Below are positions 1 through 64,000 of a stretch of DNA of 64,000 nucleotides, one piece after another (position 1 is the stretch's first letter; each line of letters begins with the position of its first letter). The stretch comes from an uncultured Pseudomonadota bacterium. GTDB lineage: Bacteria > Bdellovibrionota_B > Oligoflexia > Oligoflexales > CAIYRB01. Where the stretch lies: positions 1 to 64,000 of the forward strand of contig CAIYRB010000084.1 in NCBI GenBank assembly GCA_903928445.1, given 5' to 3'. The notes under the pieces were generated by a model. The model did not search any database. It saw nothing but the letters and a program-made list of their open reading frames with translations, and was not told the DNA's origin. The translations under genes were made by a program, and so were the position numbers.

Positions 1-1
1 C

Positions 2-91
2 GGGCCCCGTAGGCAAACCGAGTCGGCGAAGCAGGAAGCGGATGCCGCGAGGCGCCGTGACGTCAAATACAGTGCAACGACAAAACCCTAG
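2..91 (+). CDS. possible C-terminal tail of an upstream gene (partial)
   Basis: A plus-strand frame is open from the left edge to a TAG at 89-91. It would encode about 29 residues rich in Arg, Lys, Glu and Ala, ending in KYSATTKP. The composition suits a charged C-terminal tail, but such a short stretch can be open by chance. A small hairpin (GCTCAG/CTGAGC, 99-115) follows and would fit a gene end. No function can be given. Confidence 0.3.
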   Translation, partial: GPRRQTESAKQEADAARRRDVKYSATTKP

Positions 92-209
92 CGAGTCGGC
101 TCAGCATGCCTGAGCAGATTTGTCAGTGTTGCCTGTAGCGGCTGTATAGTTCTTCGTCTAAGCGGACCTACAATACTCGAGGCCGCAACTCATCTATACG
201 GAGTCTCAC

Positions 210-839
210 ATGCGTTCCCTACTAACCGCCTCACTGCCCCTTCTTTTGGCGCTACCAGCCTGTGGCTCATCCAACAGCTCAAAGGACGTGGTCGACGATG
301 CATCAGCTCGCACCGAACTCCAAGGCACCTGGACCGACGCCTGCCACGCACCAAATCGCTTGGCAGATGTGTTAAAAACGGGCTTTGCCCAGGACCGCTA
401 TGAATTCGGTCTACTACAAAATCGCTTTACCCGCACTTTATCGGTTTACAGCGACGCAGCCTGCTCAAAGCCAGGCTTTACTGAAACCATCGAGGGTGGT
501 TACACGGTCATCGGAGATGGGCCTGACATCGACGGCGGTCGTCCCATCAACTATACGCTCACCAAGGCAACCATCAATCCCCAGACAGCCGCAGCAGTGG
601 ACGCATTGAATGTGGTATCTTATTGCGGCGTAAAGGACTGGGCCTTGAATCAAGCCAAGGAAGTGACCAATAAAACCTGTGCGTTGCAGCAGTTTAAGAA
701 CGGCGATGTCGTGTTTGATATCTTCCGAGTTGAGAACAAGCAACTGACCATGGGCAAAACGTCCTTCTTTGCCGACGGTTCATCCGGCCAGGCCCGTCCT
801 ACCGAGCGCAACAAAGATCTAGCGTTTACTAAGAAATAG
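210..839 (+). CDS. putative lipoprotein, unknown function
   Basis: 209 residues. The N-terminus has one Arg, a hydrophobic stretch and the lipobox LPAC with Cys18, so it is probably acylated by Lgt and anchored in the envelope. A Ser/Asn-rich linker follows, then a globular region beginning near TELQGTWTDAC with several cysteines (in DAC, AAC, SYCG and KTC) that could pair in the periplasm. The opening LQGTW pattern is reminiscent of small beta-barrel, lipocalin-like secreted proteins, but I do not recognise a named family. A -10-like TACAAT (169-174) lies upstream without a good -35. It is monocistronic and convergent with the ferredoxin gene. Confidence 0.75.
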   Translation: MRSLLTASLPLLLALPACGSSNSSKDVVDDASARTELQGTWTDACHAPNRLADVLKTGFAQDRYEFGLLQNRFTRTLSVYSDAACSKPGFTETIEGGYTVIGDGPDIDGGRPINYTLTKATINPQTAAAVDALNVVSYCGVKDWALNQAKEVTNKTCALQQFKNGDVVFDIFRVENKQLTMGKTSFFADGSSGQARPTERNKDLAFTKK

Positions 840-875
840 GTCGAGCGATGCTGGGCCTGCTCCGATGCGGCCCGG

Positions 876-1238
876 CTACTCGGTTTCGTCTGGGGAGTAG
901 GACTGTTGAAAGCCGACATCAACGGTCACAGTACCGGACACAATGCGGGCCTGGCATGCTAGGCGGACCGTGCCATCGACGGCTAGGCCCATTTGTTTGA
1001 GCAGTGCCTTTTCCTCAGGCCTCATATCGGTTAGGGCGCCTTCTACACCTGCCTCTTCTGGGCTTGAGGCTGCCGCAGAGGGTGGCGCCAGACTCACAGC
1101 AACAGCGCAGGTTCCGCAGCGACAAGCGGCACAGCCAAAGCGAATGTCCACCTTTTGCCGCTTCGCACCCACGAGAATCTTGGTGTTTGCCTCGACGACG
1201 ATGTTTTGTTCAGTTGGAAGGAAACGCAGTGTAGGCAT
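876..1238 (-). CDS. 2Fe-2S ferredoxin
   Basis: 120 residues. The plant/adrenodoxin-type motif C-x4-C-x2-C is visible in FGCAACRCGTC, and the fourth cluster Cys is in RLACQAR. Such proteins carry one electron to oxygenases or reductases in the cytoplasm. The spacing between third and fourth Cys is about 50 residues, longer than usual, because of an Ala/Ser/Pro/Glu-rich insertion. The start codon overlaps the aminotransferase stop by one base (TAATG), so translation is probably coupled. As the last gene after tryptophan dioxygenase and an aminotransferase, it may serve an unseen redox step, but the partner is unknown. Confidence 0.85.
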   Translation of the reverse strand: MPTLRFLPTEQNIVVEANTKILVGAKRQKVDIRFGCAACRCGTCAVAVSLAPPSAAASSPEEAGVEGALTDMRPEEKALLKQMGLAVDGTVRLACQARIVSGTVTVDVGFQQSYSPDETE

Positions 1239-2467
1239 TAGTTGTTGATATAGTCCTTGATGATGTCGAGGGCCGCAAGAGTTGGCTCGACGTCTGGTAC
1301 CAGCGCAAAGCGGGCATAACCCTTGATACTCTCACTTAGCCACGAACTTGGGCTGCAGATGACACCGCGCTCGGCCAAGCCCAAAGCAAATTGGACGTCG
1401 CCAGCGCCAAAGGCCCTGGGAATCTTGACCCATAGATAGAATGCGGCCTTGGGCACCTCACTGAGCATCCCCAGGTCTTGAAATACCGGCGCCGCGGCCT
1501 TGATTCGGCTGGTGAAGATTTTGCGGCGCTCGCGCACATGTTCGTCATCATCCCAAGCAACAACAGCGGCTTTTTGTACGAACTCTGGTTGACCGACGCC
1601 AAAGTTGGCGCGAGCCCGCAAAAAGGCCTTAATGATGTCTTGGTCGCCAGCGACGAACCCGGCGCGGTAACCGGTCATACCCGAGCGCTTGGACAGGCTC
1701 ATAAAGGTCAAGACGCGGTCGCTTGATAGCTGCAAGGGGCACATAGGTCGATGGTCGACGCCGCCGCCTTCGCCCAGTGGCTGGAGATCGATCGCCGCAT
1801 CATAGATATCGATATAGCAATCATCCGACAGTAGCACGGTGTCCGTCTTGTGGCACCAGTCGACGACCTGCTCCCAGTATGACTGCGTCGCTGTGGCTCC
1901 GGTCGGGTTGTGCGGGTAATTGAGCCAGATTGCAGCACAGTCGCGCTGGATATATGGCGGTAGGTTCCACGGTTCTAGCAAAAAATGATTGTCCGGTACC
2001 AGCTTGACCGGATAGGGCACACCGCCGGCAAATTTGATCGAAGAACGGTAAACTGGATAACCCGGATCCGGATATATCACATGCTTTTTACCGCCCGAGC
2101 GGCCGATTAAACAAAGGGCAATGTGGAAGATCGCCTCCTTGCTACCCGACGAGGGGATGATGTCATAAGCACTAGGATCCACGCCGAAGCGGCGTTCTAA
2201 GTAACCCTGCTGGGCCTTTTTTAAGGCGTCGATGCCCTTAACGCTCGGATATTGACTAATGGCTTGGATAGCCTCACTACAGGCCGCTCGAATGGGCTCC
2301 CAGGTGGCAATCTTCGGGTCGCCAGTGCCGAAGTCGAAGACCGCTTTGCCTTTGGCCACCAGCTCCTTGCGGATCCTGGCTAACTCCTCCATTGGGTACT
2401 CTTCAAGATCAGCCGTGATCTTGTTGACCTTCATCTGATCGCGGGTTGGCGTCTTTGCCATACTCAT
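1238..2467 (-). CDS. PLP-dependent class I/II aminotransferase (DapC/DapL-like)
   Basis: About 409 residues, fold-type I PLP enzyme. Visible landmarks are FGTGDP near the N-terminus, SSGSKEAIF, the substrate/PLP motif NYPHNPTGA, SDDCY (PLP-binding Asp), and the Schiff-base Lys in SLSKRSGMTGYRAGF. Overall it resembles N-succinyl-diaminopimelate or LL-DAP aminotransferases. Its translational overlap with tryptophan dioxygenase makes kynurenine or another aromatic acceptor an alternative substrate. I chose the ATG at 2467 because TTGGAG lies nine bases upstream; in-frame ATGs exist at 2461 and upstream at 2497. The gene overlaps the kynA 3' end by about 59 bp and the ferredoxin start by one base. 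Confidence 0.85.
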   Translation of the reverse strand: MSMAKTPTRDQMKVNKITADLEEYPMEELARIRKELVAKGKAVFDFGTGDPKIATWEPIRAACSEAIQAISQYPSVKGIDALKKAQQGYLERRFGVDPSAYDIIPSSGSKEAIFHIALCLIGRSGGKKHVIYPDPGYPVYRSSIKFAGGVPYPVKLVPDNHFLLEPWNLPPYIQRDCAAIWLNYPHNPTGATATQSYWEQVVDWCHKTDTVLLSDDCYIDIYDAAIDLQPLGEGGGVDHRPMCPLQLSSDRVLTFMSLSKRSGMTGYRAGFVAGDQDIIKAFLRARANFGVGQPEFVQKAAVVAWDDDEHVRERRKIFTSRIKAAAPVFQDLGMLSEVPKAAFYLWVKIPRAFGAGDVQFALGLAERGVICSPSSWLSESIKGYARFALVPDVEPTLAALDIIKDYINN

Positions 2468-3311
2468 TGCGAGGGTCTCCAAGCCCATTTCGGGCATCCC
2501 AAATCTCGGGAAAAAAGCGCTTCGCTAACGTCATCGTCAGATACTTCACACCGCTGGAACCGCCGGTGCCCATACGGTTGCCGATCATCCGTTGGACCAT
2601 GACTACATGGCGCTGGCGCCAGAGCAGCAGTCCTTCATCCAAATCCATGAGCGATTCCAGAGTTGAGTATAGATCATAGTAGCGCTCAGGTTCCCGGTAA
2701 ATCTGCACAATCGCTGCAAGAACCTCCGCACTGGCGACATATGGCTGGGTGAGGTCTCGTTCAGTCACCGCCAGAGGAATGGCAAACCCACGCCTTTTCA
2801 ACAAGCGCAAGAAGACGTCATACAGGCTCGGCTGCGCTAGCGCTTCGCCCAGGGCGGCTCGTGCCAGTGGGTCATGGAGATGAAAGCGCTGATAGTTGGG
2901 GTCTTTGGCGCCGAGGCGGAATTCGAGAACGCGGAACTGAAAGGACTGAAAGCCACTGGCGGGATTCAGCTGGTCGCGAAATGCGTTAAAATCGACCGGT
3001 GTCATCGTTTCCAGGATATCCACCTGGCTCGTCAGCACGGCCTGAATCTTGCTGATGCGGTTGGCAATCCGGCCAAATCCCATGAGCTGACCGGTCTCCA
3101 CGGCATCGGTTGCTTTGCCAACCTCGTGGAGAATTTGCTTGAACCAGAGCTCATAGACCTGGTGGATCAAGATGAAGAGCATTTCGTCGTGCTGACGCGG
3201 CATGGTCAATGGCTGCTGCAGTGCCAGCAGCTCATGGACCTTCAAGTACGACCCATAGGTTACCGCCTGCGCGGCTGGTTGGATCAGCGCCTCTGCTTGA
3301 TGCTCCGCCAT
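2409..3311 (-). CDS. kynA: tryptophan 2,3-dioxygenase
   Basis: About 300 residues, a heme enzyme oxidising L-tryptophan to N-formylkynurenine, first step of the kynurenine pathway. The family signatures are all present: YGSYL, HDEMLFILIHQVYELWFK, ASGFQSFQFRVLE, and the C-terminal LLWRQRHVVMVQRMIG followed by GTGGSSGVKYL and RFFPEIWDAR. The start at 3311 has a strong AGGTGGAG eight bases upstream; an ATG 24 bases earlier is less likely. It sits 51 bp after the methyltransferase and overlaps the aminotransferase. No formamidase or kynureninase gene is visible here, so the pathway continues elsewhere or is diverted. Confidence 0.95.
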   Translation of the reverse strand: MAEHQAEALIQPAAQAVTYGSYLKVHELLALQQPLTMPRQHDEMLFILIHQVYELWFKQILHEVGKATDAVETGQLMGFGRIANRISKIQAVLTSQVDILETMTPVDFNAFRDQLNPASGFQSFQFRVLEFRLGAKDPNYQRFHLHDPLARAALGEALAQPSLYDVFLRLLKRRGFAIPLAVTERDLTQPYVASAEVLAAIVQIYREPERYYDLYSTLESLMDLDEGLLLWRQRHVVMVQRMIGNRMGTGGSSGVKYLTMTLAKRFFPEIWDARNGLGDPRNEYGKDANPRSDEGQQDHG

Positions 3312-3362
3312 CGATTCATCTCCACCTGTGTTCATTCGGACCGCGGTGGCGACACTAGCATC

Positions 3363-4733
3363 CTAGGGTCGGCTGAGCACGGCGAGCCATTCCATATTGT
3401 CGGTCTGAGGAAACATATCGAAAGGCTCGACTTGCCGCAGCTGAAAGCCAGACAGCTCACTCAGAATCTTGATGTCACGGGCCATCGATGCGATCTCGCA
3501 GGAGACATAGATGAAGCGAGCGCCTGGATTGTTGGCGAGCAGAAGAGCAATGTGACGGCGCGTGCTGTCGGCCATGCCGCGGCGCGAAGGATTGGCGATG
3601 ATCAGGTTGGGGCTTGTCGCCCACGCCGGAACGAGCTGGGCCGCATCCTCGACCCTGGCGGCGATAAACGCGGCAGAGGGTTCAAGGTGATTGCGCTTGG
3701 CATTCAGCCGGGCGTCAGCAACAGCGCCAGGATTTTCTTCGATGCCAAGGACGCGGTATCCCTGGCGTGCCAGCATCAATGAGATCTGGCCCGTCCCACT
3801 GTAAAGGTCCCAGGCGACCTGGCCGGGGGTCGATGGCCGTCCGGCGATGCTCTCGATGCGCCGATAAAGATTGATGGCTTGCCATGGGTTGATTTGAAAA
3901 AATGCGGTCGGCCCGATCTCGAAGTCGAGATCGCACAGCCGTTCGCGCAGGCGGTCAGCCCCCGACAAGCGCACAGACTCTGCGCCAAAGATGGCGTTGC
4001 CGGAGTCGGTGTTGAGGTTCATATGGGCCGAGTTGATACGGTGCCCGCGACGCTGGAGGTTCGCTACCAATTGACGCAACTCAACCTTCAGAGCTTCCGT
4101 GACGACGAAAGTCACCATCAGCTCGCCGGTTAAATGCGCCGATCTCGCAGTGATATAGCGTAGCTGACCAGTCTTGGTCGCTTCATCATATGGTGTCAGA
4201 GTGGACATGTTCAGCTCAACGCGCAGATCCCTGAGCAGCGCCTCAAGTGGTGGCGTATGAAGTGGGCAACGATCCATATCAACGACGTCGTGACTTCCCG
4301 CAGCAAAGAGTCCTACAGCAAAACGCTCTGGCAGAACCGGCAAAGGCTCGTCGCTAGGCGTGCTAGCAACACGATGATTGGCACTAGTAGCCTGGTTCTG
4401 CGACGTGGTCGCGGGCCTGACCGCCAGTTTGAACAAACTGCGATAACCGAGCTGACGCGGCGATGGCACCGGCTGCAGGATCCTAGCTAAATGCTGCAGC
4501 CCGCTCTCTTCAAGGACCTTAAGCCCAGCTTGAAACTTGCCATGCAACCCGTCTTTGTAATCCTGATTGACGTATTTACATGCACCGCAAAGGGCCTTGA
4601 TGCCGCAGACCGGCTCGGTCGTCAAATGCTCCGGCTGCACGACTCCCGGCCGTCTAAGCAAAGGTTGACGACGGTAGATGTTGCGAGGCAACGTGCCTTG
4701 GGTCCGGGGTTTGCGTAAGCCGGGGCGTTTCAT
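3363..4733 (-). CDS. rlmD: 23S rRNA (uracil-5-)-methyltransferase, TrmA/RlmD family
   Basis: About 456 residues. N-terminal cysteines in CGIKALCGACKY plus a later Cys in DMDRCPLH match the iron-sulfur-binding cysteines of RlmD/RlmC. The C-terminal half has a SAM-binding Rossmann motif (DLYSGTGQISLMLA, then GIEENPGAV), the NPSRRG loop and the catalytic-Cys region YVSCEIASMARD. No TRAM domain is evident before the Cys cluster, as in the shorter RlmC/RlmCD-like members, so the exact U target is uncertain. The start is chosen at 4733 after CCAGGACGG; the frame remains open to a TTG at 4817. It may be the first gene of the kynA run. Confidence 0.85.
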   Translation of the reverse strand: MKRPGLRKPRTQGTLPRNIYRRQPLLRRPGVVQPEHLTTEPVCGIKALCGACKYVNQDYKDGLHGKFQAGLKVLEESGLQHLARILQPVPSPRQLGYRSLFKLAVRPATTSQNQATSANHRVASTPSDEPLPVLPERFAVGLFAAGSHDVVDMDRCPLHTPPLEALLRDLRVELNMSTLTPYDEATKTGQLRYITARSAHLTGELMVTFVVTEALKVELRQLVANLQRRGHRINSAHMNLNTDSGNAIFGAESVRLSGADRLRERLCDLDFEIGPTAFFQINPWQAINLYRRIESIAGRPSTPGQVAWDLYSGTGQISLMLARQGYRVLGIEENPGAVADARLNAKRNHLEPSAAFIAARVEDAAQLVPAWATSPNLIIANPSRRGMADSTRRHIALLLANNPGARFIYVSCEIASMARDIKILSELSGFQLRQVEPFDMFPQTDNMEWLAVLSRP

Positions 4734-4841
4734 CGGTAAAGCCGTCCTGGAGGTGCCCATCAGGCATTGACATAAGAAGGGCTGCGTTGTACCACGCGCG
4801 TCCTCCCATGTCACCAAGGCCTACGCAACGCCATGATATGG

Positions 4842-5981
4842 CTAATAAATCCAGTCCGATTGATCGACAGGCGGGTGTGGACGGATAGCTTTAAGCGAGC
4901 GGCGGAAGACCTTAACGCCGAGGTTTTTGGTGAAGTGCTTCCACGTCTTCCACTCTTCTTCCAAGGTCCGCACGCTGTAGGGCGTGTTGGGTGACTTCGA
5001 CCCTTTGGAAAAGGTATAGCCTTCAAACAAATAGGTCGCAGTGTGCCGAATCCAGTGAAAATCGGCAGGTCCATCTGGGTGCTGGACAAAAGCATCGGGG
5101 ACATCAAATAGCACCAGCATATCGCCGAATTTGATCGGTTGCTTCTCCGGCTCGACTTCATAGAATTCCTGGTTCAACACCCGCCACAGCTCGTCGTAGT
5201 TGATCATGGCTCGATGATAACCAACCTCATGCTTCACGTTGATCTGTGAAGAGCTAGTCAGCAGAGGACTTTGAAAGGCTAGTGCCGCGTGGAAGCAGTT
5301 TGGCCCCCGGTAAATGATGAATTTTTTAACCATGCTGCGGGCGAACTCTGGCAGAAGGTCGGTATTGACGTTCAGGTCATCACCTTTATTAATCTTAACC
5401 TGAATGGCCTTGCGCTCAGCCACAGAGAGAAACGGGCTAACTTCATGCAACAGCTTTCTACGCGCGGCTCGGTCTCCCTTGAGCCCGGCACCGTCGATGG
5501 TTAGATTGTGTTGCGGTTTGGCATAAAGGTCAGCCAGCGCTTCATGATCGATAAAACCGAAGGCTTCGCGGTTGATCGCGACCGTTCGTGCTGACGGCAG
5601 GACCCTAATCTCCGGGGACTTTTTAATCTGGCGGCGGATATAGACGGCAAGGTCGTCCTCCTTGCCCTTGATCGCAAGCTTTTCGGCCATGGCCGAGATC
5701 TGAGCTTCGGTGGAGCCCAGCATGACGGTAATGGGCTCCACGGTCTCGTCCGTCGTCGACTCCACCAGGCGCTGTTGCATGACGGAAAGCGGCATTTTGA
5801 CGGTCTCGACCTCATCCTTGATTGAGAGTCGTAACGCGCTGCTAAAACTAGATATTTTATAGGAAAACGGCTTGATGTCGGCCTTAAACTGAATAACCGC
5901 ATAACTCGGTCTGGAGCACAGACTGGCGACGGCGCAGCAGACATGCATTAGGTTAAACCGTAAGTACCGCCCGAAAATCAT
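4842..5981 (-). CDS. secreted NlpC/P60-like (papain-fold) protein, putative
   Basis: 379 residues with an N-terminal signal-like segment (cleavage plausible after SRPSYA near residue 28). The middle is charged and unrecognised. The C-terminal third resembles an NlpC/P60 or CHAP-type papain-fold module: a candidate nucleophile Cys in RGPNCFHAAL, then the GDMLVLFDV strand and a candidate His in IRHTATYLFEGYTF, in the usual Cys-then-His order. That would suggest a cell-wall peptide hydrolase or amide hydrolase in the periplasm. Assignment is by eye only and the third catalytic residue is not identified. GAGGAAGGT lies just before the ATG. The gene is separated by 108 bp from rlmD downstream. Confidence 0.6.
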   Translation of the reverse strand: MIFGRYLRFNLMHVCCAVASLCSRPSYAVIQFKADIKPFSYKISSFSSALRLSIKDEVETVKMPLSVMQQRLVESTTDETVEPITVMLGSTEAQISAMAEKLAIKGKEDDLAVYIRRQIKKSPEIRVLPSARTVAINREAFGFIDHEALADLYAKPQHNLTIDGAGLKGDRAARRKLLHEVSPFLSVAERKAIQVKINKGDDLNVNTDLLPEFARSMVKKFIIYRGPNCFHAALAFQSPLLTSSSQINVKHEVGYHRAMINYDELWRVLNQEFYEVEPEKQPIKFGDMLVLFDVPDAFVQHPDGPADFHWIRHTATYLFEGYTFSKGSKSPNTPYSVRTLEEEWKTWKHFTKNLGVKVFRRSLKAIRPHPPVDQSDWIY

Positions 5982-6108
5982 ACCTTCCTCGCGAGTTCAG
6001 ACTCGATAGCAGCGGCGAAATGCGCGTGACTTAACATCTTTTCGGAATGTTGCGGGAAACCTTGAGAAGAAGCCGAAGAAATATCTGTAGGCGGACCTTG
6101 TGGCCGCG

Positions 6109-6139
6109 TTCGACTTGCCCGATGATCCAGGGGTATAAT
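6109..6139 (+). promoter_or_regulatory. candidate sigma-70 promoter for the REC-PilZ/CheV operon
   Basis: A perfect -10 TATAAT lies at 6134-6139. The best -35-like match, TTCGAC at 6109-6114, is separated by 19 bases, which is long. It is about 84 bp upstream of the REC-PilZ start, with no other convincing hexamer pair in the intergenic region. Confidence 0.4.
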
Positions 6140-6222
6140 CAATTCATCCCACCAGGTTTTCGGCCAATTCCACCAAGCTCAATCCGCTACGAGTCTTAGA
6201 CCTTTTTTTAGAGGAACAACCT

Positions 6223-7005
6223 ATGCCGTCAATCATGATCGTCGATGCCTGTAAGCCAAGCCTGGTGATGAGTTCAGAGGTCTTTAAGGATAAGATCGGG
6301 GGCGCCAATATTTTGGTCGCAGGAACAGGTAAGCAAGCTTTGGAGATCATCGCCAACACTGTGCCTGACATGTGCGTCGTCGACTTTGATCTACCGGACG
6401 TCGACGGCGTGACCTTGATTCACATGATGCGCAAAACCTATCAGGGGCCGATACTACTTACCGCTTATCCTGACAAAATCGTCGAAGAAGCGGTCAAGGC
6501 TGACCTCTTTGCCTTTAACGACGCTGGGGCGTGGATCGCAAAACCCGTCAAGTTCGATATCCTTAGTGCTAAAATCGACCAGTTTTTGCTCGATAAGTTC
6601 CGCCTCGGCAAGCGCTTCTCCACGCGCATGAACACGATGATCGTCGGCAAGGGTGCTGGCCGCGGTAAGCGGGCTCCGAAGGTGTCCGGGCATATTGTCA
6701 ACCTAAGCTTGGGGGGTGCTTGCATTCAGCTTGATGGCCCGCTCAAGGCGGCCGGTGGAGACGAGATGATGCTGGCTCTAGACCTTCCGCCTGCCATCGC
6801 CAGCAAGGGCGTTAAGAAGGTCGTTAGCCGTGCTGCGGCTGTGGCGGCCAAGGAGGAAGACGAGGCCGCTTCCGGTGCCAGAATCAAATGTGTGGTGGCA
6901 TGGGTGGACACCAAGGGTGGCCGAACTGGGGTGCGTTTCAATCGCCTCACCGATCCACAACGCAAGGGACTTGAAGAGCTCCTGCGCCACGCGCATACAA
7001 TCTAA
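6223..7005 (+). CDS. response regulator with C-terminal PilZ domain
   Basis: 260 residues. Residues 1-120 form a receiver domain: IMIVD at the start, phospho-acceptor candidate Asp54 or Asp56 in VVDFDLPDVDG, the LLTAYPD strand and the conserved KP in WIAKPVKFD. Residues 130-255 form a PilZ c-di-GMP-binding domain with Arg131-x3-Arg135 (RFSTR), NLSLGG at 160-165 and a final TGVRFNRL strand. It probably couples phosphorylation to c-di-GMP control of motility or surface behaviour. SD AGAGGA lies seven bases before the ATG. It is followed after 12 bp by the CheV gene, so the two are probably co-transcribed. The first acidic pocket shows one Asp where most receivers have two. Confidence 0.85.
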   Translation: MPSIMIVDACKPSLVMSSEVFKDKIGGANILVAGTGKQALEIIANTVPDMCVVDFDLPDVDGVTLIHMMRKTYQGPILLTAYPDKIVEEAVKADLFAFNDAGAWIAKPVKFDILSAKIDQFLLDKFRLGKRFSTRMNTMIVGKGAGRGKRAPKVSGHIVNLSLGGACIQLDGPLKAAGGDEMMLALDLPPAIASKGVKKVVSRAAAVAAKEEDEAASGARIKCVVAWVDTKGGRTGVRFNRLTDPQRKGLEELLRHAHTI

Positions 7006-7017
7006 GAGGCATAGCGG

Positions 7018-7980
7018 ATGGGCGACTTAAGTGACAAGCAACGACAGATGGAGCTCGGTGGGAGTGTCTTTGAGCTCATCGAGTTCTCGTTGACCAGGAT
7101 GATCCGCGGCAAGCCAGTCAAAGGCGTCTACGGTGTCAATGTAGCTAAAGTACGAGAGGTCGTACGGATGCCATTGATCAATCCGTTGTCGTCCCGGGTA
7201 AAAGGGGTGGCAGGGGTTTTCGAATTGCGCGGCATCCCGATTCCAGCGGTCAATCTCGCCGTCGCCTTGGGCGACGATCACGCTGAACCATTGGCATCGC
7301 AGCAGATTATCGTCACCGAATTTAGTCAAAAGCGCGCTGGATTTATCGTCGACAGTACGCGCCGTATCCGCCGCGTGGCGTGGGACAAGGTTATGCCGCC
7401 ATCGGCAGATGCGGGAACTTGTATCAACGGCATGACGCTGATCGAACAGAATAACTTCCTGTTTATATTGGATCTTGAGCGGGTTCTGATAATGCTGGAG
7501 TTCGGTGATGCACCACCCACCTCCCAGGGATCGGCATCTCGGGAACGTGAATCATACACGGACGGCAAACAAAGCGGTCGCGGCAAGAGGGTGCTGCTGG
7601 TGGATGATTCGAAGTTCATCCGCAATGGGGTGCGTCAGGTACTCCTTCGCGAAGGCTATCATGTCACCGAGGCGGGTGATGGTGCAGAAGCCCTAGCAGC
7701 CCTAGACAGAAGCCTTGGCACCGCCCAACGTTTTGACATCATGGTCAGCGATGTCGAGATGCCCCGAATGGATGGATTGACTCTGACTCGAAAGGTCCGC
7801 GAACATCCAGGCCTCAGCACCTTACCAATCGTATTGCACACCTCGCTGTCTGGTAGATCCAACCAGGCGGCAGGGATGAGCATTGGCGCCAACGGATACG
7901 TTGTCAAAAACGATATGTTGACCCTGCTCGCGATGATGACCGAAGTCATGGAAAGCAGCGAGCATGCTCTCAGCGCATGA
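7018..7980 (+). CDS. cheV: chemotaxis protein CheV (CheW-REC)
   Basis: 320 residues. The N-terminal CheW-like coupling domain (about 15-165) shows GVNVAKVREVV, GVFELRGIPIPAVNLAVALG and GFIVDSTRRIRRV. After a short linker, a receiver domain (about 190-315) shows LLVDDSKFIRNGV, phospho-acceptor Asp in IMVSDVEMPRMDG, and HTSLSG. The switch Lys is likely the one in GYVVKND. CheV links receptors to CheA and tunes signalling by phosphorylation. It follows the REC-PilZ gene and its 3' end overlaps the CPBP protease start by 17 bp, indicating one operon. Confidence 0.9.
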   Translation: MGDLSDKQRQMELGGSVFELIEFSLTRMIRGKPVKGVYGVNVAKVREVVRMPLINPLSSRVKGVAGVFELRGIPIPAVNLAVALGDDHAEPLASQQIIVTEFSQKRAGFIVDSTRRIRRVAWDKVMPPSADAGTCINGMTLIEQNNFLFILDLERVLIMLEFGDAPPTSQGSASRERESYTDGKQSGRGKRVLLVDDSKFIRNGVRQVLLREGYHVTEAGDGAEALAALDRSLGTAQRFDIMVSDVEMPRMDGLTLTRKVREHPGLSTLPIVLHTSLSGRSNQAAGMSIGANGYVVKNDMLTLLAMMTEVMESSEHALSA

Positions 7981-8665
7981 GGTGGGGGGTGAGCTTCCTA
8001 GGTTAGGCGTCAGGGAAGGGGTGGCGCTGGTCGCCCTCACCATTGGCATTGCGATCCTATTTGGCGAAGCCTACGCATCGGCGGCAACCCTGATCCATCC
8101 ACCCTGGCTCGCGGCACTAGGGGTCAATCTGCTGCTCGGAATCGTCGTTGCCACTTGGCGGCTAAAACAAGGCGCCAACCGCCTCTTTTTGCCGGTCGCT
8201 GCGCGCTGGTATGCCCCGGCAGCTACGGTCCTGTTGCTGTGCCTATTGGTGGCATGGACTAGTCGCTATGTCCTAAAACCCTCCGATGCTGTCAGTCCCT
8301 CGCCTGATCTAGGGACGGTCCCTTGGGCGTGGCTCGTATGGGTGCCTATTGCCGAGGAGGTGGTGTTTCGTGCTGGGATCGGTCAAAGCCTTCGTCTGCA
8401 AGCGCCTCGCATGTGGGCTGCGTGGTTCAGTGCTGCGATCTTTGCTTTAGTCCACGCTCATCCAACGCTTGCGCATGTCATAGCTGGTGAGGTGGGGTTG
8501 GCAACCGGGCCATTTTTGCTTGCCTTATGTTGCGAGGCATTGGTCGCATGGAGCGGCAGTATCCTACCAGCAATTTTGCTGCACGCGGCCTGTAATGCTA
8601 CGGTGGTGGTTTTCCAAACCGTCGATGAGCGGTGGCTTCGGTGGCTAGATTTTCTGTATTCTTAA
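7964..8665 (+). CDS. CPBP family intramembrane metalloprotease
   Basis: 233 residues with about six or seven hydrophobic segments. The Abi/CAAX-protease-and-bacteriocin-processing signature is clear: PIAEEVVFRAGIGQSL (Glu-Glu-x3-Arg), then FALVHAHPTLAHV carrying His ligands, and a last helix LPAILLHAACNATV with a His-x3-Asn motif. Family members cleave membrane proteins or prenylated or bacteriocin-like substrates; the substrate here is unknown. The start overlaps the cheV end by 17 bp. An alternative in-frame start further in cannot be excluded, but the overlap fits coupling. Confidence 0.8.
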   Translation: MLSAHEVGGELPRLGVREGVALVALTIGIAILFGEAYASAATLIHPPWLAALGVNLLLGIVVATWRLKQGANRLFLPVAARWYAPAATVLLLCLLVAWTSRYVLKPSDAVSPSPDLGTVPWAWLVWVPIAEEVVFRAGIGQSLRLQAPRMWAAWFSAAIFALVHAHPTLAHVIAGEVGLATGPFLLALCCEALVAWSGSILPAILLHAACNATVVVFQTVDERWLRWLDFLYS

Positions 8666-8675
8666 GGATTGAGCG

Positions 8676-8924
8676 ATGAGTGATGAGCCTGGAAAAACCC
8701 CCGCTGAACTGGCCGAGGAGCGGATAAGGGCCATGGCCAAGGTCGTATGTATCTGCAAAGGCATCACCTTAGGCCGGGTGCTGAAAGGACTGCAGGGGGC
8801 GGAAACAGTCGCCGACGTCAATCGCTGCGTTGGCACCGGCAGCGGCGGCTGCCAGGGCGAACGCTGTGGCCCACGCATCAAAATGCTGCTGAAGAAGATG
8901 AAGGAAGCTAAGGCGCAGGGATAA
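8676..8924 (+). CDS. BFD-like [2Fe-2S] protein
   Basis: 82 residues. The Cys pattern VCICKG ... RCVGTGSGGCQGERCG matches the BFD-like (bacterioferritin-associated ferredoxin/NirB-type) domain: C-x-C, about 30 residues, then spaced Cys. The N-terminal extension is acidic and charged. It likely binds a small Fe-S cluster and transfers electrons or senses iron; no bacterioferritin or nitrite reductase gene lies nearby to fix its partner. AAGGA stands seven bases upstream of the ATG, 10 bp after the CPBP gene. Its 3' end overlaps the convergent gmhB-like gene by 17 bp. Confidence 0.8.
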   Translation: MSDEPGKTPAELAEERIRAMAKVVCICKGITLGRVLKGLQGAETVADVNRCVGTGSGGCQGERCGPRIKMLLKKMKEAKAQG

Positions 8925-9486
8925 GCGCCGGCACTTCGGCTAGGCTGCTAACCCACGATAGGGCCAATGGATGCTTGACTAGGCCTGGGGCAAGAACCTG
9001 GATCCCTTTGACACCAGCACGAACGGCGCACTCTATGTCGTCATAACGGTCGCCAACCAGGTAGCTACCCTCCAGCTGTATGCCATAATCAAACTGTGCC
9101 TGGAGCACCATACCGGGTTCAGGTTTGCGCCAAGACGAGACCTTGGTGAACGACGCCACCGTGCCTTCAGGGTGGTATGGACAATAATAGAAAGCATCGA
9201 TCCCGGTCCCGTGCTCCTCGCGTAAGCGCTGATCCAAGGCGTGATTGAAGTCGTCAACCTGCTGCGTTGAGAACAGCCCGCGGGCTACGCCAGATTGATT
9301 ACTGACTACGATCAACAAAAAACCGCGCTGCTTTAGGAGCTTCAATGCCCATGCAGCGCCGGAAATGAGCCGTAGTTTAGCCACCTCAAAGGTATAGCCA
9401 GAGTCTTCGTTAAGGACCCCGTCACGATCGAGAAACACAGCTGGACGCTGCAAGTTGGGTGGCTGTCCTTTAGGCAGACTTGCCAT
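8908..9486 (-). CDS. gmhB: HAD-family heptose-bisphosphate phosphatase, GmhB-like
   Basis: 192 residues. HAD motif I FLDRDGVLN, motif II VVSNQSGVARG, and the motif III/IV region SWRKPEPGM ... LVGDRYDDIECA place it with GmhB and histidinol-phosphatases; GmhB removes the 7-phosphate in ADP-heptose synthesis for LPS. E. coli GmhB binds structural zinc with CxH and CxC. Here the CPYH half is kept but the CxC is replaced (KVSSWRKP), so the zinc site is probably lost or altered. The ATG has AAGGAACTG upstream and overlaps the preceding 96-residue gene by 17 bp. Histidinol-phosphatase activity is an alternative. Confidence 0.8.
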   Translation of the reverse strand: MASLPKGQPPNLQRPAVFLDRDGVLNEDSGYTFEVAKLRLISGAAWALKLLKQRGFLLIVVSNQSGVARGLFSTQQVDDFNHALDQRLREEHGTGIDAFYYCPYHPEGTVASFTKVSSWRKPEPGMVLQAQFDYGIQLEGSYLVGDRYDDIECAVRAGVKGIQVLAPGLVKHPLALSWVSSLAEVPALIPAP

Positions 9487-9760
9487 CGATCAGTTCCTTG
9501 AGGACAACGCGTTCTTTTTCACCGACTACATAGGTGGCAATCTTTTTCATAATCTTGTGCGTTAATTCGAGCGCCTGGACTTGGTCCTCTCCGGACGCCG
9601 TCAAGTACTCAAGGTCCTTGAAGAGCTTCTCCATGGCCCAGTAAACATCAAGGGGCAGTAGGCATTCAAAGCTTAAATCGCCACCCTTGGTGTTAGTGCC
9701 CTCGAGTTTTTTTGACGCGAGGAACATCTGTTTTCCACAAACGAGGAATTTGCGGATCAC
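9470..9760 (-). CDS. conserved-looking hypothetical protein, 96 aa
   Basis: Starts with GTG at 9760, preceded by AAGGGG at a good distance; that SD lies across the stop of the upstream gene only five bases away. The product is 96 residues, soluble, with no signal peptide, and mostly predicted helical (VYWAMEKLFKDLEYL, QALELTHKIMKKIATYV). No known family is recognised. It is sandwiched in a three-gene operon between the Lys/Ala-tailed protein and gmhB, overlapping gmhB by 17 bp. Confidence 0.7.
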   Translation of the reverse strand: MIRKFLVCGKQMFLASKKLEGTNTKGGDLSFECLLPLDVYWAMEKLFKDLEYLTASGEDQVQALELTHKIMKKIATYVVGEKERVVLKELIDGKSA

Positions 9761-9764
9761 AGCA

Positions 9765-10406
9765 CTACCCCTTCGATTTCGCCTTGGCCTTAGGAGCAGT
9801 TGCCTTGGCCTTGGAGTTTGCGGCAGCCTCCTTAACCTTAGGCTTCGCTGCGGCTTCCTTGGCCTTAGGCTTTGCAGTCGTCTCTTTAGCCGCGGTCGTT
9901 TTAGCTTTAGCTTTGCTTGGCGCGACGTCCTCGCTGTCTACTTTTTCCTTGGATTCCTTAGCCTTGGCGGGTGCTTTAGCCGCTTTCGGCGCGACGGTGT
10001 CGGCTTCGTCAGCGACCTCCTGCGCCTTCGTCGGCTTAGCTTTCGTACCAGAAGCTTTAAGTTCACCCTTAGTGGTCTTAACTTCAGCCGCAGGCTTGAC
10101 TGGCGCCTTGACCGCAGGAGCAGATTTAGGATCCGCACCGTCGCCGTCTTTAGCTGCTAGATCCATTTCATGATGGACGGTCCGATAGAGCCGGGTCCAA
10201 ACCGACGTATCCTTTCGCAGCCAGGCCTCAAAGAGTTTACGCGCGGGTCGGTTGACCAAGGCCTCGGAGCGAAAGTAGGCGCTGAAATCGACGGGTTTAG
10301 TCAGCGCTTTGAGCTGGTGTACGTGATGCGGCAGAATCAGAAGTTCTGAGCCACGGGCGCGCAATACGATGGTTTCATGGTCCGCGAGAATCTCGACTGG
10401 TAACAC
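9765..10406 (-). CDS. protein with histone-H1-like Lys/Ala-rich C-terminal tail
   Basis: 213 residues from a GTG at 10406 with GAGGTAAGG upstream. Residues 1-85 are a small globular region with no family I recognise (HHVHQLKALTKPVDFSAYF, FEAWLRKDTSVWTRLY). From about residue 88 onward the protein is a low-complexity tail dominated by Lys, Ala, Pro, Thr and Glu, with repeated KAKEAAAKPK-type units that recall eukaryotic H1 or bacterial Hc1/AlgP-like tails. It may bind DNA or another polyanion, or act as a flexible linker. It is first of a tight operon with the 96-residue protein and gmhB. Confidence 0.75.
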   Translation of the reverse strand: MLPVEILADHETIVLRARGSELLILPHHVHQLKALTKPVDFSAYFRSEALVNRPARKLFEAWLRKDTSVWTRLYRTVHHEMDLAAKDGDGADPKSAPAVKAPVKPAAEVKTTKGELKASGTKAKPTKAQEVADEADTVAPKAAKAPAKAKESKEKVDSEDVAPSKAKAKTTAAKETTAKPKAKEAAAKPKVKEAAANSKAKATAPKAKAKSKG

Positions 10407-10543
10407 GTGGCCTTACCTCAACCTGAAGCTGCTTTCATTGGCCCCGACTCGCGAACTCGACCTGAGACCTGGATGAGTCTGGGGATACAGAACGAAATCA
10501 TACCGACCTTAGCCAGTAAAGGCCAGTGCAACATGGGACGCCA

Positions 10544-11314
10544 TTAAGCCTTGCGCGACTTGCAGTCAGCGGCATCGCCGGAAAAAGCGCCCTCCGCCTC
10601 CAGAGCCGCAGCCGCCCGGTGCCTGGCGCGAAAGACCTCAAAGGGATAGGACTCTTTGATCCCTTTCGGGCTGTAGCCAATCGCCTTTTTCATAAAAAAG
10701 CCCTTGAGTACTGTGAGCAGCTTAGCTAGGTCTGCGCTAGCTTCGGGAGCAACTTCAAGGTTGGTGCAGTCGATGATCAAACTCCATTTGGAGTGCCACT
10801 GCATCAGATTGTTCATCAACTTGGAACGCAAGATCTGCAGCTGCTCCTTGGTTACCAGGACCACAGGTTCAGAGAAGTTGAGTTCAATGACGTGCTGTTG
10901 AAAATGATTTTGCAGCTGGATGGTGGAACGGAAGTCGCTTGGTGCCCGATCTTTCGGTGTCCGCACGCCGAGGTCCAGGGCCGCGTCTTCGGCGCTGCCA
11001 AGAACAGGAAACGGAAGCTGGTCATAGCCGCGATCCACCGCGCCCCCGAATCCAACGATCTTTCGAAGAAAAAAGCCATGAAAAAACTTGACCATAAGGT
11101 CTAGGGCCTGACGCACCTCGGGAGCATCGCCGATCTCCAGGTTGCGGCAATCGACAAGCACTTTATAAGGCGAATGCCAGGAACTCAAAGCCCCCATCCA
11201 GGCGCTACGCCATGCCTGTACGTCGGCCTTGGTGGCTAAATGAGTCGGTTCGGGAAAGGATTGGCTCATCAGCTTGTGCTGATAGTCGTGCTCGAACTGA
11301 ACGATGATGGGCAT
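10544..11314 (-). CDS. hypothetical protein with internal duplication (STAS-like halves)
   Basis: 256 residues, soluble. The protein consists of two similar halves, about 5-120 and 130-245. Each has an acidic Phe-Glu/Leu strand, a WxSxxKxLxDCxNLE core (SPYKVLVDCRNLE versus SKWSLIIDCTNLE), a helix ending GFFxRK or GFFMKK, and a PFPV/PFEVF strand followed by AxAAL. The strand-helix pattern with a central DCxNLE loop resembles STAS or anti-sigma-antagonist folds, but I do not claim that family. Only a weak SD precedes the ATG. It lies alone between two transcription units. Confidence 0.7.
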   Translation of the reverse strand: MPIIVQFEHDYQHKLMSQSFPEPTHLATKADVQAWRSAWMGALSSWHSPYKVLVDCRNLEIGDAPEVRQALDLMVKFFHGFFLRKIVGFGGAVDRGYDQLPFPVLGSAEDAALDLGVRTPKDRAPSDFRSTIQLQNHFQQHVIELNFSEPVVLVTKEQLQILRSKLMNNLMQWHSKWSLIIDCTNLEVAPEASADLAKLLTVLKGFFMKKAIGYSPKGIKESYPFEVFRARHRAAAALEAEGAFSGDAADCKSRKA

Positions 11315-11363
11315 CTTGAAACTCTAGTGTATAGCGACCGTGATCTTGTTGACACCCCCCGCA

Positions 11364-12593
11364 TCAGCGCAGGGCGTCGTTGATATCTGAGCGCAGATCG
11401 TCGATTGCATGACCCCCGACGACCTTGTGACCGTTGATATAGATGGTCGGCGTGGAGTCCAGGCCAAGTCGGTTACCAACGGCGATGTCGTCTTGAATTT
11501 TAAGTAGCAGATCCTTGTTGGTCCAACAGGCTTCGATCTGGTCCGAGGTTAGGCCAATCTTCTGAGCCCACTCCTTCAGGCGAAGGTTGTTGATATCCAT
11601 TTGATTGCCATAGACCAGGTCATGATAGGGCCAGAATTTCCCGTATTGACCGGCACAACGCGCCATCACTGCCGCCTTGCACGAGAATTCGTGCATTTTC
11701 TGCTGGATGGCGCTGTTGCAGGAGTTATCCAGAGCGTAGTTGCGAAAGACAAAGAGTACTCGATCGCCGAATTCCTTGTGCAGCTGCTCGGTGTCTTTGG
11801 ACAGCGCCCTACAGGCCGGGCACTGGAAGTCGGCGAACTCTTGAACCACAACGGGGGCGCCGTCGCCCCCCTTGCGATAATCCTCACCAAGACCGGCGTA
11901 GGCTGACTTGCTCAGCGGGATGTCCTCGGCTTTGGGTGCCAGCCTCAAGTCTGCCGGTTTAAAGCTGGTCGCCGACTGCGGCACATCGAGGTGTTCGGGT
12001 TGATGTGCGGGCTTTAGGAAATTGTAACCAGCGATGACGATGCCGCAGGCTACTCCCGCAGTCGTCAGGCCATTGAATGCGGATTTGCTAGTGATACCCG
12101 GCGGGACTAACTCGCGGCGTCCAGCGACAAGGACCCCGAGCTGTAAAAACGTCACGACGTAGACGCCAATGCAGACGAGGCAATAGGTCCCAAGGGCGAC
12201 GAAACTAATCCCTCCGAGCCCGACTGAGGTCAAAACCCCAATGATCACCAGGACGCTGTAACCATGCAGGTGCTCCGCAGCGGCTTTGTTACCCGCTAAA
12301 GCTACCAGCAGCAGCAAGGCCAACGCCGCAAAGTAACTCATGCCGAAGACCCCGAGAGGAATGCCCAGGACCTCGCTATATTTACTGAGGGCCGTCTCAT
12401 CACAAGAGAAGGTCGCATTGATATTGCATCCAGCATCGGTGTGGCCTGCAGCATGGACCTGGAGGTGATGAAGCGTTGAATAGATGCTTAAAGCAATGCC
12501 GAGGACCGCTAAAACCAAGCTTGCGAACAACCATGGACGGCGTGAACCGGTAGAAATGGGCGAATTTGGCTGCTGAAATTGATTTTGCGTCAT
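11364..12593 (-). CDS. VKOR-DsbA fusion: vitamin K epoxide reductase plus thioredoxin-like disulfide oxidase
   Basis: 409 residues. Residues 20-190 are a membrane VKOR domain with about five helices, loop cysteines Cys56 and Cys64 and the quinone-side C138-LV-C141 pair. Residues 240-409 form a periplasmic DsbA/Thioredoxin_4 domain with the active site C258-PA-C261 and a cis-Pro region STPTIYING. Together they would introduce disulfides into exported proteins and pass electrons to quinone, replacing DsbA plus DsbB in one chain. That suits the many Cys-containing exported proteins in this window. GAGG lies five bases before the ATG. Extra cysteines (DNSCNSA, EFSCKAA, ARCAG) occur in the helical insert. 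Confidence 0.9.
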   Translation of the reverse strand: MTQNQFQQPNSPISTGSRRPWLFASLVLAVLGIALSIYSTLHHLQVHAAGHTDAGCNINATFSCDETALSKYSEVLGIPLGVFGMSYFAALALLLLVALAGNKAAAEHLHGYSVLVIIGVLTSVGLGGISFVALGTYCLVCIGVYVVTFLQLGVLVAGRRELVPPGITSKSAFNGLTTAGVACGIVIAGYNFLKPAHQPEHLDVPQSATSFKPADLRLAPKAEDIPLSKSAYAGLGEDYRKGGDGAPVVVQEFADFQCPACRALSKDTEQLHKEFGDRVLFVFRNYALDNSCNSAIQQKMHEFSCKAAVMARCAGQYGKFWPYHDLVYGNQMDINNLRLKEWAQKIGLTSDQIEACWTNKDLLLKIQDDIAVGNRLGLDSTPTIYINGHKVVGGHAIDDLRSDINDALR

Positions 12594-12621
12594 CTTGGCC
12601 TCAGGCGAGGAGCAATTGATG

Positions 12622-12653
12622 TTGACATGCCGCCACTTCAGGAGGCATATACT
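12622..12653 (+). promoter_or_regulatory. candidate promoter of tRNA-Ala
   Basis: A perfect -35 TTGACA (12622-12627) is followed by -10 candidates CATATA (12646-12651, 18-base spacer) or TATACT (12648-12653, 20-base spacer). The mature tRNA begins about 20 bases beyond. Confidence 0.5.
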
Positions 12654-12672
12654 TCCGACGTTTCGGGTTCTT

Positions 12673-12748
12673 GGGGGTATAGCTCAGTTGGTAGAGCGTC
12701 GCAATGGCATTGCGAAGGTCATCGGTTCGAGACCGTTTACCTCCACCA
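12673..12748 (+). tRNA. tRNA-Ala, anticodon GGC
   Basis: 76 nt with encoded CCA. Acceptor GGGGGTA pairs with TACCTCC with a G-T wobble; the D arm is GCTCAGTTGGTAGAGC; the anticodon stem TCGCA/TGCGA encloses loop ATGGCAT, giving anticodon GGC (reads GCC/GCU alanine codons). The T arm has GGTTCGAGACC with one weak pair (T-T) in the stem. It is a single gene, not part of an rRNA operon in this window. Confidence 0.95.
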
Positions 12749-12790
12749 TTCTTCCTGAAAAGGAAGTGGTTAGAACGTGCGATAGCGAAC

Positions 12791-12833
12791 AGAAGGCGAT
12801 TGGCTCAGAGGTATACCTCGCCAGTCGCCTTCT
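12791..12833. terminator. long perfect hairpin downstream of tRNA-Ala
   Basis: AGAAGGCGA (12791-12799) pairs with TCGCCTTCT (12825-12833); inside it TGGC pairs with GCCA around the palindrome GAGGTATACCTC. The nested stem is exceptionally stable. It lies 42 bp after the tRNA and about 50 bp beyond the stop of the convergent 93-residue gene, so a bidirectional terminator or RNA-processing site is likely. The following bases are only moderately T-rich. Confidence 0.55.
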
Positions 12834-12885
12834 GATTTCAACCTGATTGGGAAGGGCGCTTGCCCCCCTGGTCGTCTGCTGAATT

Positions 12886-13167
12886 CTAGACGCCCTTCGG
12901 CACGGCTCGCGTTGCATCTTTGCTATGTTTGGCCTTCAGATAAACGGTCAGTCCACCGCCGACAAGGATGCCCAGGATAAGACCGATCGTCTGGGATTTG
13001 ATCAAGGCCTGCATCGACCAGTTGGCGGCTGGCTCGCAGTTCGTGCCAAAGCTAATCGGCGCACTGATCAACAGTCGGCTCACCGACGGGGCGATCAAGG
13101 TCATGAGTAGGGCGCCGAGCAGGCCCCATGACAACGTCATTTGAAGAAACTTAGTGACTGAAGACAT
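12886..13167 (-). CDS. small membrane protein, 93 aa, unknown
   Basis: Two hydrophobic segments (about 10-35 and 58-82) flank a loop containing one Cys (GTNCEPAANW). The C-terminus is basic. No family is recognised. AGGAG stands seven bases before the ATG. The gene begins 26 bp after the class III alcohol dehydrogenase stop and on the same strand, so it is probably co-transcribed. Whether it works with that enzyme is unknown. Confidence 0.65.
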   Translation of the reverse strand: MSSVTKFLQMTLSWGLLGALLMTLIAPSVSRLLISAPISFGTNCEPAANWSMQALIKSQTIGLILGILVGGGLTVYLKAKHSKDATRAVPKGV

Positions 13168-13193
13168 CGCAATACTCCTGTGAAGGTTCGCAA

Positions 13194-14312
<1,119 letters not shown>

Positions 14313-14384
14313 TTAGCATGCACATAGATGGAAGGATGGATGGGTGGGTGACATCCGCATCGTTCTCGACTCTCCAACCACTGA

Positions 14385-14600
14385 TCATGCCTGGATGACC
14401 GCGCTACCGCCATCGATGATCTCAATGCGGTCGCCAATCGACAGCTGCTTTCTTTTGCGCAGTTCGATGTCTCCGTTCACCAGAACCTTGGCGGCACCGA
14501 TCAACAGCTTGGCCTCGCCACCAGTGTCGGCCAGTCCTGCTACCTTCAAGGCTTGAGCTAAAGTGATTCCACGCTCGCCGATATGCACGATCTCTGACAT
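14385..14600 (-). CDS. small S4-domain RNA-binding protein
   Basis: 71 residues, essentially one S4 domain: ITLAQALKVAGLADTGGEAKLLI, then VLVNGDIELRKRKQLSIGDRIEI. This is the YbcJ/YaaA-type stand-alone S4 fold that binds structured RNA, often rRNA. AAGGA precedes the ATG by eight bases. It is 81 bp before frmA and 150 bp after the MFS gene on the same strand. Confidence 0.85.
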   Translation of the reverse strand: MSEIVHIGERGITLAQALKVAGLADTGGEAKLLIGAAKVLVNGDIELRKRKQLSIGDRIEIIDGGSAVIQA

Positions 14601-14749
14601 GAGCAGGGTCCTTTAGGTAAGAGCATTGGGGTCTGCTAGGGCCGACGCCTTGTTCGGCGTGGGCGGCGACCAAGCAGATAGCACGAGGCGACCATTGCCG
14701 CAACCGTCAGACCCTCTTTGAATACGGTAACTACCTGCCACTACATAAC

Positions 14750-15898
14750 TTAATGGCGCATATAGCGATAGCCAACCTGGATCATCAACACCGCAACCGC
14801 AGCGACCCCACCGGTGACGCAAAGCACCAAGCCAAGGTGACCTTGGGCGACGAGCCCTCCCAATGGCAGGACGGCAAGGGCACACAGGGCCCTATCGAGG
14901 ATCGACTCGAGTGACAGCAGTGTGGCTCGCTGGCGGGAGTCGCTAATGGCGTCGTTGAGCAGCTGCTTTTGCACCGGGAAGGCCACGCCAGCGGCCAGCG
15001 AAAAGAGGCAGAACGCGGCAAGGGTGCCAATTTGACCCGAAGCCGCAACGATCGTGAGCGCGGCACTTAATGTGATCGTCGCCAACGTGACCACGGTCAG
15101 ATCAGTGAAGTGACGGCGCAAATATGGTGCGATTTTTGCGCCCACCGCTTCAAAAACCGTCATCAACGACATGCTCCAACCAAACGCCGTCACATCAAAT
15201 GCTTTGGCCGTCAGGATGGGTTGGTACAGATTGACCTGCAACACCCGAACCATGACAAAAATACCGACTCCCTGCAGCATCAGCAAGGCGAGTTGACTAT
15301 TGAGACACGAGGCCCATGCTCGCAGCGACCTTTTGCTGGTCGTCACAGGAATGCTTACGCTAGGCATGAACACCGCGATGACTAAGGAAAAGCCGGCGTT
15401 GATGGCGGAAATCCAGTACGGGGATGTAATCTGCCAGGCCATCAGCCAGCCGACCGCAGCCCAGGCGGCGATCCGACCAATTAAAGAATAAAATCGCGCG
15501 TCAGCTTCGACTTTTTTGTAAATTTCGCTGGCGTTCTCGGCCTTCAGATATTCATAGAGATAGGCGCTAGACGCACCTGAAATCAGTGATCTAGCCAAGG
15601 CTATCGCGAGGAAGTGGTAGAGAAAACTGGTGTAGCCGGCGTCGATGATCGGTAAGAGGTTCGCCGCCGTGAGCATGGCGGCTCCAAGCAGCATGCTACA
15701 GCGGTAGCCAAACCGATCGGCAATGTATCCTGTGGGGATTTCAAATAGGCAAAAAGCCACGTAGTAGATGCTTTGGATACCGAAGATCTGCGGGTCGCTG
15801 AGGCCCATTTGCCGTTGAAACGTGTAAAATATCGGCACCCACAGCAGCAGGTTGAAGAAAAATTGAAAGGCGATATAGAGCCGGACGACACGTGGCAT
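14750..15898 (-). CDS. major facilitator superfamily transporter
   Basis: 382 residues with about 11-12 hydrophobic segments. The MFS motif between TM2 and TM3 is visible as GYIADRFGYRCSMLLGA; a second Arg-rich cytoplasmic loop is DSRQRATLLSLES. The fold suggests proton-linked solute or drug transport, but the substrate is not predictable. It starts four bases after the dikinase stop with AAGG eight bases upstream of the ATG, so the two genes are one transcription unit and may share a substrate or pathway. Confidence 0.85.
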   Translation of the reverse strand: MPRVVRLYIAFQFFFNLLLWVPIFYTFQRQMGLSDPQIFGIQSIYYVAFCLFEIPTGYIADRFGYRCSMLLGAAMLTAANLLPIIDAGYTSFLYHFLAIALARSLISGASSAYLYEYLKAENASEIYKKVEADARFYSLIGRIAAWAAVGWLMAWQITSPYWISAINAGFSLVIAVFMPSVSIPVTTSKRSLRAWASCLNSQLALLMLQGVGIFVMVRVLQVNLYQPILTAKAFDVTAFGWSMSLMTVFEAVGAKIAPYLRRHFTDLTVVTLATITLSAALTIVAASGQIGTLAAFCLFSLAAGVAFPVQKQLLNDAISDSRQRATLLSLESILDRALCALAVLPLGGLVAQGHLGLVLCVTGGVAAVAVLMIQVGYRYMRH

Positions 15899-15902
15899 CA
15901 GA

Positions 15903-17918
15903 CTAGACCTTATACGGGCGTAGCTGCAGCAAGTAGAGCTGGTTGCCTTGGGCTGACCACTCGATATCGACTGGCGTAGAAAAAGCGTAGTCTTGCGAGA
16001 AATGCGACTGCAGCAGACGACCGCAGAACGCTAAGCGCTGTAGCAGCTGTTCTTGCATCTCGCTAAGTTCATTCCCTTCGCTCTTGGCAAGGGTTCGCCC
16101 GCCACCTTCGACGGTATTATATAGGTACTGGCTTGGCATGCTCTTCCCTGCCACCACCTCGGTTGCCGACTTTGCAGAGACATTGATATAGACGTTGCGA
16201 AAGTCAGACGTTGGATCGGCAGGGTTGGTGGTAACCATCACGCCGCCCATATTGCCCTGCACTTCTTCTTGGATGATGACACCCATGTAGCAGTCATCGA
16301 GAGAAATACCAACTTCTTGGCGCAAGCGAACGCTGCGAGGCGACACCAATGAGCCCCAAACTTCTTTGATGCTCTCAAATATTTTGTCGGCAGTCGTAAC
16401 GTGGTTGAATGATTCGTAGATGCCGGCGGCTGAGAAGTCCTTTAAGTCCTCGGCATTTGATGAGCTGCGGACAACAAAGCTGCGCACTCCGGCCAGATAG
16501 TTTGCAATTTGCTCGTCGATGCATTCGCGCAATTTATCGCTCATGCGGGTAGTACGAATCAGGCGCTGCAATTCGAGGCATAAAGAATCGATCTCTTTGG
16601 CACCTAGCTCCAATGCCATCTTCAGTCGGCCGATGGCCTGTTGAATTCGCCAGGAAGATTGCAGAAATTCAACCTGCAAGGAAAACGGTAGGGCAATGCC
16701 CCGAGGCACCTGAAGATACGAGACCAAGTACTGCCACGCCTTCTCGCCTAGATTATGACCGCTTTTGCCTTCGACTTCGGCGCTGAGGTATGGCAGCAGG
16801 TCGGCGCGAGCGGTGCGCGGCACCCGGTAGAAGCCCGTCAGGCGCGCCGACCCCTGGTCAAGGACATGGACCAATTCGCCGAGATTCGCTGCCTTTGTGC
16901 CAAAGCGGTAGCGGTCGGTCATCCGCAAACGACTAAGGGGCATGATTGCAGTGTTTTCTGTCTCTGGTAGTTCGAGGCGGACCCGGTGCACACTCCACGC
17001 CGGACGCTCGGGTGGCGATGCTGGAGCTGCTGCCTTTTCAAGAAGGATACTTGAAGCTTTGCTTTCGACTGCGTAGCGCACCCATTGACCGTCTAAGCCC
17101 TGATCCATGATCATGGCGCGTGCGTTGACTTGGACGGCGTTAGGGATCCCCCAGCCACATGCCAATACGTTGGTGTGCGATAATGGTGTGGTGTGTGCCG
17201 AGTTGATAAGGCCCGAGACGCGGGGAATGTCATCTGGAACACGGTCCATACAAATAATGTCGTACCACTTCAAGGTGTGGCCATCGCGGCGATAGGTCTC
17301 CGCCGTGAAAAGTCGGAGTCGCCCCTGTGCCTCACCGGCATTGAGTAGGACAAAATCCTGGGTCGCATACAGCTCATGGTTGTAAAGGCGCGGTAGAATC
17401 TGGCTGTCCAGACCCCGCACGATGCTCTCCTGATGATGATTTGCCGGTTTAAAAAACAACGGCAGGGTCGGGTCCAGGCTTTGTTTTAGCAGCTCATAGA
17501 AGGCAACTAGAATCGCCTTACCCATGGTGTCGATTTCGACGGTCTCAAGGGTAAAGAACTGTTCACCATCACGTTTCTGCAAGGCGACGATGCCAAGCAC
17601 GTAAGGGCGATCGTCGCGCAAATAAACCTGCTTATTGAAGTCGTCGATTTGACCGCGGATCTCACCTACTGGTAAGCCCATGATCCGCTCACCGATATAG
17701 TCCGCGTGAAACTGGTATTCGCGCGCGTTGATAAAATGCAAGCGGTTGTTACTACGCTCAACAACAACCTTGACGAAGGGGCAGCCAGCCATGTGTCCAG
17801 CTAGCTGGTGAAATGCTAACAACGACAGCTTGGAGTCCGGAGAGCCGCCGTCGATCAGGTAGCTGACGTCTTTGGAGTGATCGGAACCAGCATTAGGTTG
17901 TGGGGCAGCAGTGGTCAA
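15903..17918 (-). CDS. pyruvate-phosphate-dikinase/GWD-type dikinase, His domain before ATP-grasp
   Basis: 671 residues from a TTG start (an ATG is absent nearby, so the start is uncertain). Residues 1-210 are unrecognised. A phospho-histidine motif lies at about 245-260 (TTPLSHTNVLACGWGIPNA, His248). The C-terminal half is a PPDK_N-type ATP-grasp: GTKAANLGEL, FVVRSSSNAEDLKDFSAAGIYES, IIQEEVQG, and the end VDIEWSAQGNQLYLLQLRP. No PEP-binding TIM barrel follows. Order and absence match glucan water dikinases rather than PEP synthase, so transfer of the beta-phosphate to a glucan or other acceptor is possible. It overlaps no gene and is tightly linked to the MFS gene. Confidence 0.75.
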   Translation of the reverse strand: MTTAAPQPNAGSDHSKDVSYLIDGGSPDSKLSLLAFHQLAGHMAGCPFVKVVVERSNNRLHFINAREYQFHADYIGERIMGLPVGEIRGQIDDFNKQVYLRDDRPYVLGIVALQKRDGEQFFTLETVEIDTMGKAILVAFYELLKQSLDPTLPLFFKPANHHQESIVRGLDSQILPRLYNHELYATQDFVLLNAGEAQGRLRLFTAETYRRDGHTLKWYDIICMDRVPDDIPRVSGLINSAHTTPLSHTNVLACGWGIPNAVQVNARAMIMDQGLDGQWVRYAVESKASSILLEKAAAPASPPERPAWSVHRVRLELPETENTAIMPLSRLRMTDRYRFGTKAANLGELVHVLDQGSARLTGFYRVPRTARADLLPYLSAEVEGKSGHNLGEKAWQYLVSYLQVPRGIALPFSLQVEFLQSSWRIQQAIGRLKMALELGAKEIDSLCLELQRLIRTTRMSDKLRECIDEQIANYLAGVRSFVVRSSSNAEDLKDFSAAGIYESFNHVTTADKIFESIKEVWGSLVSPRSVRLRQEVGISLDDCYMGVIIQEEVQGNMGGVMVTTNPADPTSDFRNVYINVSAKSATEVVAGKSMPSQYLYNTVEGGGRTLAKSEGNELSEMQEQLLQRLAFCGRLLQSHFSQDYAFSTPVDIEWSAQGNQLYLLQLRPYKV

Positions 17919-17999
17919 AGCCTAGGTCCTCACGGCCTCCGCGCCGAGTCGTGGCATCCCTATCAACCCCACTAAGGGGCAAGATAAGAATGGAGGAAA

Positions 18000-18027
18000 A
18001 TAAGCAAGGCGGCAACTAAAGCCGCCT
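18000..18027 (-). terminator. probable rho-independent terminator of the phosphoesterase gene
   Basis: AGGCGGC and GCCGCCT (18007-18013/18021-18027) form a seven-pair stem with a seven-base loop. On the minus strand the stem is followed by TTGCTTATTTT, a broken T tract. It is 79 bp beyond the phosphoesterase stop and before the dikinase start. Confidence 0.5.
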
Positions 18028-18105
18028 CACGCAGGCATATTTGCCAAGCCTTGGGCCCTCCCGGCAGCGCTCGCTCATCCTGCATAAATGGCGTAATAGC
18101 CCGCT

Positions 18106-19494
18106 TTACCTGAAGCTTACGGTGCCCAGCGAGGCCGCCGTTTCGAGCCAATCAGCGGTGCGTGCCTCTCGGCTGCGGCCGTCGATGAGGTTGGCCGGGA
18201 TCTGGCCGCTGGCCAACATGGCTTCCAGTTCTGGCTGGCTACTAGCCGACGGGGAGGCAAGAAGCATGTCCAAGGGGTCCAATGTCACCACGGGAGCGCC
18301 AGGAGCTGGCTGCCGAGGCGCTCCGACGGCGGCGGGATCGATGCATGCAGATAAATTCGCGGTGCGGGCCATGCGGTTGGTCAGATTCGGCAGACCGTGA
18401 ACTGCGGCCAAGGTAGCTGCGACAGAAGAGTGCTCAAATTGCTCCGAACACACCGCACCGCGTCGCACCGTGGGGCCAATCACCAGAGCTGGAACCCGAA
18501 ACCCAAGCTGACGAAACTCTGGATCATCATCGCTGCAAGTGGGCGGTGGAACGTGATCATAGAAGCCGCCGTGTTCGTCATAGGTGACAACGAGGAGCGA
18601 ACGTTCCCACTGTGGACTCGCCGCCATGGCCTGATAGACGCTGCTGATAAGGGCTTGGCCAAGGTGGACGTTGTGGCTTGGGTGGTCGTCGTTAAGGCTA
18701 AAGTCCGGGTCGACGATGGCGAAGTTAGGTAGGCAGCCATTTTTTGCATCGTCAAAAAATTGGTTAAGCGAGGCCAGCGGATTGATGCCGGCCAGTAGCT
18801 TAACAAGGAAAGCCCCGGCGTAAAACGGAACGGCTCCTCCCACGTAGTTTTTTGCACTTTTCCCAAGCGGTGCTAGGGTTTCCCAAATGGTCGTCGGCGG
18901 CTTCAGATAGGGTCTATTGTTCTTTAAGCCAGCGGCATTGGTGGCATGGAGAACGGCGCGATTGGGCCAAGTCGGACCAAGCACCGAAGAGAACCAGCGG
19001 TCGCAGACTGTATAATGATCAGCAAGCCAATAAGTGACAGGCATGTCTTCACGTCGATAAAAGCCCATGGCTTCGCGTTCCCACAACCCGTTATGCGCCC
19101 GGACAAAGCCGTCGTTTTTTCCGCCGTTCCATTGGACGCGGCACTCCTCCCATTCATGTGGTGGATCGGACTGGACCAAGCAGCTTAAATGATACGATGG
19201 AACGTTCTGACCTAAGAGTGAGACATTGGATTCGCCACCGCGCAGAGCATCGATTCGAGTGGCGTTCGAATAGGTGGGATCGTTGCGAATCTCACCAAAG
19301 ACGTGGTCAAAGGATCGGTTTTCCATCATCAAAACGACGACTGTGTCGATCCCTTGAAACGCATTCAGACCAGTTGCGCCAAACCCCCTGGACGAGCCAA
19401 AACCCGCAGCAGCAAGCGCTAGGCCTGAGCCTAGGGTGATGGCTTGTCTACGATCTACCTGAGTTGGGGCAATCTCTTTTTTCGGATCCGTCAT
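18106..19494 (-). CDS. Tat-exported phosphoesterase (phospholipase C / acid phosphatase superfamily)
   Basis: 462 residues. The N-terminus has the twin-arginine motif DRRQAITLG and a hydrophobic Ala/Gly stretch, so export is folded through Tat. The phosphoesterase family (PF04185 type) is recognised from VVLMMENRSFDHVFGEI, CDRWFSSVLGPTWPNRAVLHA, NDDHPSHNVHLGQ and VTYDEHGGFYDHVPPPT, which carry the metal-binding and catalytic residues. Members cleave phospholipids or act as acid phosphatases. It lacks the C-terminal DUF domains of Pseudomonas PlcH, which suggests a shorter AcpA/PLC-like form. Cleavage of prey or host lipids is inference. It is monocistronic with a hairpin downstream. Confidence 0.85.
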   Translation of the reverse strand: MTDPKKEIAPTQVDRRQAITLGSGLALAAAGFGSSRGFGATGLNAFQGIDTVVVLMMENRSFDHVFGEIRNDPTYSNATRIDALRGGESNVSLLGQNVPSYHLSCLVQSDPPHEWEECRVQWNGGKNDGFVRAHNGLWEREAMGFYRREDMPVTYWLADHYTVCDRWFSSVLGPTWPNRAVLHATNAAGLKNNRPYLKPPTTIWETLAPLGKSAKNYVGGAVPFYAGAFLVKLLAGINPLASLNQFFDDAKNGCLPNFAIVDPDFSLNDDHPSHNVHLGQALISSVYQAMAASPQWERSLLVVTYDEHGGFYDHVPPPTCSDDDPEFRQLGFRVPALVIGPTVRRGAVCSEQFEHSSVAATLAAVHGLPNLTNRMARTANLSACIDPAAVGAPRQPAPGAPVVTLDPLDMLLASPSASSQPELEAMLASGQIPANLIDGRSREARTADWLETAASLGTVSFR

Positions 19495-19652
19495 AAAAAT
19501 GACCCCCGCGGGATGGCCGCTGCGACGTCCAGGAGGTGGCTGACTTGGGAGCCAGCTCCCCTGCAGCGCAAGCGAGAACTGCTCCCATTATGACGGACAA
19601 AACAAAAATATCGAATAAAGGCGCGAAAAAGATCAGGCGATTTTAATTCCGC

Positions 19653-20237
19653 TTAAGCCGAACGCGGATCAGTTGCCACAACTTCCGGAGCGGCGCGATG
19701 CCTATGGTGGAACTCCAACAGCTCGGGACTAAGATCTTCTGCTTTTAGAGAGCCGCGAAAAAGGCTCCAATCGAGCATGGTGTAAAGGGCAATCGCCGGG
19801 TAATCCCAGGTGGTAAAAAGCCCTTCGCTGGCTTGCTTACCAAGATATGCCAAAATGAGCTTCTGCCGTTCAGCGCCACGCATATAATAGGGGTTTGCCG
19901 CATCTACGGTATGGCCAAAGCGGACGTGCAGAAAATGCTGGATCAACTGATCTTGTAAGGTGTCGACGGCACTGACGGCATTTTCTTCGGACAACGAAAG
20001 AGCTCGCCGTTGATGGGTCCGCTGCAAGAAATTAAAGATGACTCTTGATTCCCATAAAGGTTGACCATCGATCAACAGCACTGGGATCCGCTTCAGCGGA
20101 TTGACGGCCGACAAGGTCGCGTCTTGCTCTGGATCCAAGTAGTTAACTTGGTTCAGTTCATAGGGGATACCCGTCATGTATAAGCGTAACCGTCTGACAT
20201 AGGGTGAGGTCAAGGAGCCGAGCAGCTGGTAGGGCAT
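19653..20237 (-). CDS. glutathione S-transferase family protein
   Basis: About 194 residues. The N-terminal thioredoxin-like domain reads QLLGSLTSPYVRRLRLYM, with Ser in the SPYVRR position typical of bacterial GSTs, then NPLKRIPVLLIDGQPLWESRVIFNFL (cis-Pro and glutathione-binding Glu-Ser). The C-terminal helical domain is present (DTLQDQLIQHFLHVRFG). It likely conjugates or reduces electrophiles. The ATG at 20237 is chosen because AGAGGA lies five bases upstream; a frame extension to 20264 is less likely. It is divergent from the exported-protein operon at 20545. Confidence 0.85.
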   Translation of the reverse strand: MPYQLLGSLTSPYVRRLRLYMTGIPYELNQVNYLDPEQDATLSAVNPLKRIPVLLIDGQPLWESRVIFNFLQRTHQRRALSLSEENAVSAVDTLQDQLIQHFLHVRFGHTVDAANPYYMRGAERQKLILAYLGKQASEGLFTTWDYPAIALYTMLDWSLFRGSLKAEDLSPELLEFHHRHRAAPEVVATDPRSA

Positions 20238-20304
20238 GTGTTCCTCTAAGTTGCGCCGTGACAAAAATAGCGAAGTCCATCGAATCCTATCATTGGACGA
20301 CTGT

Positions 20305-20357
20305 CGGTGACTCTTGTTAGTTGCGGCCTGTCGTTCCGATAAAGGCCAAAGTCACCG
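20305..20357. repeat. inverted repeat in the divergent GST / VWA-operon intergenic region
   Basis: CGGTGACT (20305-20312) and AGTCACCG (20350-20357) are perfect complements separated by 37 bases; inside, GGCC (20325-20328) and GGCC (20344-20347) can pair too. The structure could be an operator, a leader hairpin of the plus-strand operon, or a bidirectional structure. No T tract follows, so it is not a simple terminator. Confidence 0.4.
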
Positions 20358-20544
20358 GTCTAACTGGCTTTTGTCGGACCACGCTGTTAGTCACCCCGTT
20401 AGGCCGCTGAATATCAACGATAAGAGCCCATAATTTATACGAAAAAATAAAGCTCTCAAGCTTTCCATGGCGGCGCCGAAAGACCTTTTGTGTGAATGAA
20501 CGGCTGTGCCCCAGCGACGGCTCAAAGCTCCTTAGAGGTACCAT

Positions 20545-21696
20545 ATGAAATTAACTCGATTGAAGAGGGTCGTCAGTGGCGTTGCGCTTACCAGCCTTGT
20601 CGGTTGTGGTGCGGTGACCTCGCTGAAGCATAAAAAAGGTGGTGGCGACTCTGCAAGCGCTACCAAAGCCCCGTCGCCCGGAGGTGATGCGGCCCAGACT
20701 TCTGGTCCATCGCTGAGCCTCAAGTTGACTGCGAGCTATAAAGTCCGTCCCGTGGACGTACTGGTTGTGCGCGACGGTTCCAGCCACGGCCAGCCCATGG
20801 ACAGTCGCATCCAGTCGGCCTTGCCAGTCCTATCGGCCCGCCTCTGGAACCTGGCGACGACTGTAAGCACTTTGCATGTGGCGGTCCTTGATCACTACTT
20901 CGGACCGGATAACCAAGATCCAACCAAGCCCCAGATTAAAACCGCCAAGCCAATCATCGATCCGAATAGATCCGCCCAGGTGCTGTGGGCAGAAAGTACT
21001 TCGGCGGTAGATTTTTCGGCTGCAATGCTGGCGCGAGTAGATATAGCCGGAACCCGAGGCGGCAATGCAAGACCGGCATCGGTGCTCAAAGCGGCCTATG
21101 ATGAGTCAAGAACGCCCAACGGCGGTGACATGGGAAGCCTGATGCGCCCCGATGCATTTTGGTCGATCCTTTACATCGGCACCGAACTAAACCCGGATGA
21201 TCCCTTGGATCAGACAGATATCGCTTCAGCTCTGAAGGATCACACCGCCGGGTATCAAATATCGGCTTTAACCATCGACAAGGCGGGCTGCTCCTTTGCC
21301 GGCACTAATAAGCCGCAGCAAGCCAATGATAAAAACTTGCCGCAGCGCAACCTCGAGGTCAAATTACAAGAGATGACTAACGGTATCTTTGGTTCCGTCT
21401 GCGCTGAAACCTACAGCTTGTTTATGGATGATTTTGTCCAGAAGGGGACGGGCAGTCAATACTTCCCAGTGGACCTTCCATCAACAGTTCAGGCTTCATC
21501 GATCAAAATCTTCATGGCGGACGGATCGCCTGTGAAGGACTTCAGCTACGTGGCAGGAACGCGCCAAATCCAGGTATCGACGCTCATACCAAATGGACAA
21601 ACGTATACCATTCAGGCAAATGTGGATGCTACCTCGGCTCCAGTCATAAGCACCGATCCAGGCGATCCAGCGGTTCCCACAGCGATGCCTAAATAA
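20545..21696 (+). CDS. lipoprotein with von Willebrand factor A-like domain
   Basis: 383 residues. The signal ends in lipobox LVGC with Cys21, then a Ser/Gly/Ala linker. From about 67 the pattern RPVDVLVVRDGSSHGQPMDSRI is a degenerate VWA start; the MIDAS DxSxS appears as DGSS. ILYIGTELNPDDPLDQTDI fits a later VWA strand. C-terminal residues 300-375 (IKIFMADGSPVKDFSYVAGTRQIQV) resemble a small beta-sandwich. It probably mediates protein-protein contacts at the outer membrane. First gene of a four-gene operon: the next ATG is 17 bp after its stop. Confidence 0.75.
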   Translation: MKLTRLKRVVSGVALTSLVGCGAVTSLKHKKGGGDSASATKAPSPGGDAAQTSGPSLSLKLTASYKVRPVDVLVVRDGSSHGQPMDSRIQSALPVLSARLWNLATTVSTLHVAVLDHYFGPDNQDPTKPQIKTAKPIIDPNRSAQVLWAESTSAVDFSAAMLARVDIAGTRGGNARPASVLKAAYDESRTPNGGDMGSLMRPDAFWSILYIGTELNPDDPLDQTDIASALKDHTAGYQISALTIDKAGCSFAGTNKPQQANDKNLPQRNLEVKLQEMTNGIFGSVCAETYSLFMDDFVQKGTGSQYFPVDLPSTVQASSIKIFMADGSPVKDFSYVAGTRQIQVSTLIPNGQTYTIQANVDATSAPVISTDPGDPAVPTAMPK

Positions 21697-21713
21697 ACCT
21701 AGAGGAAAAAGTC

Positions 21714-23006
21714 ATGATTAAGCCCGGACCAATCTCCGCTTGTCTACCTATGGCTTGCATCCTAGTGCTTGGCGCCTGTGGGTCGCATAGCCCGGAACAT
21801 ATGCCTTGGCAGAAAAAAAGCTCCTCCGCAAAGGCCAATGCTGGGGCGTCAAACCAGGCCCAGACAACCTCGGGCGACGTGAAGGCTTTTGACTGTGCTA
21901 CGGAGAAGACCCCCTCTGAGTTCGTCACAACACTAACTCAAGATCTATTCCGCCGCGGCCCTACCAGCGACGAGCTGAAACGTACGAGCGATCCAGGATA
22001 TTCTCCAGAAAGCCTAGTCGACTGGGCTTTCACCCAGCCTGACTATGATACTGGGATCGCCTATTTTGTCTCAAACCTCCTGCGCCTGGAGCAAAATCTC
22101 GCCGTCGATCCCGCCAGTCGCGATACGGCCGACGCCGCTTTGCTTGCCGACCTCAAACAGGAGCCAGTCCTTTTAGTCCAGCGCAACCGCAATAAGTCCT
22201 GGCCGGCACTGTTTACCACGCAGGACTTCTTTTGCAGCGCGCGAACTGCTCCCTTGTACAGCTTTCCAGTCGACCCGAATATCTCTGGGTTTGTCGGCTG
22301 TAAGATGCCGGCAGAACGAGCCGGGATTCTCAGCCTTGTCAGCGTGCTGCGAGCCTTTCCGAGCGCCTATTATACGACCAACAACAATCGTCACCGAGTT
22401 GCATTGGCGCTTTATTTGGGCCAAGGATTGCAGCTGGCGGCAAAAACTGACGGTCCTGTTGGTGACGGACGCCCAGCCCCCCTAGCAAGCTGCGTGCCGG
22501 AAATCGACACTCGTGTGGCCAAAGGGGGTGCGATCTTTGGTACGGCTGCGGTACCGAAAATTGGACCTGTGTGCGCCAGCTGCCACACGCCTTACCTTGC
22601 CCCGCTAGAGCCCGCCTTCCTGCGCTTTGGCACGAAAGGTGAGCTGTTGCAGCTAGCCGATGTCGACAAATTTCCTAATGCGATGATTCAGGGAGTCGAT
22701 CGAAACACGCTGCGGGATATCATGCAATACGGCAACAAGTCCTGCTGGTCGCCAGAGGGTCAGGCTCAACCGGCACAAGAGTATACCGGGCTCCCAGGCT
22801 TAGGCCGGCTCATTGGCGGTTCGGATAAGCTGGCCAATGCCTTGGCGGTGCAGATTCAACAGAATCTTGTAAATAAGTCACCTGACAGCGCCACCTCAGA
22901 TGCGATTATGGCTAGTTATAGCGCTAACGGCGAATCACTGCAGGCAGCATTGCGCGGCTTCTTTCTTTCCGCACCGTATCAGTGTGCCCACAAAAACGGA
23001 GGGTAA
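21714..23006 (+). CDS. lipoprotein with one c-type heme motif
   Basis: 430 residues. The lipobox LGAC (Cys22) predicts acylation. Residues 65-130 (TPSEFVTTLTQDLFRRGPTSDEL) recall the helical N-terminal modules of planctomycete/delta-type cytochrome proteins (DUF1549/DUF1585 style), though this is only a resemblance. A single heme-attachment motif C287-ASC-H291 is followed by a plausible distal Met region (MIQGVDRNTLRDIM). It may be an electron carrier or a redox sensor at the envelope. Several extra Cys occur (in FFCSAR, VGCKM, ASCVPE, KSCWS). Two bases separate its stop from the next gene's ATG. Confidence 0.75.
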   Translation: MIKPGPISACLPMACILVLGACGSHSPEHMPWQKKSSSAKANAGASNQAQTTSGDVKAFDCATEKTPSEFVTTLTQDLFRRGPTSDELKRTSDPGYSPESLVDWAFTQPDYDTGIAYFVSNLLRLEQNLAVDPASRDTADAALLADLKQEPVLLVQRNRNKSWPALFTTQDFFCSARTAPLYSFPVDPNISGFVGCKMPAERAGILSLVSVLRAFPSAYYTTNNNRHRVALALYLGQGLQLAAKTDGPVGDGRPAPLASCVPEIDTRVAKGGAIFGTAAVPKIGPVCASCHTPYLAPLEPAFLRFGTKGELLQLADVDKFPNAMIQGVDRNTLRDIMQYGNKSCWSPEGQAQPAQEYTGLPGLGRLIGGSDKLANALAVQIQQNLVNKSPDSATSDAIMASYSANGESLQAALRGFFLSAPYQCAHKNGG

Positions 23007-23008
23007 TT

Positions 23009-23602
23009 ATGCAACACATCACCGGTTACCGCGGAGCAGCAATCATACTACTGTTCCTTTCTAATCAAGCATGCGGCCGCTTCGAGCACAAAAAAGGCCA
23101 GAGCCAGTCTCAAAATGCATCGGCCTCTAGTGCAAACCAAAGTGGCGCAACGGATGTAAGCAACTTAGAGGTATTGTCACCTGGAGCCCTCGCCAGCAAA
23201 ATCTATGCTGCCTTTGGTCCAGGCATGACCCAGACTACCCAGGGCAAGAACCAGGTCGACTACTTATTACTAAACCAGTCCAACTTTGTTGGCTCAGTCA
23301 GCAACGACCCAAGCAACCGCTATGCTTCTTCATTTAGCATCGGCTACTTCATGGCACTAGCTGGACTCGCGCAAGTGGTCGGCGACAATTACAATGCCGC
23401 GCTTGGGCAACATGCGCGGATCAATGACTGCCGCCAGCAAGATGGCGCTGCAGCCATCCTGGTGGCAATTGCCCCGACCATGACGGCCGCAGATGCAGGT
23501 TCGATCGCCGCCGCCCTCGTGACCGCCTGTACTGCTAGTCCTGCAGCTGCTGTTTCAGCGGTCGTGCAGAGCTATTCGACGGCATTGAAAAGCACGCTCT
23601 AA
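23009..23602 (+). CDS. small lipoprotein of the exported operon
   Basis: About 197 residues from ATG 23009, preceded by GGAGGG. The signal contains NQAC as a lipobox-like end (Cys near residue 22), then a Gln/Ser/Ala-rich linker and a helical region. DYLLLNQSNFVGSVSNDPSNRY and the Ala-rich C-terminus (SIAAALVTACTASPAAAV) match no family I know. It lies between the heme lipoprotein (two-base gap) and the Tat protein, so it is probably a structural partner. There is one internal Cys pair candidate (NDC, TAC). Confidence 0.7.
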   Translation: MQHITGYRGAAIILLFLSNQACGRFEHKKGQSQSQNASASSANQSGATDVSNLEVLSPGALASKIYAAFGPGMTQTTQGKNQVDYLLLNQSNFVGSVSNDPSNRYASSFSIGYFMALAGLAQVVGDNYNAALGQHARINDCRQQDGAAAILVAIAPTMTAADAGSIAAALVTACTASPAAAVSAVVQSYSTALKSTL

Positions 23603-23634
23603 TGATCCCGGCTTCGGCCAATTTTGGAGGATTT

Positions 23635-24969
23635 ATGTCGCAACAAACTTTTTCGCGTAGATCTCTGTTCGGGACAGCTGCCGCAGCCGTTGCTGTAGAG
23701 GCCGGAGCACGGCTATTTTGCGCGCCCTTAGCCCACACAGTGGGGATGGGTCGTTTACAGCGAGCCATTTTCGATGGCGATGGCCGAGCATTAGCTGATG
23801 ATGCCTTTACCGTAGCAAAAAACCCCATGTTTATATTGACCGTCCAAGCGAAATGGGAGAGCGCGGGCTGGCTAAATCGGCCAAACCCAAAGGCCAACGG
23901 CATCATTGGCAACCCCTTGGCCGACGTCTCCGCAGCCTATACTGGCTTTGGGCTAACCAAGATGTTTGGTGACTATTTAGCACCATTAAACGGTAATGTC
24001 GGAATGGCCATTATCCCGGTTAGCACCACCAGCGGCAACCATGTCTACGATGGCCTACGCGCGACGATGACCACCACTGGATGTTTGCCGGCCTACATCA
24101 ATACGGCCAAAGCCAGCCTGATGTCGCTGCACTTTTCAAGTGTTGGAACCGCGGATGGAGCGACCGCCTGCTTTGACAAGGGCGGCGTCCCATTAATCTC
24201 GTACCCGACTATCGACAGTGCCGTAAGCAGTTTACTCAATGCGCTTGGCCCCCTGCAGAACCTGCCAGCAGAGAGCCAGCACCTACTCTCGCTACTCAAT
24301 GACCGCGTGACAAAGGACGAGCGGTTTCGCAAAGGGCTAGAGGATTTAGCCGGGCGCTTGCATGCTGCGACGGATCCACTAAATAAGGCTCTCGGCGACG
24401 CTAAGTCAACACCGATGCAATTAACTGCCGCAACACAGCTTGACGAAGCAGTACTCGCAACAAATAACCCGCTGCTGCCGCAGATCTCTGCAGCCGGCGC
24501 ACTGATCGATCTCGGACTCATTCATGCGGCGACGCTATCGATTTCCAATAGCGATCCCAACGCCGGAGGAGACCATGCTGGGCGGGGCGGCAGTAACGTC
24601 GCTTATGGTGCGCGCAGCCCCAATGAAGTGAAGTCCTGTGTGGCCCAAGCCGTGGCGAAGATCTTCGCGCGCTACCCAAATGCTCTGGTCTCGATCACCT
24701 CGGACGGTGGCCGCAGCCCGGAAGGCGGCGACAGCGAGAACTATGAGGCGTTCATTTTTGGGCCAAGCAGCCTGATCAAAACGACCTTCGTTAACGCTGA
24801 CTCACGAAATGATTCTGCGGCCTTCGGCAGCAACCCGATGCCTGCGTCCCTTTCGGACGGCACCAGGCCCGCTCCCAATCAAGCGCATGTAATGGCCACG
24901 GTCGCCAAGGCGGCAGGGATCGATCTTGGTACGACCCCTTACATACCCGCTCTCCTGACCAACGGCTAA
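23635..24969 (+). CDS. Tat-exported protein, DUF1501-like
   Basis: About 444 residues from the ATG at 23635 (GGAGG upstream; a frame extension to 23602 overlaps the previous stop). The N-terminus FSRRSLFGTAAAAVAVEAGARL is a twin-arginine signal. The rest resembles exported DUF1501/sulfatase-superfamily-like proteins in having GDHAGRGGSN-type and TSDGGRSPEGGDSEN loops near the C-terminus and a final ATVAKAAGIDLG, but the match is weak. In other bacteria DUF1501 proteins pair with DUF1800 or cytochrome-type partners, which suits this operon. Function unknown. Confidence 0.7.
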   Translation: MSQQTFSRRSLFGTAAAAVAVEAGARLFCAPLAHTVGMGRLQRAIFDGDGRALADDAFTVAKNPMFILTVQAKWESAGWLNRPNPKANGIIGNPLADVSAAYTGFGLTKMFGDYLAPLNGNVGMAIIPVSTTSGNHVYDGLRATMTTTGCLPAYINTAKASLMSLHFSSVGTADGATACFDKGGVPLISYPTIDSAVSSLLNALGPLQNLPAESQHLLSLLNDRVTKDERFRKGLEDLAGRLHAATDPLNKALGDAKSTPMQLTAATQLDEAVLATNNPLLPQISAAGALIDLGLIHAATLSISNSDPNAGGDHAGRGGSNVAYGARSPNEVKSCVAQAVAKIFARYPNALVSITSDGGRSPEGGDSENYEAFIFGPSSLIKTTFVNADSRNDSAAFGSNPMPASLSDGTRPAPNQAHVMATVAKAAGIDLGTTPYIPALLTNG

Positions 24970-24997
24970 ACCCGTCTCCCTGGTGGTCGCTGCAGTG

Positions 24998-25744
24998 TTA
25001 GCGGCGGCGACCGCCGAACAGGCGCAACAAGCTGAAGAACAAGTTGACGAAGTTTAGGTACATCATCAACGCACCTGAGGTGGTGTACACCGAGAGGCTG
25101 CGTTCATCGATGCTACCCCGAGCTAGGCTGTACGCATTCTCCTTGAGACGCTGCGATTCGTAGGCAGTCAACCCAGAAAAGACCAGCACGCCAAGGAGGC
25201 CTGTGGTCAGGTTTAAGGTTTGGGTGAATGGACGCAGGAAGGGAACCATCCCGGAGACTGCGTAGAGGAGTGACAGTCCAATCGTCATCCATAGTCCTTG
25301 CAAACAGAACGTGCCGACGACACCCAGATTCCTTTTAGTGACATGACCAAACGCCGCCAGTCCGCCAAATGCTAAAGATGCGGCAACGAACACATTCATG
25401 ATACTTGCCGCGGTGTAGATCAACCCAACGTAGCCGACGGTCACTCCAGTGACCACCGTATAAAAGTAAAACAAGCCCTGCAGCTTGGCTGGGCTCGCCG
25501 TCTGCGCCATAGGGCGAAACATCATGACCGTGCCCATCTGCAGGATAAAGATCCCCCACATGACCATGGATCCTCCCGCCATGGCCACGTCTAGCATGAT
25601 CCCGGTCGTGACAAGTGTGTATGCGGTGAGGGCTGTCACCAGCACGCCGAGCATCATCTGCGTATATACGCCGCTGATATATTTGCTGGCGCGGACATCG
25701 ACGTCGTCGCGGACGCTGACTCGAAGGCTAGACGCGTTCTGCAT
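24998..25744 (-). CDS. Bax inhibitor-1 family membrane protein (YccA/YbhL-like)
   Basis: About 248 residues with seven hydrophobic segments. The BI-1/UPF0005 pattern is seen in YISGVYTQMMLGVLVTALTAY at the first helix, the TGVTVGYVGLIYTAASIMNVFVAASL region and the C-terminal YLNFVNLFFSLLRLFGGRRR. Family members are pH- or Ca2+-sensitive leak channels that interact with the FtsH system in E. coli. The ATG at 25744 has AAGGA six bases upstream; the frame also contains a TTG at 25750. Monocistronic. Confidence 0.9.
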   Translation of the reverse strand: MQNASSLRVSVRDDVDVRASKYISGVYTQMMLGVLVTALTAYTLVTTGIMLDVAMAGGSMVMWGIFILQMGTVMMFRPMAQTASPAKLQGLFYFYTVVTGVTVGYVGLIYTAASIMNVFVAASLAFGGLAAFGHVTKRNLGVVGTFCLQGLWMTIGLSLLYAVSGMVPFLRPFTQTLNLTTGLLGVLVFSGLTAYESQRLKENAYSLARGSIDERSLSVYTTSGALMMYLNFVNLFFSLLRLFGGRRR

Positions 25745-26051
25745 GATCAATCCTTTACATGGTATGGGGAACCGGGGTTAGGCGCTCGCCTCGGGCCAAC
25801 AACTGGCCCCCTGCAACTAGGCTTACCGTACACCGTTATATCATAAGTTGTATTCGGCGCCTGTCCAGTGTCGCAGCCACGGCCTCGGCCGGGAAAAAGG
25901 CCCCTATAATATCAGCGCCTTAATCACCCCGCCCGCATCCACCCCCCTGCCCCCAGACCCAACTCGCTGCAAGGTTCGCTGCTTCGATCATTTACCGAGG
26001 CGCCGGGATACTCCCTGGAGCTGACGAGGCTCAACAAGCGCTACCGAGGAC
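25745..26051. other. intergenic region without a gene
   Basis: About 300 bp between two minus-strand genes. It contains an AT-rich patch (CTATAATATC near 25911-25920) in plus orientation that resembles a -10, and a C-rich run near 25926-25960. I see no ORF, RNA gene or clear terminator. Confidence 0.4.
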
Positions 26052-26558
26052 CTATAGCTTTTTGCAAAATACGCATTTATCGTCGCCCATTGCATAGTAG
26101 TCGGGGATGCAGGCAACGAGTTGATAGCCCCGACCGAGGTAGAAATTCCGAGCAGTGGTAAAGTCTGGTTTGGCCGAAGTCTCTATCAGGATCTGGCGCG
26201 CCCTACTCGCCCGAAGATCCGCCTCGGCGTATGCGATCAGGGCCGCGCCGATACCGGCTCCTTGGGCCGTCTTGGCCACCGCAATCCAATAGATATACCA
26301 GCTGCCATCGGTGATTGGCGCCGGACTATATTGGATAAAGCCCGAAACAGCCATCCTCCCCTGCTGATGTACGATCAGGCGATCGCCGGACAGAGGGTCG
26401 CACGCGGCAAAATCAAGCAACAACGAATCTAGCTCAGCGTCGTTGAACACCTTTGAACTTGCACAAAGGTCGACCATTGCCGCGTAGTCGTTCGGCTTAG
26501 CGGGACGCATTTGGGAGCGAACCGCAACTGCACCGCCATGAGTATCGGCAAGGTCCAT
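26052..26558 (-). CDS. GNAT family N-acetyltransferase
   Basis: 168 residues. The acetyl-CoA-binding motif A is IYWIAVAKTAQGAGIGAALIAYAEADLRA (Q-x-x-G-x-G/A), followed by ILIETSAKPDFTTARNFYLGRGYQLVACIPDYYAMGDDKCVF, which is the usual motif B with the conserved Tyr and a metal- or Cys-rich end. The acceptor is unknown; the ending resembles RimI/YhbS-like small-molecule transferases. No strong SD precedes the ATG; an internal start at MRPAKPNDY is possible. It sits alone between the BI-1 gene and rodA. Confidence 0.85.
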   Translation of the reverse strand: MDLADTHGGAVAVRSQMRPAKPNDYAAMVDLCASSKVFNDAELDSLLLDFAACDPLSGDRLIVHQQGRMAVSGFIQYSPAPITDGSWYIYWIAVAKTAQGAGIGAALIAYAEADLRASRARQILIETSAKPDFTTARNFYLGRGYQLVACIPDYYAMGDDKCVFCKKL

Positions 26559-26671
26559 GAATTCACCAAGGTTAAGGCAGCATAAGCCGCATGTTTAGCC
26601 AAACTGTTAGCCTACACTACACCCACCGAATTGGCCAGGGCGCCCGCAGGCAGACTGTGGGTGCACCTGCT

Positions 26672-27874
26672 TCAGTTCTTATAGACGTGCATATGCCGAT
26701 TGCGGAACTTGCCGCGGTTATCTCGGTCGATCGAAATCAGAATGCCGATTGCCGCGCACGATACGATAAGATTGGACCCACCTGCAGAAAAGAATGGAAG
26801 CGGCAGCCCCTTGACAGGAAACATCCGCAGAACCATGGCGACATTGATCGCAAACTCGATAAATAAAAAGGCACCAAGACCAACAGCAAGGAGAGCGCTA
26901 AAGGTATTCTTCGATTGGCGCCCTATCAACAAGGCGAAGCAGCCAAGCGAGGCGAAACTGAGCAGCAGCAGGCTGCTACCAATGAATCCATGCTCTTCGG
27001 CGAAAACCGAAAAAATAAAGTCGGAATGGCTCATCGGCAAAAACTTCAGGTGCGTTTGTGTTCCATTCATGAAGCCCTTGCCGTAAACCCCTCCGCTACC
27101 AACGGCGATCAATGACTGCAGAACATTGTAGCCTTTGCCCTGCGTATCGTAATTAGGATCGAGAAAGCTAAGAATTCTTGTCTTTTGGTAGTCAAGAAGA
27201 AGAAAGCGCCACCCGAGCGGCAATGTTACCGCAGCGGCTGAGCCAAGCATGACAATACTGCGCCAGTCGATTTGAATGAAACAAATCTGGGTGCAAACGA
27301 TTAGGACAAGAAAGCTAGCTGTGCCCAAATCCGGCTGGGGAAAGATCAATACAAACATAATTCCTACGAGCACGGCAAGTAACCAAAGATCACGAAGGCG
27401 AAAAGCAGTCGTTTGTTGAACTTCGGTAAAGAATCTTGCCGCGACAATGGCGACAATGATTTTAGCCACTTCCGACGGCTGGCCGTTGATCGGGCCGATC
27501 GTGATCCAGCGGCGAGCACCCCAGCCAATATGACCCATCACTAGTACAGCGACAAGTCCCGCGCAAATAGCTGCATAGAGCCAGTAAGCCGATGCATTTA
27601 AATGCTTTGGCTGCACCAAAAAGGCCAGCACGGAAAACAGAGCAAGGCCAACGCTCATCTGCTTCATATGCGAGTAAAACATCGAATCACCACCAGAGGC
27701 GCTATACAGATTCGTGGCTCCTGCAAGCAGAAGAACCCCCATCAGCGCGAACAGTGCTATGGCATAGACAGGACGCCTAGTGAAGATCTCATCGTCCATT
27801 CTGGACGTGCCGACTTCATCCAAACGCGTCACTGGTTTCAAAGCGTCTAACGTCGCGCGGCTTTCATTTGACAC
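26672..27874 (-). CDS. rodA: rod shape-determining protein RodA (SEDS glycosyltransferase)
   Basis: 400 residues from GTG 27874 with GAGG nine bases upstream. About ten membrane helices follow a 30-residue cytoplasmic N-terminus. SEDS hallmarks are present: GWGARRWITIGPINGQPSEVAKI, FPQPDLGTASF, SLIAVGSGGVYGKGF, LPMSHSDFIFSVFAEEHGFIG and PLPFFSAGGSNLIVSC. RodA polymerises lipid II glycan strands with PBP2 for cell elongation. No mrdA/mre genes lie within the window, so it is separated from the usual cluster. Confidence 0.93.
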   Translation of the reverse strand: MSNESRATLDALKPVTRLDEVGTSRMDDEIFTRRPVYAIALFALMGVLLLAGATNLYSASGGDSMFYSHMKQMSVGLALFSVLAFLVQPKHLNASAYWLYAAICAGLVAVLVMGHIGWGARRWITIGPINGQPSEVAKIIVAIVAARFFTEVQQTTAFRLRDLWLLAVLVGIMFVLIFPQPDLGTASFLVLIVCTQICFIQIDWRSIVMLGSAAAVTLPLGWRFLLLDYQKTRILSFLDPNYDTQGKGYNVLQSLIAVGSGGVYGKGFMNGTQTHLKFLPMSHSDFIFSVFAEEHGFIGSSLLLLSFASLGCFALLIGRQSKNTFSALLAVGLGAFLFIEFAINVAMVLRMFPVKGLPLPFFSAGGSNLIVSCAAIGILISIDRDNRGKFRNRHMHVYKN

Positions 27875-28125
27875 CTAAGAACCTCACCCAATCTGGTTTG
27901 CCAGCAATCATAGCGGAAATGGCTGATTCATTGAAGCCTTAGTCCATGTTGAGGGCCAAAACGAAGTTGCCGCGAAGCGGCAAGGCAGCGGCGATGCTCC
28001 TGACCTTGATGCCTAAGGACGGCCGTAAGCTGATCTGGCAATATTTAACGGAGCCACTTAACCACCCGACTTAACGCTCCTATTTAAGATAATCAATACT
28101 GACGTGGGGATTTTTTGCCGCCGGC

Positions 28126-28152
28126 TAAACTTTTTTCGGACGCGGCCGAAGA
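28126..28152 (+). promoter_or_regulatory. sigma-28 (FliA)-like promoter of the beta-barrel/TPR operon
   Basis: TAAACTTT (28126-28133), exactly 11 bases, then GCCGAAGA (28145-28152). The established FliA consensus is TAAAGTTT-N11-GCCGATAA, so this matches 7 of 8 and 6 of 8 with the canonical spacer. It lies about 73 bp before the operon's first start codon. The rest of the region between rodA and the operon (27875-28225) shows no gene. Confidence 0.55.
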
Positions 28153-28224
28153 TATATATGTCGGCAAATTATCGGCCGGGCGTCTCGCCACACCGGTGGC
28201 ATGATCTATAGAGGACCAAACGCT

Positions 28225-28920
28225 ATGCACCTTCTTCGTCTATTAGCCGCATCTGCAGCCGTGCTGTGGGCAAGCGCCGCTTATAGTCTCGATCTTGATC
28301 CGGGAGAAATCCGCGGAAAATCGAGCAAAGAGCCAGTCGACGTGCTGCAGAATCGCTACTTTCTCAAGTCCTGGCGGCCAGAACTAGGCTTAATCGCAGG
28401 CACCATGCTCGACGAGGCCTATATCAGCACTCGCATCACGGGACTTAGGTTGGGGCTATTTTTTAATGAATGGCTAGGTGCGGAAGCACAGACCCAAAGG
28501 ACTACAGTCACGAGCTCAACAGATCGCAAGGCCCTAAACAAACTTCGATTTCGGCCATACAACCCAAACGGACCGATCGACAACACGATTATCGTGACGC
28601 CGGATCCAGAGGTTAATGCCATTCACCAGGTTATCGATGTCAATGCCATCGTCGCCCCTTTTTACGGTAAACTTAACGTCCTCAACCTTGCGATCATCTA
28701 TACGGACATATACGCGACTGGTGGGATAGCCATGCTTGACACCGACCAAGGCGCCAAAACAGCTGTCTCGCTTGGAGCTGGGGAACGCTTTTACATCGGC
28801 AAGGCGTGGTCGGTACGGGTTGATTTCAAAGATCGCATCTTCAATGAGACTAGAGCCGGCGCGACGTCGCGGCGCAATGCGAAGAGTATCGACTTCGGAG
28901 TTGGATATTTCTTCAATTGA
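28225..28920 (+). CDS. outer-membrane beta-barrel protein (myxobacterial/Bdellovibrio type)
   Basis: About 231 residues from ATG 28225 (AGAGGA upstream; frame extension to 28201 less likely). A signal peptide ends around SAAYS-LDLDP. The mature part has alternating polar/hydrophobic strands and ends in aromatic FGVGYFFN with a C-terminal Asn after Phe, typical of barrels. The pattern matches the outer-membrane beta-barrel domain family found repeated in myxobacteria and Bdellovibrio, which includes the gliding proteins GltA/GltB; equivalence to those is inference. It begins the operon, with the next ATG 12 bp after its stop. Confidence 0.75.
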   Translation: MHLLRLLAASAAVLWASAAYSLDLDPGEIRGKSSKEPVDVLQNRYFLKSWRPELGLIAGTMLDEAYISTRITGLRLGLFFNEWLGAEAQTQRTTVTSSTDRKALNKLRFRPYNPNGPIDNTIIVTPDPEVNAIHQVIDVNAIVAPFYGKLNVLNLAIIYTDIYATGGIAMLDTDQGAKTAVSLGAGERFYIGKAWSVRVDFKDRIFNETRAGATSRRNAKSIDFGVGYFFN

Positions 28921-28931
28921 AACGGAGTTTT

Positions 28932-30566
28932 ATGCGGTTTAGGTTAACCACATCGCTGCTATTCACCGCTACCATGGCAAGTCTTGGGATGAGTTCGGCG
29001 GCCTTTGCGAAAAATTCTGCCAAAGCCAAGACTCAAGTTGTGGACCCCTCCAGTCCCGCTGCACTACACAAACAGCTGATGGCTGTTAAACGAGCTTATT
29101 TGGGCGGAGAAACCAGTCGCTCTGCGACTTGGACCAAGCTGACCGATCTCCACGATTACAGCGCAAAAATGGCGATAAACGATCGCGTCTCCCTACTGTC
29201 GTCACAGGCTTCATTACTGACCGAGGCCGGCTATCCTATTCTTGCTTCGATCTATGCTTCACAGGCCATCAAGCTAGCGCCAGACCCCTTGATCTCAGAA
29301 CTCGAACCAGCTTGGTCAATCCTCCACCGGGTATCGGAAAAGCGTCCGATTCAAAACGTCTTGGAGATCGTTGCAGGCAGCATCGATCTACAGGGACGAA
29401 AGGTCCCGACATTTGGCAGTGATTGGAATTACTTTGCCGGCAATTCTGCGGCCCACAATGGTCAAACAGAAAAGGCATTGCAGCTATACGGGCAGATAAA
29501 TATCGAAGGTAGGTACTTCTTTCCAGCGAAGTATCAGCAAGCCATGCTGTACATCGAGTCAGAAAAGCCGGCGGCGGCGGAGGATGCATTAAAGGCAATC
29601 CTTTTCCCCGCAGCACAGAAAATGTCGCCGCTAAATGAAAAGCAGCGCCGCGACATGGCGGACTATGCTTATTTGGCACTTGGTCGCCTCTACTATGAGA
29701 GGCAGCGCTTTAGCGAGTCGACCAAGATGTACCGAATGGTAGGCCGCGACGGCCAGAATTTTTACGATGCGCTCTATGAACAAAGCTGGTCCTTTTTCAT
29801 GGCCGGCTACCCCATGCATGCCCTAGGGGGCCTCTACGCTGTCGAAAGTCCGTTTTATAAAGAGGTATTTAATCCCGAAGCCCCCCTCCTGCGCGCTATG
29901 GTCCACTACTGGCTGTGTCGCTATGACGCAAGTCGCAATGCCCTTGCTGACTTTATGGAGCGCTATCAACCAGACGTCGAGAAGCTAACCGAATACCTCG
30001 ACAGAAAGCATTTGGATCCTGAAACTGCTTACGGCTTGTTCGAAAATTTGGTGAGTGGGGTCTCCGAACAGTCTTTAGGCATCTCTCGGTCGATCCTAAA
30101 AACTGCCGCTGAAAAGGACAGTATGCTACTGATTCGCGACCAATATGCGTCGATTCTCGAAGAAAAAAGTCGCCTTGAAGCCAAGGGAATATTTGGCAAT
30201 AAGAGTCGCTCGAACCAGTCTATGGACTATATGGACCGCTGGGCTCAAGCTTTGCGCAAAGACGTCGGCAAGCATTTCCTGACAGAGTTGCAGGAGATGA
30301 AAAAGGATTATGATCGCCTATTTGCTCAGGCCGAGTTTCTCTACGTTGAGTTACTGATGAGTGAAAAGGATCAGCTACTTGGCAAGGAGTTGCATGCATC
30401 GTCAAAGATCACTCATGTCAGTAAGCGTATGCAGGTGACCAGTTGGGATAAACAAACTCAATCTTGGAAGGACGCTCGAAACGGTGAGTACTGGTGGGAT
30501 GAACTGGGTTATTACATCGAACCCGTTGAGTCCATGTGTGCAGTCCAAAGTAAAGCGACTAAATGA
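28932..30566 (+). CDS. exported TPR-type helical protein
   Basis: About 544 residues from ATG 28932 (GGAG close upstream; a frame extension exists to 28917). The signal peptide ends near SSAAFA-KNSA. The body is helical with TPR-like pairs (YAYLALGRLYYERQRFSESTKMYRMV, KALQLYGQINIEGRYFFPAKYQQAML), then a coiled, charged C-terminal part (LEAKGIFG ... LTELQEMKKDYDRLFAQAEFLYVELL). It likely acts as a periplasmic scaffold with the neighbouring TPR proteins. The end overlaps the frame of the next ORF, whose real start is 12 bp beyond the stop. Confidence 0.75.
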   Translation: MRFRLTTSLLFTATMASLGMSSAAFAKNSAKAKTQVVDPSSPAALHKQLMAVKRAYLGGETSRSATWTKLTDLHDYSAKMAINDRVSLLSSQASLLTEAGYPILASIYASQAIKLAPDPLISELEPAWSILHRVSEKRPIQNVLEIVAGSIDLQGRKVPTFGSDWNYFAGNSAAHNGQTEKALQLYGQINIEGRYFFPAKYQQAMLYIESEKPAAAEDALKAILFPAAQKMSPLNEKQRRDMADYAYLALGRLYYERQRFSESTKMYRMVGRDGQNFYDALYEQSWSFFMAGYPMHALGGLYAVESPFYKEVFNPEAPLLRAMVHYWLCRYDASRNALADFMERYQPDVEKLTEYLDRKHLDPETAYGLFENLVSGVSEQSLGISRSILKTAAEKDSMLLIRDQYASILEEKSRLEAKGIFGNKSRSNQSMDYMDRWAQALRKDVGKHFLTELQEMKKDYDRLFAQAEFLYVELLMSEKDQLLGKELHASSKITHVSKRMQVTSWDKQTQSWKDARNGEYWWDELGYYIEPVESMCAVQSKATK

Positions 30567-30577
30567 GGGAGGATCAT

Positions 30578-33500
30578 ATGCTTAGAGGAATCCAGTATCA
30601 GGCTAGAGTCTTTGTCGTTATTGGACTAACTACGACAACCTTGCTCGGCATAGGCGTAAAATCGGCACAAGCGCGTACCGCGCAGCACTCCAGTGGCAAA
30701 CAGTCGTCGAAGGACATGGCACCTAATCTCGAGGACAATGCCAATTATTTCTCGGAAAATCGCCACGATATCCCGCTTTCTGACTTAAAAAAGGCCGACG
30801 CTTTACGACTGAAGACCATCGCCTCGATCGAAGAGCTTCTGACCACAAAGAAGAAGAGTGTGCGGCGGTTTGAGCTACTGCTTCGTGTCGGTGAGCTGCA
30901 TGTCGAGCGCCATGATTTTCTTCGCGACGGAGAAATGTTCAGTTACGAAAAAGCATGGGATGCTTGGCGCAAGGACAAGAAGGGTGATGAACCTAAGCTA
31001 AACAACGCAGCATCTGAAGCAGAAATGGTCCTGGCGGCGAATTCATTTCGCAAGCTGGCAAACGAATTCCCCCGCCACCCTCGAACCGATGCAGCTTTGT
31101 ATTCGCTTGCTCGGGTACTTGCTCGTATGGGCAAGGATACTTCCGTCGATTACTATAAGCAGATGATCAATTCATTTCCAAAGTCACCGCTCATCCCTGA
31201 TGCCTACCTGTCACTAGGCGAATACTATTTTGATAAGCATGATATTCCTAACGCCATCACCTACTACAAAAAAGTGATGGAATTCAAAGACAACAAGGCT
31301 TATCCATATGCAGTGTATAAGTTGGGTTGGGCCTACTATAATGCGCCAGCCCGCAATGAAAAGGAAACCCTGGATTCCTACAAAAAGGCGACCGCAGCCT
31401 TCAAGTTAGTGGTCAAGCTTTCAGAAAAATCGGCTGACGGCGGGTCGGCTAAGAACAACATGAACCTACGTGAAGAGGCCATCAATGACCTCGTCATGGT
31501 TTGGGCTGATGCAGAAGACGTGGCCTCCGCCTGGAAGTACTTTAAAACCATCGGAGAAGAGTCGTCATTTTACAAAATGCTGGAGCGACTCGGCAATATC
31601 TACGTCGATCAAGGGAAGAATCCACAGGCAATCGCTGTGTTTCAGCGTCTTTTAAAGGATTCACCGTCGCGCCCAAACAATCCAGTGATTCATGCCAAGC
31701 TTTTAGATCTCTATGACTTGACCAACAACCCCGTTGCCGTTGTTGCAGAGCTGAAGCGAATGCACTCAATTTATCTGGGAAAGACAGCATGGACGACAGC
31801 CAATGTGCAGGACAAAGAAGCTAGCGCTGAAGCCGTCCACCTCTGCGAATTATCGACCCACCGCTACGGGGCTATTTATCACCAGCGCGGCCAAAAGGCG
31901 AAGAGCGAAATATACCTAAACCAGTCTGCCGAGATTTACACGCTTTACCTCGCCTCTTTTCCAAACAGCGTCAATGCATACGATATCCGTTACTACCTAG
32001 CTGAGATCCTGTTCGACTTCAAACAATATGAGACGGCCTCTGGGCACTACTTTATCGTTGCGAAGTCACAGCCAAACGGCAAGTACATGAAGCCAGCGGC
32101 GCTAAATGCTGTGGCTGCCATTAACCAGCTGGTCCAAGACTCCAAGTGGCCACAGTTGCCACCCCCTGGACAGGTGGCGCACCCACTAGAAATTCCTCGG
32201 GTCAAAGTTAAGCTAATAGAAACTATGGACCAGTACGTTTCCTTACTGCCCAAGGAGAAGGACGGTGATCCAATGCGCTTTACCGCAGCACAGACACTGT
32301 TTGAGTATGGTCACTATCCCGACGCAATCGCTCGCTTCGACAAAATCACCAAGGTGATCCCCGAGAGCAAGCAGGCCAAAGCATCAGCAAAAGTGATCCT
32401 TGGCTATTATGCAGACAAGGAGGACTGGAACAAAGTCATCAGCTGGGGTCAGGCCTTTTCTAAGCAAGACAAGCTGATGGATGCTGATCTACGCAAGTAT
32501 GTGACTGATTTGCTGCGTAGCGGCATGTTCAAGCGCGCATTGGCTGCAGAGAAAGCGGGCAAGTTCGACTTCGCGGCGGTAGGATTCCTCGAGTTCCAAA
32601 AGCAATTCCCCGTCGATCCCAACGCTGACCGCGCATTATTTAATGCAATGAACAACTACTACAAGGTCGGTCGCATCGAGACAGCGATCACATCGGGCAA
32701 GCTTTTGCTCGAAAAATATCCGAAATCCTCTCTCGTTCCTGACGTGCTCGCGAGTATCGGCAGCACGCATGAGACCTTGGGCAAATTCGCTGAAGCGGCC
32801 GGCTTTTACCAGCGCTTGGCAACTGGATTTGTGCAGGACAAACGTGCTCCCAACGCATTATATAATGCCGCAGTTCTCTACAAGGGCGTCAAGAACATCG
32901 ATCAGGCGATCTCTATGTTAACGCTGTTTTCGCAGCGCTACGCGGATCAACCAGCGGCTCCGGACGCCACCCTTGAGCTGGCAAGTTTGCTAGAAAAATC
33001 GGGTCACTTTACCGAGGCCGTCCAGCACTACAAACTGTTCGCATCCCGCTATCCAAGCGATCAAGAACGGGCCTTGTATGCCGCAGCGAAGGCTGCCAGC
33101 ATTGAAATCACCAACACCGATCGCACGACTGGTCTCAAGGATTTGGAAAGGATTAAAAGGGCCCTGCTTGCTAAGGGATCTCCAGCCGCCTTCGACGCAC
33201 GGGCAACCGTCGCTGGAACAGTCTTTAAGTTGAATGAGCCCCTCTACTCTGAGTTTGCTGCTGCTCCGCTTAATGATGGTAGCAAGATTGAGAAGCAGGT
33301 TGGAGACAAGCAGGTAAAGCTGGTAAAGCTTGCAGCCAACTACGAGCAGATTATCGACCTTGGTAGCGCTGAATATAGCGTCGCATCCCTCTACCGCCTA
33401 GGAGAGGCCCATGAAAACTTTGCATCTGCATTGTTTAAGGCTCCTGCTCCTCCTGGGGCCTCACAGGGGGACATCGACAAGATAAAGACCGAACTGGAAA

Positions 33501-33727
33501 AGGTTGCGTTTCCGCTCAAGGAAGAGGCGTACAAATTCTTTGAAACCGCTTACAAGCGGTCGCGCGAAGTAGAAACATTTACGGTGTGGACCCGTCGCAC
33601 CTATCAAAAGATGGTTGAACTAGCTCCAGATAAGCATCCAGACGTCGATGAGCTGTCTGCCGAGCCGAGCTATATGGCTCATGAAGTCAAACTCAGCAAG
33701 CCCGTAGCGGCCTTGGTTACGCCCTGA
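30578..33727 (+). CDS. large exported TPR protein (gliding AgmU/GltD-like, putative)
   Basis: About 1049 residues from ATG 30578 after GGGAGGATC. An N-terminal signal-like helix (residues about 7-33, ending SAQARTAQ) is followed by many TPR-like repeats: ANSFRKLANEFPRHPRTDAALYSLARVLARMG, ITYYKKVMEF, AASGHYFIVAK, ISMLTLFSQRYADQPAAPDATLELA and so on, with the NxxxA/PDA pattern typical of periplasmic TPR arrays such as AgmU/GltD of the myxobacterial gliding complex. That identity is inferred from size, repeat type and neighbours. The protein is the longest in the window and probably the operon scaffold. Confidence 0.7.
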   Translation: MLRGIQYQARVFVVIGLTTTTLLGIGVKSAQARTAQHSSGKQSSKDMAPNLEDNANYFSENRHDIPLSDLKKADALRLKTIASIEELLTTKKKSVRRFELLLRVGELHVERHDFLRDGEMFSYEKAWDAWRKDKKGDEPKLNNAASEAEMVLAANSFRKLANEFPRHPRTDAALYSLARVLARMGKDTSVDYYKQMINSFPKSPLIPDAYLSLGEYYFDKHDIPNAITYYKKVMEFKDNKAYPYAVYKLGWAYYNAPARNEKETLDSYKKATAAFKLVVKLSEKSADGGSAKNNMNLREEAINDLVMVWADAEDVASAWKYFKTIGEESSFYKMLERLGNIYVDQGKNPQAIAVFQRLLKDSPSRPNNPVIHAKLLDLYDLTNNPVAVVAELKRMHSIYLGKTAWTTANVQDKEASAEAVHLCELSTHRYGAIYHQRGQKAKSEIYLNQSAEIYTLYLASFPNSVNAYDIRYYLAEILFDFKQYETASGHYFIVAKSQPNGKYMKPAALNAVAAINQLVQDSKWPQLPPPGQVAHPLEIPRVKVKLIETMDQYVSLLPKEKDGDPMRFTAAQTLFEYGHYPDAIARFDKITKVIPESKQAKASAKVILGYYADKEDWNKVISWGQAFSKQDKLMDADLRKYVTDLLRSGMFKRALAAEKAGKFDFAAVGFLEFQKQFPVDPNADRALFNAMNNYYKVGRIETAITSGKLLLEKYPKSSLVPDVLASIGSTHETLGKFAEAAGFYQRLATGFVQDKRAPNALYNAAVLYKGVKNIDQAISMLTLFSQRYADQPAAPDATLELASLLEKSGHFTEAVQHYKLFASRYPSDQERALYAAAKAASIEITNTDRTTGLKDLERIKRALLAKGSPAAFDARATVAGTVFKLNEPLYSEFAAAPLNDGSKIEKQVGDKQVKLVKLAANYEQIIDLGSAEYSVASLYRLGEAHENFASALFKAPAPPGASQGDIDKIKTELEKVAFPLKEEAYKFFETAYKRSREVETFTVWTRRTYQKMVELAPDKHPDVDELSAEPSYMAHEVKLSKPVAALVTP

Positions 33728-33755
33728 ATGTCATCAATTTGCAAGGAGTAAGAAT

Positions 33756-34955
33756 ATGTCTAGAGAAATAAAATGTAACTTGGTTCAACTGGGCTTACTG
33801 GCCTTCATCAGTAGTTTAGTCGGCTGCAAAACGACGGCATCTAGTGTGGTCAATGTCGACCAAAACCGTGGCCAACTCTCCCTGTACTCTTCTGGTGATC
33901 AACGAACGACTTTGACCGGTGCACAAAAGCAGGAACAAGCCACAAAAATCGAGTCTACTCTGAAGCAAGAGCTGCACGATCAGCGCGATGATATCCCATC
34001 GCTGATATCTTTAGCCGAGGTTGAGGTATCGCTAAAGCAACTAGACGCAGCCGAAAAGAATTGTCACTCCATCCTGCGCAAGGACCAAGGCAATAAAGAG
34101 GCACGTAAGATCCTAGCCGAAATCGCCATGCGTCGAGGCAACTATGACATGGCATCCATCTTTATTAACTCAATCGGAGCAGCGGCGAACAAGGACAGCA
34201 GCATCCTCAACATGCGCGCTATGATCGAGCTGCATAATAGCAATAATTCAGCGGCCATGGCCCTCTTCAAACAGGCTCTGAAGGTTAATTCGGATGACCT
34301 AGCCGTACGCATGAACCTTGGGGTCCTCTTGCTCAAGTTCCGCCAGCTCGATCAGGCCTCAATTGAATTTGAAAGGATTCTAAAAAGTGTTCCGAATCAC
34401 TCGGATGCCAAGCTTCATCTAGCGATTATAAAATCAAGTCGGGGTCAAAATGAAGAAGCCTTGAGCATGCTCAACGACACGCTAAAGTCCGATGAAAATA
34501 ATCCTTTGGTGCTATATAACCTAGCCGTCGTCGAACGTAATATTGGCAAGTTGGACGATGCGCTGGATCATTTGAAGCTCTATGTAAAGAATACACACAG
34601 CAAGGCCAGCGACAACGATCAGGTGTTTGCTCTGATCGGGTCGATCCAACGTCAACAGGCTGCTAAGGGAGAAAAGGTTTCAGACGAAGATCTGCAAAGT
34701 ATGGTTGCATCCGAGAGTAGCGACGGCGACGAAGCGCCGAAAAAGGTTGCAACTGCTACTGATCCTAAGGGGGCGGTGAAGAAGAGGAATGCAGGCCCGG
34801 TCCAGGCTGCAAAGGCAGCTCCGAAAGCCACGTCCAAGCCGGTCGCCGCCGCAACGCAAGAGAGGCCAGCCGAAAAGGAACTAGTGATTCCTGACAACGC
34901 TCAAGAGCCCACCTCATCAGACGAAATTGGCGACCTCGAGAAGGCCTTGCAATAA
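33756..34955 (+). CDS. TPR lipoprotein (AglT/GltE-like, putative)
   Basis: 399 residues. Lipobox LVGC (Cys24) followed by KTTASS. TPR repeats span about 65-300 (QLDAAEKNCHSILRKDQGNKEARKILAEIAMRRGNYDMASI, NNSAAMALFKQALKVNSDDLAVRMNLGVLLLKFRQLDQA, NPLVLYNLAVVERNIGKLDDALDHL). The last 80 residues are low complexity, Ala/Lys/Pro-rich, ending DEIGDLEKALQ. AglT/GltE of the Myxococcus gliding machinery is a TPR lipoprotein of comparable design, and PilF is another analogue. SD AAGGAG precedes the ATG, 28 bp after the previous stop. Confidence 0.75.
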   Translation: MSREIKCNLVQLGLLAFISSLVGCKTTASSVVNVDQNRGQLSLYSSGDQRTTLTGAQKQEQATKIESTLKQELHDQRDDIPSLISLAEVEVSLKQLDAAEKNCHSILRKDQGNKEARKILAEIAMRRGNYDMASIFINSIGAAANKDSSILNMRAMIELHNSNNSAAMALFKQALKVNSDDLAVRMNLGVLLLKFRQLDQASIEFERILKSVPNHSDAKLHLAIIKSSRGQNEEALSMLNDTLKSDENNPLVLYNLAVVERNIGKLDDALDHLKLYVKNTHSKASDNDQVFALIGSIQRQQAAKGEKVSDEDLQSMVASESSDGDEAPKKVATATDPKGAVKKRNAGPVQAAKAAPKATSKPVAAATQERPAEKELVIPDNAQEPTSSDEIGDLEKALQ

Positions 34956-34987
34956 ACCGTGATGCCACAGTGTAGGGAGGGGTTTCG

Positions 34988-35296
34988 ATGACTATTGCGC
35001 GCATTTTTTGCCTATTATCCTTCGGATTTGCCGGATTTTCCAGCGCCCCGGTCCTGGCCGATCCCGCGCAACCGGCGCCAGCAAAGGACGTGTCGAACAC
35101 CACGACCTTTGTCAGTAAAGACGCCACCAATATCGATTTTTCCGCTGCCAACATCGACGGCAAGATGCAGGCCCCTTCTGGCTTCTTTTTGCAAGGACGC
35201 AATTCCCAATCGATGTCACAGATGGTTAAACTGCGGTCAAAGTTTCGCAGCGAGCTTCGTGATTCTAAATCTGCAGTAAAGGCCTTAATCCACTAA
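34988..35296 (+). CDS. small exported protein, 102 aa
   Basis: A signal peptide ends after APVLA-DPAQP (about residue 25). The mature 77-residue part has a Pro/Ala linker, the repeat-like FVSKDATNIDFSAANIDGKMQAPSGFFLQGRN and a basic helical end (MVKLRSKFRSELRDSKSAVKAL). The IDF/IDG pattern is often seen in small periplasmic proteins beside Glt/Agl gliding genes, but I cannot name it. GGAGGGG lies just before the ATG. Last gene of the operon, 32 bp after the TPR lipoprotein. Confidence 0.65.
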   Translation: MTIARIFCLLSFGFAGFSSAPVLADPAQPAPAKDVSNTTTFVSKDATNIDFSAANIDGKMQAPSGFFLQGRNSQSMSQMVKLRSKFRSELRDSKSAVKALIH

Positions 35297-35324
35297 GCCG
35301 GTCATTCACCGCAAGTGGCCTGAA

Positions 35325-36734
35325 CTAGGATTGGGCTTGCGACCTTATGGTATCGATGGCTTGCTGGTATTCGCGGCGTATGGCGGCTTGCCCTAAATGA
35401 CGGCCATGTTTTGCCAGCCAATGGCCGCGCCTTATCGTGCCTAGAAGGCAATCGCTGCTACCTGCATAGATCAACGCCGACAATCGACTGTTTGCGGATT
35501 TCCCGTAGATCGCTGGGTGCTCAGGGTCGAGGACCACAGCATCAAAGGCCGTACCGATGCTGAAGAAATCATCGGCACTTTGTCCCATGGCCAGACGACC
35601 TCTGGTCCATGCCGACGTAAACACCTCGGTGCCATACTCGTCACCAGGTTGGGCAGTCAAAATCTGACGCTTCTTGGACCGCAGCCTTTGACCGTAATCG
35701 AGCCAGCGCAGCTCTTCGATCGGACTTAAGGTCACTTGACTATCACTGCCAATGGCGAATCGTCCGCCTAGCTGCCAATATTCTCGAAGCGAGAACAAGC
35801 CATCACCGAGGTTGGCCTCCGTGGACGGAGCGACGACCACGGTGGCATTGCTGGCAGCGAGGTTTTTGATCTCCAGTTGGTCCATATGCGTGGCATGGAT
35901 CAAACTGAAGCGCTGATCTAGCGGTAGATGCGTCAACAACCAGTCAACCGGCCGCATCCCTGTGGCCTTTAAGCACTGTTCGACCTCGCCGATCTGCTCC
36001 GCGACATGGATATGGGCCGGCCCGTTAAACGGTTGACCAAGAACCTGAAGTATTTCTGCCGCAGCGACAGCCCTCAGCGAGTGTATGCCACGTCCGACTT
36101 GAACATCTTGCGCGTGACCGGCAGCACGTTCAGCCAGGACGAGCAAATCCAAATAGTCATCGACACTGCCATGGATAAAGCGTCGCTGCTTTGGACTTGG
36201 TGCCGTCGTGAAACCACCCTTCTGATACAGCACCGGCAGCAATGTGAGGTGAATTCCTGCGGCCTCGGCTGCAGCCATCAAGCGGCGGCTCATCTCTGCT
36301 GGGTCACTATAGGGCACACCATGTTCATCGTGGTGGAGATAGTGGAATTCCGCAACTGCCGTATAGCCATGCCGAACCATCTCAGCGTATGCCATGGTCG
36401 CTACTGCCTGCATCTGCTCAGGTCTAAGCTGCAAGGCGCAGCGGTACATAGCGTCGCGCCATGCCCAGAAATCATCTCCTGACGCGTTGTTCGGGCGGTG
36501 TTCGGCAAGTCCGGCCATTAGATATTGGAATGCGTGGGAATGAGCATTTTGAAAGCCTGGAATGACGTATCCTGGCACGTCCTCCCAGGAGCTGGCAGCA
36601 GGAGCTGCAGCGGCACTCACGTCGATAATTAATCCTTGTCCGTCGAGTACGACATAGGCCGGACTCATCCAACCGCTGCGCTGGAGAAGGGCGTCACAGC
36701 GCAGATGGCGAGTCTGCGGCGCTCCTGCACTCAT
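35325..36734 (-). CDS. hutF: formimidoylglutamate deiminase
   Basis: 469 residues, amidohydrolase superfamily. The metal-binding HxH is in IPGFQNAHSHAFQ, and the substrate loop DDFWAWRDAMYRCAL is diagnostic of HutF. Further ligands are H in HIHVAEQ, HATHMDQ and the final Asp in AIGSDSQVTLSP. HutF converts N-formimino-L-glutamate to N-formyl-L-glutamate plus ammonia in the five-step histidine degradation route. The ATG overlaps the hutG stop by four bases (ATGA), so they are translated together. hutH, hutU and hutI are not in the window. Confidence 0.93.
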   Translation of the reverse strand: MSAGAPQTRHLRCDALLQRSGWMSPAYVVLDGQGLIIDVSAAAAPAASSWEDVPGYVIPGFQNAHSHAFQYLMAGLAEHRPNNASGDDFWAWRDAMYRCALQLRPEQMQAVATMAYAEMVRHGYTAVAEFHYLHHDEHGVPYSDPAEMSRRLMAAAEAAGIHLTLLPVLYQKGGFTTAPSPKQRRFIHGSVDDYLDLLVLAERAAGHAQDVQVGRGIHSLRAVAAAEILQVLGQPFNGPAHIHVAEQIGEVEQCLKATGMRPVDWLLTHLPLDQRFSLIHATHMDQLEIKNLAASNATVVVAPSTEANLGDGLFSLREYWQLGGRFAIGSDSQVTLSPIEELRWLDYGQRLRSKKRQILTAQPGDEYGTEVFTSAWTRGRLAMGQSADDFFSIGTAFDAVVLDPEHPAIYGKSANSRLSALIYAGSSDCLLGTIRRGHWLAKHGRHLGQAAIRREYQQAIDTIRSQAQS

Positions 36735-37549
36735 GAAATCGCCGTCAGACGCTTTAACGCGTCAATCAGACTGTCAAACATCGCCGTCAAGGCTGAGCGT
36801 ACCGCATCCTCTTTATTCGGAGTCCTGCTCACACTGGCTTCATCCATGTAGATGTCTTGTGCCATCTCCAGCTGCAGAGCATGGACGCCCGCCGCAGGCT
36901 GGCCAAAACGGCGGGTGAGGTAGCCCCCCATAAAAGGCTCGTTATCGGCGACATCATAGGTGCCGGTAGCGCGTAAAGCGGTAAGAGCCGCCAAGCTCAG
37001 CTCAGGAGCCGCGGTCTTGCCCTTTTGGTTGCCGAGGATCATGTCGGCAAAAGGTTGCGCGCGGATGCTTGGTACCGATCGCTTGATAGAGTGAGCATCG
37101 AAAAAAAGAACGTGAGGCGACGTCTTGCGCATCTCGCCGATCAATTTGCCGATCTGTCCGTGGTAAGGCGCGTAATAGATATCCAAGCGACGCTTGGTCT
37201 CTTCTTTATCAGGAGGTCCCACCGCATAAATTGGGGTGCCGGCAAACGTCTGTAACGGAATCAAGGCAGTTTCCTGCCTTTGGTCATTATAGAGAGCGCG
37301 CCCTGCAGGATCTCGGTTTAGGTCGATGACATAGCGGCTGTAGTGGGCGTGAACCAAAGTGATGCCCATTTTTGGCGCGAACTTGTAGAGCTCGTGCACA
37401 AACCAGTCTGTGTCGGCTAGGCCTTCAACCACTTCCGGACACATATCCTTGGCAATGTCCGGCGGTATGTCAACGCCGCTATGCGGGCAGCTGATGATGA
37501 TTGGAAGCCGGTTGATCTGCGGCCGCAAAATGTGCAATGGAGACGTCAT
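36731..37549 (-). CDS. hutG: N-formylglutamate deformylase
   Basis: 272 residues. The family motifs IIISCPHSGVDIPPDI, ADTDWFVHELY, HAHYSRYVIDLNRDPAG, FFDAHSIKRSVP and the conserved YTTRR-like GGYLTRRFGQPAAGVHALQLEMAQDIYMDE are all present. It hydrolyses N-formyl-L-glutamate to glutamate and formate, directly following the HutF reaction. The order hutG-hutF with an ATGA overlap makes a tight two-gene module for the formylglutamate route. The SD (GGGAG) is close to the ATG. Confidence 0.93.
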   Translation of the reverse strand: MTSPLHILRPQINRLPIIISCPHSGVDIPPDIAKDMCPEVVEGLADTDWFVHELYKFAPKMGITLVHAHYSRYVIDLNRDPAGRALYNDQRQETALIPLQTFAGTPIYAVGPPDKEETKRRLDIYYAPYHGQIGKLIGEMRKTSPHVLFFDAHSIKRSVPSIRAQPFADMILGNQKGKTAAPELSLAALTALRATGTYDVADNEPFMGGYLTRRFGQPAAGVHALQLEMAQDIYMDEASVSRTPNKEDAVRSALTAMFDSLIDALKRLTAIS

Positions 37550-37602
37550 GCTCCCAAATATAGCAAAGCCGCCAAGTGGCGGCTAGGTTTCCCTACGCTT
37601 GA

Positions 37603-38208
37603 TTATTGGTCGGCCATATAGTTGCGAACATAGGTAAAGTAGGCGTCGAAGTCCTTGGTCTCACCAACGCCGACATCGGGGTACATCACGTCGTGGACAT
37701 CGGTCAGATTATGGTTGAGTTCGAGGCCGTGGCCGACTTCATGGAAAAACAGTTTCTGCAGCTCATAGTGGGTTTTGGTCGTCATATAGTCATAGTCGAA
37801 TTCAACGCGCATCGAGTAGCGAATGGTCTCTTTCGCGCTTTGACCGGGAATCACGGTCACAGGATTTTCGACGTTGGTTTCTGACAGCCATTGGCCGAGC
37901 CCGACTTTTCCGGTACCGAGGCCCTCAGCATTCGAAGTCACTAGACCCTTCGTGATGATAATGCTGGAATTAGCGTCGGCGGGACTACTTTCAAAGGTGA
38001 GCACGGTCGAGCCAGCGAAGCCATTGTAGTCCTTGATCAGAGTTTGAAAGCCAGTAACAAACTCGGGGGTTGAACCGGCCGCGATAGCTAAGCGGTACTG
38101 TTTTAATTTGCTGACCTTATAAGAATTGCCGCAACCGGTAGTGCCAAGGGCGGATAAGATAAAGAGGCAAAACAGACGGCAAAGCCTTGACTGAGCTAGG
38201 TCGAGCAT
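37603..38208 (-). CDS. metzincin-like zinc metallopeptidase lipoprotein
   Basis: 201 residues. Signal with lipobox LGTTGC (Cys26). The zinc motif H156-E-x-x-H160-x5-H166 (HEVGHGLELNH) is followed by the Met-turn HDVMYP (Met175), the metzincin signature. The spacing of only nine residues from His166 to Met175 is compact, close to matrixin/pappalysin-type turns. It is probably a small surface-anchored endopeptidase. The region 60-150 holds strands (STVLTFESSP, YSMRVEFDYDYM). AAGGTG precedes the ATG. It lies 53 bp upstream of hutG on the same strand, but its role is likely independent. Confidence 0.8.
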   Translation of the reverse strand: MLDLAQSRLCRLFCLFILSALGTTGCGNSYKVSKLKQYRLAIAAGSTPEFVTGFQTLIKDYNGFAGSTVLTFESSPADANSSIIITKGLVTSNAEGLGTGKVGLGQWLSETNVENPVTVIPGQSAKETIRYSMRVEFDYDYMTTKTHYELQKLFFHEVGHGLELNHNLTDVHDVMYPDVGVGETKDFDAYFTYVRNYMADQ

Positions 38209-38361
38209 GGCGGGTCACCTTAAGCAGCGGGGAGTGGGCAGGAAAGAGAGCAGCGGGGAGGGGCAGCGTGCCGCCAGCCGGTGTGGGCTGGTGACAAATG
38301 AGAATGTATCATCCATGACAACACGAGTCAATATAGTTCTATAAAAAATATAAAAATAATA

Positions 38362-39780
38362 TCAGTAGGCGTTTCTATTTATAAAGCCCCTTAGAATCGT
38401 TAGGAAAATAATCCTCGCGTCGAGCCATAAGCTCCAGTTTTGAATGTAGTAAAGGTCGTATTCGATGCGCTTTTCGATGCTGGTGTTACCGCGCCAGCCA
38501 TTGGCCTGAGCCCACCCGGTGATCCCGGCCTTGATCTTGTGTCGCAGGTAATATCCCGGCACATCTCTTCGAAATTGCTCGACAAATACCGGCCTTTCGG
38601 GTCTAGGTCCGACCAGGCTCATCGAGCCCCCAAGCACGTTGAACAACTGCGGAAGCTCATCGAGGCTGGTTCGCCGCAGCCATTTACCGATCGGCGTTGT
38701 CCGATCGTCACCCGCTTTGGCCCAGACCGCACCGCTTTTGGCCTCTGCGTCGCTCCGCATCGATCTAAACTTCAGGATTGCGAAGGTCTTACCATCAAGT
38801 CCCATACGTTCTTGCCGGTAGAACACCGGCCCGCGCGAAGTCGCCGCCACCAATGCGGCAATCAAGAGCATGAGCGGACCAAAGAGGAGCAGAGCACAGC
38901 AGGACCCGAGAATATCGACGACCCGCTTGATCATGCTACCGATGCCGGCCAGCGGGCTCTCATTGATTGAGACCACTGGCGTTCCAGCGACGATATCGAC
39001 TCCTGCGGCGAAGCGTGTAAAGCGGAACAAATCAGGAATCAACCGCACATCAGTGACCTGATCGGCAATGCGTTCCAAGTGCCGGTCAACGAAGTCATAA
39101 GCTTGATGCGGCAGAGCAAAGACCACGCTCTCTGTGGGATTGGCGGAAAAAAAATCTGGCCAGTTGCTTGGCACGTCGAGTCGATGCAATCCACTTTGTC
39201 GGCACAGGGCCTCGCTCGCGGCTATTTGCTCCGGTCCCCCAGCGAGGATGACGCCATAGATCTCGCTTCTGGTCAGGTCACCGTCTTTAGCCATTTTAAT
39301 AGCATGCTTCAAGGTGTCTCCACCGCCGATGATCAGAGTGCGGCGCGGCGCGGCGCGAAGGCGGTAAAGACGCAGCGCTTTGCGCACAGCGCTGCGTCCA
39401 GCGATGATCAGCCACGGATGGATGGCCAAAAACAGCCCCATCACGACGCGAGAGTAGCGGTACTCTTCGTAGAGGTAGGTAAAGGCAATAAAGGCAAAAG
39501 TCGCGACGACGCAGCTTTGCAAAGTATCGAGAGCTTCAACAAAAGCGGAACGATGGCGCCCTGTGCGACGGTAGAAGCCAGATGCGACAAAGGAAAGAAA
39601 CCAGATGCCGGCGACGAAGGGCGCTAGCTTGTAATAGAGTAACGGGGCAGGAATGCCTTTGGTGATGGGAAAAAGCCCAGAAAAGCGCAGTTCATAAGCG
39701 ATGATCCAACCGATCGTCACCATGACCACGTCCGATGAAGCGCGGATGACCATCAACGCGTCTTGATTGCGGCGATTCAC
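38362..39780 (-). CDS. exopolysaccharide polyprenyl glycosylphosphotransferase (WcaJ-type)
   Basis: 472 residues from GTG 39780. Four N-terminal membrane helices (about 12-115) and a CoA-binding-like domain (TLIIGGGDTLKHAIKMAK) are followed by a hydrophobic segment and the Bac_transf catalytic domain: YRQERMGLDGKTFAILKFRSM, GKWLRRTSLDELPQLFNVLGGSMSLVGPRPERP and KAGITGWAQANGWRG. Such enzymes load the first sugar-phosphate on undecaprenyl phosphate to start capsule or exopolysaccharide repeat assembly. The GTG overlaps the upstream glycosyltransferase stop (GTGA). Only these two genes of a polysaccharide locus are visible. An AT-rich stretch follows its stop. Confidence 0.9.
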   Translation of the reverse strand: MNRRNQDALMVIRASSDVVMVTIGWIIAYELRFSGLFPITKGIPAPLLYYKLAPFVAGIWFLSFVASGFYRRTGRHRSAFVEALDTLQSCVVATFAFIAFTYLYEEYRYSRVVMGLFLAIHPWLIIAGRSAVRKALRLYRLRAAPRRTLIIGGGDTLKHAIKMAKDGDLTRSEIYGVILAGGPEQIAASEALCRQSGLHRLDVPSNWPDFFSANPTESVVFALPHQAYDFVDRHLERIADQVTDVRLIPDLFRFTRFAAGVDIVAGTPVVSINESPLAGIGSMIKRVVDILGSCCALLLFGPLMLLIAALVAATSRGPVFYRQERMGLDGKTFAILKFRSMRSDAEAKSGAVWAKAGDDRTTPIGKWLRRTSLDELPQLFNVLGGSMSLVGPRPERPVFVEQFRRDVPGYYLRHKIKAGITGWAQANGWRGNTSIEKRIEYDLYYIQNWSLWLDARIIFLTILRGFINRNAY

Positions 39781-40886
39781 AGAGTCGGCTCCTTCAAGAG
39801 GGAGCTTATTTCCGCTTCCATCTTAGTAAGAAATGCGGCTCGGCCATACCCTTTAGCCTGGGCGACCAGGTTTTCTACAGCAAAATCAGCTGGTTTGAAG
39901 ATACTCAAGGTCTCGGCCAGGGACTGCGCGGTGCCCGCCAGAAAAAATAGTCCAGTTTCACCAGGCTTGATAAAATCGAGGGCACCCCCGGCGCCCAAGG
40001 CAATCACTGGAGTGCCGCATGCCATGGCTTCGATGGCGATCATACCGAAGTCCTCGACCCCAGGAAACAGCAGGGCATCGGCTTGCGCCAAAAGCTGAAC
40101 GAAGCGATGATTATCCGGATTAATGATAAACTCAACGTCGGCCCGCAAGCGTTCCGCCTGAGCCCGCAGCGTCCGCTCCATCGGTCCAGCGCCGGCAATC
40201 ACCAAACGCCGCCTAAGCTGAGCGCATGCGGCAATAGCCAGGTCAAAGCGCTTGTAGGATACCAGAGCTCCAGCACCGAGCAGGTAGCCGCCGCGTCCTT
40301 GCGCAGCAGAGTAGGGCTTGAAACGATCTAGTTCGATCGGGGGGTGAATAATCTTCGCCTCTCTCCCGTACAAATGCTTGACTCTGGAAGCGACGAAACT
40401 GGAATTCGCCACGAATCGGTCGACGCGCTGCGCGCTGCTGATGTCCCAGCGCCGTAGTCGCGGGGTCATGGCACGAATGGCGGCACCGGCGCCGGGTATG
40501 TGCCTGACACCCGCGATATATTCCTCCTGTTGATCCCAGATGTAGCGCATGGGGGAATGGATATAGCAAAGGTGCCGGGCGTTGGGACCCTTGATGGCAC
40601 CTTTCGCCACGCAGGAGGACGTGCTGATGATGAGGTCGTAGTCCTGCAGCGCCAACGCTTCGATCGCCGACGGTAGTAGCGGTAGCAGCAACTTGCGCCC
40701 ACGTTTAAACAGATTGGTGCGCTGCAAGCAATGCACCTCGCGACGACTAATAGACTCTGGCATGGCAAGCCGGTCATAGAACAAGGTGTAGATAGGCGCC
40801 TCAGGGTAGAGGTCTATGAGGGCCTCCAGAACCTTTTCGCCGCCGCGGTAGGTGGTCAGCCAGTCATGAACAAAGGCGACGCGCAC
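39777..40886 (-). CDS. glycosyltransferase family 4
   Basis: About 369 residues. I take GTG 40886 (VRVAFVHDWLTTYRGGEKVLEAL) because this matches the usual N-terminus of the family and TAGGAAA lies upstream; a TTG at 40904 extends it by six residues. GT-B features are seen: HSPMRYIWD, RFVANSSFVASRV, the GT4 motif FGMIAIEAMACGTPVIALGAGGALDFIKPGETGLFF with the retaining E-x7-E. It probably transfers a hexose or mannose in exopolysaccharide assembly. The stop overlaps the polyprenyl transferase start. Confidence 0.9.
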   Translation of the reverse strand: MRVAFVHDWLTTYRGGEKVLEALIDLYPEAPIYTLFYDRLAMPESISRREVHCLQRTNLFKRGRKLLLPLLPSAIEALALQDYDLIISTSSCVAKGAIKGPNARHLCYIHSPMRYIWDQQEEYIAGVRHIPGAGAAIRAMTPRLRRWDISSAQRVDRFVANSSFVASRVKHLYGREAKIIHPPIELDRFKPYSAAQGRGGYLLGAGALVSYKRFDLAIAACAQLRRRLVIAGAGPMERTLRAQAERLRADVEFIINPDNHRFVQLLAQADALLFPGVEDFGMIAIEAMACGTPVIALGAGGALDFIKPGETGLFFLAGTAQSLAETLSIFKPADFAVENLVAQAKGYGRAAFLTKMEAEISSLLKEPTL

Positions 40887-41238
40887 GGGCGGATTTCCTA
40901 CCAAAAAGGAGGTTGTTCGGCTGCGCCCCCAACGGCGCTTTAGGTCCCTTCCATTGATACCACAAATCTTAGAAAGCTGGGTGGCTTAACGCTCCTTAAG
41001 CAGCGCCGGAGGCGACTTGTCTATCGGCAGGATTTGCACCTTAATCTAAGCCTTTGGTAAGATAGTGAGATCAGGCTTCAGCGCTATCCTAGCTACCGCG
41101 ACGTCTTTAGGTCTCACGGCCCCACCGAAGGCAACCCTCTTCCTCTTCGTCTCCAGCTATGCATCTGTACCGGCAGCAGCCGTTGCCAGTATCCCTGTGT
41201 TCTCGACGTTCGGACCGACACCGGAGGACTCCCCATTC
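40887..41238. other. divergent intergenic region between EPS genes and sigma-54 activator
   Basis: About 350 bp between divergent coding units. It contains no gene I can support. The plus-strand reading frame of the activator is open from 41065, so part of this stretch could encode an N-terminal extension of about 58 residues, but its Ala/Val/Phe-rich composition looks non-coding. No clear sigma-54 -24/-12 element was seen. Confidence 0.4.
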
Positions 41239-42426
41239 ATGCGTGCAACTGATCCCCGTTCCTTAGGTGATACGAGGGCCATGGCCCAGTCCATGCTCCT
41301 CGACGAGACGCCTAAGGGCTCGAGTGAACACTGGCGTTCGTGTTTCCCCGAGATAGTTGGGCGCAGCCCGCCGATGGAAAAAGTCCTGGAAACAGTTTGG
41401 AAAGTCGCGCGTTCAGATGGCGCGGTGCTTATCCTAGGGGAAAGCGGTACGGGCAAGGACCTGATTGCGGCAGCCATTCACCGCCTTTCCCCGCGTTCAG
41501 GAGGGCACTATGTTCCTCTCAACTGTAGCGCCATTCCCGATAATCTCCTGGAGAGCCAACTCTTTGGCCATGTCAAAGGCGCCTTTACGGGGGCCGATGG
41601 TAAGGCCATTGGCAAGTTTGAGTATGCTCAGGGTGGCTCGATCTTCCTTGACGAGATCGGCGACATGCCTGCGAATCTTCAGGCCAAGCTGCTGCGCGTC
41701 CTGCAAGATAAAAAATTTACACCACTTGGCAGCAACGTTCTTATGGACGCCGATGTGCGGATAGTTGCCGCCACCAATATGGATCTAGGTCAGGCGATCC
41801 GTGAACAAACCTTTCGCCAGGATTTGTACTACCGCCTCAATGTCCTGCCGATCCACCTGCCGCCCCTGCGCGAACGGACGGGCGATATCCCCAACTTGCT
41901 GGAACACTTTATGGAGCAAGCCAACCGCATTCACAATAGCCAAACTCCTTGCTATTTGAGCGACGCGCTCGTCGCTCGTCTTTCCGCCTATGACTGGCCC
42001 GGCAACATCCGTCAGTTACAAAATTTAATCTCCAGACTCGTCGTGATGCGGGGCGCGGGAGTGATAGAGATTGAAGATTTACCTGCCGAGATGTTTGCAA
42101 GACCAGAAGAACTGCGCCTCACCAACCCACCAGTGGCCTCGTCACAGCCGCTCATGCGGCCGACCACGGCGATGCCCTTGCCTATGGTGCAGCATGCGGC
42201 TGGAGTGCGAGTACCCCAGGATTTTACCTCTTTACCGGAACAAGGATTGGATTTAACCCAATATATCGAGGCCCTGGAGAATGACCTGATTCGCCAGGCC
42301 TTAGAACGAACTGGCAACAACCGCAACCAGGCCGCCAAATTGCTTGGTCTCAACCGGACAACTTTGGTCGAGCGAATCAAGAAGCGGCATTTGACCACAC
42401 TCAATGCACCGTCGAAGGAACTTTAA
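41239..42426 (+). CDS. sigma-54-dependent transcriptional activator without receiver domain
   Basis: About 395 residues from ATG 41239 (GGAGG upstream). Residues 50-280 are the AAA+ core: LGESGTGKD (Walker A), the sigma-54 contact loop GAFTGA, IFLDEIGDM (Walker B), FRQDLYYRLNVLPIHLPPLRER (R fingers). The C-terminal Fis-type HTH reads NRNQAAKLLGLNRTTLVERIKK. There is no REC, GAF or PAS domain before the AAA+ part, so control must come by expression or another protein. Divergent position suggests it regulates the exopolysaccharide genes, by inference. Confidence 0.88.
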   Translation: MRATDPRSLGDTRAMAQSMLLDETPKGSSEHWRSCFPEIVGRSPPMEKVLETVWKVARSDGAVLILGESGTGKDLIAAAIHRLSPRSGGHYVPLNCSAIPDNLLESQLFGHVKGAFTGADGKAIGKFEYAQGGSIFLDEIGDMPANLQAKLLRVLQDKKFTPLGSNVLMDADVRIVAATNMDLGQAIREQTFRQDLYYRLNVLPIHLPPLRERTGDIPNLLEHFMEQANRIHNSQTPCYLSDALVARLSAYDWPGNIRQLQNLISRLVVMRGAGVIEIEDLPAEMFARPEELRLTNPPVASSQPLMRPTTAMPLPMVQHAAGVRVPQDFTSLPEQGLDLTQYIEALENDLIRQALERTGNNRNQAAKLLGLNRTTLVERIKKRHLTTLNAPSKEL

Positions 42427-42452
42427 CAAAGCCCAGCCAGCTTTAAGTCGAA

Positions 42453-43907
42453 TTAGGTACGTGCTGATTGAACTGGCTGTACCGGCAATGAGTCGCGCCA
42501 AGCGACAGCCACTTCCAATTCAGCTCCGACCTCAAGCAGCAAGTCTTCCCGGTACGGAGGTCCAGCCAGCTGGATACCGATCGGAAGTCCTGATGCCGCA
42601 ACGTGCATCGGCAACGAGATAGCAGGCTGACCCGTCACATTACACCAGCCTGAATATGGCACCATTTCCGTGCACCGCCAGAGCAGAGTCTTGGCATCGG
42701 TCTCGCCCGTCTCGTGCAGCCAACCGATGCGAGGGGGCTCCATCGCCATGGTCGGCGTTAGCAACAAATCATAGTCCTTGCCCCATTCGCGGACGATTTG
42801 CCTTGAGAATACCTGCAGGCGCAGCACGGCTTTGATGTAGTCATGGCTGCTTAGTTCTAGCGACATCTGTCGTAAGCTGGCGCTTAGCGGTTCGACCAGT
42901 GACCAGTCGCTGACATCCTGATAAGCAGCGGAGGTGCACCAGATCGCGACAAAGTCCTCAGCCAACTGGTCGCTTCCGGCGCCAGGCCAGACCGGCGTGA
43001 CAGCACTAACCTCGTGGCCAAGGCTAGCCAGGATCGTGGCTGTTTTAGTGACCGCATCAACACAACTTTGTGCGACGTTGACCTTGTATGGCCCCGCACA
43101 CGTAAAGCCTATACGCAGCCGTTTACCTTTACCGCTAGCGCCGCGAAGCGCACTACGCAAATACGGTTCGCTGGGTTCCTGCACGCTATTCCAGCCGGTC
43201 GGATCATACTTTGCAAGGGCATCCAGATAAGCCGCGGTGTCAGCGACCGTCATCGACTGACAGCCGTCGGTGGTAAAGCCGTGCATGACTTCGCTGACGA
43301 GAGGGCCTTTGGGTATCCGACCGCGGCTCGGCTTCAGACCAACCAAACCGCAACACGACGCTGGGATACGCAGAGAGCCGCCGCCGTCGCTACCGTGCGC
43401 GATGGGCGCCATACCGGACGCCACTGCCGCACTAGCGCCGCCGCTGGAGCCTCCCGGCGTGTGGTCGGTATTCCACGGATTGCGAGTGGCACCGTAAAGG
43501 ATGTTCTCAGTGACTGGGAGAGAACCGAATTCGGGCGTGTTGGTACGCCCCATAAACAAAAAGCCGGCTTCGCGCAGTAAGCGAACAGGAGTCGTATCAT
43601 AGCGGCCAATCTTCGCTTTAGCCGCCACAGTCCCGTGCGTGGTGCGTTCGCCCTTGACCTCGGTAAGATCCTTGATAGGCAGAGGCACGCCGTGAAATGG
43701 CGCCAACACATCTCCGCGCATCACTGCGTTCTCCGCAGCCCTAGCCTCATTTAACAGCTCGGCGTCGCGTCGCCAGATGATGGCATTGATGATTGGGTTG
43801 ACGCGGTCCACGACAGCTAAGTAATGCTTGACGACCTCGACCGGACTCACCTGCTTGGTCTTGATCGCGGCGGCTAGCTGTAGCGCTGATAGATTGGCGG
43901 TTAACAT
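42453..43907 (-). CDS. amidase signature (AS) family amidase
   Basis: 484 residues. The Ser-cisSer-Lys site is present: Lys in VPLPIKDLTEVKG, the cis-Ser in the GGSSGGASAAVASGM loop, and the nucleophile Ser of SDGGGSLRIPASCCG. It belongs with GatA-like and acylamide hydrolases; no gatB/gatC neighbours are present, so it is probably a free amidase or a carbamoyl/aryl-acylamidase. It starts three bases after the frr stop with only a weak SD, so it is likely expressed as read-through of the rpsB-frr run. Confidence 0.88.
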   Translation of the reverse strand: MLTANLSALQLAAAIKTKQVSPVEVVKHYLAVVDRVNPIINAIIWRRDAELLNEARAAENAVMRGDVLAPFHGVPLPIKDLTEVKGERTTHGTVAAKAKIGRYDTTPVRLLREAGFLFMGRTNTPEFGSLPVTENILYGATRNPWNTDHTPGGSSGGASAAVASGMAPIAHGSDGGGSLRIPASCCGLVGLKPSRGRIPKGPLVSEVMHGFTTDGCQSMTVADTAAYLDALAKYDPTGWNSVQEPSEPYLRSALRGASGKGKRLRIGFTCAGPYKVNVAQSCVDAVTKTATILASLGHEVSAVTPVWPGAGSDQLAEDFVAIWCTSAAYQDVSDWSLVEPLSASLRQMSLELSSHDYIKAVLRLQVFSRQIVREWGKDYDLLLTPTMAMEPPRIGWLHETGETDAKTLLWRCTEMVPYSGWCNVTGQPAISLPMHVAASGLPIGIQLAGPPYREDLLLEVGAELEVAVAWRDSLPVQPVQSART

Positions 43908-43910
43908 CGC

Positions 43911-44468
43911 CTAAATCTTCAGAACCTCTTGTTCTTTTTTGCTTAGGCGGTCGTCTAGGGCCTTGATCGAAGAATCGGTCTGCTTTTGGATGTCGGCCTC
44001 AAAGCGCTTGGCATCGTCGTCGCTGATCACCTTATCTTTAGCTTGCTTTTTGACCGCATCGTTGGCCTCGCGGCGGATATTACGGATCGCAACCTTGGCT
44101 TCCTCAGCCATTTTCTTCAGGTTCTTGACGATGTCTTTGCGCCGCTCCTCAGTCAACGCAGGAATGGGGATGCGCACGACATTCCCATCATTGGTTGGTT
44201 GGATGCCGATGTCAGCCCGCATGATGGCCTTTTCGATGTCCTGGATCGACTTTTTTTCGTAAGGAGCCACGGTGATGGTTCGAGCATCCGGAGTCGTTAG
44301 AGTCGCCACTTGGTTCAGTGGAGTCGGCGTGCCGTAGTGGTCGACTTTAATGCCGTCGAGAAGCGAGATCGAGGCACGACCGGTGCGCACCTTAAGGAGA
44401 TCGGTTTCAAACGCCTTAATGCGCTTTTCCATGTTTTGCTTGCAGCTATCTACTGGCTTGACGCTCAT
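43911..44468 (-). CDS. frr: ribosome recycling factor
   Basis: 185 residues from ATG 44468 with GGAGG eight bases upstream (the frame extends seven codons further without SD). RRF signatures: LLKVRTGRASISLLDGIKVDHYGTPTPLNQVATL, MRADIGIQPTNDGNVVRIPIPALTEERRKDIVK, KVAIRNIRREANDAVKK. It splits post-termination ribosomes with EF-G. It follows pyrH in the conserved rpsB-tsf-pyrH-frr order. Confidence 0.97.
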   Translation of the reverse strand: MSVKPVDSCKQNMEKRIKAFETDLLKVRTGRASISLLDGIKVDHYGTPTPLNQVATLTTPDARTITVAPYEKKSIQDIEKAIMRADIGIQPTNDGNVVRIPIPALTEERRKDIVKNLKKMAEEAKVAIRNIRREANDAVKKQAKDKVISDDDAKRFEADIQKQTDSSIKALDDRLSKKEQEVLKI

Positions 44469-44504
44469 CGCTGTTGCCTCCAAATGCACCGCTATCTGGG
44501 TTCG

Positions 44505-45221
44505 TTACGTAACCATCGTTCCAACTTGGGGATTGAGCACGGCCGTACGCACCGAGCCGGGCGCCCCTAATTTAAATACCATGATCGGCAGGTTGGCTTC
44601 CATACACATGGTAATCGCCGTGGCATCCATGACATCCAACTTCTTTGAGATGACGTCAAGGTATGACAGGTTAGCGAACTTTTTCGCAGCGGGGTTCTTC
44701 ATCGGGTCTGAATCATAGATCCCATCTACCTTGGTCGCCTTCAAGATAATGTCGGCACCTACCTCGCGAGCCCTGAGGCTGGCGGCGGTGTCTGTCGTGA
44801 ATAATGGATTGCCGGTCCCCCCAGCAAAGATCACGACCCGACCTGAGTCCAGGTGTTTGATGGCCTTGCGCCGAATATACGGCTCCGCTACTTCGGGCAT
44901 GGTGATGGCAGTCATCACTCGGGTCTGAATTTGGTATTTGTTCTCTAGCGTCGCCTGCAGGGCAAGACCATTGATGATCGTTGCCAGCATCCCCATGTAG
45001 TCAGCCGAAGCCCGCTCGATGCCCCATTTGGCAGCCGCTGAGCCGCGGAAGATGTTACCACCTCCGATCACTACGGAGACCTTACAGCCGAGCTTGCGGG
45101 TGTCGGCAATCTCGCCCGCAATCATCTCCAGGGCGTCGCCGTCGATACCGTATCCTTGCTGGCCGCCGAGCATTTCTCCGGATAGCTTCAGCATGATGTG
45201 GCGGTGCGAGAAATCGGTCAT
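44505..45221 (-). CDS. pyrH: uridylate kinase (UMP kinase)
   Basis: 238 residues, amino-acid-kinase fold. MLKLSGEMLGG, SVVIGGGNIFRGSAAAKWGIERASADYMGMLATIINGLALQ, FAGGTGNPLFTTDTAASLRA and IMVFKLGAPGSV are the family blocks. It phosphorylates UMP to UDP and is usually hexameric and GTP-regulated. AAGGATGGAG precedes the ATG. A strong terminator separates it from tsf, so it also needs read-through or its own promoter. Confidence 0.97.
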   Translation of the reverse strand: MTDFSHRHIMLKLSGEMLGGQQGYGIDGDALEMIAGEIADTRKLGCKVSVVIGGGNIFRGSAAAKWGIERASADYMGMLATIINGLALQATLENKYQIQTRVMTAITMPEVAEPYIRRKAIKHLDSGRVVIFAGGTGNPLFTTDTAASLRAREVGADIILKATKVDGIYDSDPMKNPAAKKFANLSYLDVISKKLDVMDATAITMCMEANLPIMVFKLGAPGSVRTAVLNPQVGTMVT

Positions 45222-45249
45222 GAGGCGGCTCCATCCTTAGGCCTGGTAG

Positions 45250-45284
45250 AAAAAACCCCAATCCTCGTCGTCGGATTGGGGTTT
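45250..45284 (-). terminator. rho-independent terminator after tsf
   Basis: AAACCCCAATCC and GGATTGGGGTTT form a perfect 12-pair stem (45253-45264/45273-45284) with an eight-base loop. On the minus strand it is followed by a T run. It would end most rpsB-tsf transcripts before pyrH. Confidence 0.9.
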
Positions 45285-45297
45285 CATTAGGACTGAT

Positions 45298-46200
45298 TTA
45301 TTTGCCTATATTGGCCGCCGCAGCGACCTCGGCGGCAAAGTCTTCTTTCTTTTTCTCGATGCCTTCACCCAATTGAAAACGACCAAAGGCGGAGATTTTC
45401 AGCCCCTTCTTGACGTTATCAACATGCTTGGCCACCGTGATCTTGTCGTCTTTGATGAACGGCTGTTCCAGCAGGCAGACTTCCTTGAAGAACTTCTTCA
45501 TCTGACCAACCAAGATCTTCTCGACCAAGTCGGCCGGCTTACCTTCGTCTTCGAGCTTCTTGCGGGCGATCTCTTTTTCCTGCCCGAGCTCTTCCGCATT
45601 CACTTCGGTTTCGACCAAGAAACGTGGCGACGCCGCGGCGACGTGCATGGCGACTTCTTTACCTACTTCCAACACTTCGGGACCCTTGGCGCCTTCGAGC
45701 ACAACCAGCGTGCCGATCTTGCCACCCATGTGCGAGTAGCCAACAACCACGCCGTTGTTCGCATGAGCCACGTGAACTCGACGCACCTGCATGTTCTCGC
45801 CGATCTTGGCGATCAACTGCGTCAGATGCTCCTTGACGGTGTGCCCACCGATCTTGAGGTCCAGTAGCTCTTCTTGGTGCTTGGCCTTGTGCTTCAGCGC
45901 CAATTGCGCAATGTCGTGAGCCAACGTTTTGAACTCTTCGTTTTTACTAACGAAATCAGTTTCGCAGTTAAGCTCAACGAGAACGCCAGAGGCATGATCA
46001 GGACTGACAAACACCTCAACGAGGCCTTCAGACGCGACGCGGCCTTCCTTCTTTTGCGCGCGGGCCATGCCGTGCTCGCGCAGCCAGACGATAGCTTTAT
46101 CCAGATCGCCATCGGTTTCCGTGAGCGCCTTTTTGCACTCCATCATGCCGACGCCGGTTTTCTCTCTCAGCTCTTTGACCATCCCTGCGGTGATCGCCAT
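45298..46200 (-). CDS. tsf: elongation factor Ts
   Basis: 300 residues from ATG 46200 (GGAGGG upstream; the frame also contains a TTG two codons earlier). The UBA domain ITAGMVKELREKTGVGMMECKKALTETDGDLDKAIVWLRE, the TDFVS loop in NCETDFVSKNEEF and the core dimer domain (VHVAHANNGVVVGYSHMGGKIGTLVVLEG) identify it. EF-Ts exchanges nucleotide on EF-Tu. 26 bp after rpsB. Confidence 0.97.
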   Translation of the reverse strand: MAITAGMVKELREKTGVGMMECKKALTETDGDLDKAIVWLREHGMARAQKKEGRVASEGLVEVFVSPDHASGVLVELNCETDFVSKNEEFKTLAHDIAQLALKHKAKHQEELLDLKIGGHTVKEHLTQLIAKIGENMQVRRVHVAHANNGVVVGYSHMGGKIGTLVVLEGAKGPEVLEVGKEVAMHVAAASPRFLVETEVNAEELGQEKEIARKKLEDEGKPADLVEKILVGQMKKFFKEVCLLEQPFIKDDKITVAKHVDNVKKGLKISAFGRFQLGEGIEKKKEDFAAEVAAAANIGK

Positions 46201-46226
46201 ATCCAAACCCTCCGGCTATAAAAATC

Positions 46227-47051
46227 TTAGTGAACGGATCCGTCGCCCGACTCATCACGGTCAAATTTGCGGGCCTTCTCGACGGCGACCGTGTGTCCTT
46301 GATCGTCATGGAATTTGCCGGCCTCGACTGAACCGAACTTCTCGTCTGGCTCAGACTTGTCGCGCGAACGCTGCTTGCCAGCGATGCAGGCTTCGGCCGC
46401 GGTACGAATGAACAATTGAATCGACTTCAAGCTGTCGTCGTTGCCGGGAATCAGGAAATCGATGCCATCCGGATTAGCGTTGGTATCGGCAATGGCGACG
46501 ACTGGAATGCCAAGGCGCTTAGCCTCTGTCAGTGCGATGACTTCTTTGTGCGCATCGACCACGAACAAAGCCCTGGGTAGGCCTGGCATGTCTTTAATGC
46601 CGCCTAAGTTGCGCATCAGCTTCTCGCGCTCGCGGTGCAGACCAAGGATTTCTTTCTTGACCAGCTTCTCAAAGGTACCATCTGCTTCCATCTTTTCGAT
46701 GCGCTTCAGGTGGTGAATCGATTGACGCAGGGTGGTCAAGTTGGTCAACGTGCCACCGAGCCAGCGGTGATTGATGTAGAATTGCCCAGAGCGCGCGGCC
46801 TCTTCGGCGACAAGGTCCCGAGCCATGCGCTTAGTGCCAACAAACAGAACATGGCCGCCCTTTTGCGTGGTCTTCTCGAGGAAGTCACAGGCGCTTTTGA
46901 AAAGCCGCACGGTCTTCTGTAGGTCGATGATGTGAACGCCATTGCGCTCGCCAAAGATGTAAGGCTTCATCTTTGGATTCCAGCGACGGGCCTGGTGGCC
47001 GTAGTGGGCGCCTGCTTCCAGCAGGTCTTTCATGTTGATCGTCACGGACAT
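46227..47051 (-). CDS. rpsB: 30S ribosomal protein S2
   Basis: 274 residues. Core motifs are DLLEAGAHYGHQARRWNPKMKPYIFGERNGVHIIDLQKT, GGTLTNLTTLRQSIHHLKRIE, LPRALFVVDAHKEVIALTEAKRLGIPVVAIADTNANPDGIDFLIPGNDDSLKSI. It carries a charged C-terminal extension (KQRSRDKSEPDEKFGSVEAGKFHDDQ...) of about 40 residues beyond the usual end. AAGGAG nine bases upstream. The 5' leader is structured (see 47082-47124). Confidence 0.97.
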   Translation of the reverse strand: MSVTINMKDLLEAGAHYGHQARRWNPKMKPYIFGERNGVHIIDLQKTVRLFKSACDFLEKTTQKGGHVLFVGTKRMARDLVAEEAARSGQFYINHRWLGGTLTNLTTLRQSIHHLKRIEKMEADGTFEKLVKKEILGLHREREKLMRNLGGIKDMPGLPRALFVVDAHKEVIALTEAKRLGIPVVAIADTNANPDGIDFLIPGNDDSLKSIQLFIRTAAEACIAGKQRSRDKSEPDEKFGSVEAGKFHDDQGHTVAVEKARKFDRDESGDGSVH

Positions 47052-47081
47052 AGCTTCTTGCTCCTTCGAGGGTTGATCCTC

Positions 47082-47124
47082 GGTCAGCCAAAGTGTTGTG
47101 GCACACCCTCGATTTCGGCTGACC
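47082..47124 (-). promoter_or_regulatory. structured 5' leader of rpsB (candidate S2 autoregulatory element)
   Basis: GGTCAGCC and GGCTGACC (47082-47089/47117-47124) form an eight-pair outer stem; inside, GTGT and CACAC can pair. A second small hairpin GAGG/CCTC (47068-47081 region) lies next to the SD. Autoregulation of rpsB-tsf by S2 through its mRNA leader is known in other bacteria; that this structure does so is inference. Confidence 0.5.
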
Positions 47125-47129
47125 CGCGT

Positions 47130-47135
47130 ATTTTA
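47130..47135 (-). promoter_or_regulatory. candidate -10 element for rpsB
   Basis: TAAAAT on the minus strand. A transcript starting about seven bases on would begin at the outer stem of the rpsB leader. No good -35 was found; the best candidate is CGGACC 17 bases upstream. Confidence 0.35.
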
Positions 47136-47181
47136 AAGCTCACCGCAGATGGGTCCGCGGAAGCCTCAGTAACCTACTCGT

Positions 47182-47736
47182 CTAGTTCGGCAACTTCAAC
47201 CCTTTAAGCGCTGCAAATGGCGAGGCATCAGCGCTACCCTGGCCGTAGACCTGGCCGCTAGCAGTTGGCTCCAGACATGCTGTACAGGCATTGGTACCGG
47301 TATCCTCGGGGACCAGGCGGCTGGGCATCGCCGTCTGCACGGTATCGTTGATCAAGGTTTCCAAGTCGAGCTCATCGCCGTCCAGGTAGTAGGCGTCGAG
47401 ATCGGCAAGACTCAGATTGGTCTCCTTAGCCGCACTGTTGAAGGCAGCAGGAAAAAAGCGCACGCTTAGCGGAATGGAAAGCGGCCATGCAATAGGTCGA
47501 TCGCAACGGCTGCAGTGAACCACCGGCGCATAACACACTGTCCCTGTGACCTGTACACTTCCCGCCTCTTCCAGCAAGAGGTCGAACTCGGCCTTCAGCT
47601 GCGGCCGTTCCGAGGCCTTGCCGTGGGCATCGCTTAGATGCTCTGGGAAATCAGAATAAAGACTGGCCAACCAAGGCTCATGGCCGTCAATCCGCACATG
47701 CAGGCGTGGAGTCATATCTCTTAACTGAACCCGCAT
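47182..47736 (-). CDS. YceD/DUF177 family protein
   Basis: 184 residues. The central block GSVQVTGTVCYAPVVHCSRCDRPIAWPLSIPLSVRFFP has the typical CxRC motif, followed by acidic YYLDGDELDLETLINDTVQTAMPSRLVPE and a CTAC. YceD is linked to 23S rRNA or L32 accumulation and normally precedes rpmF. Here rpmF lies 1.6 kb away on the opposite strand, so the usual coupling is lost. AAAGG eight bases before the ATG. Confidence 0.8.
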   Translation of the reverse strand: MRVQLRDMTPRLHVRIDGHEPWLASLYSDFPEHLSDAHGKASERPQLKAEFDLLLEEAGSVQVTGTVCYAPVVHCSRCDRPIAWPLSIPLSVRFFPAAFNSAAKETNLSLADLDAYYLDGDELDLETLINDTVQTAMPSRLVPEDTGTNACTACLEPTASGQVYGQGSADASPFAALKGLKLPN

Positions 47737-48052
47737 AAAATATGCCTTTAAATTAGCGCCTTATGATGATCCAAGGGGGCCGTTGCTGCGCCTCTTATTA
47801 AACTCTTAAGGCCCCACATGCAAGGAGATTTTGCCGATCCTGATCGCCTCGGCAAGTTTGCTGGCGCCTCGACTGGCTGGCGTTTGGGCTCTTTAGCAAC
47901 TAATGGGTATTTTTGCTGGCTTCGTCCATCCGGCCAAAAGATTTCAGGCAAGATTCTAATATTCCTCATTATTTGACCGATACGCCGAGTAGCGCTGGGG
48001 CGCATGAGACCACCGGCAACTGGCTGTCGTATGGAATAAAAAGAGTCGAGAC
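47737..48052. other. intergenic region between yceD and the GYF gene
   Basis: About 316 bp between divergent genes. AT-rich around 47900-47980. An 85-codon minus-strand frame (47748-48005) has no SD and no recognisable sequence, so I do not call it. No RNA gene or clear promoter pair was found. Confidence 0.4.
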
Positions 48053-49270
48053 TTGAGCGAGCTTTGGAACATCTTTAAGGACGGGCGCCAAATCGGACCG
48101 CTGACAGCGGGCGATATACGCCGTGGTCTACGCGAAGGCGAATTCGATCCCTTTGATCTCGTCGCACGCGAGGGTTCAAACTTACGTCGTGAGCTGGTTG
48201 AAGTTGACGAGCTGTTCTTCACTAGCCAAGTAATCTACGGTAATGATGTGGCCTCGTCGACTGCCCAGATGCAGGACGACACGCAGGAGTTGTCAAAAAG
48301 CAAGGCACCGGTTTTCGGTTTTCAGCCGTCGAAGATCGGCGTGACACCAAAGTCTGCTGACCACCTCAAAACGCAGGAGCCTCGCGCCGCCTCCCCGATG
48401 CTGGGCCAAGGCCACCTGGCCTTGGCCGACCAGGGAGCCACCGCGCCATCCCTAGCGAGCTCCCCCCGCCCCATACCGGTGCGAAGGCAGCGCAATCCAA
48501 AGCACTTTCTCTTGATGAATAGCGTCGGCAGAGTGCTCGGTCCCATGAGCGCGACTGAGGTCCAGTCACTGTACTTTCGCGGAGTGCTTGCCAATGATGT
48601 CGTTGTCATGCGGCCTGGCTCGGAGGCGAAGATAAAACTGAGCCGGTTCATATCGGTATTATCAGGCAATCGCAGCTCTAAGGCCCAGATGCAAGGAGCG
48701 CATCCAGTCTCTGGGATCCAGGGACTCCTCGGACCGAATCGACAGCGGATGATTTTCAGCACCAGCCCCTTTGGCTTGCAGCCAATGGTTGCGATGGCAC
48801 TGATCGCCGCGTTCACGCTGTTTCTCGCCTCCGGCCTACTGCTGATTGAGCACAAAACTGGCAAGCTTTCAGCTCTTGCCGATAAAATGACCCATCGCTC
48901 AACGACCGCTACTCCTGTCGGTAAGACCGGCAACCAAAATACACGCCGTAAGCCCCCTACAAAGACCGCTTCGCAGCCGCTGCCAGAGGCCAACCAAGGC
49001 ATGCCTGCGCCACCACCAACCAATCCATCCGCCGCCCCCCCGGGTTCGGCTGCCGAGACACAAGCGGCAGTACAGGCAGCGTTTATTGCGGCAGATGGGC
49101 CCGCCGCCGTGACGCCTGAACCAGTAGTCCCAGCGGCCGAGGCCAAGCCCAGGACAAAAACACATAAGAACAAGCTCCATGTGCGGCAGCGACCCGCAGC
49201 AAAATCGCGCGTGCATGCGCGGTGGCAGGATGCAAAGCCTAAGTCTGATGCTTTGCCCAGGGGCAACTAA
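48053..49270 (+). CDS. membrane-anchored GYF_2-domain protein
   Basis: 405 residues, start TTG 48053 (no nearby ATG in frame, so the start is uncertain). Two GYF_2-like modules occur: residues 3-55 (LWNIFKDGRQIGPLTAGDIRRGLREGEFDPFDLVAREG) and about 145-200 (FLLMNSVGRVLGPMSATEVQSLYFRGVLANDVVVMRPG). One TM helix lies at about 242-265 (MVAMALIAAFTLFLASGLLLIEH). The C-terminal 130 residues are Pro/Ala/Thr-rich then basic, likely periplasmic or disordered. The protein probably binds Pro-rich partners on the cytoplasmic side. Confidence 0.75.
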   Translation: MSELWNIFKDGRQIGPLTAGDIRRGLREGEFDPFDLVAREGSNLRRELVEVDELFFTSQVIYGNDVASSTAQMQDDTQELSKSKAPVFGFQPSKIGVTPKSADHLKTQEPRAASPMLGQGHLALADQGATAPSLASSPRPIPVRRQRNPKHFLLMNSVGRVLGPMSATEVQSLYFRGVLANDVVVMRPGSEAKIKLSRFISVLSGNRSSKAQMQGAHPVSGIQGLLGPNRQRMIFSTSPFGLQPMVAMALIAAFTLFLASGLLLIEHKTGKLSALADKMTHRSTTATPVGKTGNQNTRRKPPTKTASQPLPEANQGMPAPPPTNPSAAPPGSAAETQAAVQAAFIAADGPAAVTPEPVVPAAEAKPRTKTHKNKLHVRQRPAAKSRVHARWQDAKPKSDALPRGN

Positions 49271-49371
49271 TCGACGACATGGAAAGCTGTCTCTCGGGAC
49301 TTGCCTTTCTCGAACAGAGCCGCTATGAACGGGACTCGATTTTTCGTTTCCGACTATTTGGAGTTAGGGCG

Positions 49372-49590
49372 ATGGCTGTTCCAAAGTTTCGCATCTCGGC
49401 ATCTAAGCGCGACATGCGCCGTTCGCACCACGCGCTTGTAGCGCGTAGCATGGCTTACTGCTCCTCTTGCGGCGAGGCCAAGCTCTCGCACACAGTTTGC
49501 AAGAACTGCGGTAGCTACAATGGCAAGGTTGTGATGCAGCCTAAGTCCAAGGGTGATTTCGGCGGCGAGGACTTCAACGTCGAGGGCTAA
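49372..49590 (+). CDS. rpmF: 50S ribosomal protein L32
   Basis: 72 residues from ATG 49372 (GGAG eight bases upstream; the frame extends 31 codons further without support). MAVPKFRISASKRDMRRSHHAL is the L32 N-terminus and the zinc ribbon C-SSC-GEAKLSHTV-CKNC has all four cysteines. The C-terminus is about a dozen residues longer than usual. fabD follows after five bases; plsX and fabH, which usually lie between, are absent. Confidence 0.95.
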   Translation: MAVPKFRISASKRDMRRSHHALVARSMAYCSSCGEAKLSHTVCKNCGSYNGKVVMQPKSKGDFGGEDFNVEG

Positions 49591-49595
49591 GAGTT

Positions 49596-50537
49596 ATGGC
49601 CTCAGCGTTTAAGCTCCTAGCAATGTTTCCCGGGCAAGGCTCGCAATATGTCGGCATGGCCCGGGCTTTGCTGTCAGAATTTCCGTCTTCACGCTCCCTT
49701 TTCGAAGAAGCAGAAGATGCGGCCAAGTTAAATATTCGCAAGCTTTGCCTCGATGGCCCCGAGGACGAGCTTAAGCTCACCGCCAATACCCAGCCCTGTA
49801 TCCTTACAGTTAGCGTGGCGATGTGGCGAGTCCTCGTCAATGAAACCGGCCTCGTCCCGACGATGTTCGCAGGCCACAGTCTTGGCGAGTATTCAGCGGT
49901 GGTTGCGGCCGGGGTATTGCCGTTTAGTCGTGCGGTCGCCTTGGTGCGGCGACGCGGCGAGGCGATGCAGGAAGCCGTACCGGCGGGTTTAGGCGCCATG
50001 GCCGCAGTATTGAACATGGCGGCCGAAGACCTAGAGGCACGCTGCCGTGATCTTTCCCGCAAGGACTCTGTGGTCGAGGTTGCAAACTACAACTCGCCGC
50101 AACAGTTGGTCGTCGCTGGCCATCAGACCGCGGTCGATCGCCTATGCAAGGTCCTCGAGGCGGAGAGGATTCGCTTTGTATCGCTGCCGGTGAGCGCACC
50201 GTTTCACTCCTCGCTCATGGGGCCGGCGCGGGACGTCATGGCGCCGTTGCTGGAAGATTCTTGCTTCACGAAGACCAAAGCGAAAATCATACCGAACCTG
50301 ACCGCCAACGTGGTCGATGAGTATGGTCCGCAATTTTTGATCGAGCAGATCAATAGCCCAGTGCGCTGGACCCAGACGATGTCGGCCGCTAGTGAGCATG
50401 GTTGCGAGCTCTATCTTGAAGTGGGCCCAGGCAAAGTTTTGGCTGGATTGGCGCGCCGGTGCTTGGCGAAAGAGGCAAAAATCCTCGGAACCGACGACCT
50501 TAAGCTGGGTATCAAAGGTATCCAGGACCTGATGTAG
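49596..50537 (+). CDS. fabD: malonyl-CoA:ACP transacylase
   Basis: 313 residues. FPGQGSQYVGM near the start, the nucleophile Ser in GHSLGEYSAVVAAG, Arg in VRRRGEAMQ, and the catalytic His in PVSAPFHSSLM complete the FabD active site. It charges ACP with malonate for fatty-acid synthesis. It is five bases downstream of rpmF. A possible weak terminator follows (GAGGC/GCCTC, 50540-50579, with an inner CCCG/CGGG stem). Confidence 0.95.
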   Translation: MASAFKLLAMFPGQGSQYVGMARALLSEFPSSRSLFEEAEDAAKLNIRKLCLDGPEDELKLTANTQPCILTVSVAMWRVLVNETGLVPTMFAGHSLGEYSAVVAAGVLPFSRAVALVRRRGEAMQEAVPAGLGAMAAVLNMAAEDLEARCRDLSRKDSVVEVANYNSPQQLVVAGHQTAVDRLCKVLEAERIRFVSLPVSAPFHSSLMGPARDVMAPLLEDSCFTKTKAKIIPNLTANVVDEYGPQFLIEQINSPVRWTQTMSAASEHGCELYLEVGPGKVLAGLARRCLAKEAKILGTDDLKLGIKGIQDLM

Positions 50538-50731
50538 GCGAGGCCGCCTTACCCGGTGAGTTCTAGTCGGGATCGCCTCATTTTGCCAGGTGTTCGCTTT
50601 TTCTGACGGCACAACCCTCCGTACTCTAAGGGTAATCACGAAAGTGCTCAGACTTCTGGCCGCAATAGCCGAACCATGTTTTAAGGTCGGAATTGCCATG
50701 ATTGAAGGCTCAGGACCGGGGAGGATTGCAC

Positions 50732-51211
50732 ATGGGTTTGTTTTCATTGAAGAGGGAAAAGAAGGGTGATCGCGAGATCCTTCGCCTTGAAGGTGCGATC
50801 ACCGGCGATGCTGGCTTGGAGTTCATCAAGCTGTATGACGGAATCAGCCCTAAATGCACGTTCAACTTTCGCAACGTGATCAGCATCAACAGCCAGGGTT
50901 TGCAGGTCTGGACGATGTTTTTGCGCGATTTCGTCAACGACCACGAGGTGCAACTTGAAGAGTGTCCTCCCGTCATCGTCAGCCAAATGAATATGCTGCC
51001 TAGCTTTGTACAACAGGCAAAAGTAACGTCGATCTACGTCCCTTATTTTTGCGAGGCATGCAATAAGGTCAACTCGCTTATTATGGAAGCTCGCCAGTTC
51101 CCCAAAGGCGACCAAGAAATGAAGCCACCAGCCTGCCCGACCTGCAAGGGCGAGCAGGAGCTTGACGACTTCGACTACTTCTACTTTCTTAGCTACCTTA
51201 ATGACCGGTAG
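50732..51211 (+). CDS. STAS-like domain plus C-terminal zinc-ribbon protein
   Basis: About 159 residues from ATG 50732 (GGGGAGGAT upstream; frame extension to 50702 unlikely). Residues 5-100 look like a STAS/anti-sigma-antagonist fold: REILRLEGAITGDAGLEFIKLYDG, KCTFNFRNVISINSQGLQVWTMFL, with the INSQGLQVW loop where SpoIIAA-type proteins have DSSGLG. Residues 118-150 carry CEAC and CPTC, a zinc-ribbon pair. This combination is unusual. Role is unknown; a partner-switching regulator is possible. 188 bp downstream of fabD. Confidence 0.7.
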   Translation: MGLFSLKREKKGDREILRLEGAITGDAGLEFIKLYDGISPKCTFNFRNVISINSQGLQVWTMFLRDFVNDHEVQLEECPPVIVSQMNMLPSFVQQAKVTSIYVPYFCEACNKVNSLIMEARQFPKGDQEMKPPACPTCKGEQELDDFDYFYFLSYLNDR

Positions 51212-51243
51212 CCGCTCGACCCGTCAGGGACCCGTCCAAGGTC

Positions 51244-52704
51244 TCAATGCGACTTATCTGCATCATCCGCGCTTGGGATTGGTTTTGCTTCCACGGGTGG
51301 TTCAGGCGGAGCACCCTTGAGGTTCTTCTTGATGAGTTCAAGGGCCCATTCGTCCTTGAACTGATTACGTCCGTAAATGACGCCAACGCGCAGATCGGTG
51401 AGCCAAGTATTTGCCAGACGCTTGACGTCAGCCGGTGTCACCTTATCCAACTGTCTCGGCAACTCATAGTATTGATTCGGGTCACCGTAGAAGAACCAAG
51501 CATTGGATAGAGCCGCCGCCAACGACGAGTGCGTCTCCTGACTGAGGTAATAGTTTGTGGCGAACCCGTGTTTGTACTCCACGAGCTCTTCGTCGCTATA
51601 GTTTTTGGCACGAAAACTCTGCAGCACGTCATTGATTGCGGCCAAGGTCTCTTGCGGCTTGGACGTCGACGCGCTGATGACACCAATGCCCAGAGAATAT
51701 TCAATGACGTAAGAGTGTACGGCGTAGGACAGCGACCGCTTCGTGCGAATCTCCTCGCCCAGCTCCTCGCTTAGCATCTCGTAGACTAAACGCATGGCAA
51801 TGCTGTCCTTATCGTGGACAGACGGTGCGTTAAGCTTGATGCGTATGTAGGCCGTAGGTAAATTACGACTATCGAACTGAAAGGCGCGCGTATCGTCAAA
51901 AGTCGGCGCCACGGCAACCACGTTTGTCCGTTTAGCTGCCTTGATACCACCAAAGGCCTTATTTAAATCGGCGATGACCTTGGCCGCGGGTATCGAGGTC
52001 ACCACGACGATGCTCATGCCATCTGCATTGATAGCCGTCTTATGGTATGCCAGCAGATCGTTGCGATCCAGGTGCTGCAGCTCCTTGATAGCCTCATCGT
52101 GATTGAGACGATAAGGATGCCCGACGGGATAAAAAATCTGGTTGATGATTTCGTTTACATAAGTACCAGGATCGCTCGGGATGTCTATAAGCGTCGCGAC
52201 CAATCGGTCTTTAGTTAGACGGGTGTCTTCCGCAGTGATCGCCGGCTTGGTGACGATCGCAGCAAATAGGGGTAGAGCCTTATTCCAGTAGTCGTTAAGC
52301 GTGCCAAGGGCACATATAGAGTACTCGATCCCGCCGGAACAGCCGATTTCTAGACCATACTTTTCGCTCGTGGTATTCACCGCGGCTTTGGGGTAGCCGG
52401 TGGCGGCCATAGGCATCACCGACCACAGCCATTCATTGAGAGCTTTGCGTCCTGGCGGCAAATCCTTTAGACCGGTGCCAAAGGTAATATTTACCTGCAG
52501 GATATCTGAATTGGGGATCTCTCGAACGATGACCGGAATGCCATTTTTCAACCGATGAACGGAAGTCAGCTGCCTTTGGAGCTGTATGGTCGCGTCGCTA
52601 ACCAACTCAACTTTAGGGCTAGGTGCTTGTTGACCAAAGGCGACAGCCGGCAGGGCTAAGCCCACCAGGATCGCTAGCTTGACCGCATGACGTAACACCA
52701 TCAT
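51244..52704 (-). CDS. M16 family peptidase-like protein, non-catalytic subunit
   Basis: 486 residues with a signal peptide ending PAVAFG-QQAP. Two M16 beta-lobe repeats follow (TSVHRLKNGIPVIVREIPNSDILQVNITFGTG; later NLPTAYIRIKLNAPSVHDKDSIAMRLV). The HxxEH zinc motif is missing at the expected place (KALNEWLWSVMPMAAT), so it is probably the inactive partner of the following gene product, as in MPP- or PqqL-type heteromers. ATG 52704 is chosen by AAGGAG five bases upstream. 22 bp after the catalytic subunit gene. Confidence 0.85.
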   Translation of the reverse strand: MMVLRHAVKLAILVGLALPAVAFGQQAPSPKVELVSDATIQLQRQLTSVHRLKNGIPVIVREIPNSDILQVNITFGTGLKDLPPGRKALNEWLWSVMPMAATGYPKAAVNTTSEKYGLEIGCSGGIEYSICALGTLNDYWNKALPLFAAIVTKPAITAEDTRLTKDRLVATLIDIPSDPGTYVNEIINQIFYPVGHPYRLNHDEAIKELQHLDRNDLLAYHKTAINADGMSIVVVTSIPAAKVIADLNKAFGGIKAAKRTNVVAVAPTFDDTRAFQFDSRNLPTAYIRIKLNAPSVHDKDSIAMRLVYEMLSEELGEEIRTKRSLSYAVHSYVIEYSLGIGVISASTSKPQETLAAINDVLQSFRAKNYSDEELVEYKHGFATNYYLSQETHSSLAAALSNAWFFYGDPNQYYELPRQLDKVTPADVKRLANTWLTDLRVGVIYGRNQFKDEWALELIKKNLKGAPPEPPVEAKPIPSADDADKSH

Positions 52705-52726
52705 CAAGGCTCCTTAGGCTGTGGGT

Positions 52727-54172
52727 TTAACCTGGATTTGGGATGCTAACAGGCGTAGGGGACTCCGGCTGGCCACTGCTTTCGTCTTTGCTTTGATAGT
52801 CTTTCAGGAATTTACTAACGAGCGCCGCAGAGGTGTCGTGAAGCCCGACCTTGGCGGCATCTTCTGGCGATAGCAGGATACCATCGAGGTGCGGCTTTCC
52901 GACCAGCCATTTCGTCGCAGCAGCCTGAACATCGCTAAGGGTCACCTTAGCGATCATCGGAAGGTAGCCCTCCCTGTAGTCAAGACCCGTAACAGCCCAC
53001 CAGAAAGCCATCTCCTTGATAAACTCTGTTGGCTGGTTTAGCTCGTGCTTTTGGGCAATCAGCATTTTTCGTTGGACATCCTCGAGCTGGGTCGCCGTGA
53101 AATACCCAGGCCTGGCCCACTTCGGGATCTCGTCAAGTAACAGCTTTTGCACCTGCAGGGCTTGTTTTGGTTCGGTCGTCGCTGAAACCTCGATTTCACC
53201 AGCCTGAGATTGTGTGTAATAACCGAGCGAAGCTTCATAGGTTAGACCAGAATCGATAAACTTCTTATAAAACGTTCCTGATCGGTGTTGCAAAAGGTGG
53301 ACTAGGACATCTAAAGCGTAGGTGTCTTTGGGCTGAGTGCGGGCTTTTGGGCCATAAAAGACACTTTCCACATGCGCGTTTTGCACGTTTGGCCGCGTCA
53401 TGATGAAGCTGGTTGTTGCCGGAAAGGTCGGGAAAGGTTTGGGTTTTAAGGCCGTCCATGCGGGTGGGTTTTTCCAGGCGGTGAAGTATTGTTTGACGAT
53501 CCGCTTTAGCTGATCCGGGGTGAAGTCGCCGGCCACCAGGAGGGCGCAATTGGATGGGACAAAGACCTGATCACGAATCGTCAGGAGTTGATCGCGAGTT
53601 GCCTTCTCAATGATGGGACGAAGGCCAAGTGGATCGCGCTGATGCTGCTGATCGCCGTAGATCATGCTGCGTTGGAGGTTTGCGTAGTCAAACGAAGGTT
53701 GTGCTGCGTTACGCTCGTATTCGTTGAGGACCACGCGACGCTCGCGTTCAAGTTCCTTCTGCTCTAACAGCGGCGTTGAGATCGCGTCAGCCATGAACTG
53801 TAAGCCATCTTGTAGAAATGCCGATGGCAAAGTGAAGAAATAGCGCACCTTCTCCGCAGCCGTATCTCCATTGTAACTAATACCAAGCTGTCGAATGCGG
53901 CGGTTGAATGCCTCTTGATCGGGCAGCCGTGCGTTGCCTTTAAAGAACATGTGCTCCCAAAGGTGAGTCAGACCATTGCTGTCTGGCGTTTCAGTCATAG
54001 CGCCGGCCTTGGCGGCGAGGACGATCGTCACCAGCGGGACTTTATGCGACTCCATCGCAATGACTGTAAGGCCGTTGTCGAGTGTCTCGGTAAAGTAGGG
54101 CTTAGGCTGCTCAACGGCGCTAGCCGGAACGCTAAACCACAAGAGCAACGGACAGATCCATCGGCGCAGCAT
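52727..54172 (-). CDS. M16 family zinc peptidase, catalytic subunit
   Basis: About 481 residues. The signal peptide ends PASA-VEQ. The inverted zinc motif H70-LW-E73-H74 (GLTHLWEHMFFKG) with downstream EREVVLNEYERN-like ERRVVLNEYERN is complete. It is a pitrilysin/insulysin-type periplasmic or surface peptidase, expected to pair with the HxxEH-less homologue encoded next. ATG 54172 has ACGGAG eight bases upstream; the frame extends to 54193 without SD. 36 bp after the Fe-S oxidoreductase gene. Confidence 0.88.
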   Translation of the reverse strand: MLRRWICPLLLWFSVPASAVEQPKPYFTETLDNGLTVIAMESHKVPLVTIVLAAKAGAMTETPDSNGLTHLWEHMFFKGNARLPDQEAFNRRIRQLGISYNGDTAAEKVRYFFTLPSAFLQDGLQFMADAISTPLLEQKELERERRVVLNEYERNAAQPSFDYANLQRSMIYGDQQHQRDPLGLRPIIEKATRDQLLTIRDQVFVPSNCALLVAGDFTPDQLKRIVKQYFTAWKNPPAWTALKPKPFPTFPATTSFIMTRPNVQNAHVESVFYGPKARTQPKDTYALDVLVHLLQHRSGTFYKKFIDSGLTYEASLGYYTQSQAGEIEVSATTEPKQALQVQKLLLDEIPKWARPGYFTATQLEDVQRKMLIAQKHELNQPTEFIKEMAFWWAVTGLDYREGYLPMIAKVTLSDVQAAATKWLVGKPHLDGILLSPEDAAKVGLHDTSAALVSKFLKDYQSKDESSGQPESPTPVSIPNPG

Positions 54173-54208
54173 AGGCGTCTCCGTAACATGCAAAGGAGGA
54201 ATAGGTTC

Positions 54209-56218
54209 TTAGTCTAATGAATCCGCAACCAACTCCGCTATGTCTTTTACTTGGACCCCGGCAGCACCTTGCGCCTTGACGCCATCGGTCAGCATCGTCA
54301 TGCAGAATGGGCATGCGGTTGCGACGGTTTTAGCCCCCGTAGCAATCGCTTCTTTGGCACGGTTCTCATTGATTCGGCTGCCGATCTTTTCCTCGAGCCA
54401 CATGCGTCCGCCGCCGGCGCCGCAGCAGAAGCCGGTTTCTCGACTCCGAGGCATTTCCGTCAGCTTGACCTTTGGTAGAGCGGCCAGGGTTGCCCGCGGC
54501 TCTTCGTAGACCTCATTGTGACGCCCCAAGTAACAGGAGTCGTGGTACGTGACCTCGGACACCTCTGCTGGCACGACATCTGGCTTGATCTTCCCATTCT
54601 TGGTGAGTTCCGCAATCATTTCACTATGATGCACCACCTCAAGGTCGAGACCGAAGTCCGGGTACTCGTTTTTCAGGGTATTGAAACAGTGCGGGCAGCC
54701 GGTAACGACTTTTTTAACATTGTAGCGCTTGAAGGTCTCGACGTTGCCTTCGATCTGAGCTCTAGCTAAGTACTCATTGCCGAGGCGGCGGGCGGTATCG
54801 CCGTTGCAGGACTCTTCGGTGCCAAGAATGGAGAAGTTAACGCCAGCAGTCTGCATGATCTTTACCATCGAGCGCGACACCTTCTTGTAGCGCTCGTCAA
54901 ACGAGCCGGCGCAGCCCACCCAGAACAAATAATCGACATCAGGCTTTTCCGCCATGGTGGTGACGTTAAGGCCTTTGGCCCAGTCGGCGCGGGTCGAGGG
55001 ATCCATGGCCCACGGCGCACCATTGGTCTCCAGACTCTTAAAGGTATTGCCTAGTTCTTCTGGAAAAGCCCCCTCGGTCAGTGTCAGGTAGCGGCGCATC
55101 CCAACAATCGAGGGAATATGTTCGATGTACAGAGGACATGCCTCCATACAAGCACCGCAGGTCGTGCACGACCAAAGTTCATCTGGTGTAACAATGGCGT
55201 TTTCCGCTCCAATCAGCGTCCGGCGCTGGTCTTCGGGCAAGGAAGCATCATGTACAGCAGCTTTCAGGTGCTTCATGATCATACGTGGGTCGAGCGGTTT
55301 ACCAGTGGCGGTGGCAGGACACTGTTCCGTGCAGCGACCACACTCAACGCAGGTTATGCCGTCAAGCAGCTGCTTGGTGGCAAAGTCCTGTACCTTGCCG
55401 ATGCCGAAGGATTCAGCATTTTCATCAAACTCCATCGCTTTTAAACGGCCGCGTGCCTTTAGGCTGCGCAGAAACATATTGGGCCAGACCCAGATAAAGT
55501 GCTGGTGCTTCGAGTAAGGGATAAAGGTCGTGAAAGAGAAAAGAACCAAGCAATGAGCCCACCACAGCGTCTTGCTAAAGATCGTCCAGCCAACGCTGGT
55601 GTCAATGCCGAAGAGCAGACCAACGCCGCCAGCAATCGCACGGGAGAACACCAGCGGCGCCGCTGGCAAGCCGGTATCTCCTTCGATAAAGGTCTTGGCC
55701 CCCATGTACAGATGAGCTGTGAGTACTAGGGCCAGGATAAAGCCGAGCACCCAGTAAGCATCAATCTTGGAGGTTTTCTCCAACTGCGAAAGACGCCAGG
55801 GCTTGAACAACAAGCGCCGGGTGAAGGCCCAGACAATGGCTATCACGACGACAAAATTACCGAGGTCTTGCATCAGCAAAAAGGCATGGTAGAAACTGCC
55901 GGTGCCAAGCACCACCTGGTACGAAAAGGTGTCGAAGATCCCGTGGATCAGCGTCTCCCCAGTACCGACAGTGACGGCGAGAAAGCCATAGAAAATCATG
56001 TAATGCATGATCGCCGGCCAAAGGTCCTTAAGCATTTTTGGCTGCAGGATTCCGCCTTTGAGCATACCCAAAAGCCGTTCCACTGGGCGATCGGTGCGGA
56101 CATCGTCAGCGCCGACACCGATTTGGATGGTCCGCCAGATCTTCGACAAGTTAAAGGCCGTAAAGCCAAAGGTTCCTAACGCAAGGACGGCAAACACGAT
56201 GCTTGCAATGATCGTCAC
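54209..56218 (-). CDS. membrane (Fe-S)-binding oxidoreductase with CCG domains (EtfD/HdrD-like)
   Basis: About 669 residues from GTG 56218 (AGGAG upstream). Residues 1-240 hold six or so TM helices resembling a nitrate-reductase-gamma/HdrE-type heme b module. Then two 4Fe-4S motifs, [12 protein letters not shown] and [12 protein letters not shown], and two CCG domains ([12 protein letters not shown] ... [18 protein letters not shown] ... [12 protein letters not shown] ... CPFC). Proteins of this type pass electrons from ETF or other flavoproteins to menaquinone, or act as heterodisulfide-reductase-like enzymes. No etfAB genes lie nearby. Likely co-transcribed with the M16 pair. Confidence 0.85.
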
Positions 56219-56475
56219 GGGCAACTCCTAGTAGCGGGCATCCTGAGCTAAAAGCGTGGTCAAACCGCACGTTAGCACGATAGCTAAGTGAGTTGCATGG
56301 GTTAATCTCGACGAAATGGCTGTAGGCAGGGGTGAGCGACGTGCCAACAGCGTCGACCCTGCTCTCAGCAAGGACGTATAAGGTCCTAAGATAATGGCCT
56401 ATTCAATTAGGTAGTATTGGCCAATGGATACAGACTTCCTTTGACAAAAGAGCGAGAGCATAGCACGTTGGAGCT

Positions 56476-57432
56476 ATGAACGGTGACAACCTTAGCGTTA
56501 AGACGATGACCCAACTTACAGGCCTCAATGAGCACACGCTCAGGGCGTGGGAACGACGTTATGGAGCGGTGCGGCCTAAGCGCGGCGACAACGGACGGCG
56601 GGTCTATTCGCGTCATGATGTAGAACGCTTGAGAACGATGACGACTTTGGTCGAACGGGGCTTCTCGATCGGTCGCATTGCCACACTCGGTGATGTCGAG
56701 CTTGCTGAGCTGCTTGCCGATAATCTTTCTTTTGATCAACCGGCTAGTAAAGTCACCTTACCCGCAGCGCTAGGCGCTGGAGGACCAAGAATTGCCGAGT
56801 TTAGCCGCCAAATCCAAGGCGCCTTGAGCCGACACGACTTAGCGTCCATCCATGCCGAGTTGCAGGCGGCACGCAACCTTCTAGGCGCGCGAAGTTTCGC
56901 CATCGAATTAATCGCGCCGTTGATGCAGCAAGTCCGCGCCCAAAGCGCCACCGGCCTGGTCAGCATCGGCCAGATGCATGGTCTTACGTCGATCGTCAAA
57001 GCACATTTGGCGTCAATCACCCTCAGCATGGTGCCTGCCTCTCAGGGCGATTATCCGCGTGGAATGGCGTTTGTGATGGCGACCATGGTGGGTAACCATC
57101 ACGAGATCGGCATCATGATCGCTGGTGTCGTAGCCGCAACACATGGCGCCATGGTCTACTATTTAGGGCCAAATATTCCGGCTGCAGCATTAGCCGAAGC
57201 CGCCATCGCCTTTAAAGCCGACCAGGTGCTAATCGGTTGTACGGCATTTGCCGAAGGGGATTTGCAACCAGGAGAGCTTGATTACCTTAAAGAGCTCGAT
57301 CACCTATTACCGCCTAGCTGTGCACTTTGGCTAGGAAGCACGGTTGCCCCGTTGTTTCAGTCGTCGCGGCAACGGCGATCCATCAAGCGCTTGGCAACGC
57401 TGGAGGACTTCGATCTGGCGCTTGGTCACTGA
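56476..57432 (+). CDS. MerR-type regulator with cobalamin-binding domain (CarH/LitR-like)
   Basis: 318 residues. Residues 5-75: MerR HTH (MTQLTGLNEHTLRAWERRYGAVRPKRGDNGRRVYSRHDVERL). Residues 100-200: helical B12-binding cap (GLVSIGQMHGLTS). Residues 195-300: Rossmann B12 domain with NHHEIG in place of D/E-x-H-x-x-G and AATHGAMVYYLGPNIP. This is the CarA/CarH/LitR design, repressors released by light or B12 state. The Trp and Glu that contact adenosylcobalamin in CarH are not evident (Met precedes the His), so light response is doubtful. No carotenoid genes are near. Confidence 0.8.
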   Translation: MNGDNLSVKTMTQLTGLNEHTLRAWERRYGAVRPKRGDNGRRVYSRHDVERLRTMTTLVERGFSIGRIATLGDVELAELLADNLSFDQPASKVTLPAALGAGGPRIAEFSRQIQGALSRHDLASIHAELQAARNLLGARSFAIELIAPLMQQVRAQSATGLVSIGQMHGLTSIVKAHLASITLSMVPASQGDYPRGMAFVMATMVGNHHEIGIMIAGVVAATHGAMVYYLGPNIPAAALAEAAIAFKADQVLIGCTAFAEGDLQPGELDYLKELDHLLPPSCALWLGSTVAPLFQSSRQRRSIKRLATLEDFDLALGH

Positions 57433-57457
57433 GGCCGGTTGCTTACAAGCGTTGCTG

Positions 57458-57799
57458 TCACCTGGGAGGGCGGGGATGGCGCAGCTGATGCAGATACCGC
57501 AAGCTTTGCCGGGCCTTGTATAGCATCGCGTGGGTCTCGTACTCAATGCGGGCTTGGTGGGCAGCAAAGGTCATGTCGCTGAGCTCTTGAACGAAGTCGG
57601 TATAGCGCTGGTCGATCAAGGCCTGACGATCGGCCGCAGCCGGGGCTAAACCACGCCGTCGGTGATCGAGTTTGATTTCAAGATAACGAGTCGGCAGCAA
57701 CGCCTGCAGCCTTTTAGCGATCTGGCGCCGATTAAGAGCGTCGGCGCCGCAACGGGCGATCAGGCGTGGTAAGTGCTCACTGGCGATGTCGCGCTGCAT
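57458..57799 (-). CDS. hypothetical protein, 113 aa
   Basis: Helical and very basic (HLPRLIARCGADALNRRQIAKRLQALLPTRYLEIKLDHRRRG; HAMLYKARQSLRYLHQLRHPRPPR). No signal or TM, no family recognised. It follows the DUF4175-like gene by 23 bp on the same strand. Convergent with the MerR gene (25 bp). The SD is weak. It may be real because of operon position, but coding evidence is moderate. Confidence 0.5.
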   Translation of the reverse strand: MQRDIASEHLPRLIARCGADALNRRQIAKRLQALLPTRYLEIKLDHRRRGLAPAAADRQALIDQRYTDFVQELSDMTFAAHQARIEYETHAMLYKARQSLRYLHQLRHPRPPR

Positions 57800-57822
57800 G
57801 TCAGACCCACAATAAAGATCGT

Positions 57823-60267
57823 CTAGCGTATCACGCGGCGCAGGTAGGTCTCCAGTAGAGTTCGATTTTCCTCATCATAACTGGAGGATTGCACCTCATC
57901 AAGGATGTCCTCGCGGTAGCGCCGGTCGACCTGGTATTCGCGCTTGATCTCAACATCACCACCTACTACCGACTGGCCGTAGTAATTGTCACCCGTAACG
58001 CGGCGCCGGCGACCCCGGCTGCGCCTTTTTTGCTGGGACTGTTGCGCGGCGCTGTCGGCTTGCCGAAGCAGGCGCCCGGCGAGGTCGGCGGCAGACTCAG
58101 CTGTGACATAGTCCTCGCTGTTACCCGACTCGACCGCCGCCTCCATGGCTTTGGCCGCTGCTTGGATCCGCGCCGCAGCGTTTTGCGACAGACCGCGCAT
58201 CTGCCCTTCGAGGTGGCGAGTGTCCTTGATATTGGTGTTTTGCTTCAACTTGGTCGTGGGCCATTGCCCTGCCAGCTGGTCCTTGGGCCGTTGATCCGCC
58301 CTGTCCAGCTCGGCAGAGATCTCCCCCTGACGCTTTTGCAGCTCCTTCAAGGTATCACGAGCTGAAGCTAATCCCTGCTGGCGCTGCTGATCCTCCTCTT
58401 CGCGCGCCTTGTCCTCGGCCGCTTCGAGGTCAGAGATCCAGGCACGATACTGCACTACAGCCTTAGCCAGGGTCGTCAACTGCGCCTCTTGGTTGCTTGC
58501 TGCTTTGCCCTTTTCCACCTCTAGTGCCCCGATTCTCTCGATTTGTTCATGGAACGGTCGGCGCTGCACCTGCGTCCAGCCCGCAGGGCGCGCGTCAGCC
58601 TTGAGTCGTGCGACTCGCTTGGTCCAGCGTTCATGGCGGACATTGAGGAAGTTTATCATGCGCTGGGTGACGATATTCAATGGTGCCGGGCGCCTGCTTT
58701 GGTCTTGCTCCAACAGCCGCGAAAGGGCGCGTGCCGCGACAAAGAAGTCGCGGTCGCGTTCCCTGTCATCGAGCACTTCGTGTTCAAACAGAAAGTCATT
58801 GAGTGCCTGGCTAAGCTCGTGTAAGGCCTCATCGCGCACACCAGTCGTCAGGTCACCCGCCTGACTGGCAAAGTTCCGTATCTGCATCCGGTCCAAACCA
58901 TCGAAGAACGGCGACGCGTCTGATTGCTCAGCGGCTTTAACCGCAAGGTCGGCGGCGGCTTGAGGCAAGCGAGGCACATTGTCGGCGATGGCTGTATCAA
59001 GGAAGGGCTTCACCTCGCGCAGTGTCTGCAGCGACTGCCGATAGCGACCATAGGCACTAGCCGTGGTGAGGTGCAGGGGAGCGCTGACGCCAGTAAGCGG
59101 CGTCGGCACAGCGCGATCGACGGCCTCCGCCGTGATCTCCACCTCAGCAAGGTCGTTCTCGACGTAGGCCTCGAGCATCAGTCGGTAGTCCGTCACCAGC
59201 TCCGGCTTGTTTTCGGCCATGACGTTGGCAACCAATTCCTTGGAGACTTTCTGATCTGATTTGATGATCAAGCGCACCGTCTGCAACGAGTTTTCAGCAT
59301 GGACCTCAATGTGCAGTGGCAGCGGTTGATCATCTGGCCAGACCCCACCAGGTGGTGCCGTGGTCGACAGGCTGACTTTGGGGATAGGCAGCTGACGCAC
59401 TTTTAAACGCGCGAGCATCGCGTCACCTAGCTGGGGGATGAACAAATCGACGTCTTCCGTGACGGCAAACGAAATCTCATGCAGTCGGACCGCCTCGTCA
59501 TCCCCTTGTGGCCCATCAGCTGCCACGGGCGACATCTGAAAGCTTTGAAAGATCGAAGACGAGTGGTCGCCGGGATCCTTCCTGCGACGAAGCTCGACGA
59601 CTGGGACGCCGCTGCGTATTGCGGCGCCGTTGACCCTGACAGCAATCAAGTTCTGGGCGAGAAGCTCCACTTCCAGTGGCCTTTTACCACTAAGCGCCAA
59701 GGGTTTAGCTTGGGTCCCGTCGCTGCCTCCTTGAATGACCTCAAGTGTGGCGCCGCGGTTGAGTTGAGCGACCGCCTTGGACACCTCGTTAAAGGCGTGC
59801 TTAAGGGACGGCGCCGCGCTTGGAAAAGCCGCCGCACACAGCAGACAGGGCAGCACAAGCGTGCTGGCAAAACCAAGCACACGGCCACGCTCAAAGTCTT
59901 TTTGCGCCTGGATATGGCCCTGGGCTACCGCACTCCAACCCTGGCTCAAATCGGCCTGCGGATCAACGGACGTCAGGGACTCGGCAACGTCACCGCCATG
60001 CTCCATCTCAAAAGCGAGGGCTAGATCACTTGGGCTGATGTGATGTGGTGGTCGCTGGCCCCGTCCTAGTAAGGCCCCAAGCAAAATCGTCATGGCACCG
60101 AGGCCAAGCTGCCAAGCCTGGTCCTCGGGCTGGACCAAGGACCAGGCTGCAGTCGCCAACAGCCCCAAAATCACTACGCGCAGTCCGTGCAAGCACGAGG
60201 TGGTGTTGGCCGCCGCACTAATGATGCGATTAAGGCGATCGACGGTGGATTGAAGAGAAGTGGTCAT
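57823..60267 (-). CDS. DUF4175-like membrane protein with coiled-coil region
   Basis: About 814 residues if the start is ATG 60267; the frame remains open further upstream but would overlap the hydrolase gene. Three or so TM segments lie in the first 140 residues (LRVVILGLLATAAWSLV, LGLGAMTILLGALLG, FASTLVLPCLLCAAAF). A periplasmic beta-rich part follows, then long charged helices with coiled-coil character (AAEDKAREEEDQQRQQGLASARDTLKELQKRQGEISAELDRADQRP) and Gln/Arg-rich tail. This is the layout of DUF4175 proteins. It may interact with the upstream alpha/beta hydrolase, 25 bp away. Confidence 0.75.
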   Translation of the reverse strand: MTTSLQSTVDRLNRIISAAANTTSCLHGLRVVILGLLATAAWSLVQPEDQAWQLGLGAMTILLGALLGRGQRPPHHISPSDLALAFEMEHGGDVAESLTSVDPQADLSQGWSAVAQGHIQAQKDFERGRVLGFASTLVLPCLLCAAAFPSAAPSLKHAFNEVSKAVAQLNRGATLEVIQGGSDGTQAKPLALSGKRPLEVELLAQNLIAVRVNGAAIRSGVPVVELRRRKDPGDHSSSIFQSFQMSPVAADGPQGDDEAVRLHEISFAVTEDVDLFIPQLGDAMLARLKVRQLPIPKVSLSTTAPPGGVWPDDQPLPLHIEVHAENSLQTVRLIIKSDQKVSKELVANVMAENKPELVTDYRLMLEAYVENDLAEVEITAEAVDRAVPTPLTGVSAPLHLTTASAYGRYRQSLQTLREVKPFLDTAIADNVPRLPQAAADLAVKAAEQSDASPFFDGLDRMQIRNFASQAGDLTTGVRDEALHELSQALNDFLFEHEVLDDRERDRDFFVAARALSRLLEQDQSRRPAPLNIVTQRMINFLNVRHERWTKRVARLKADARPAGWTQVQRRPFHEQIERIGALEVEKGKAASNQEAQLTTLAKAVVQYRAWISDLEAAEDKAREEEDQQRQQGLASARDTLKELQKRQGEISAELDRADQRPKDQLAGQWPTTKLKQNTNIKDTRHLEGQMRGLSQNAAARIQAAAKAMEAAVESGNSEDYVTAESAADLAGRLLRQADSAAQQSQQKRRSRGRRRRVTGDNYYGQSVVGGDVEIKREYQVDRRYREDILDEVQSSSYDEENRTLLETYLRRVIR

Positions 60268-60292
60268 AAACTTGGTTTTATCACAGGTGGCG

Positions 60293-61288
60293 TCAGGTTG
60301 GTGCGTTTTGATCCGCACGAGCTGCCTGTGGTCGGGGTCCGACCTGCCCCTCTTTGAGAGCCAACCAGCTAATAATCTTCTCCACCGCCTGAGTGCAGGC
60401 GGCCTCCTCACCGGTAAACACCCGGTGCGTGGTGTCGCTAAGCGACACGACTTCAAGATTCACCTCCTGATGCACCGCAGCTAGCTTTCTTAGATGCTGA
60501 AAGGTACAGACGCTGTCTTGCTCCGGGCAAAGAACCAAGGCGGTGCCACGATAGTCGACAAAGCGCGCCTCGGCGCCCTTGATGGCGGTCAGTAGCTCCT
60601 GAGTAAAAATGGCGGTCAGTCCAGGAAAGCGCGGCAGGCCGAAGGGGTCAGGAAGCAGTCCCAACTTTAGCCCACGCTTTTCTCGCGCCAATTTGGGTTT
60701 TAACAGGAGCGGAATGCGCGCCATGGGAAAGACGTCGGCTAAGAACTTGATCATCATGCGCCGAACCAAACTCACCGGGGTCGCTAGCTCAAAGCACGGC
60801 GCGCTTAGCACTGCTGCCTTGCAGAAGGACGGGTAGGCTTTGCTGAAGTCCATCGCAATGAGTGCTCCGACCCCATGCCCAACGACGACCGGCGCCTTGC
60901 CTCCTTCCTCAAAGCGAACCCAGGCCGCAACCTGTAGTAGGTCCTTCACAAGGGCCGCAAAATTTGGCGCATGCCCGAGCTGCCGACCAGACCTGCCGTG
61001 GCCGCGCAGGTCAAACAGGTAGACCGAATAGCCCGCATCCAGCAGCCCATGAGCCGCGGCCAGATAGAAGTCCGCATGCTCACTGATATCATGCACTAGG
61101 ATCATCGGTGGTCGTGTTGACACCAGGTGCCGCAAGACTTTGACATATAAAAGCGTCCCGACATGATCGACGGGCACCGAGGTGATGATCTCCTCGGTGC
61201 CAGGCATAACCATCGGGGATGTAAAAGGATTAGGCGGCGCTTCCGAAGCCACCTGTGTGGTTTCCGACGACGCCAGTGCTTCGCTCAT
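60293..61288 (-). CDS. alpha/beta-hydrolase-fold protein lacking the nucleophile Ser
   Basis: 331 residues. The fold is seen in PMILVHDISEHADFY, GYSVYLFDLRGHGRSG, and the nucleophile elbow position VVVGHGVGALIAMDF (residues 137-141), where Gly139 replaces the expected Ser. Late motifs are ALVLCPEQDSVC (candidate Asp) and DTTHRVFTGEE (candidate His). The lipase/monoglyceride-lipase type is closest. Without Ser it could be a binding or scaffold protein, or another residue may act. AAGG eight bases before the ATG. Co-directional with the DUF4175-like gene. Confidence 0.8.
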   Translation of the reverse strand: MSEALASSETTQVASEAPPNPFTSPMVMPGTEEIITSVPVDHVGTLLYVKVLRHLVSTRPPMILVHDISEHADFYLAAAHGLLDAGYSVYLFDLRGHGRSGRQLGHAPNFAALVKDLLQVAAWVRFEEGGKAPVVVGHGVGALIAMDFSKAYPSFCKAAVLSAPCFELATPVSLVRRMMIKFLADVFPMARIPLLLKPKLAREKRGLKLGLLPDPFGLPRFPGLTAIFTQELLTAIKGAEARFVDYRGTALVLCPEQDSVCTFQHLRKLAAVHQEVNLEVVSLSDTTHRVFTGEEAACTQAVEKIISWLALKEGQVGPRPQAARADQNAPT

Positions 61289-61517
61289 CTGGGGTGCCTT
61301 GAGACAAAGATATCAGATAGTTACGATAGAATTGCGGTTCAAACCAGAGGATAGCTATTCATTGGTATTCCTACCCCAAGTATAGCTTGGGCCGGCCCGA
61401 CTGGCCAGAGTCATCGATTGGCAGGCGTTAAGCCAGGAGGTCCAGTACACAACAAACGCAGGAAAGTTGGACACCCTGGGCCCAGTTAGGCTACTGTCCA
61501 CGCTGTCATTGGATTTG

Positions 61518-61870
61518 GGGGGCGTCCTGGTTTCGACGGGTACGCTAGCTGAATTTGAGAGCATGCCGAGGGTGGTAACGTGACCTCGTTAACAATGCGT
61601 TACAACGCTTAGTCGGCAACGATTACGCACTCGCAGCTTAATTAAGCTGCCGTCGAACTAAAGGGTGTCGATACCTTTAGGGAGGCGCCATAACATCGAC
61701 TTGGTGTCCGGGCTTTCCATCTGTAGGCCTTGGCATGACGACAATCAGACTGCGACCAGTCAAGCCTGTCCGCTGGCTCGATCGGTAAGAGGAAAATTTA
61801 CGGAATAAGCATGTAGTCGCTCTTTTCATCTCGTATTCGGACGAGGGTTCGATTCCCTCCGCCTCCACCA
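61518..61870 (+). ncRNA. ssrA: transfer-messenger RNA (tmRNA)
   Basis: 353 nt, one-piece tmRNA. The 5' end GGGGGCG pairs with CGCCTCC before the encoded ACCA; the T arm is GAGGGTTCGATTCCCTC. The 5' half contains the near-universal GGTTTCGACGGG. The resume codon is at 61615 after TTAGTC; the reading frame GGC-AAC-GAT-TAC-GCA-CTC-GCA-GCT-TAA (61615-61641) gives tag (A)GNDYALAA, only eight encoded residues. A candidate -35 TTGGAC lies at 61468-61473. tmRNA rescues stalled ribosomes with SmpB. Its 3' end doubles as an attachment site. Confidence 0.97.
61847..61870 (+). repeat. left direct repeat (att site) within the tmRNA 3' end
   Basis: 24 bp covering the T loop, T-stem 3' strand, acceptor and CCA of ssrA. 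It is identical to 63347-63370. The flanking bases differ on both sides, so the match ends cleanly. Confidence 0.9.
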
Positions 61871-62070
61871 CCTCATCCTCCAGCTACGTCCGACCAACCA
61901 CATCGGAGCCAAAAGTGGGCGTTCGGTTTGTTGCCTGCTGGTCATTAGTGGTATTGCAAAGAGAAACCACTGTGCGAAGAGAAGGCTGGACCTACGAAGA
62001 CATAAATACTTTATCGTTTGCCATGATTGGTTACCTATAGCTTATCAGCAAGTAAGTCGAATAAGGCGTC

Positions 62071-62709
62071 TCAACCCTGCTTGACCGGCTTCAAGTCTTC
62101 AATGCGGTGCTGAGATTTGAACGCTGCCGCCAGCTTTGCAACATTCGGCTCCAGGCGCGCCTGTAAATCTACCAGGAGTCCACCACCCTCTGGCTGCTCA
62201 CGCTTGCCGCTCGTAAGGTTAATCCTGTGATAGTCTTCGGCGGAGCTAATGCCTAGCTTGGTCGCATACAGAAGTTTTAGCCGGACCTGCTTATCGGGAC
62301 TAAAGGCAAAGCCAGTTTTGCCAGTCTCGCATTTCGAATAGTAAGACACCGACTCCATCTCGATCTCGTCGATGACCTCCTGCTGGGTCAGGCCAAACAT
62401 CAGGCGGAGAAATTTAATCTCTTTAGGCGCTAGAATGCGCTCATTGACCACAAGGTTAGTTGCCAAGATATGTTCCACGAGCCCTTGAAAGCCGGGCAGG
62501 AAAAAAGCTGCCTTGCATTTCGGGCACGCGACGAAGGAGGCAGTGGGGAGAAGCACAGCCCCTAGGCCACTCAGGGGGAACGGCACATTGTTCTGCACCA
62601 AAAGACCCCATGTCCCGTCGCAGCTTGGATCCTGATGGTGATGAATAAAGTCCTCTTGCCGCACCTCGCCGGCCAAGGATACCGCGATTTTCTTATCACC
62701 AGATGTCAT
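62071..62709 (-). CDS. MqsA-like zinc-finger/HTH regulator
   Basis: 212 residues. A CPKC pair (Cys62, Cys65) and an earlier Cys30 could form a zinc site. Residues 92-135 (ILAPKEIKFLRLMFGLTQQEVIDEIEMESVSYYSKCETGK) match the HTH of MqsA/YgiT-type antitoxin-regulators, where LTxxEIRFLR-x-x-LGLSQ is typical. A C-terminal extension of about 75 residues is unrecognised. GGAGGTGC precedes the ATG. It overlaps the upstream gene by 14 bp, the order (partner first, HTH second) seen in mqsRA and higBA. It probably represses the operon and may neutralise the partner. Confidence 0.75.
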   Translation of the reverse strand: MTSGDKKIAVSLAGEVRQEDFIHHHQDPSCDGTWGLLVQNNVPFPLSGLGAVLLPTASFVACPKCKAAFFLPGFQGLVEHILATNLVVNERILAPKEIKFLRLMFGLTQQEVIDEIEMESVSYYSKCETGKTGFAFSPDKQVRLKLLYATKLGISSAEDYHRINLTSGKREQPEGGGLLVDLQARLEPNVAKLAAAFKSQHRIEDLKPVKQG

Positions 62710-63145
62710 GGGGCACCTCCGGAAGAGTCATGAGGTCCGCGGGCGAACTGCCGAGCGGGTGGATCGTCACCACCAGGTGTTTAGCTGATCCTTCTCGGAC
62801 CACAATGCGGACGCCGATATTTTGATGCTTCAACTCGCGAATGGGGTTGAAGAGTGTTTCGACCAGGTCTGCAAAACGACCGTCGAATACCGCCTCGATG
62901 GGTGGCGTGGTTCTGCAGTTCTGGCTGCGTAGAGTTCCGTTGATGATCAATGACGCCATCTTTTCTTGGTCAATGGCATTTCTGATGTCCTGACCTGCGG
63001 CCTGCGCCCGCCATGCTATGTGCCCAACGTCAACGTCCATCCGACTCTTGAACGACTTAGGGGACCTGCAGATATCGCGGACCTGGTTCACGAACTTTTC
63101 GAGGCGCCGGTCGTTCATAGACTGTGTAGTCCCTAGCTCACCCAC
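62696..63145 (-). CDS. unknown first gene of the ssrA mini-element operon
   Basis: 149 residues from GTG 63145 with AGGAGGG just upstream (ATG at MNDRRLEKF nine codons later is an alternative). It is soluble: a helical N-half (RRLEKFVNQVRDICRSPKSF) and a C-half with strands (TTPPIEAVFDGRFADLVETLF, IGVRIVVREGSAKHLVVTIHPL). The final RIVVRE ... HLVVTIHP pair recalls small RNase-toxin folds of DUF4258/RelE type, but the catalytic pattern is not evident. By position it is the candidate toxin or effector beside the MqsA-like gene. That role is inference. Confidence 0.7.
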   Translation of the reverse strand: MGELGTTQSMNDRRLEKFVNQVRDICRSPKSFKSRMDVDVGHIAWRAQAAGQDIRNAIDQEKMASLIINGTLRSQNCRTTPPIEAVFDGRFADLVETLFNPIRELKHQNIGVRIVVREGSAKHLVVTIHPLGSSPADLMTLPEVPHDIW

Positions 63146-63346
63146 TTAGCCCTCCTAATGCCGCAGCCTCCCCTATACAGAATTATAGCATCCACGACAA
63201 GCGCTAGCACTGAACGCTAATCGGCATTTTTGGGAGAAAACTTTAGGCCAGGGTGCCAAGCCTCCGCTTTATAGGGGCATATTTGGGGGTACAAACTTCC
63301 AAAAAATTTAAAATAAATATAGAATAATTAGTGCCTTAACAGTTGC

Positions 63347-63370
63347 GTTCGATTCCCTCCGCCTCCACCA
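63347..63370 (+). repeat. right direct repeat (att site), tmRNA 3'-end fragment
   Basis: Exact copy of 61847-61870, with no tmRNA sequence before it. It would be the attR (or original attB remainder) of the mini-element. Between it and the next frame (63371-63597) I see no gene with an SD; an 86-codon frame at 63380-63640 is unconvincing. Confidence 0.9.
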
Positions 63371-63597
63371 ACCCTTTTCTTGGCCCTCGAGGAACCGCAA
63401 GTTGATCTTCGCGGTGAGGCTGGCGTTAAAAATCATATTACGTGCCTTCGCCTCGCCATGTTTTTGCATCCAGCCATCTCAGACATTTCAAAGAATGTGC
63501 GGCTGAGAACATCAATAGCGTCAGGGGCTAATGGGGTCAGGGGCACACCATCAACCCATCTATGCACGAAGACTGCAGAAGGGAAAAGAAAGATGGG

Positions 63598-64000
63598 GTG
63601 CCCTGCGCACCTGGAAACCGAACTCGCCTTCCGCCAATAGAACTAACTGATACTATTACCTTTAATCTGCATCAACCCTACATGGACGAGGCGTTCCTCC
63701 GGCAAAAATATGTCGATGAAAGGCTCTCAATTGACGAGATTTCGACGCTCACAAGTTCCGCCAGGACCACCATACGCAAGTACCTCAAACACTACGAGAT
63801 ACCGATACGGCGACCAGGTGAAAACTTGCGGCAGAAGCTCAGCCTCGCCTATGGCCGCCGGTTGGCCAGCCGCTACGAGGTCGATCACAAGCGGGAGCTT
63901 GAGACGATTGAGAAGATGAAGGACCTGCGGCACCAGGGCTACTCCTACTGGAAGATCGCCTCCATTTTAAACACAATGCAGATTCCAACAAAGACCCGTA
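63598..64000 (+). CDS. recombinase-like HTH protein (partial, runs off window)
   Basis: The frame is open from 63532 to the window end. The start is uncertain: GTG 63598, ATG 63562 or ATG 63682, none with a strong SD. The product contains a first HTH (YMDEAFLRQKYVDERLSIDEI ... ARTTIRKYLKHYEIPIRRPGE) and then a region ending TIEKMKDLRHQGYSYWKIASILNTMQIPTKTR. The latter is the C-terminal HTH typical of serine-recombinase-family proteins (GxSYxxIAxxLNxxxIPT). No catalytic resolvase domain is visible before it, so it may be a stand-alone DNA-binding derivative. It lies 228 bp after the right att repeat. Confidence 0.6.
   Translation, partial: MPCAPGNRTRLPPIELTDTITFNLHQPYMDEAFLRQKYVDERLSIDEISTLTSSARTTIRKYLKHYEIPIRRPGENLRQKLSLAYGRRLASRYEVDHKRELETIEKMKDLRHQGYSYWKIASILNTMQIPTKTR

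Follow-up and report, generated by a model that had tools for sequence, protein, structure and literature searches.

The 1.5-kb unit that directly follows the tmRNA gene in the stretch of DNA analysed here (the window: 64,000 nucleotides of a contig of 89,956 bp, C84, from assembly G000) is a genuine insertion at ssrA, containing two overlapping genes and no integrase. With modest confidence we regard it as the minimal remnant of a decayed ssrA island of the tyrosine-integrase kind, reduced in the manner of a CIME to its two ends and an addiction-type operon, and it is probably not mobile by itself. The features concerned are as follows.

61518..61870, plus strand: ssrA, an intact tmRNA gene (tag GNDYALAA) whose 3' end is the left half-site (ARAGORN)
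61847..61870, plus strand: left copy of a 24-bp repeat, attL-like, the last 24 bp of ssrA (exact repeat)
61871..61930, no strand: left end of the insert, 60 bp, absent from the cargo copy in genome G005 and without GGGGGTA (BLAST boundary, motif scan)
61931..63265, no strand: cargo block shared with contig C33 of G005, where it is not at ssrA (96.7% nucleotide identity)
62071..62709, minus strand: MqsA-like helix-turn-helix protein of 212 aa, a putative antitoxin, with conserved Cys/His in its N-terminal part (ORF; TIGR03830; Foldseek)
62696..63145, minus strand: partner protein of 149 aa, a putative toxin, its gene overlapping the next by 14 bp (ORF)
63218..63245, minus strand: sigma-28 (FliA)-like promoter, TAAAGTTT-N12-GCCGATTA, 72 bp upstream of the GTG start of the 149-aa gene (sequence match)
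63266..63346, no strand: right end of the insert, 81 bp, 31% GC, absent from the G005 cargo copy, with an arm-site-like GGGGGTA at 63285-63291 (BLAST boundary, motif scan)
63347..63370, plus strand: right copy of the 24-bp repeat, attR-like, the displaced ssrA 3' end (exact repeat; the chromosomal flank of genome G001 resumes here)
63371..63491, plus strand: chromosomal sequence that follows ssrA in the empty site (77.7% identity with G001 across 121 bp)

The initial annotation had drawn attention to an exact recurrence of the last 24 bp of ssrA at a distance of 1500 bp, with nothing of the tmRNA ahead of the second copy, and both points stand: the two copies have zero mismatches, they start 1500 bp apart, and the base preceding the right one already mismatches ssrA. 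A chance repeat is ruled out (about 5e-10 exact occurrences of such a 24-mer would be expected in the window), and when the 4.85-Mb assembly was searched with the repeat 23-mer, allowing up to two mismatches, the copies at 61847 and 63347 were the only sites. Integration at ssrA, which had been read from the repeat, is borne out by a genome of the same genus, G001, in which the site is empty, ssrA (...CCACCA) running directly into the sequence that lies 3' of the second repeat in the window. The ssrA genes of the two are 100% identical over 353 nt, and the 1517 bp to the left (ssrA and the repeat excluded) are 92.9% identical. The same empty site rules out an arrangement of core genes common to relatives. 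Islands with an integrase are familiar occupants of tRNA and tmRNA genes; of the marks by which an ssrA genomic island is recognized, the locus has ssrA, a direct repeat of its displaced 3' end and absence of the insert from a relative, but the insert encodes neither a tyrosine nor a serine integrase.

That the insert holds just two overlapping genes was also correctly seen: apart from these minus-strand ORFs, no stop-to-stop stretch between the repeats exceeds 78 codons, so there is no room for an integrase. It had been conceded that the second repeat might be part of a larger island with its integrase further right. Such an island with a tyrosine integrase is ruled out as far as the contig reaches, the family Phage_integrase (PF00589) having no match on the 90-kb contig (all seven matches in the assembly are on other contigs); in addition, ORFs of at least 110 aa were read to the contig end. 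Past the second repeat, from 63562 on, a protein of 182 aa is encoded in which HTH-like segments and part of a Recombinase domain (PF07508, E=2.5e-5) were recognized; a resolvase catalytic domain is absent, so it does not resemble an integrase. Elsewhere in the assembly, contigs C192 and C155 have similar layouts, in which a RecQ-like end (named by reading) precedes a short tyrosine recombinase, and one of the two contigs has a shortened form of it.

The cargo looks like a toxin–antitoxin operon, judging from its layout and distant sequence similarities. It has the broad type II organization of small co-directional genes, with the 14-bp overlap and a weak helix-turn-helix match (HTH_3, E=0.031, in the 212-aa protein), and the pair is kept together: homologues in the same gene order occur at five loci in four of 56 genomes (own assembly included), namely G000, G005 (twice), G031 and G033. 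Beyond those genomes, one scan of genome contigs gave a single further match to the 212-aa family, a weak one in Clostridia. The putative antitoxin matches the MqsA-family model TIGR03830 at E=5e-4, its 19.8 bits being far below the 61.8 cut-off; its predicted structure (pLDDT 74.5) has E. coli MqsA (3gn5) as the first PDB match in Foldseek (prob 0.95, E=0.013, TM-scores 0.23/0.35), and H25, C30, C62 and C65 are common to four aligned homologues. In MqsRA, too, the partner gene comes first, followed by that of a helix-turn-helix protein with a Cys-containing N-terminal part. The cargo resembles MqsRA in this gene order and in its best fold match, but the antitoxin candidate stays below the MqsA-family cut-off and the 149-aa partner matches no family, neither the MqsR model nor any other in Pfam and NCBIfam. 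One of four aligned homologues of the 149-aa protein matched DUF4258 (E=0.012). The structural model of the 149-aa protein is uneven (the best of five has pLDDT 76.9, the others 47-53) and gave no clear fold match in the PDB.

The promoter-like site ahead of the operon, called against what we take to be the sigma-28 (FliA) consensus, is the sole match in the window, and none was found in 100 shuffles. Per genome, such sites number 10 in G000, 10 in G005, 11 in G001 and 24 in G003, with 0 in a reversed control; among 30 sites for which the downstream ORF was read, about 19 precede lipoprotein-like or secreted-protein-like genes (by eye), two precede copies of the toxin–antitoxin operon, and two are masked.

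Most of the insert has a second home. In G005 the cargo block lies on contig C33 and ssrA on contig C7, and the copy has neither the 60-bp left end nor the 81-bp right end of the window insert. As the cargo is 96.7% identical between G000 and G005, against only 86% for their ssrA genes, the comparison shows that the block evidently spreads horizontally. The 149-aa genes differ at six nucleotides (five codons synonymous, one not) and the 212-aa genes at 14 (eight codons synonymous, six not). The neighbours of the block on C33 include RES/Xre-like and transposase-like ORFs and an integrase fragment, all named by reading only.

The ends of the insert are more informative about its possible ancestry. 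Another genome of the same genus, G003, has at ssrA an island with an integrase (Arm-DNA-bind_3, Phage_int_M and Phage_integrase domains), presumably of P4 type, that starts about 165 bp from ssrA. If the displaced repeat on contig C79 of G003 is taken as the other end of this island, the heptamer GGGGGTA stands 61 and 73 bp before it, and three more copies lie within 135 bp after ssrA. The window insert has a single copy, 63 bp ahead of the displaced repeat, and none on the ssrA side; the insert of G033 (see below) likewise has one, 59 bp before its displaced repeat, and none on the ssrA side. Across both strands of the 64-kb window there are just two copies of the motif. We read GGGGGTA as a candidate arm-type site of the integrase, and the missing left-side copies in the window insert and in G033 fit a deletion of the integrase side. 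The motif was absent within 300 bp of the displaced repeats in G004 and G365. Beyond GGGGGTA the right ends have no significant similarity (best BLAST E 0.03), nor did BLAST detect any between the left end of the window insert and those of G003, G005 and G002. In G004, contig C9 has a displaced ssrA repeat at 76-98 and, some 3 kb into the contig, an ORF that reads like a recombinase; this seems to be a larger ssrA island.

Whether the cassette seen in the window recurs behind other ssrA genes had been raised by the initial annotation, and the answer is divided: the same build is found in G033, G005 and G365, in each with different cargo, and the window's own cargo is found in G005 away from ssrA. 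In G033 (locus L077), ssrA occupies 2787-3148 and the displaced repeat 4867-4889, at a spacing of 1741 bp. Between them are two overlapping minus-strand genes recognized by the PADLOC models PDC-M21B (E=5e-55) and PDC-M21A (E=3e-18), and no integrase is among the ORFs. In G039, of the same genus as G033, no insert separates ssrA from the flank found after the repeat in G033 (67% identical, 474 columns including the repeat). The ssrA insert of G005, 1.76 kb long, encodes AbiEi and AbiEii (Pfam AbiEii, E=8e-26) and again no integrase. Its right flank is the sequence directly after ssrA in contig C87 of G002 (92.5% identical, 161 bp), and its right repeat is unrecognisable. The first 114 bp match the left end of the G003 island at 81.6% identity, and the first 100 bp match the sequence after ssrA in contig C35 of G002 at 86%. 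This last contig (L049, 3628 bp) has both ends inside ssrA, sharing ssrA positions 168-230, which suggests a tandem duplication of ssrA with an upstream gene, or a circle. The insert of G365, from the phylum of a Clostridia MAG (taken here to be Bacillota), has a spacing of 2070 bp and contains genes for MazE (E=1.4e-16) and PemK/MazF (E=1.5e-26), together with an HTH protein and a DUF6773 protein, and no integrase.

Two of these inserts, those of G000 and G033, came with a partly blind census in which a pattern for the ssrA end matched 21 of 58 genomes of the window's phylum; they are the only two genomes of the 58 with a same-contig repeat pair closer than 3 kb. Three other genomes with two hits were left out as mini-inserts: G003 and G022, with hits on different contigs, and G039, in which one ssrA is split by contigs overlapping by 119 bp. 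The AbiE insert of G005 was found by reading the locus, outside the pattern census. Contig C8 of G022 (L079, 5078-5100) has a stray ssrA 3' end, where ARAGORN found no tmRNA; the tmRNA gene of that genome is on C14. In a second census, likewise partly blind and covering the phylum of the Clostridia MAG, the pattern matched 164 of 398 genomes and same-contig pairs were picked by eye; among the matches listed there was at least one pair closer than 3 kb (G365, 2.07 kb), and longer pairs were those of G361 (6.5 kb, an interval with two integrase-like ORFs, by reading), G292 (15.4 and 10.6 kb) and G158 (155 kb). For G365, the comparison with relatives consisted of a list of ssrA-end matches across the five genomes of its order.

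How might such an insert have come about? In the reading that we favour, an island with a tyrosine integrase would have entered the 3' end of ssrA, restoring the gene, and a later deletion would have removed the integrase and other genes. There would remain attL (24 bp and about 60 bp), the two-gene toxin–antitoxin-like operon, and attR (an AT-rich arm of about 80 bp and 24 bp). The operon may then have been kept through addiction, since a cell that lost it would be exposed to the toxin once the short-lived antitoxin had gone, or through a benefit in phage defence, and selection against deletion of an addictive last operon would explain why four inserts have ended as a toxin–antitoxin or defence pair. 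The integrase-bearing ssrA island in the same genus, with GGGGGTA 61 bp from its repeat against 63 bp in the window, speaks for such a remnant, as does the AbiE insert of G005, which retains a G003-like left end but no integrase. The empty site with its exact repeats, the horizontal spread of the cargo and the other integrase-less ssrA inserts point the same way. Against it, the insert contains no fragment of an integrase that would reveal a larger ancestor, and no copy of an ICE or IME ancestor was found; the insert ends have little in common beyond GGGGGTA, which G004 and G365 lack near their displaced repeats; the 149-aa protein matches no family and the MqsA-family score is low; the relatives are assemblies in many contigs; and exact, undecayed repeats could mean a recent element that still recombines.

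A different view of why the operon persists, leaving its origin aside, is that phage pressure maintains it as an anti-phage defence cassette, addiction playing no part. We hold this to be possible, if rather doubtful. The AbiE and PDC-M21 pairs seen in the other inserts count as defence systems or candidates for such, and ssrA is described as flanking a defence hotspot in Pseudomonas aeruginosa (PMC10250203) and Pseudomonas tmRNA islands as carrying putative defence systems (PMC12595487), but at E 0.1 no PADLOC model matches either protein of the insert. The initial annotation had offered two interpretations, a trans-mobilised satellite and a minimal defence or addiction cassette. The second fits the anatomy of the insert and the inserts of G033, G005 and G365; the first fares less well.

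If the insert were a mini-element mobilised in trans, its att ends would be used by an ssrA-specific integrase of another element, much as CALIN arrays and MITEs, which have no recombinase of their own, are movable by a helper (PMC11389934). The exact and undecayed repeats would agree with this, as would the short ends that closely bound the cargo, the recurrence of this build around other cargo in G033 and G365, and the presence within the genus of a possible helper integrase, that of G003. However, the insert is a single copy in an assembly that is 94.66% complete, a tblastn comparison with the G003 integrase found nothing similar among the seven PF00589 loci there (E 5.6 or worse), the GGGGGTA sites on the ssrA side are missing, and the G005 cargo copy travels without the ends. 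A helper could possibly reside elsewhere than in this assembly, and the likeness to CALIN arrays and MITEs would hold only if movement in trans were accepted; a single copy bounded by ssrA direct repeats is unlike either. We think mobilisation in trans unlikely; decay of an island with retention of its operon is the more economical reading.

Entry by homologous recombination (e.g. transformation) from a donor with an occupied ssrA, with no site-specific integration here, seems to us distinctly improbable: the right flank is indeed only 77.7% identical to G001 (121 bp), against the 92.9% on the left and 97.6% in the 986 bp that begin at contig position 68678, and a 37-bp piece of the tRNA-His 3' flank is present twice, but the diverged stretch is short and intergenic and may simply evolve faster. 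The interval from ssrA to tRNA-His looks mosaic by sequence comparison, and the cassette may therefore have arrived within a longer stretch by such recombination. The second copy of the tRNA-His 3' flank piece lies at 63564-63600, and about 5 kb up to position 68678 of C84, with a gene for an AAA_14/DUF4143 ATPase, is absent from G001.

Returning to the decayed-island reading, its closest formal counterpart is the CIME, an element that has lost its integration and transfer genes while attL and attR are kept (PMC5704250). The structure of the window insert fits: the exact 24-bp repeats are in place with putative att function, and neither of the two genes matches families of integration or transfer genes. 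It is unlike a CIME in having only one operon and no integrative element beside it, and an ICE or IME origin is putative. Islands at ssrA without an integrase are already known from Dehalococcoides, where 15 of 31 ssrA islands have no integration module; it was proposed that these might be cis-mobilizable elements (PMC3146451). Like the window insert, they are at ssrA with direct repeats of its 3' end as borders, but in Dehalococcoides there are a serine recombinase (DsiB) and tandem arrays with dehalogenase cargo, whereas the window insert is a lone 1.5-kb toxin–antitoxin-like unit with a hint of a tyrosine integrase. The tmRNA islands I23, I44 and I55 of Pseudomonas fluorescens lie directly after tmRNA, with direct repeats, putative defence cargo and no transfer genes (PMC12595487); they encode the tyrosine integrase IntY and AlpA, whereas the window insert encodes no integrase. 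At the level of titles and the opening lines of abstracts, we found no description of integrase-less toxin–antitoxin inserts of 1.5-2 kb at ssrA. The novelty lies in the reduction to a single operon and in the finding of this minimal form around unrelated cargos.

Searches that begin from an integrase would miss inserts such as that of the window. There are now four, of which three come from a single order and the fourth from another phylum; no two have the same toxin–antitoxin or defence pair, and they suggest either that toxin–antitoxin operons are the last to survive the decay of islands, or that a minimal mobile format exists. In the latter vein one may speculate, as a long shot, about a scattered class of integrase-less 'tmRNA cassettes' of 1.5-2.1 kb, with ssrA att ends and one interchangeable toxin–antitoxin or defence pair, moved in trans by ssrA integrases; if real, these would be the counterpart, at the tmRNA site, of integrase-less integron cassettes.
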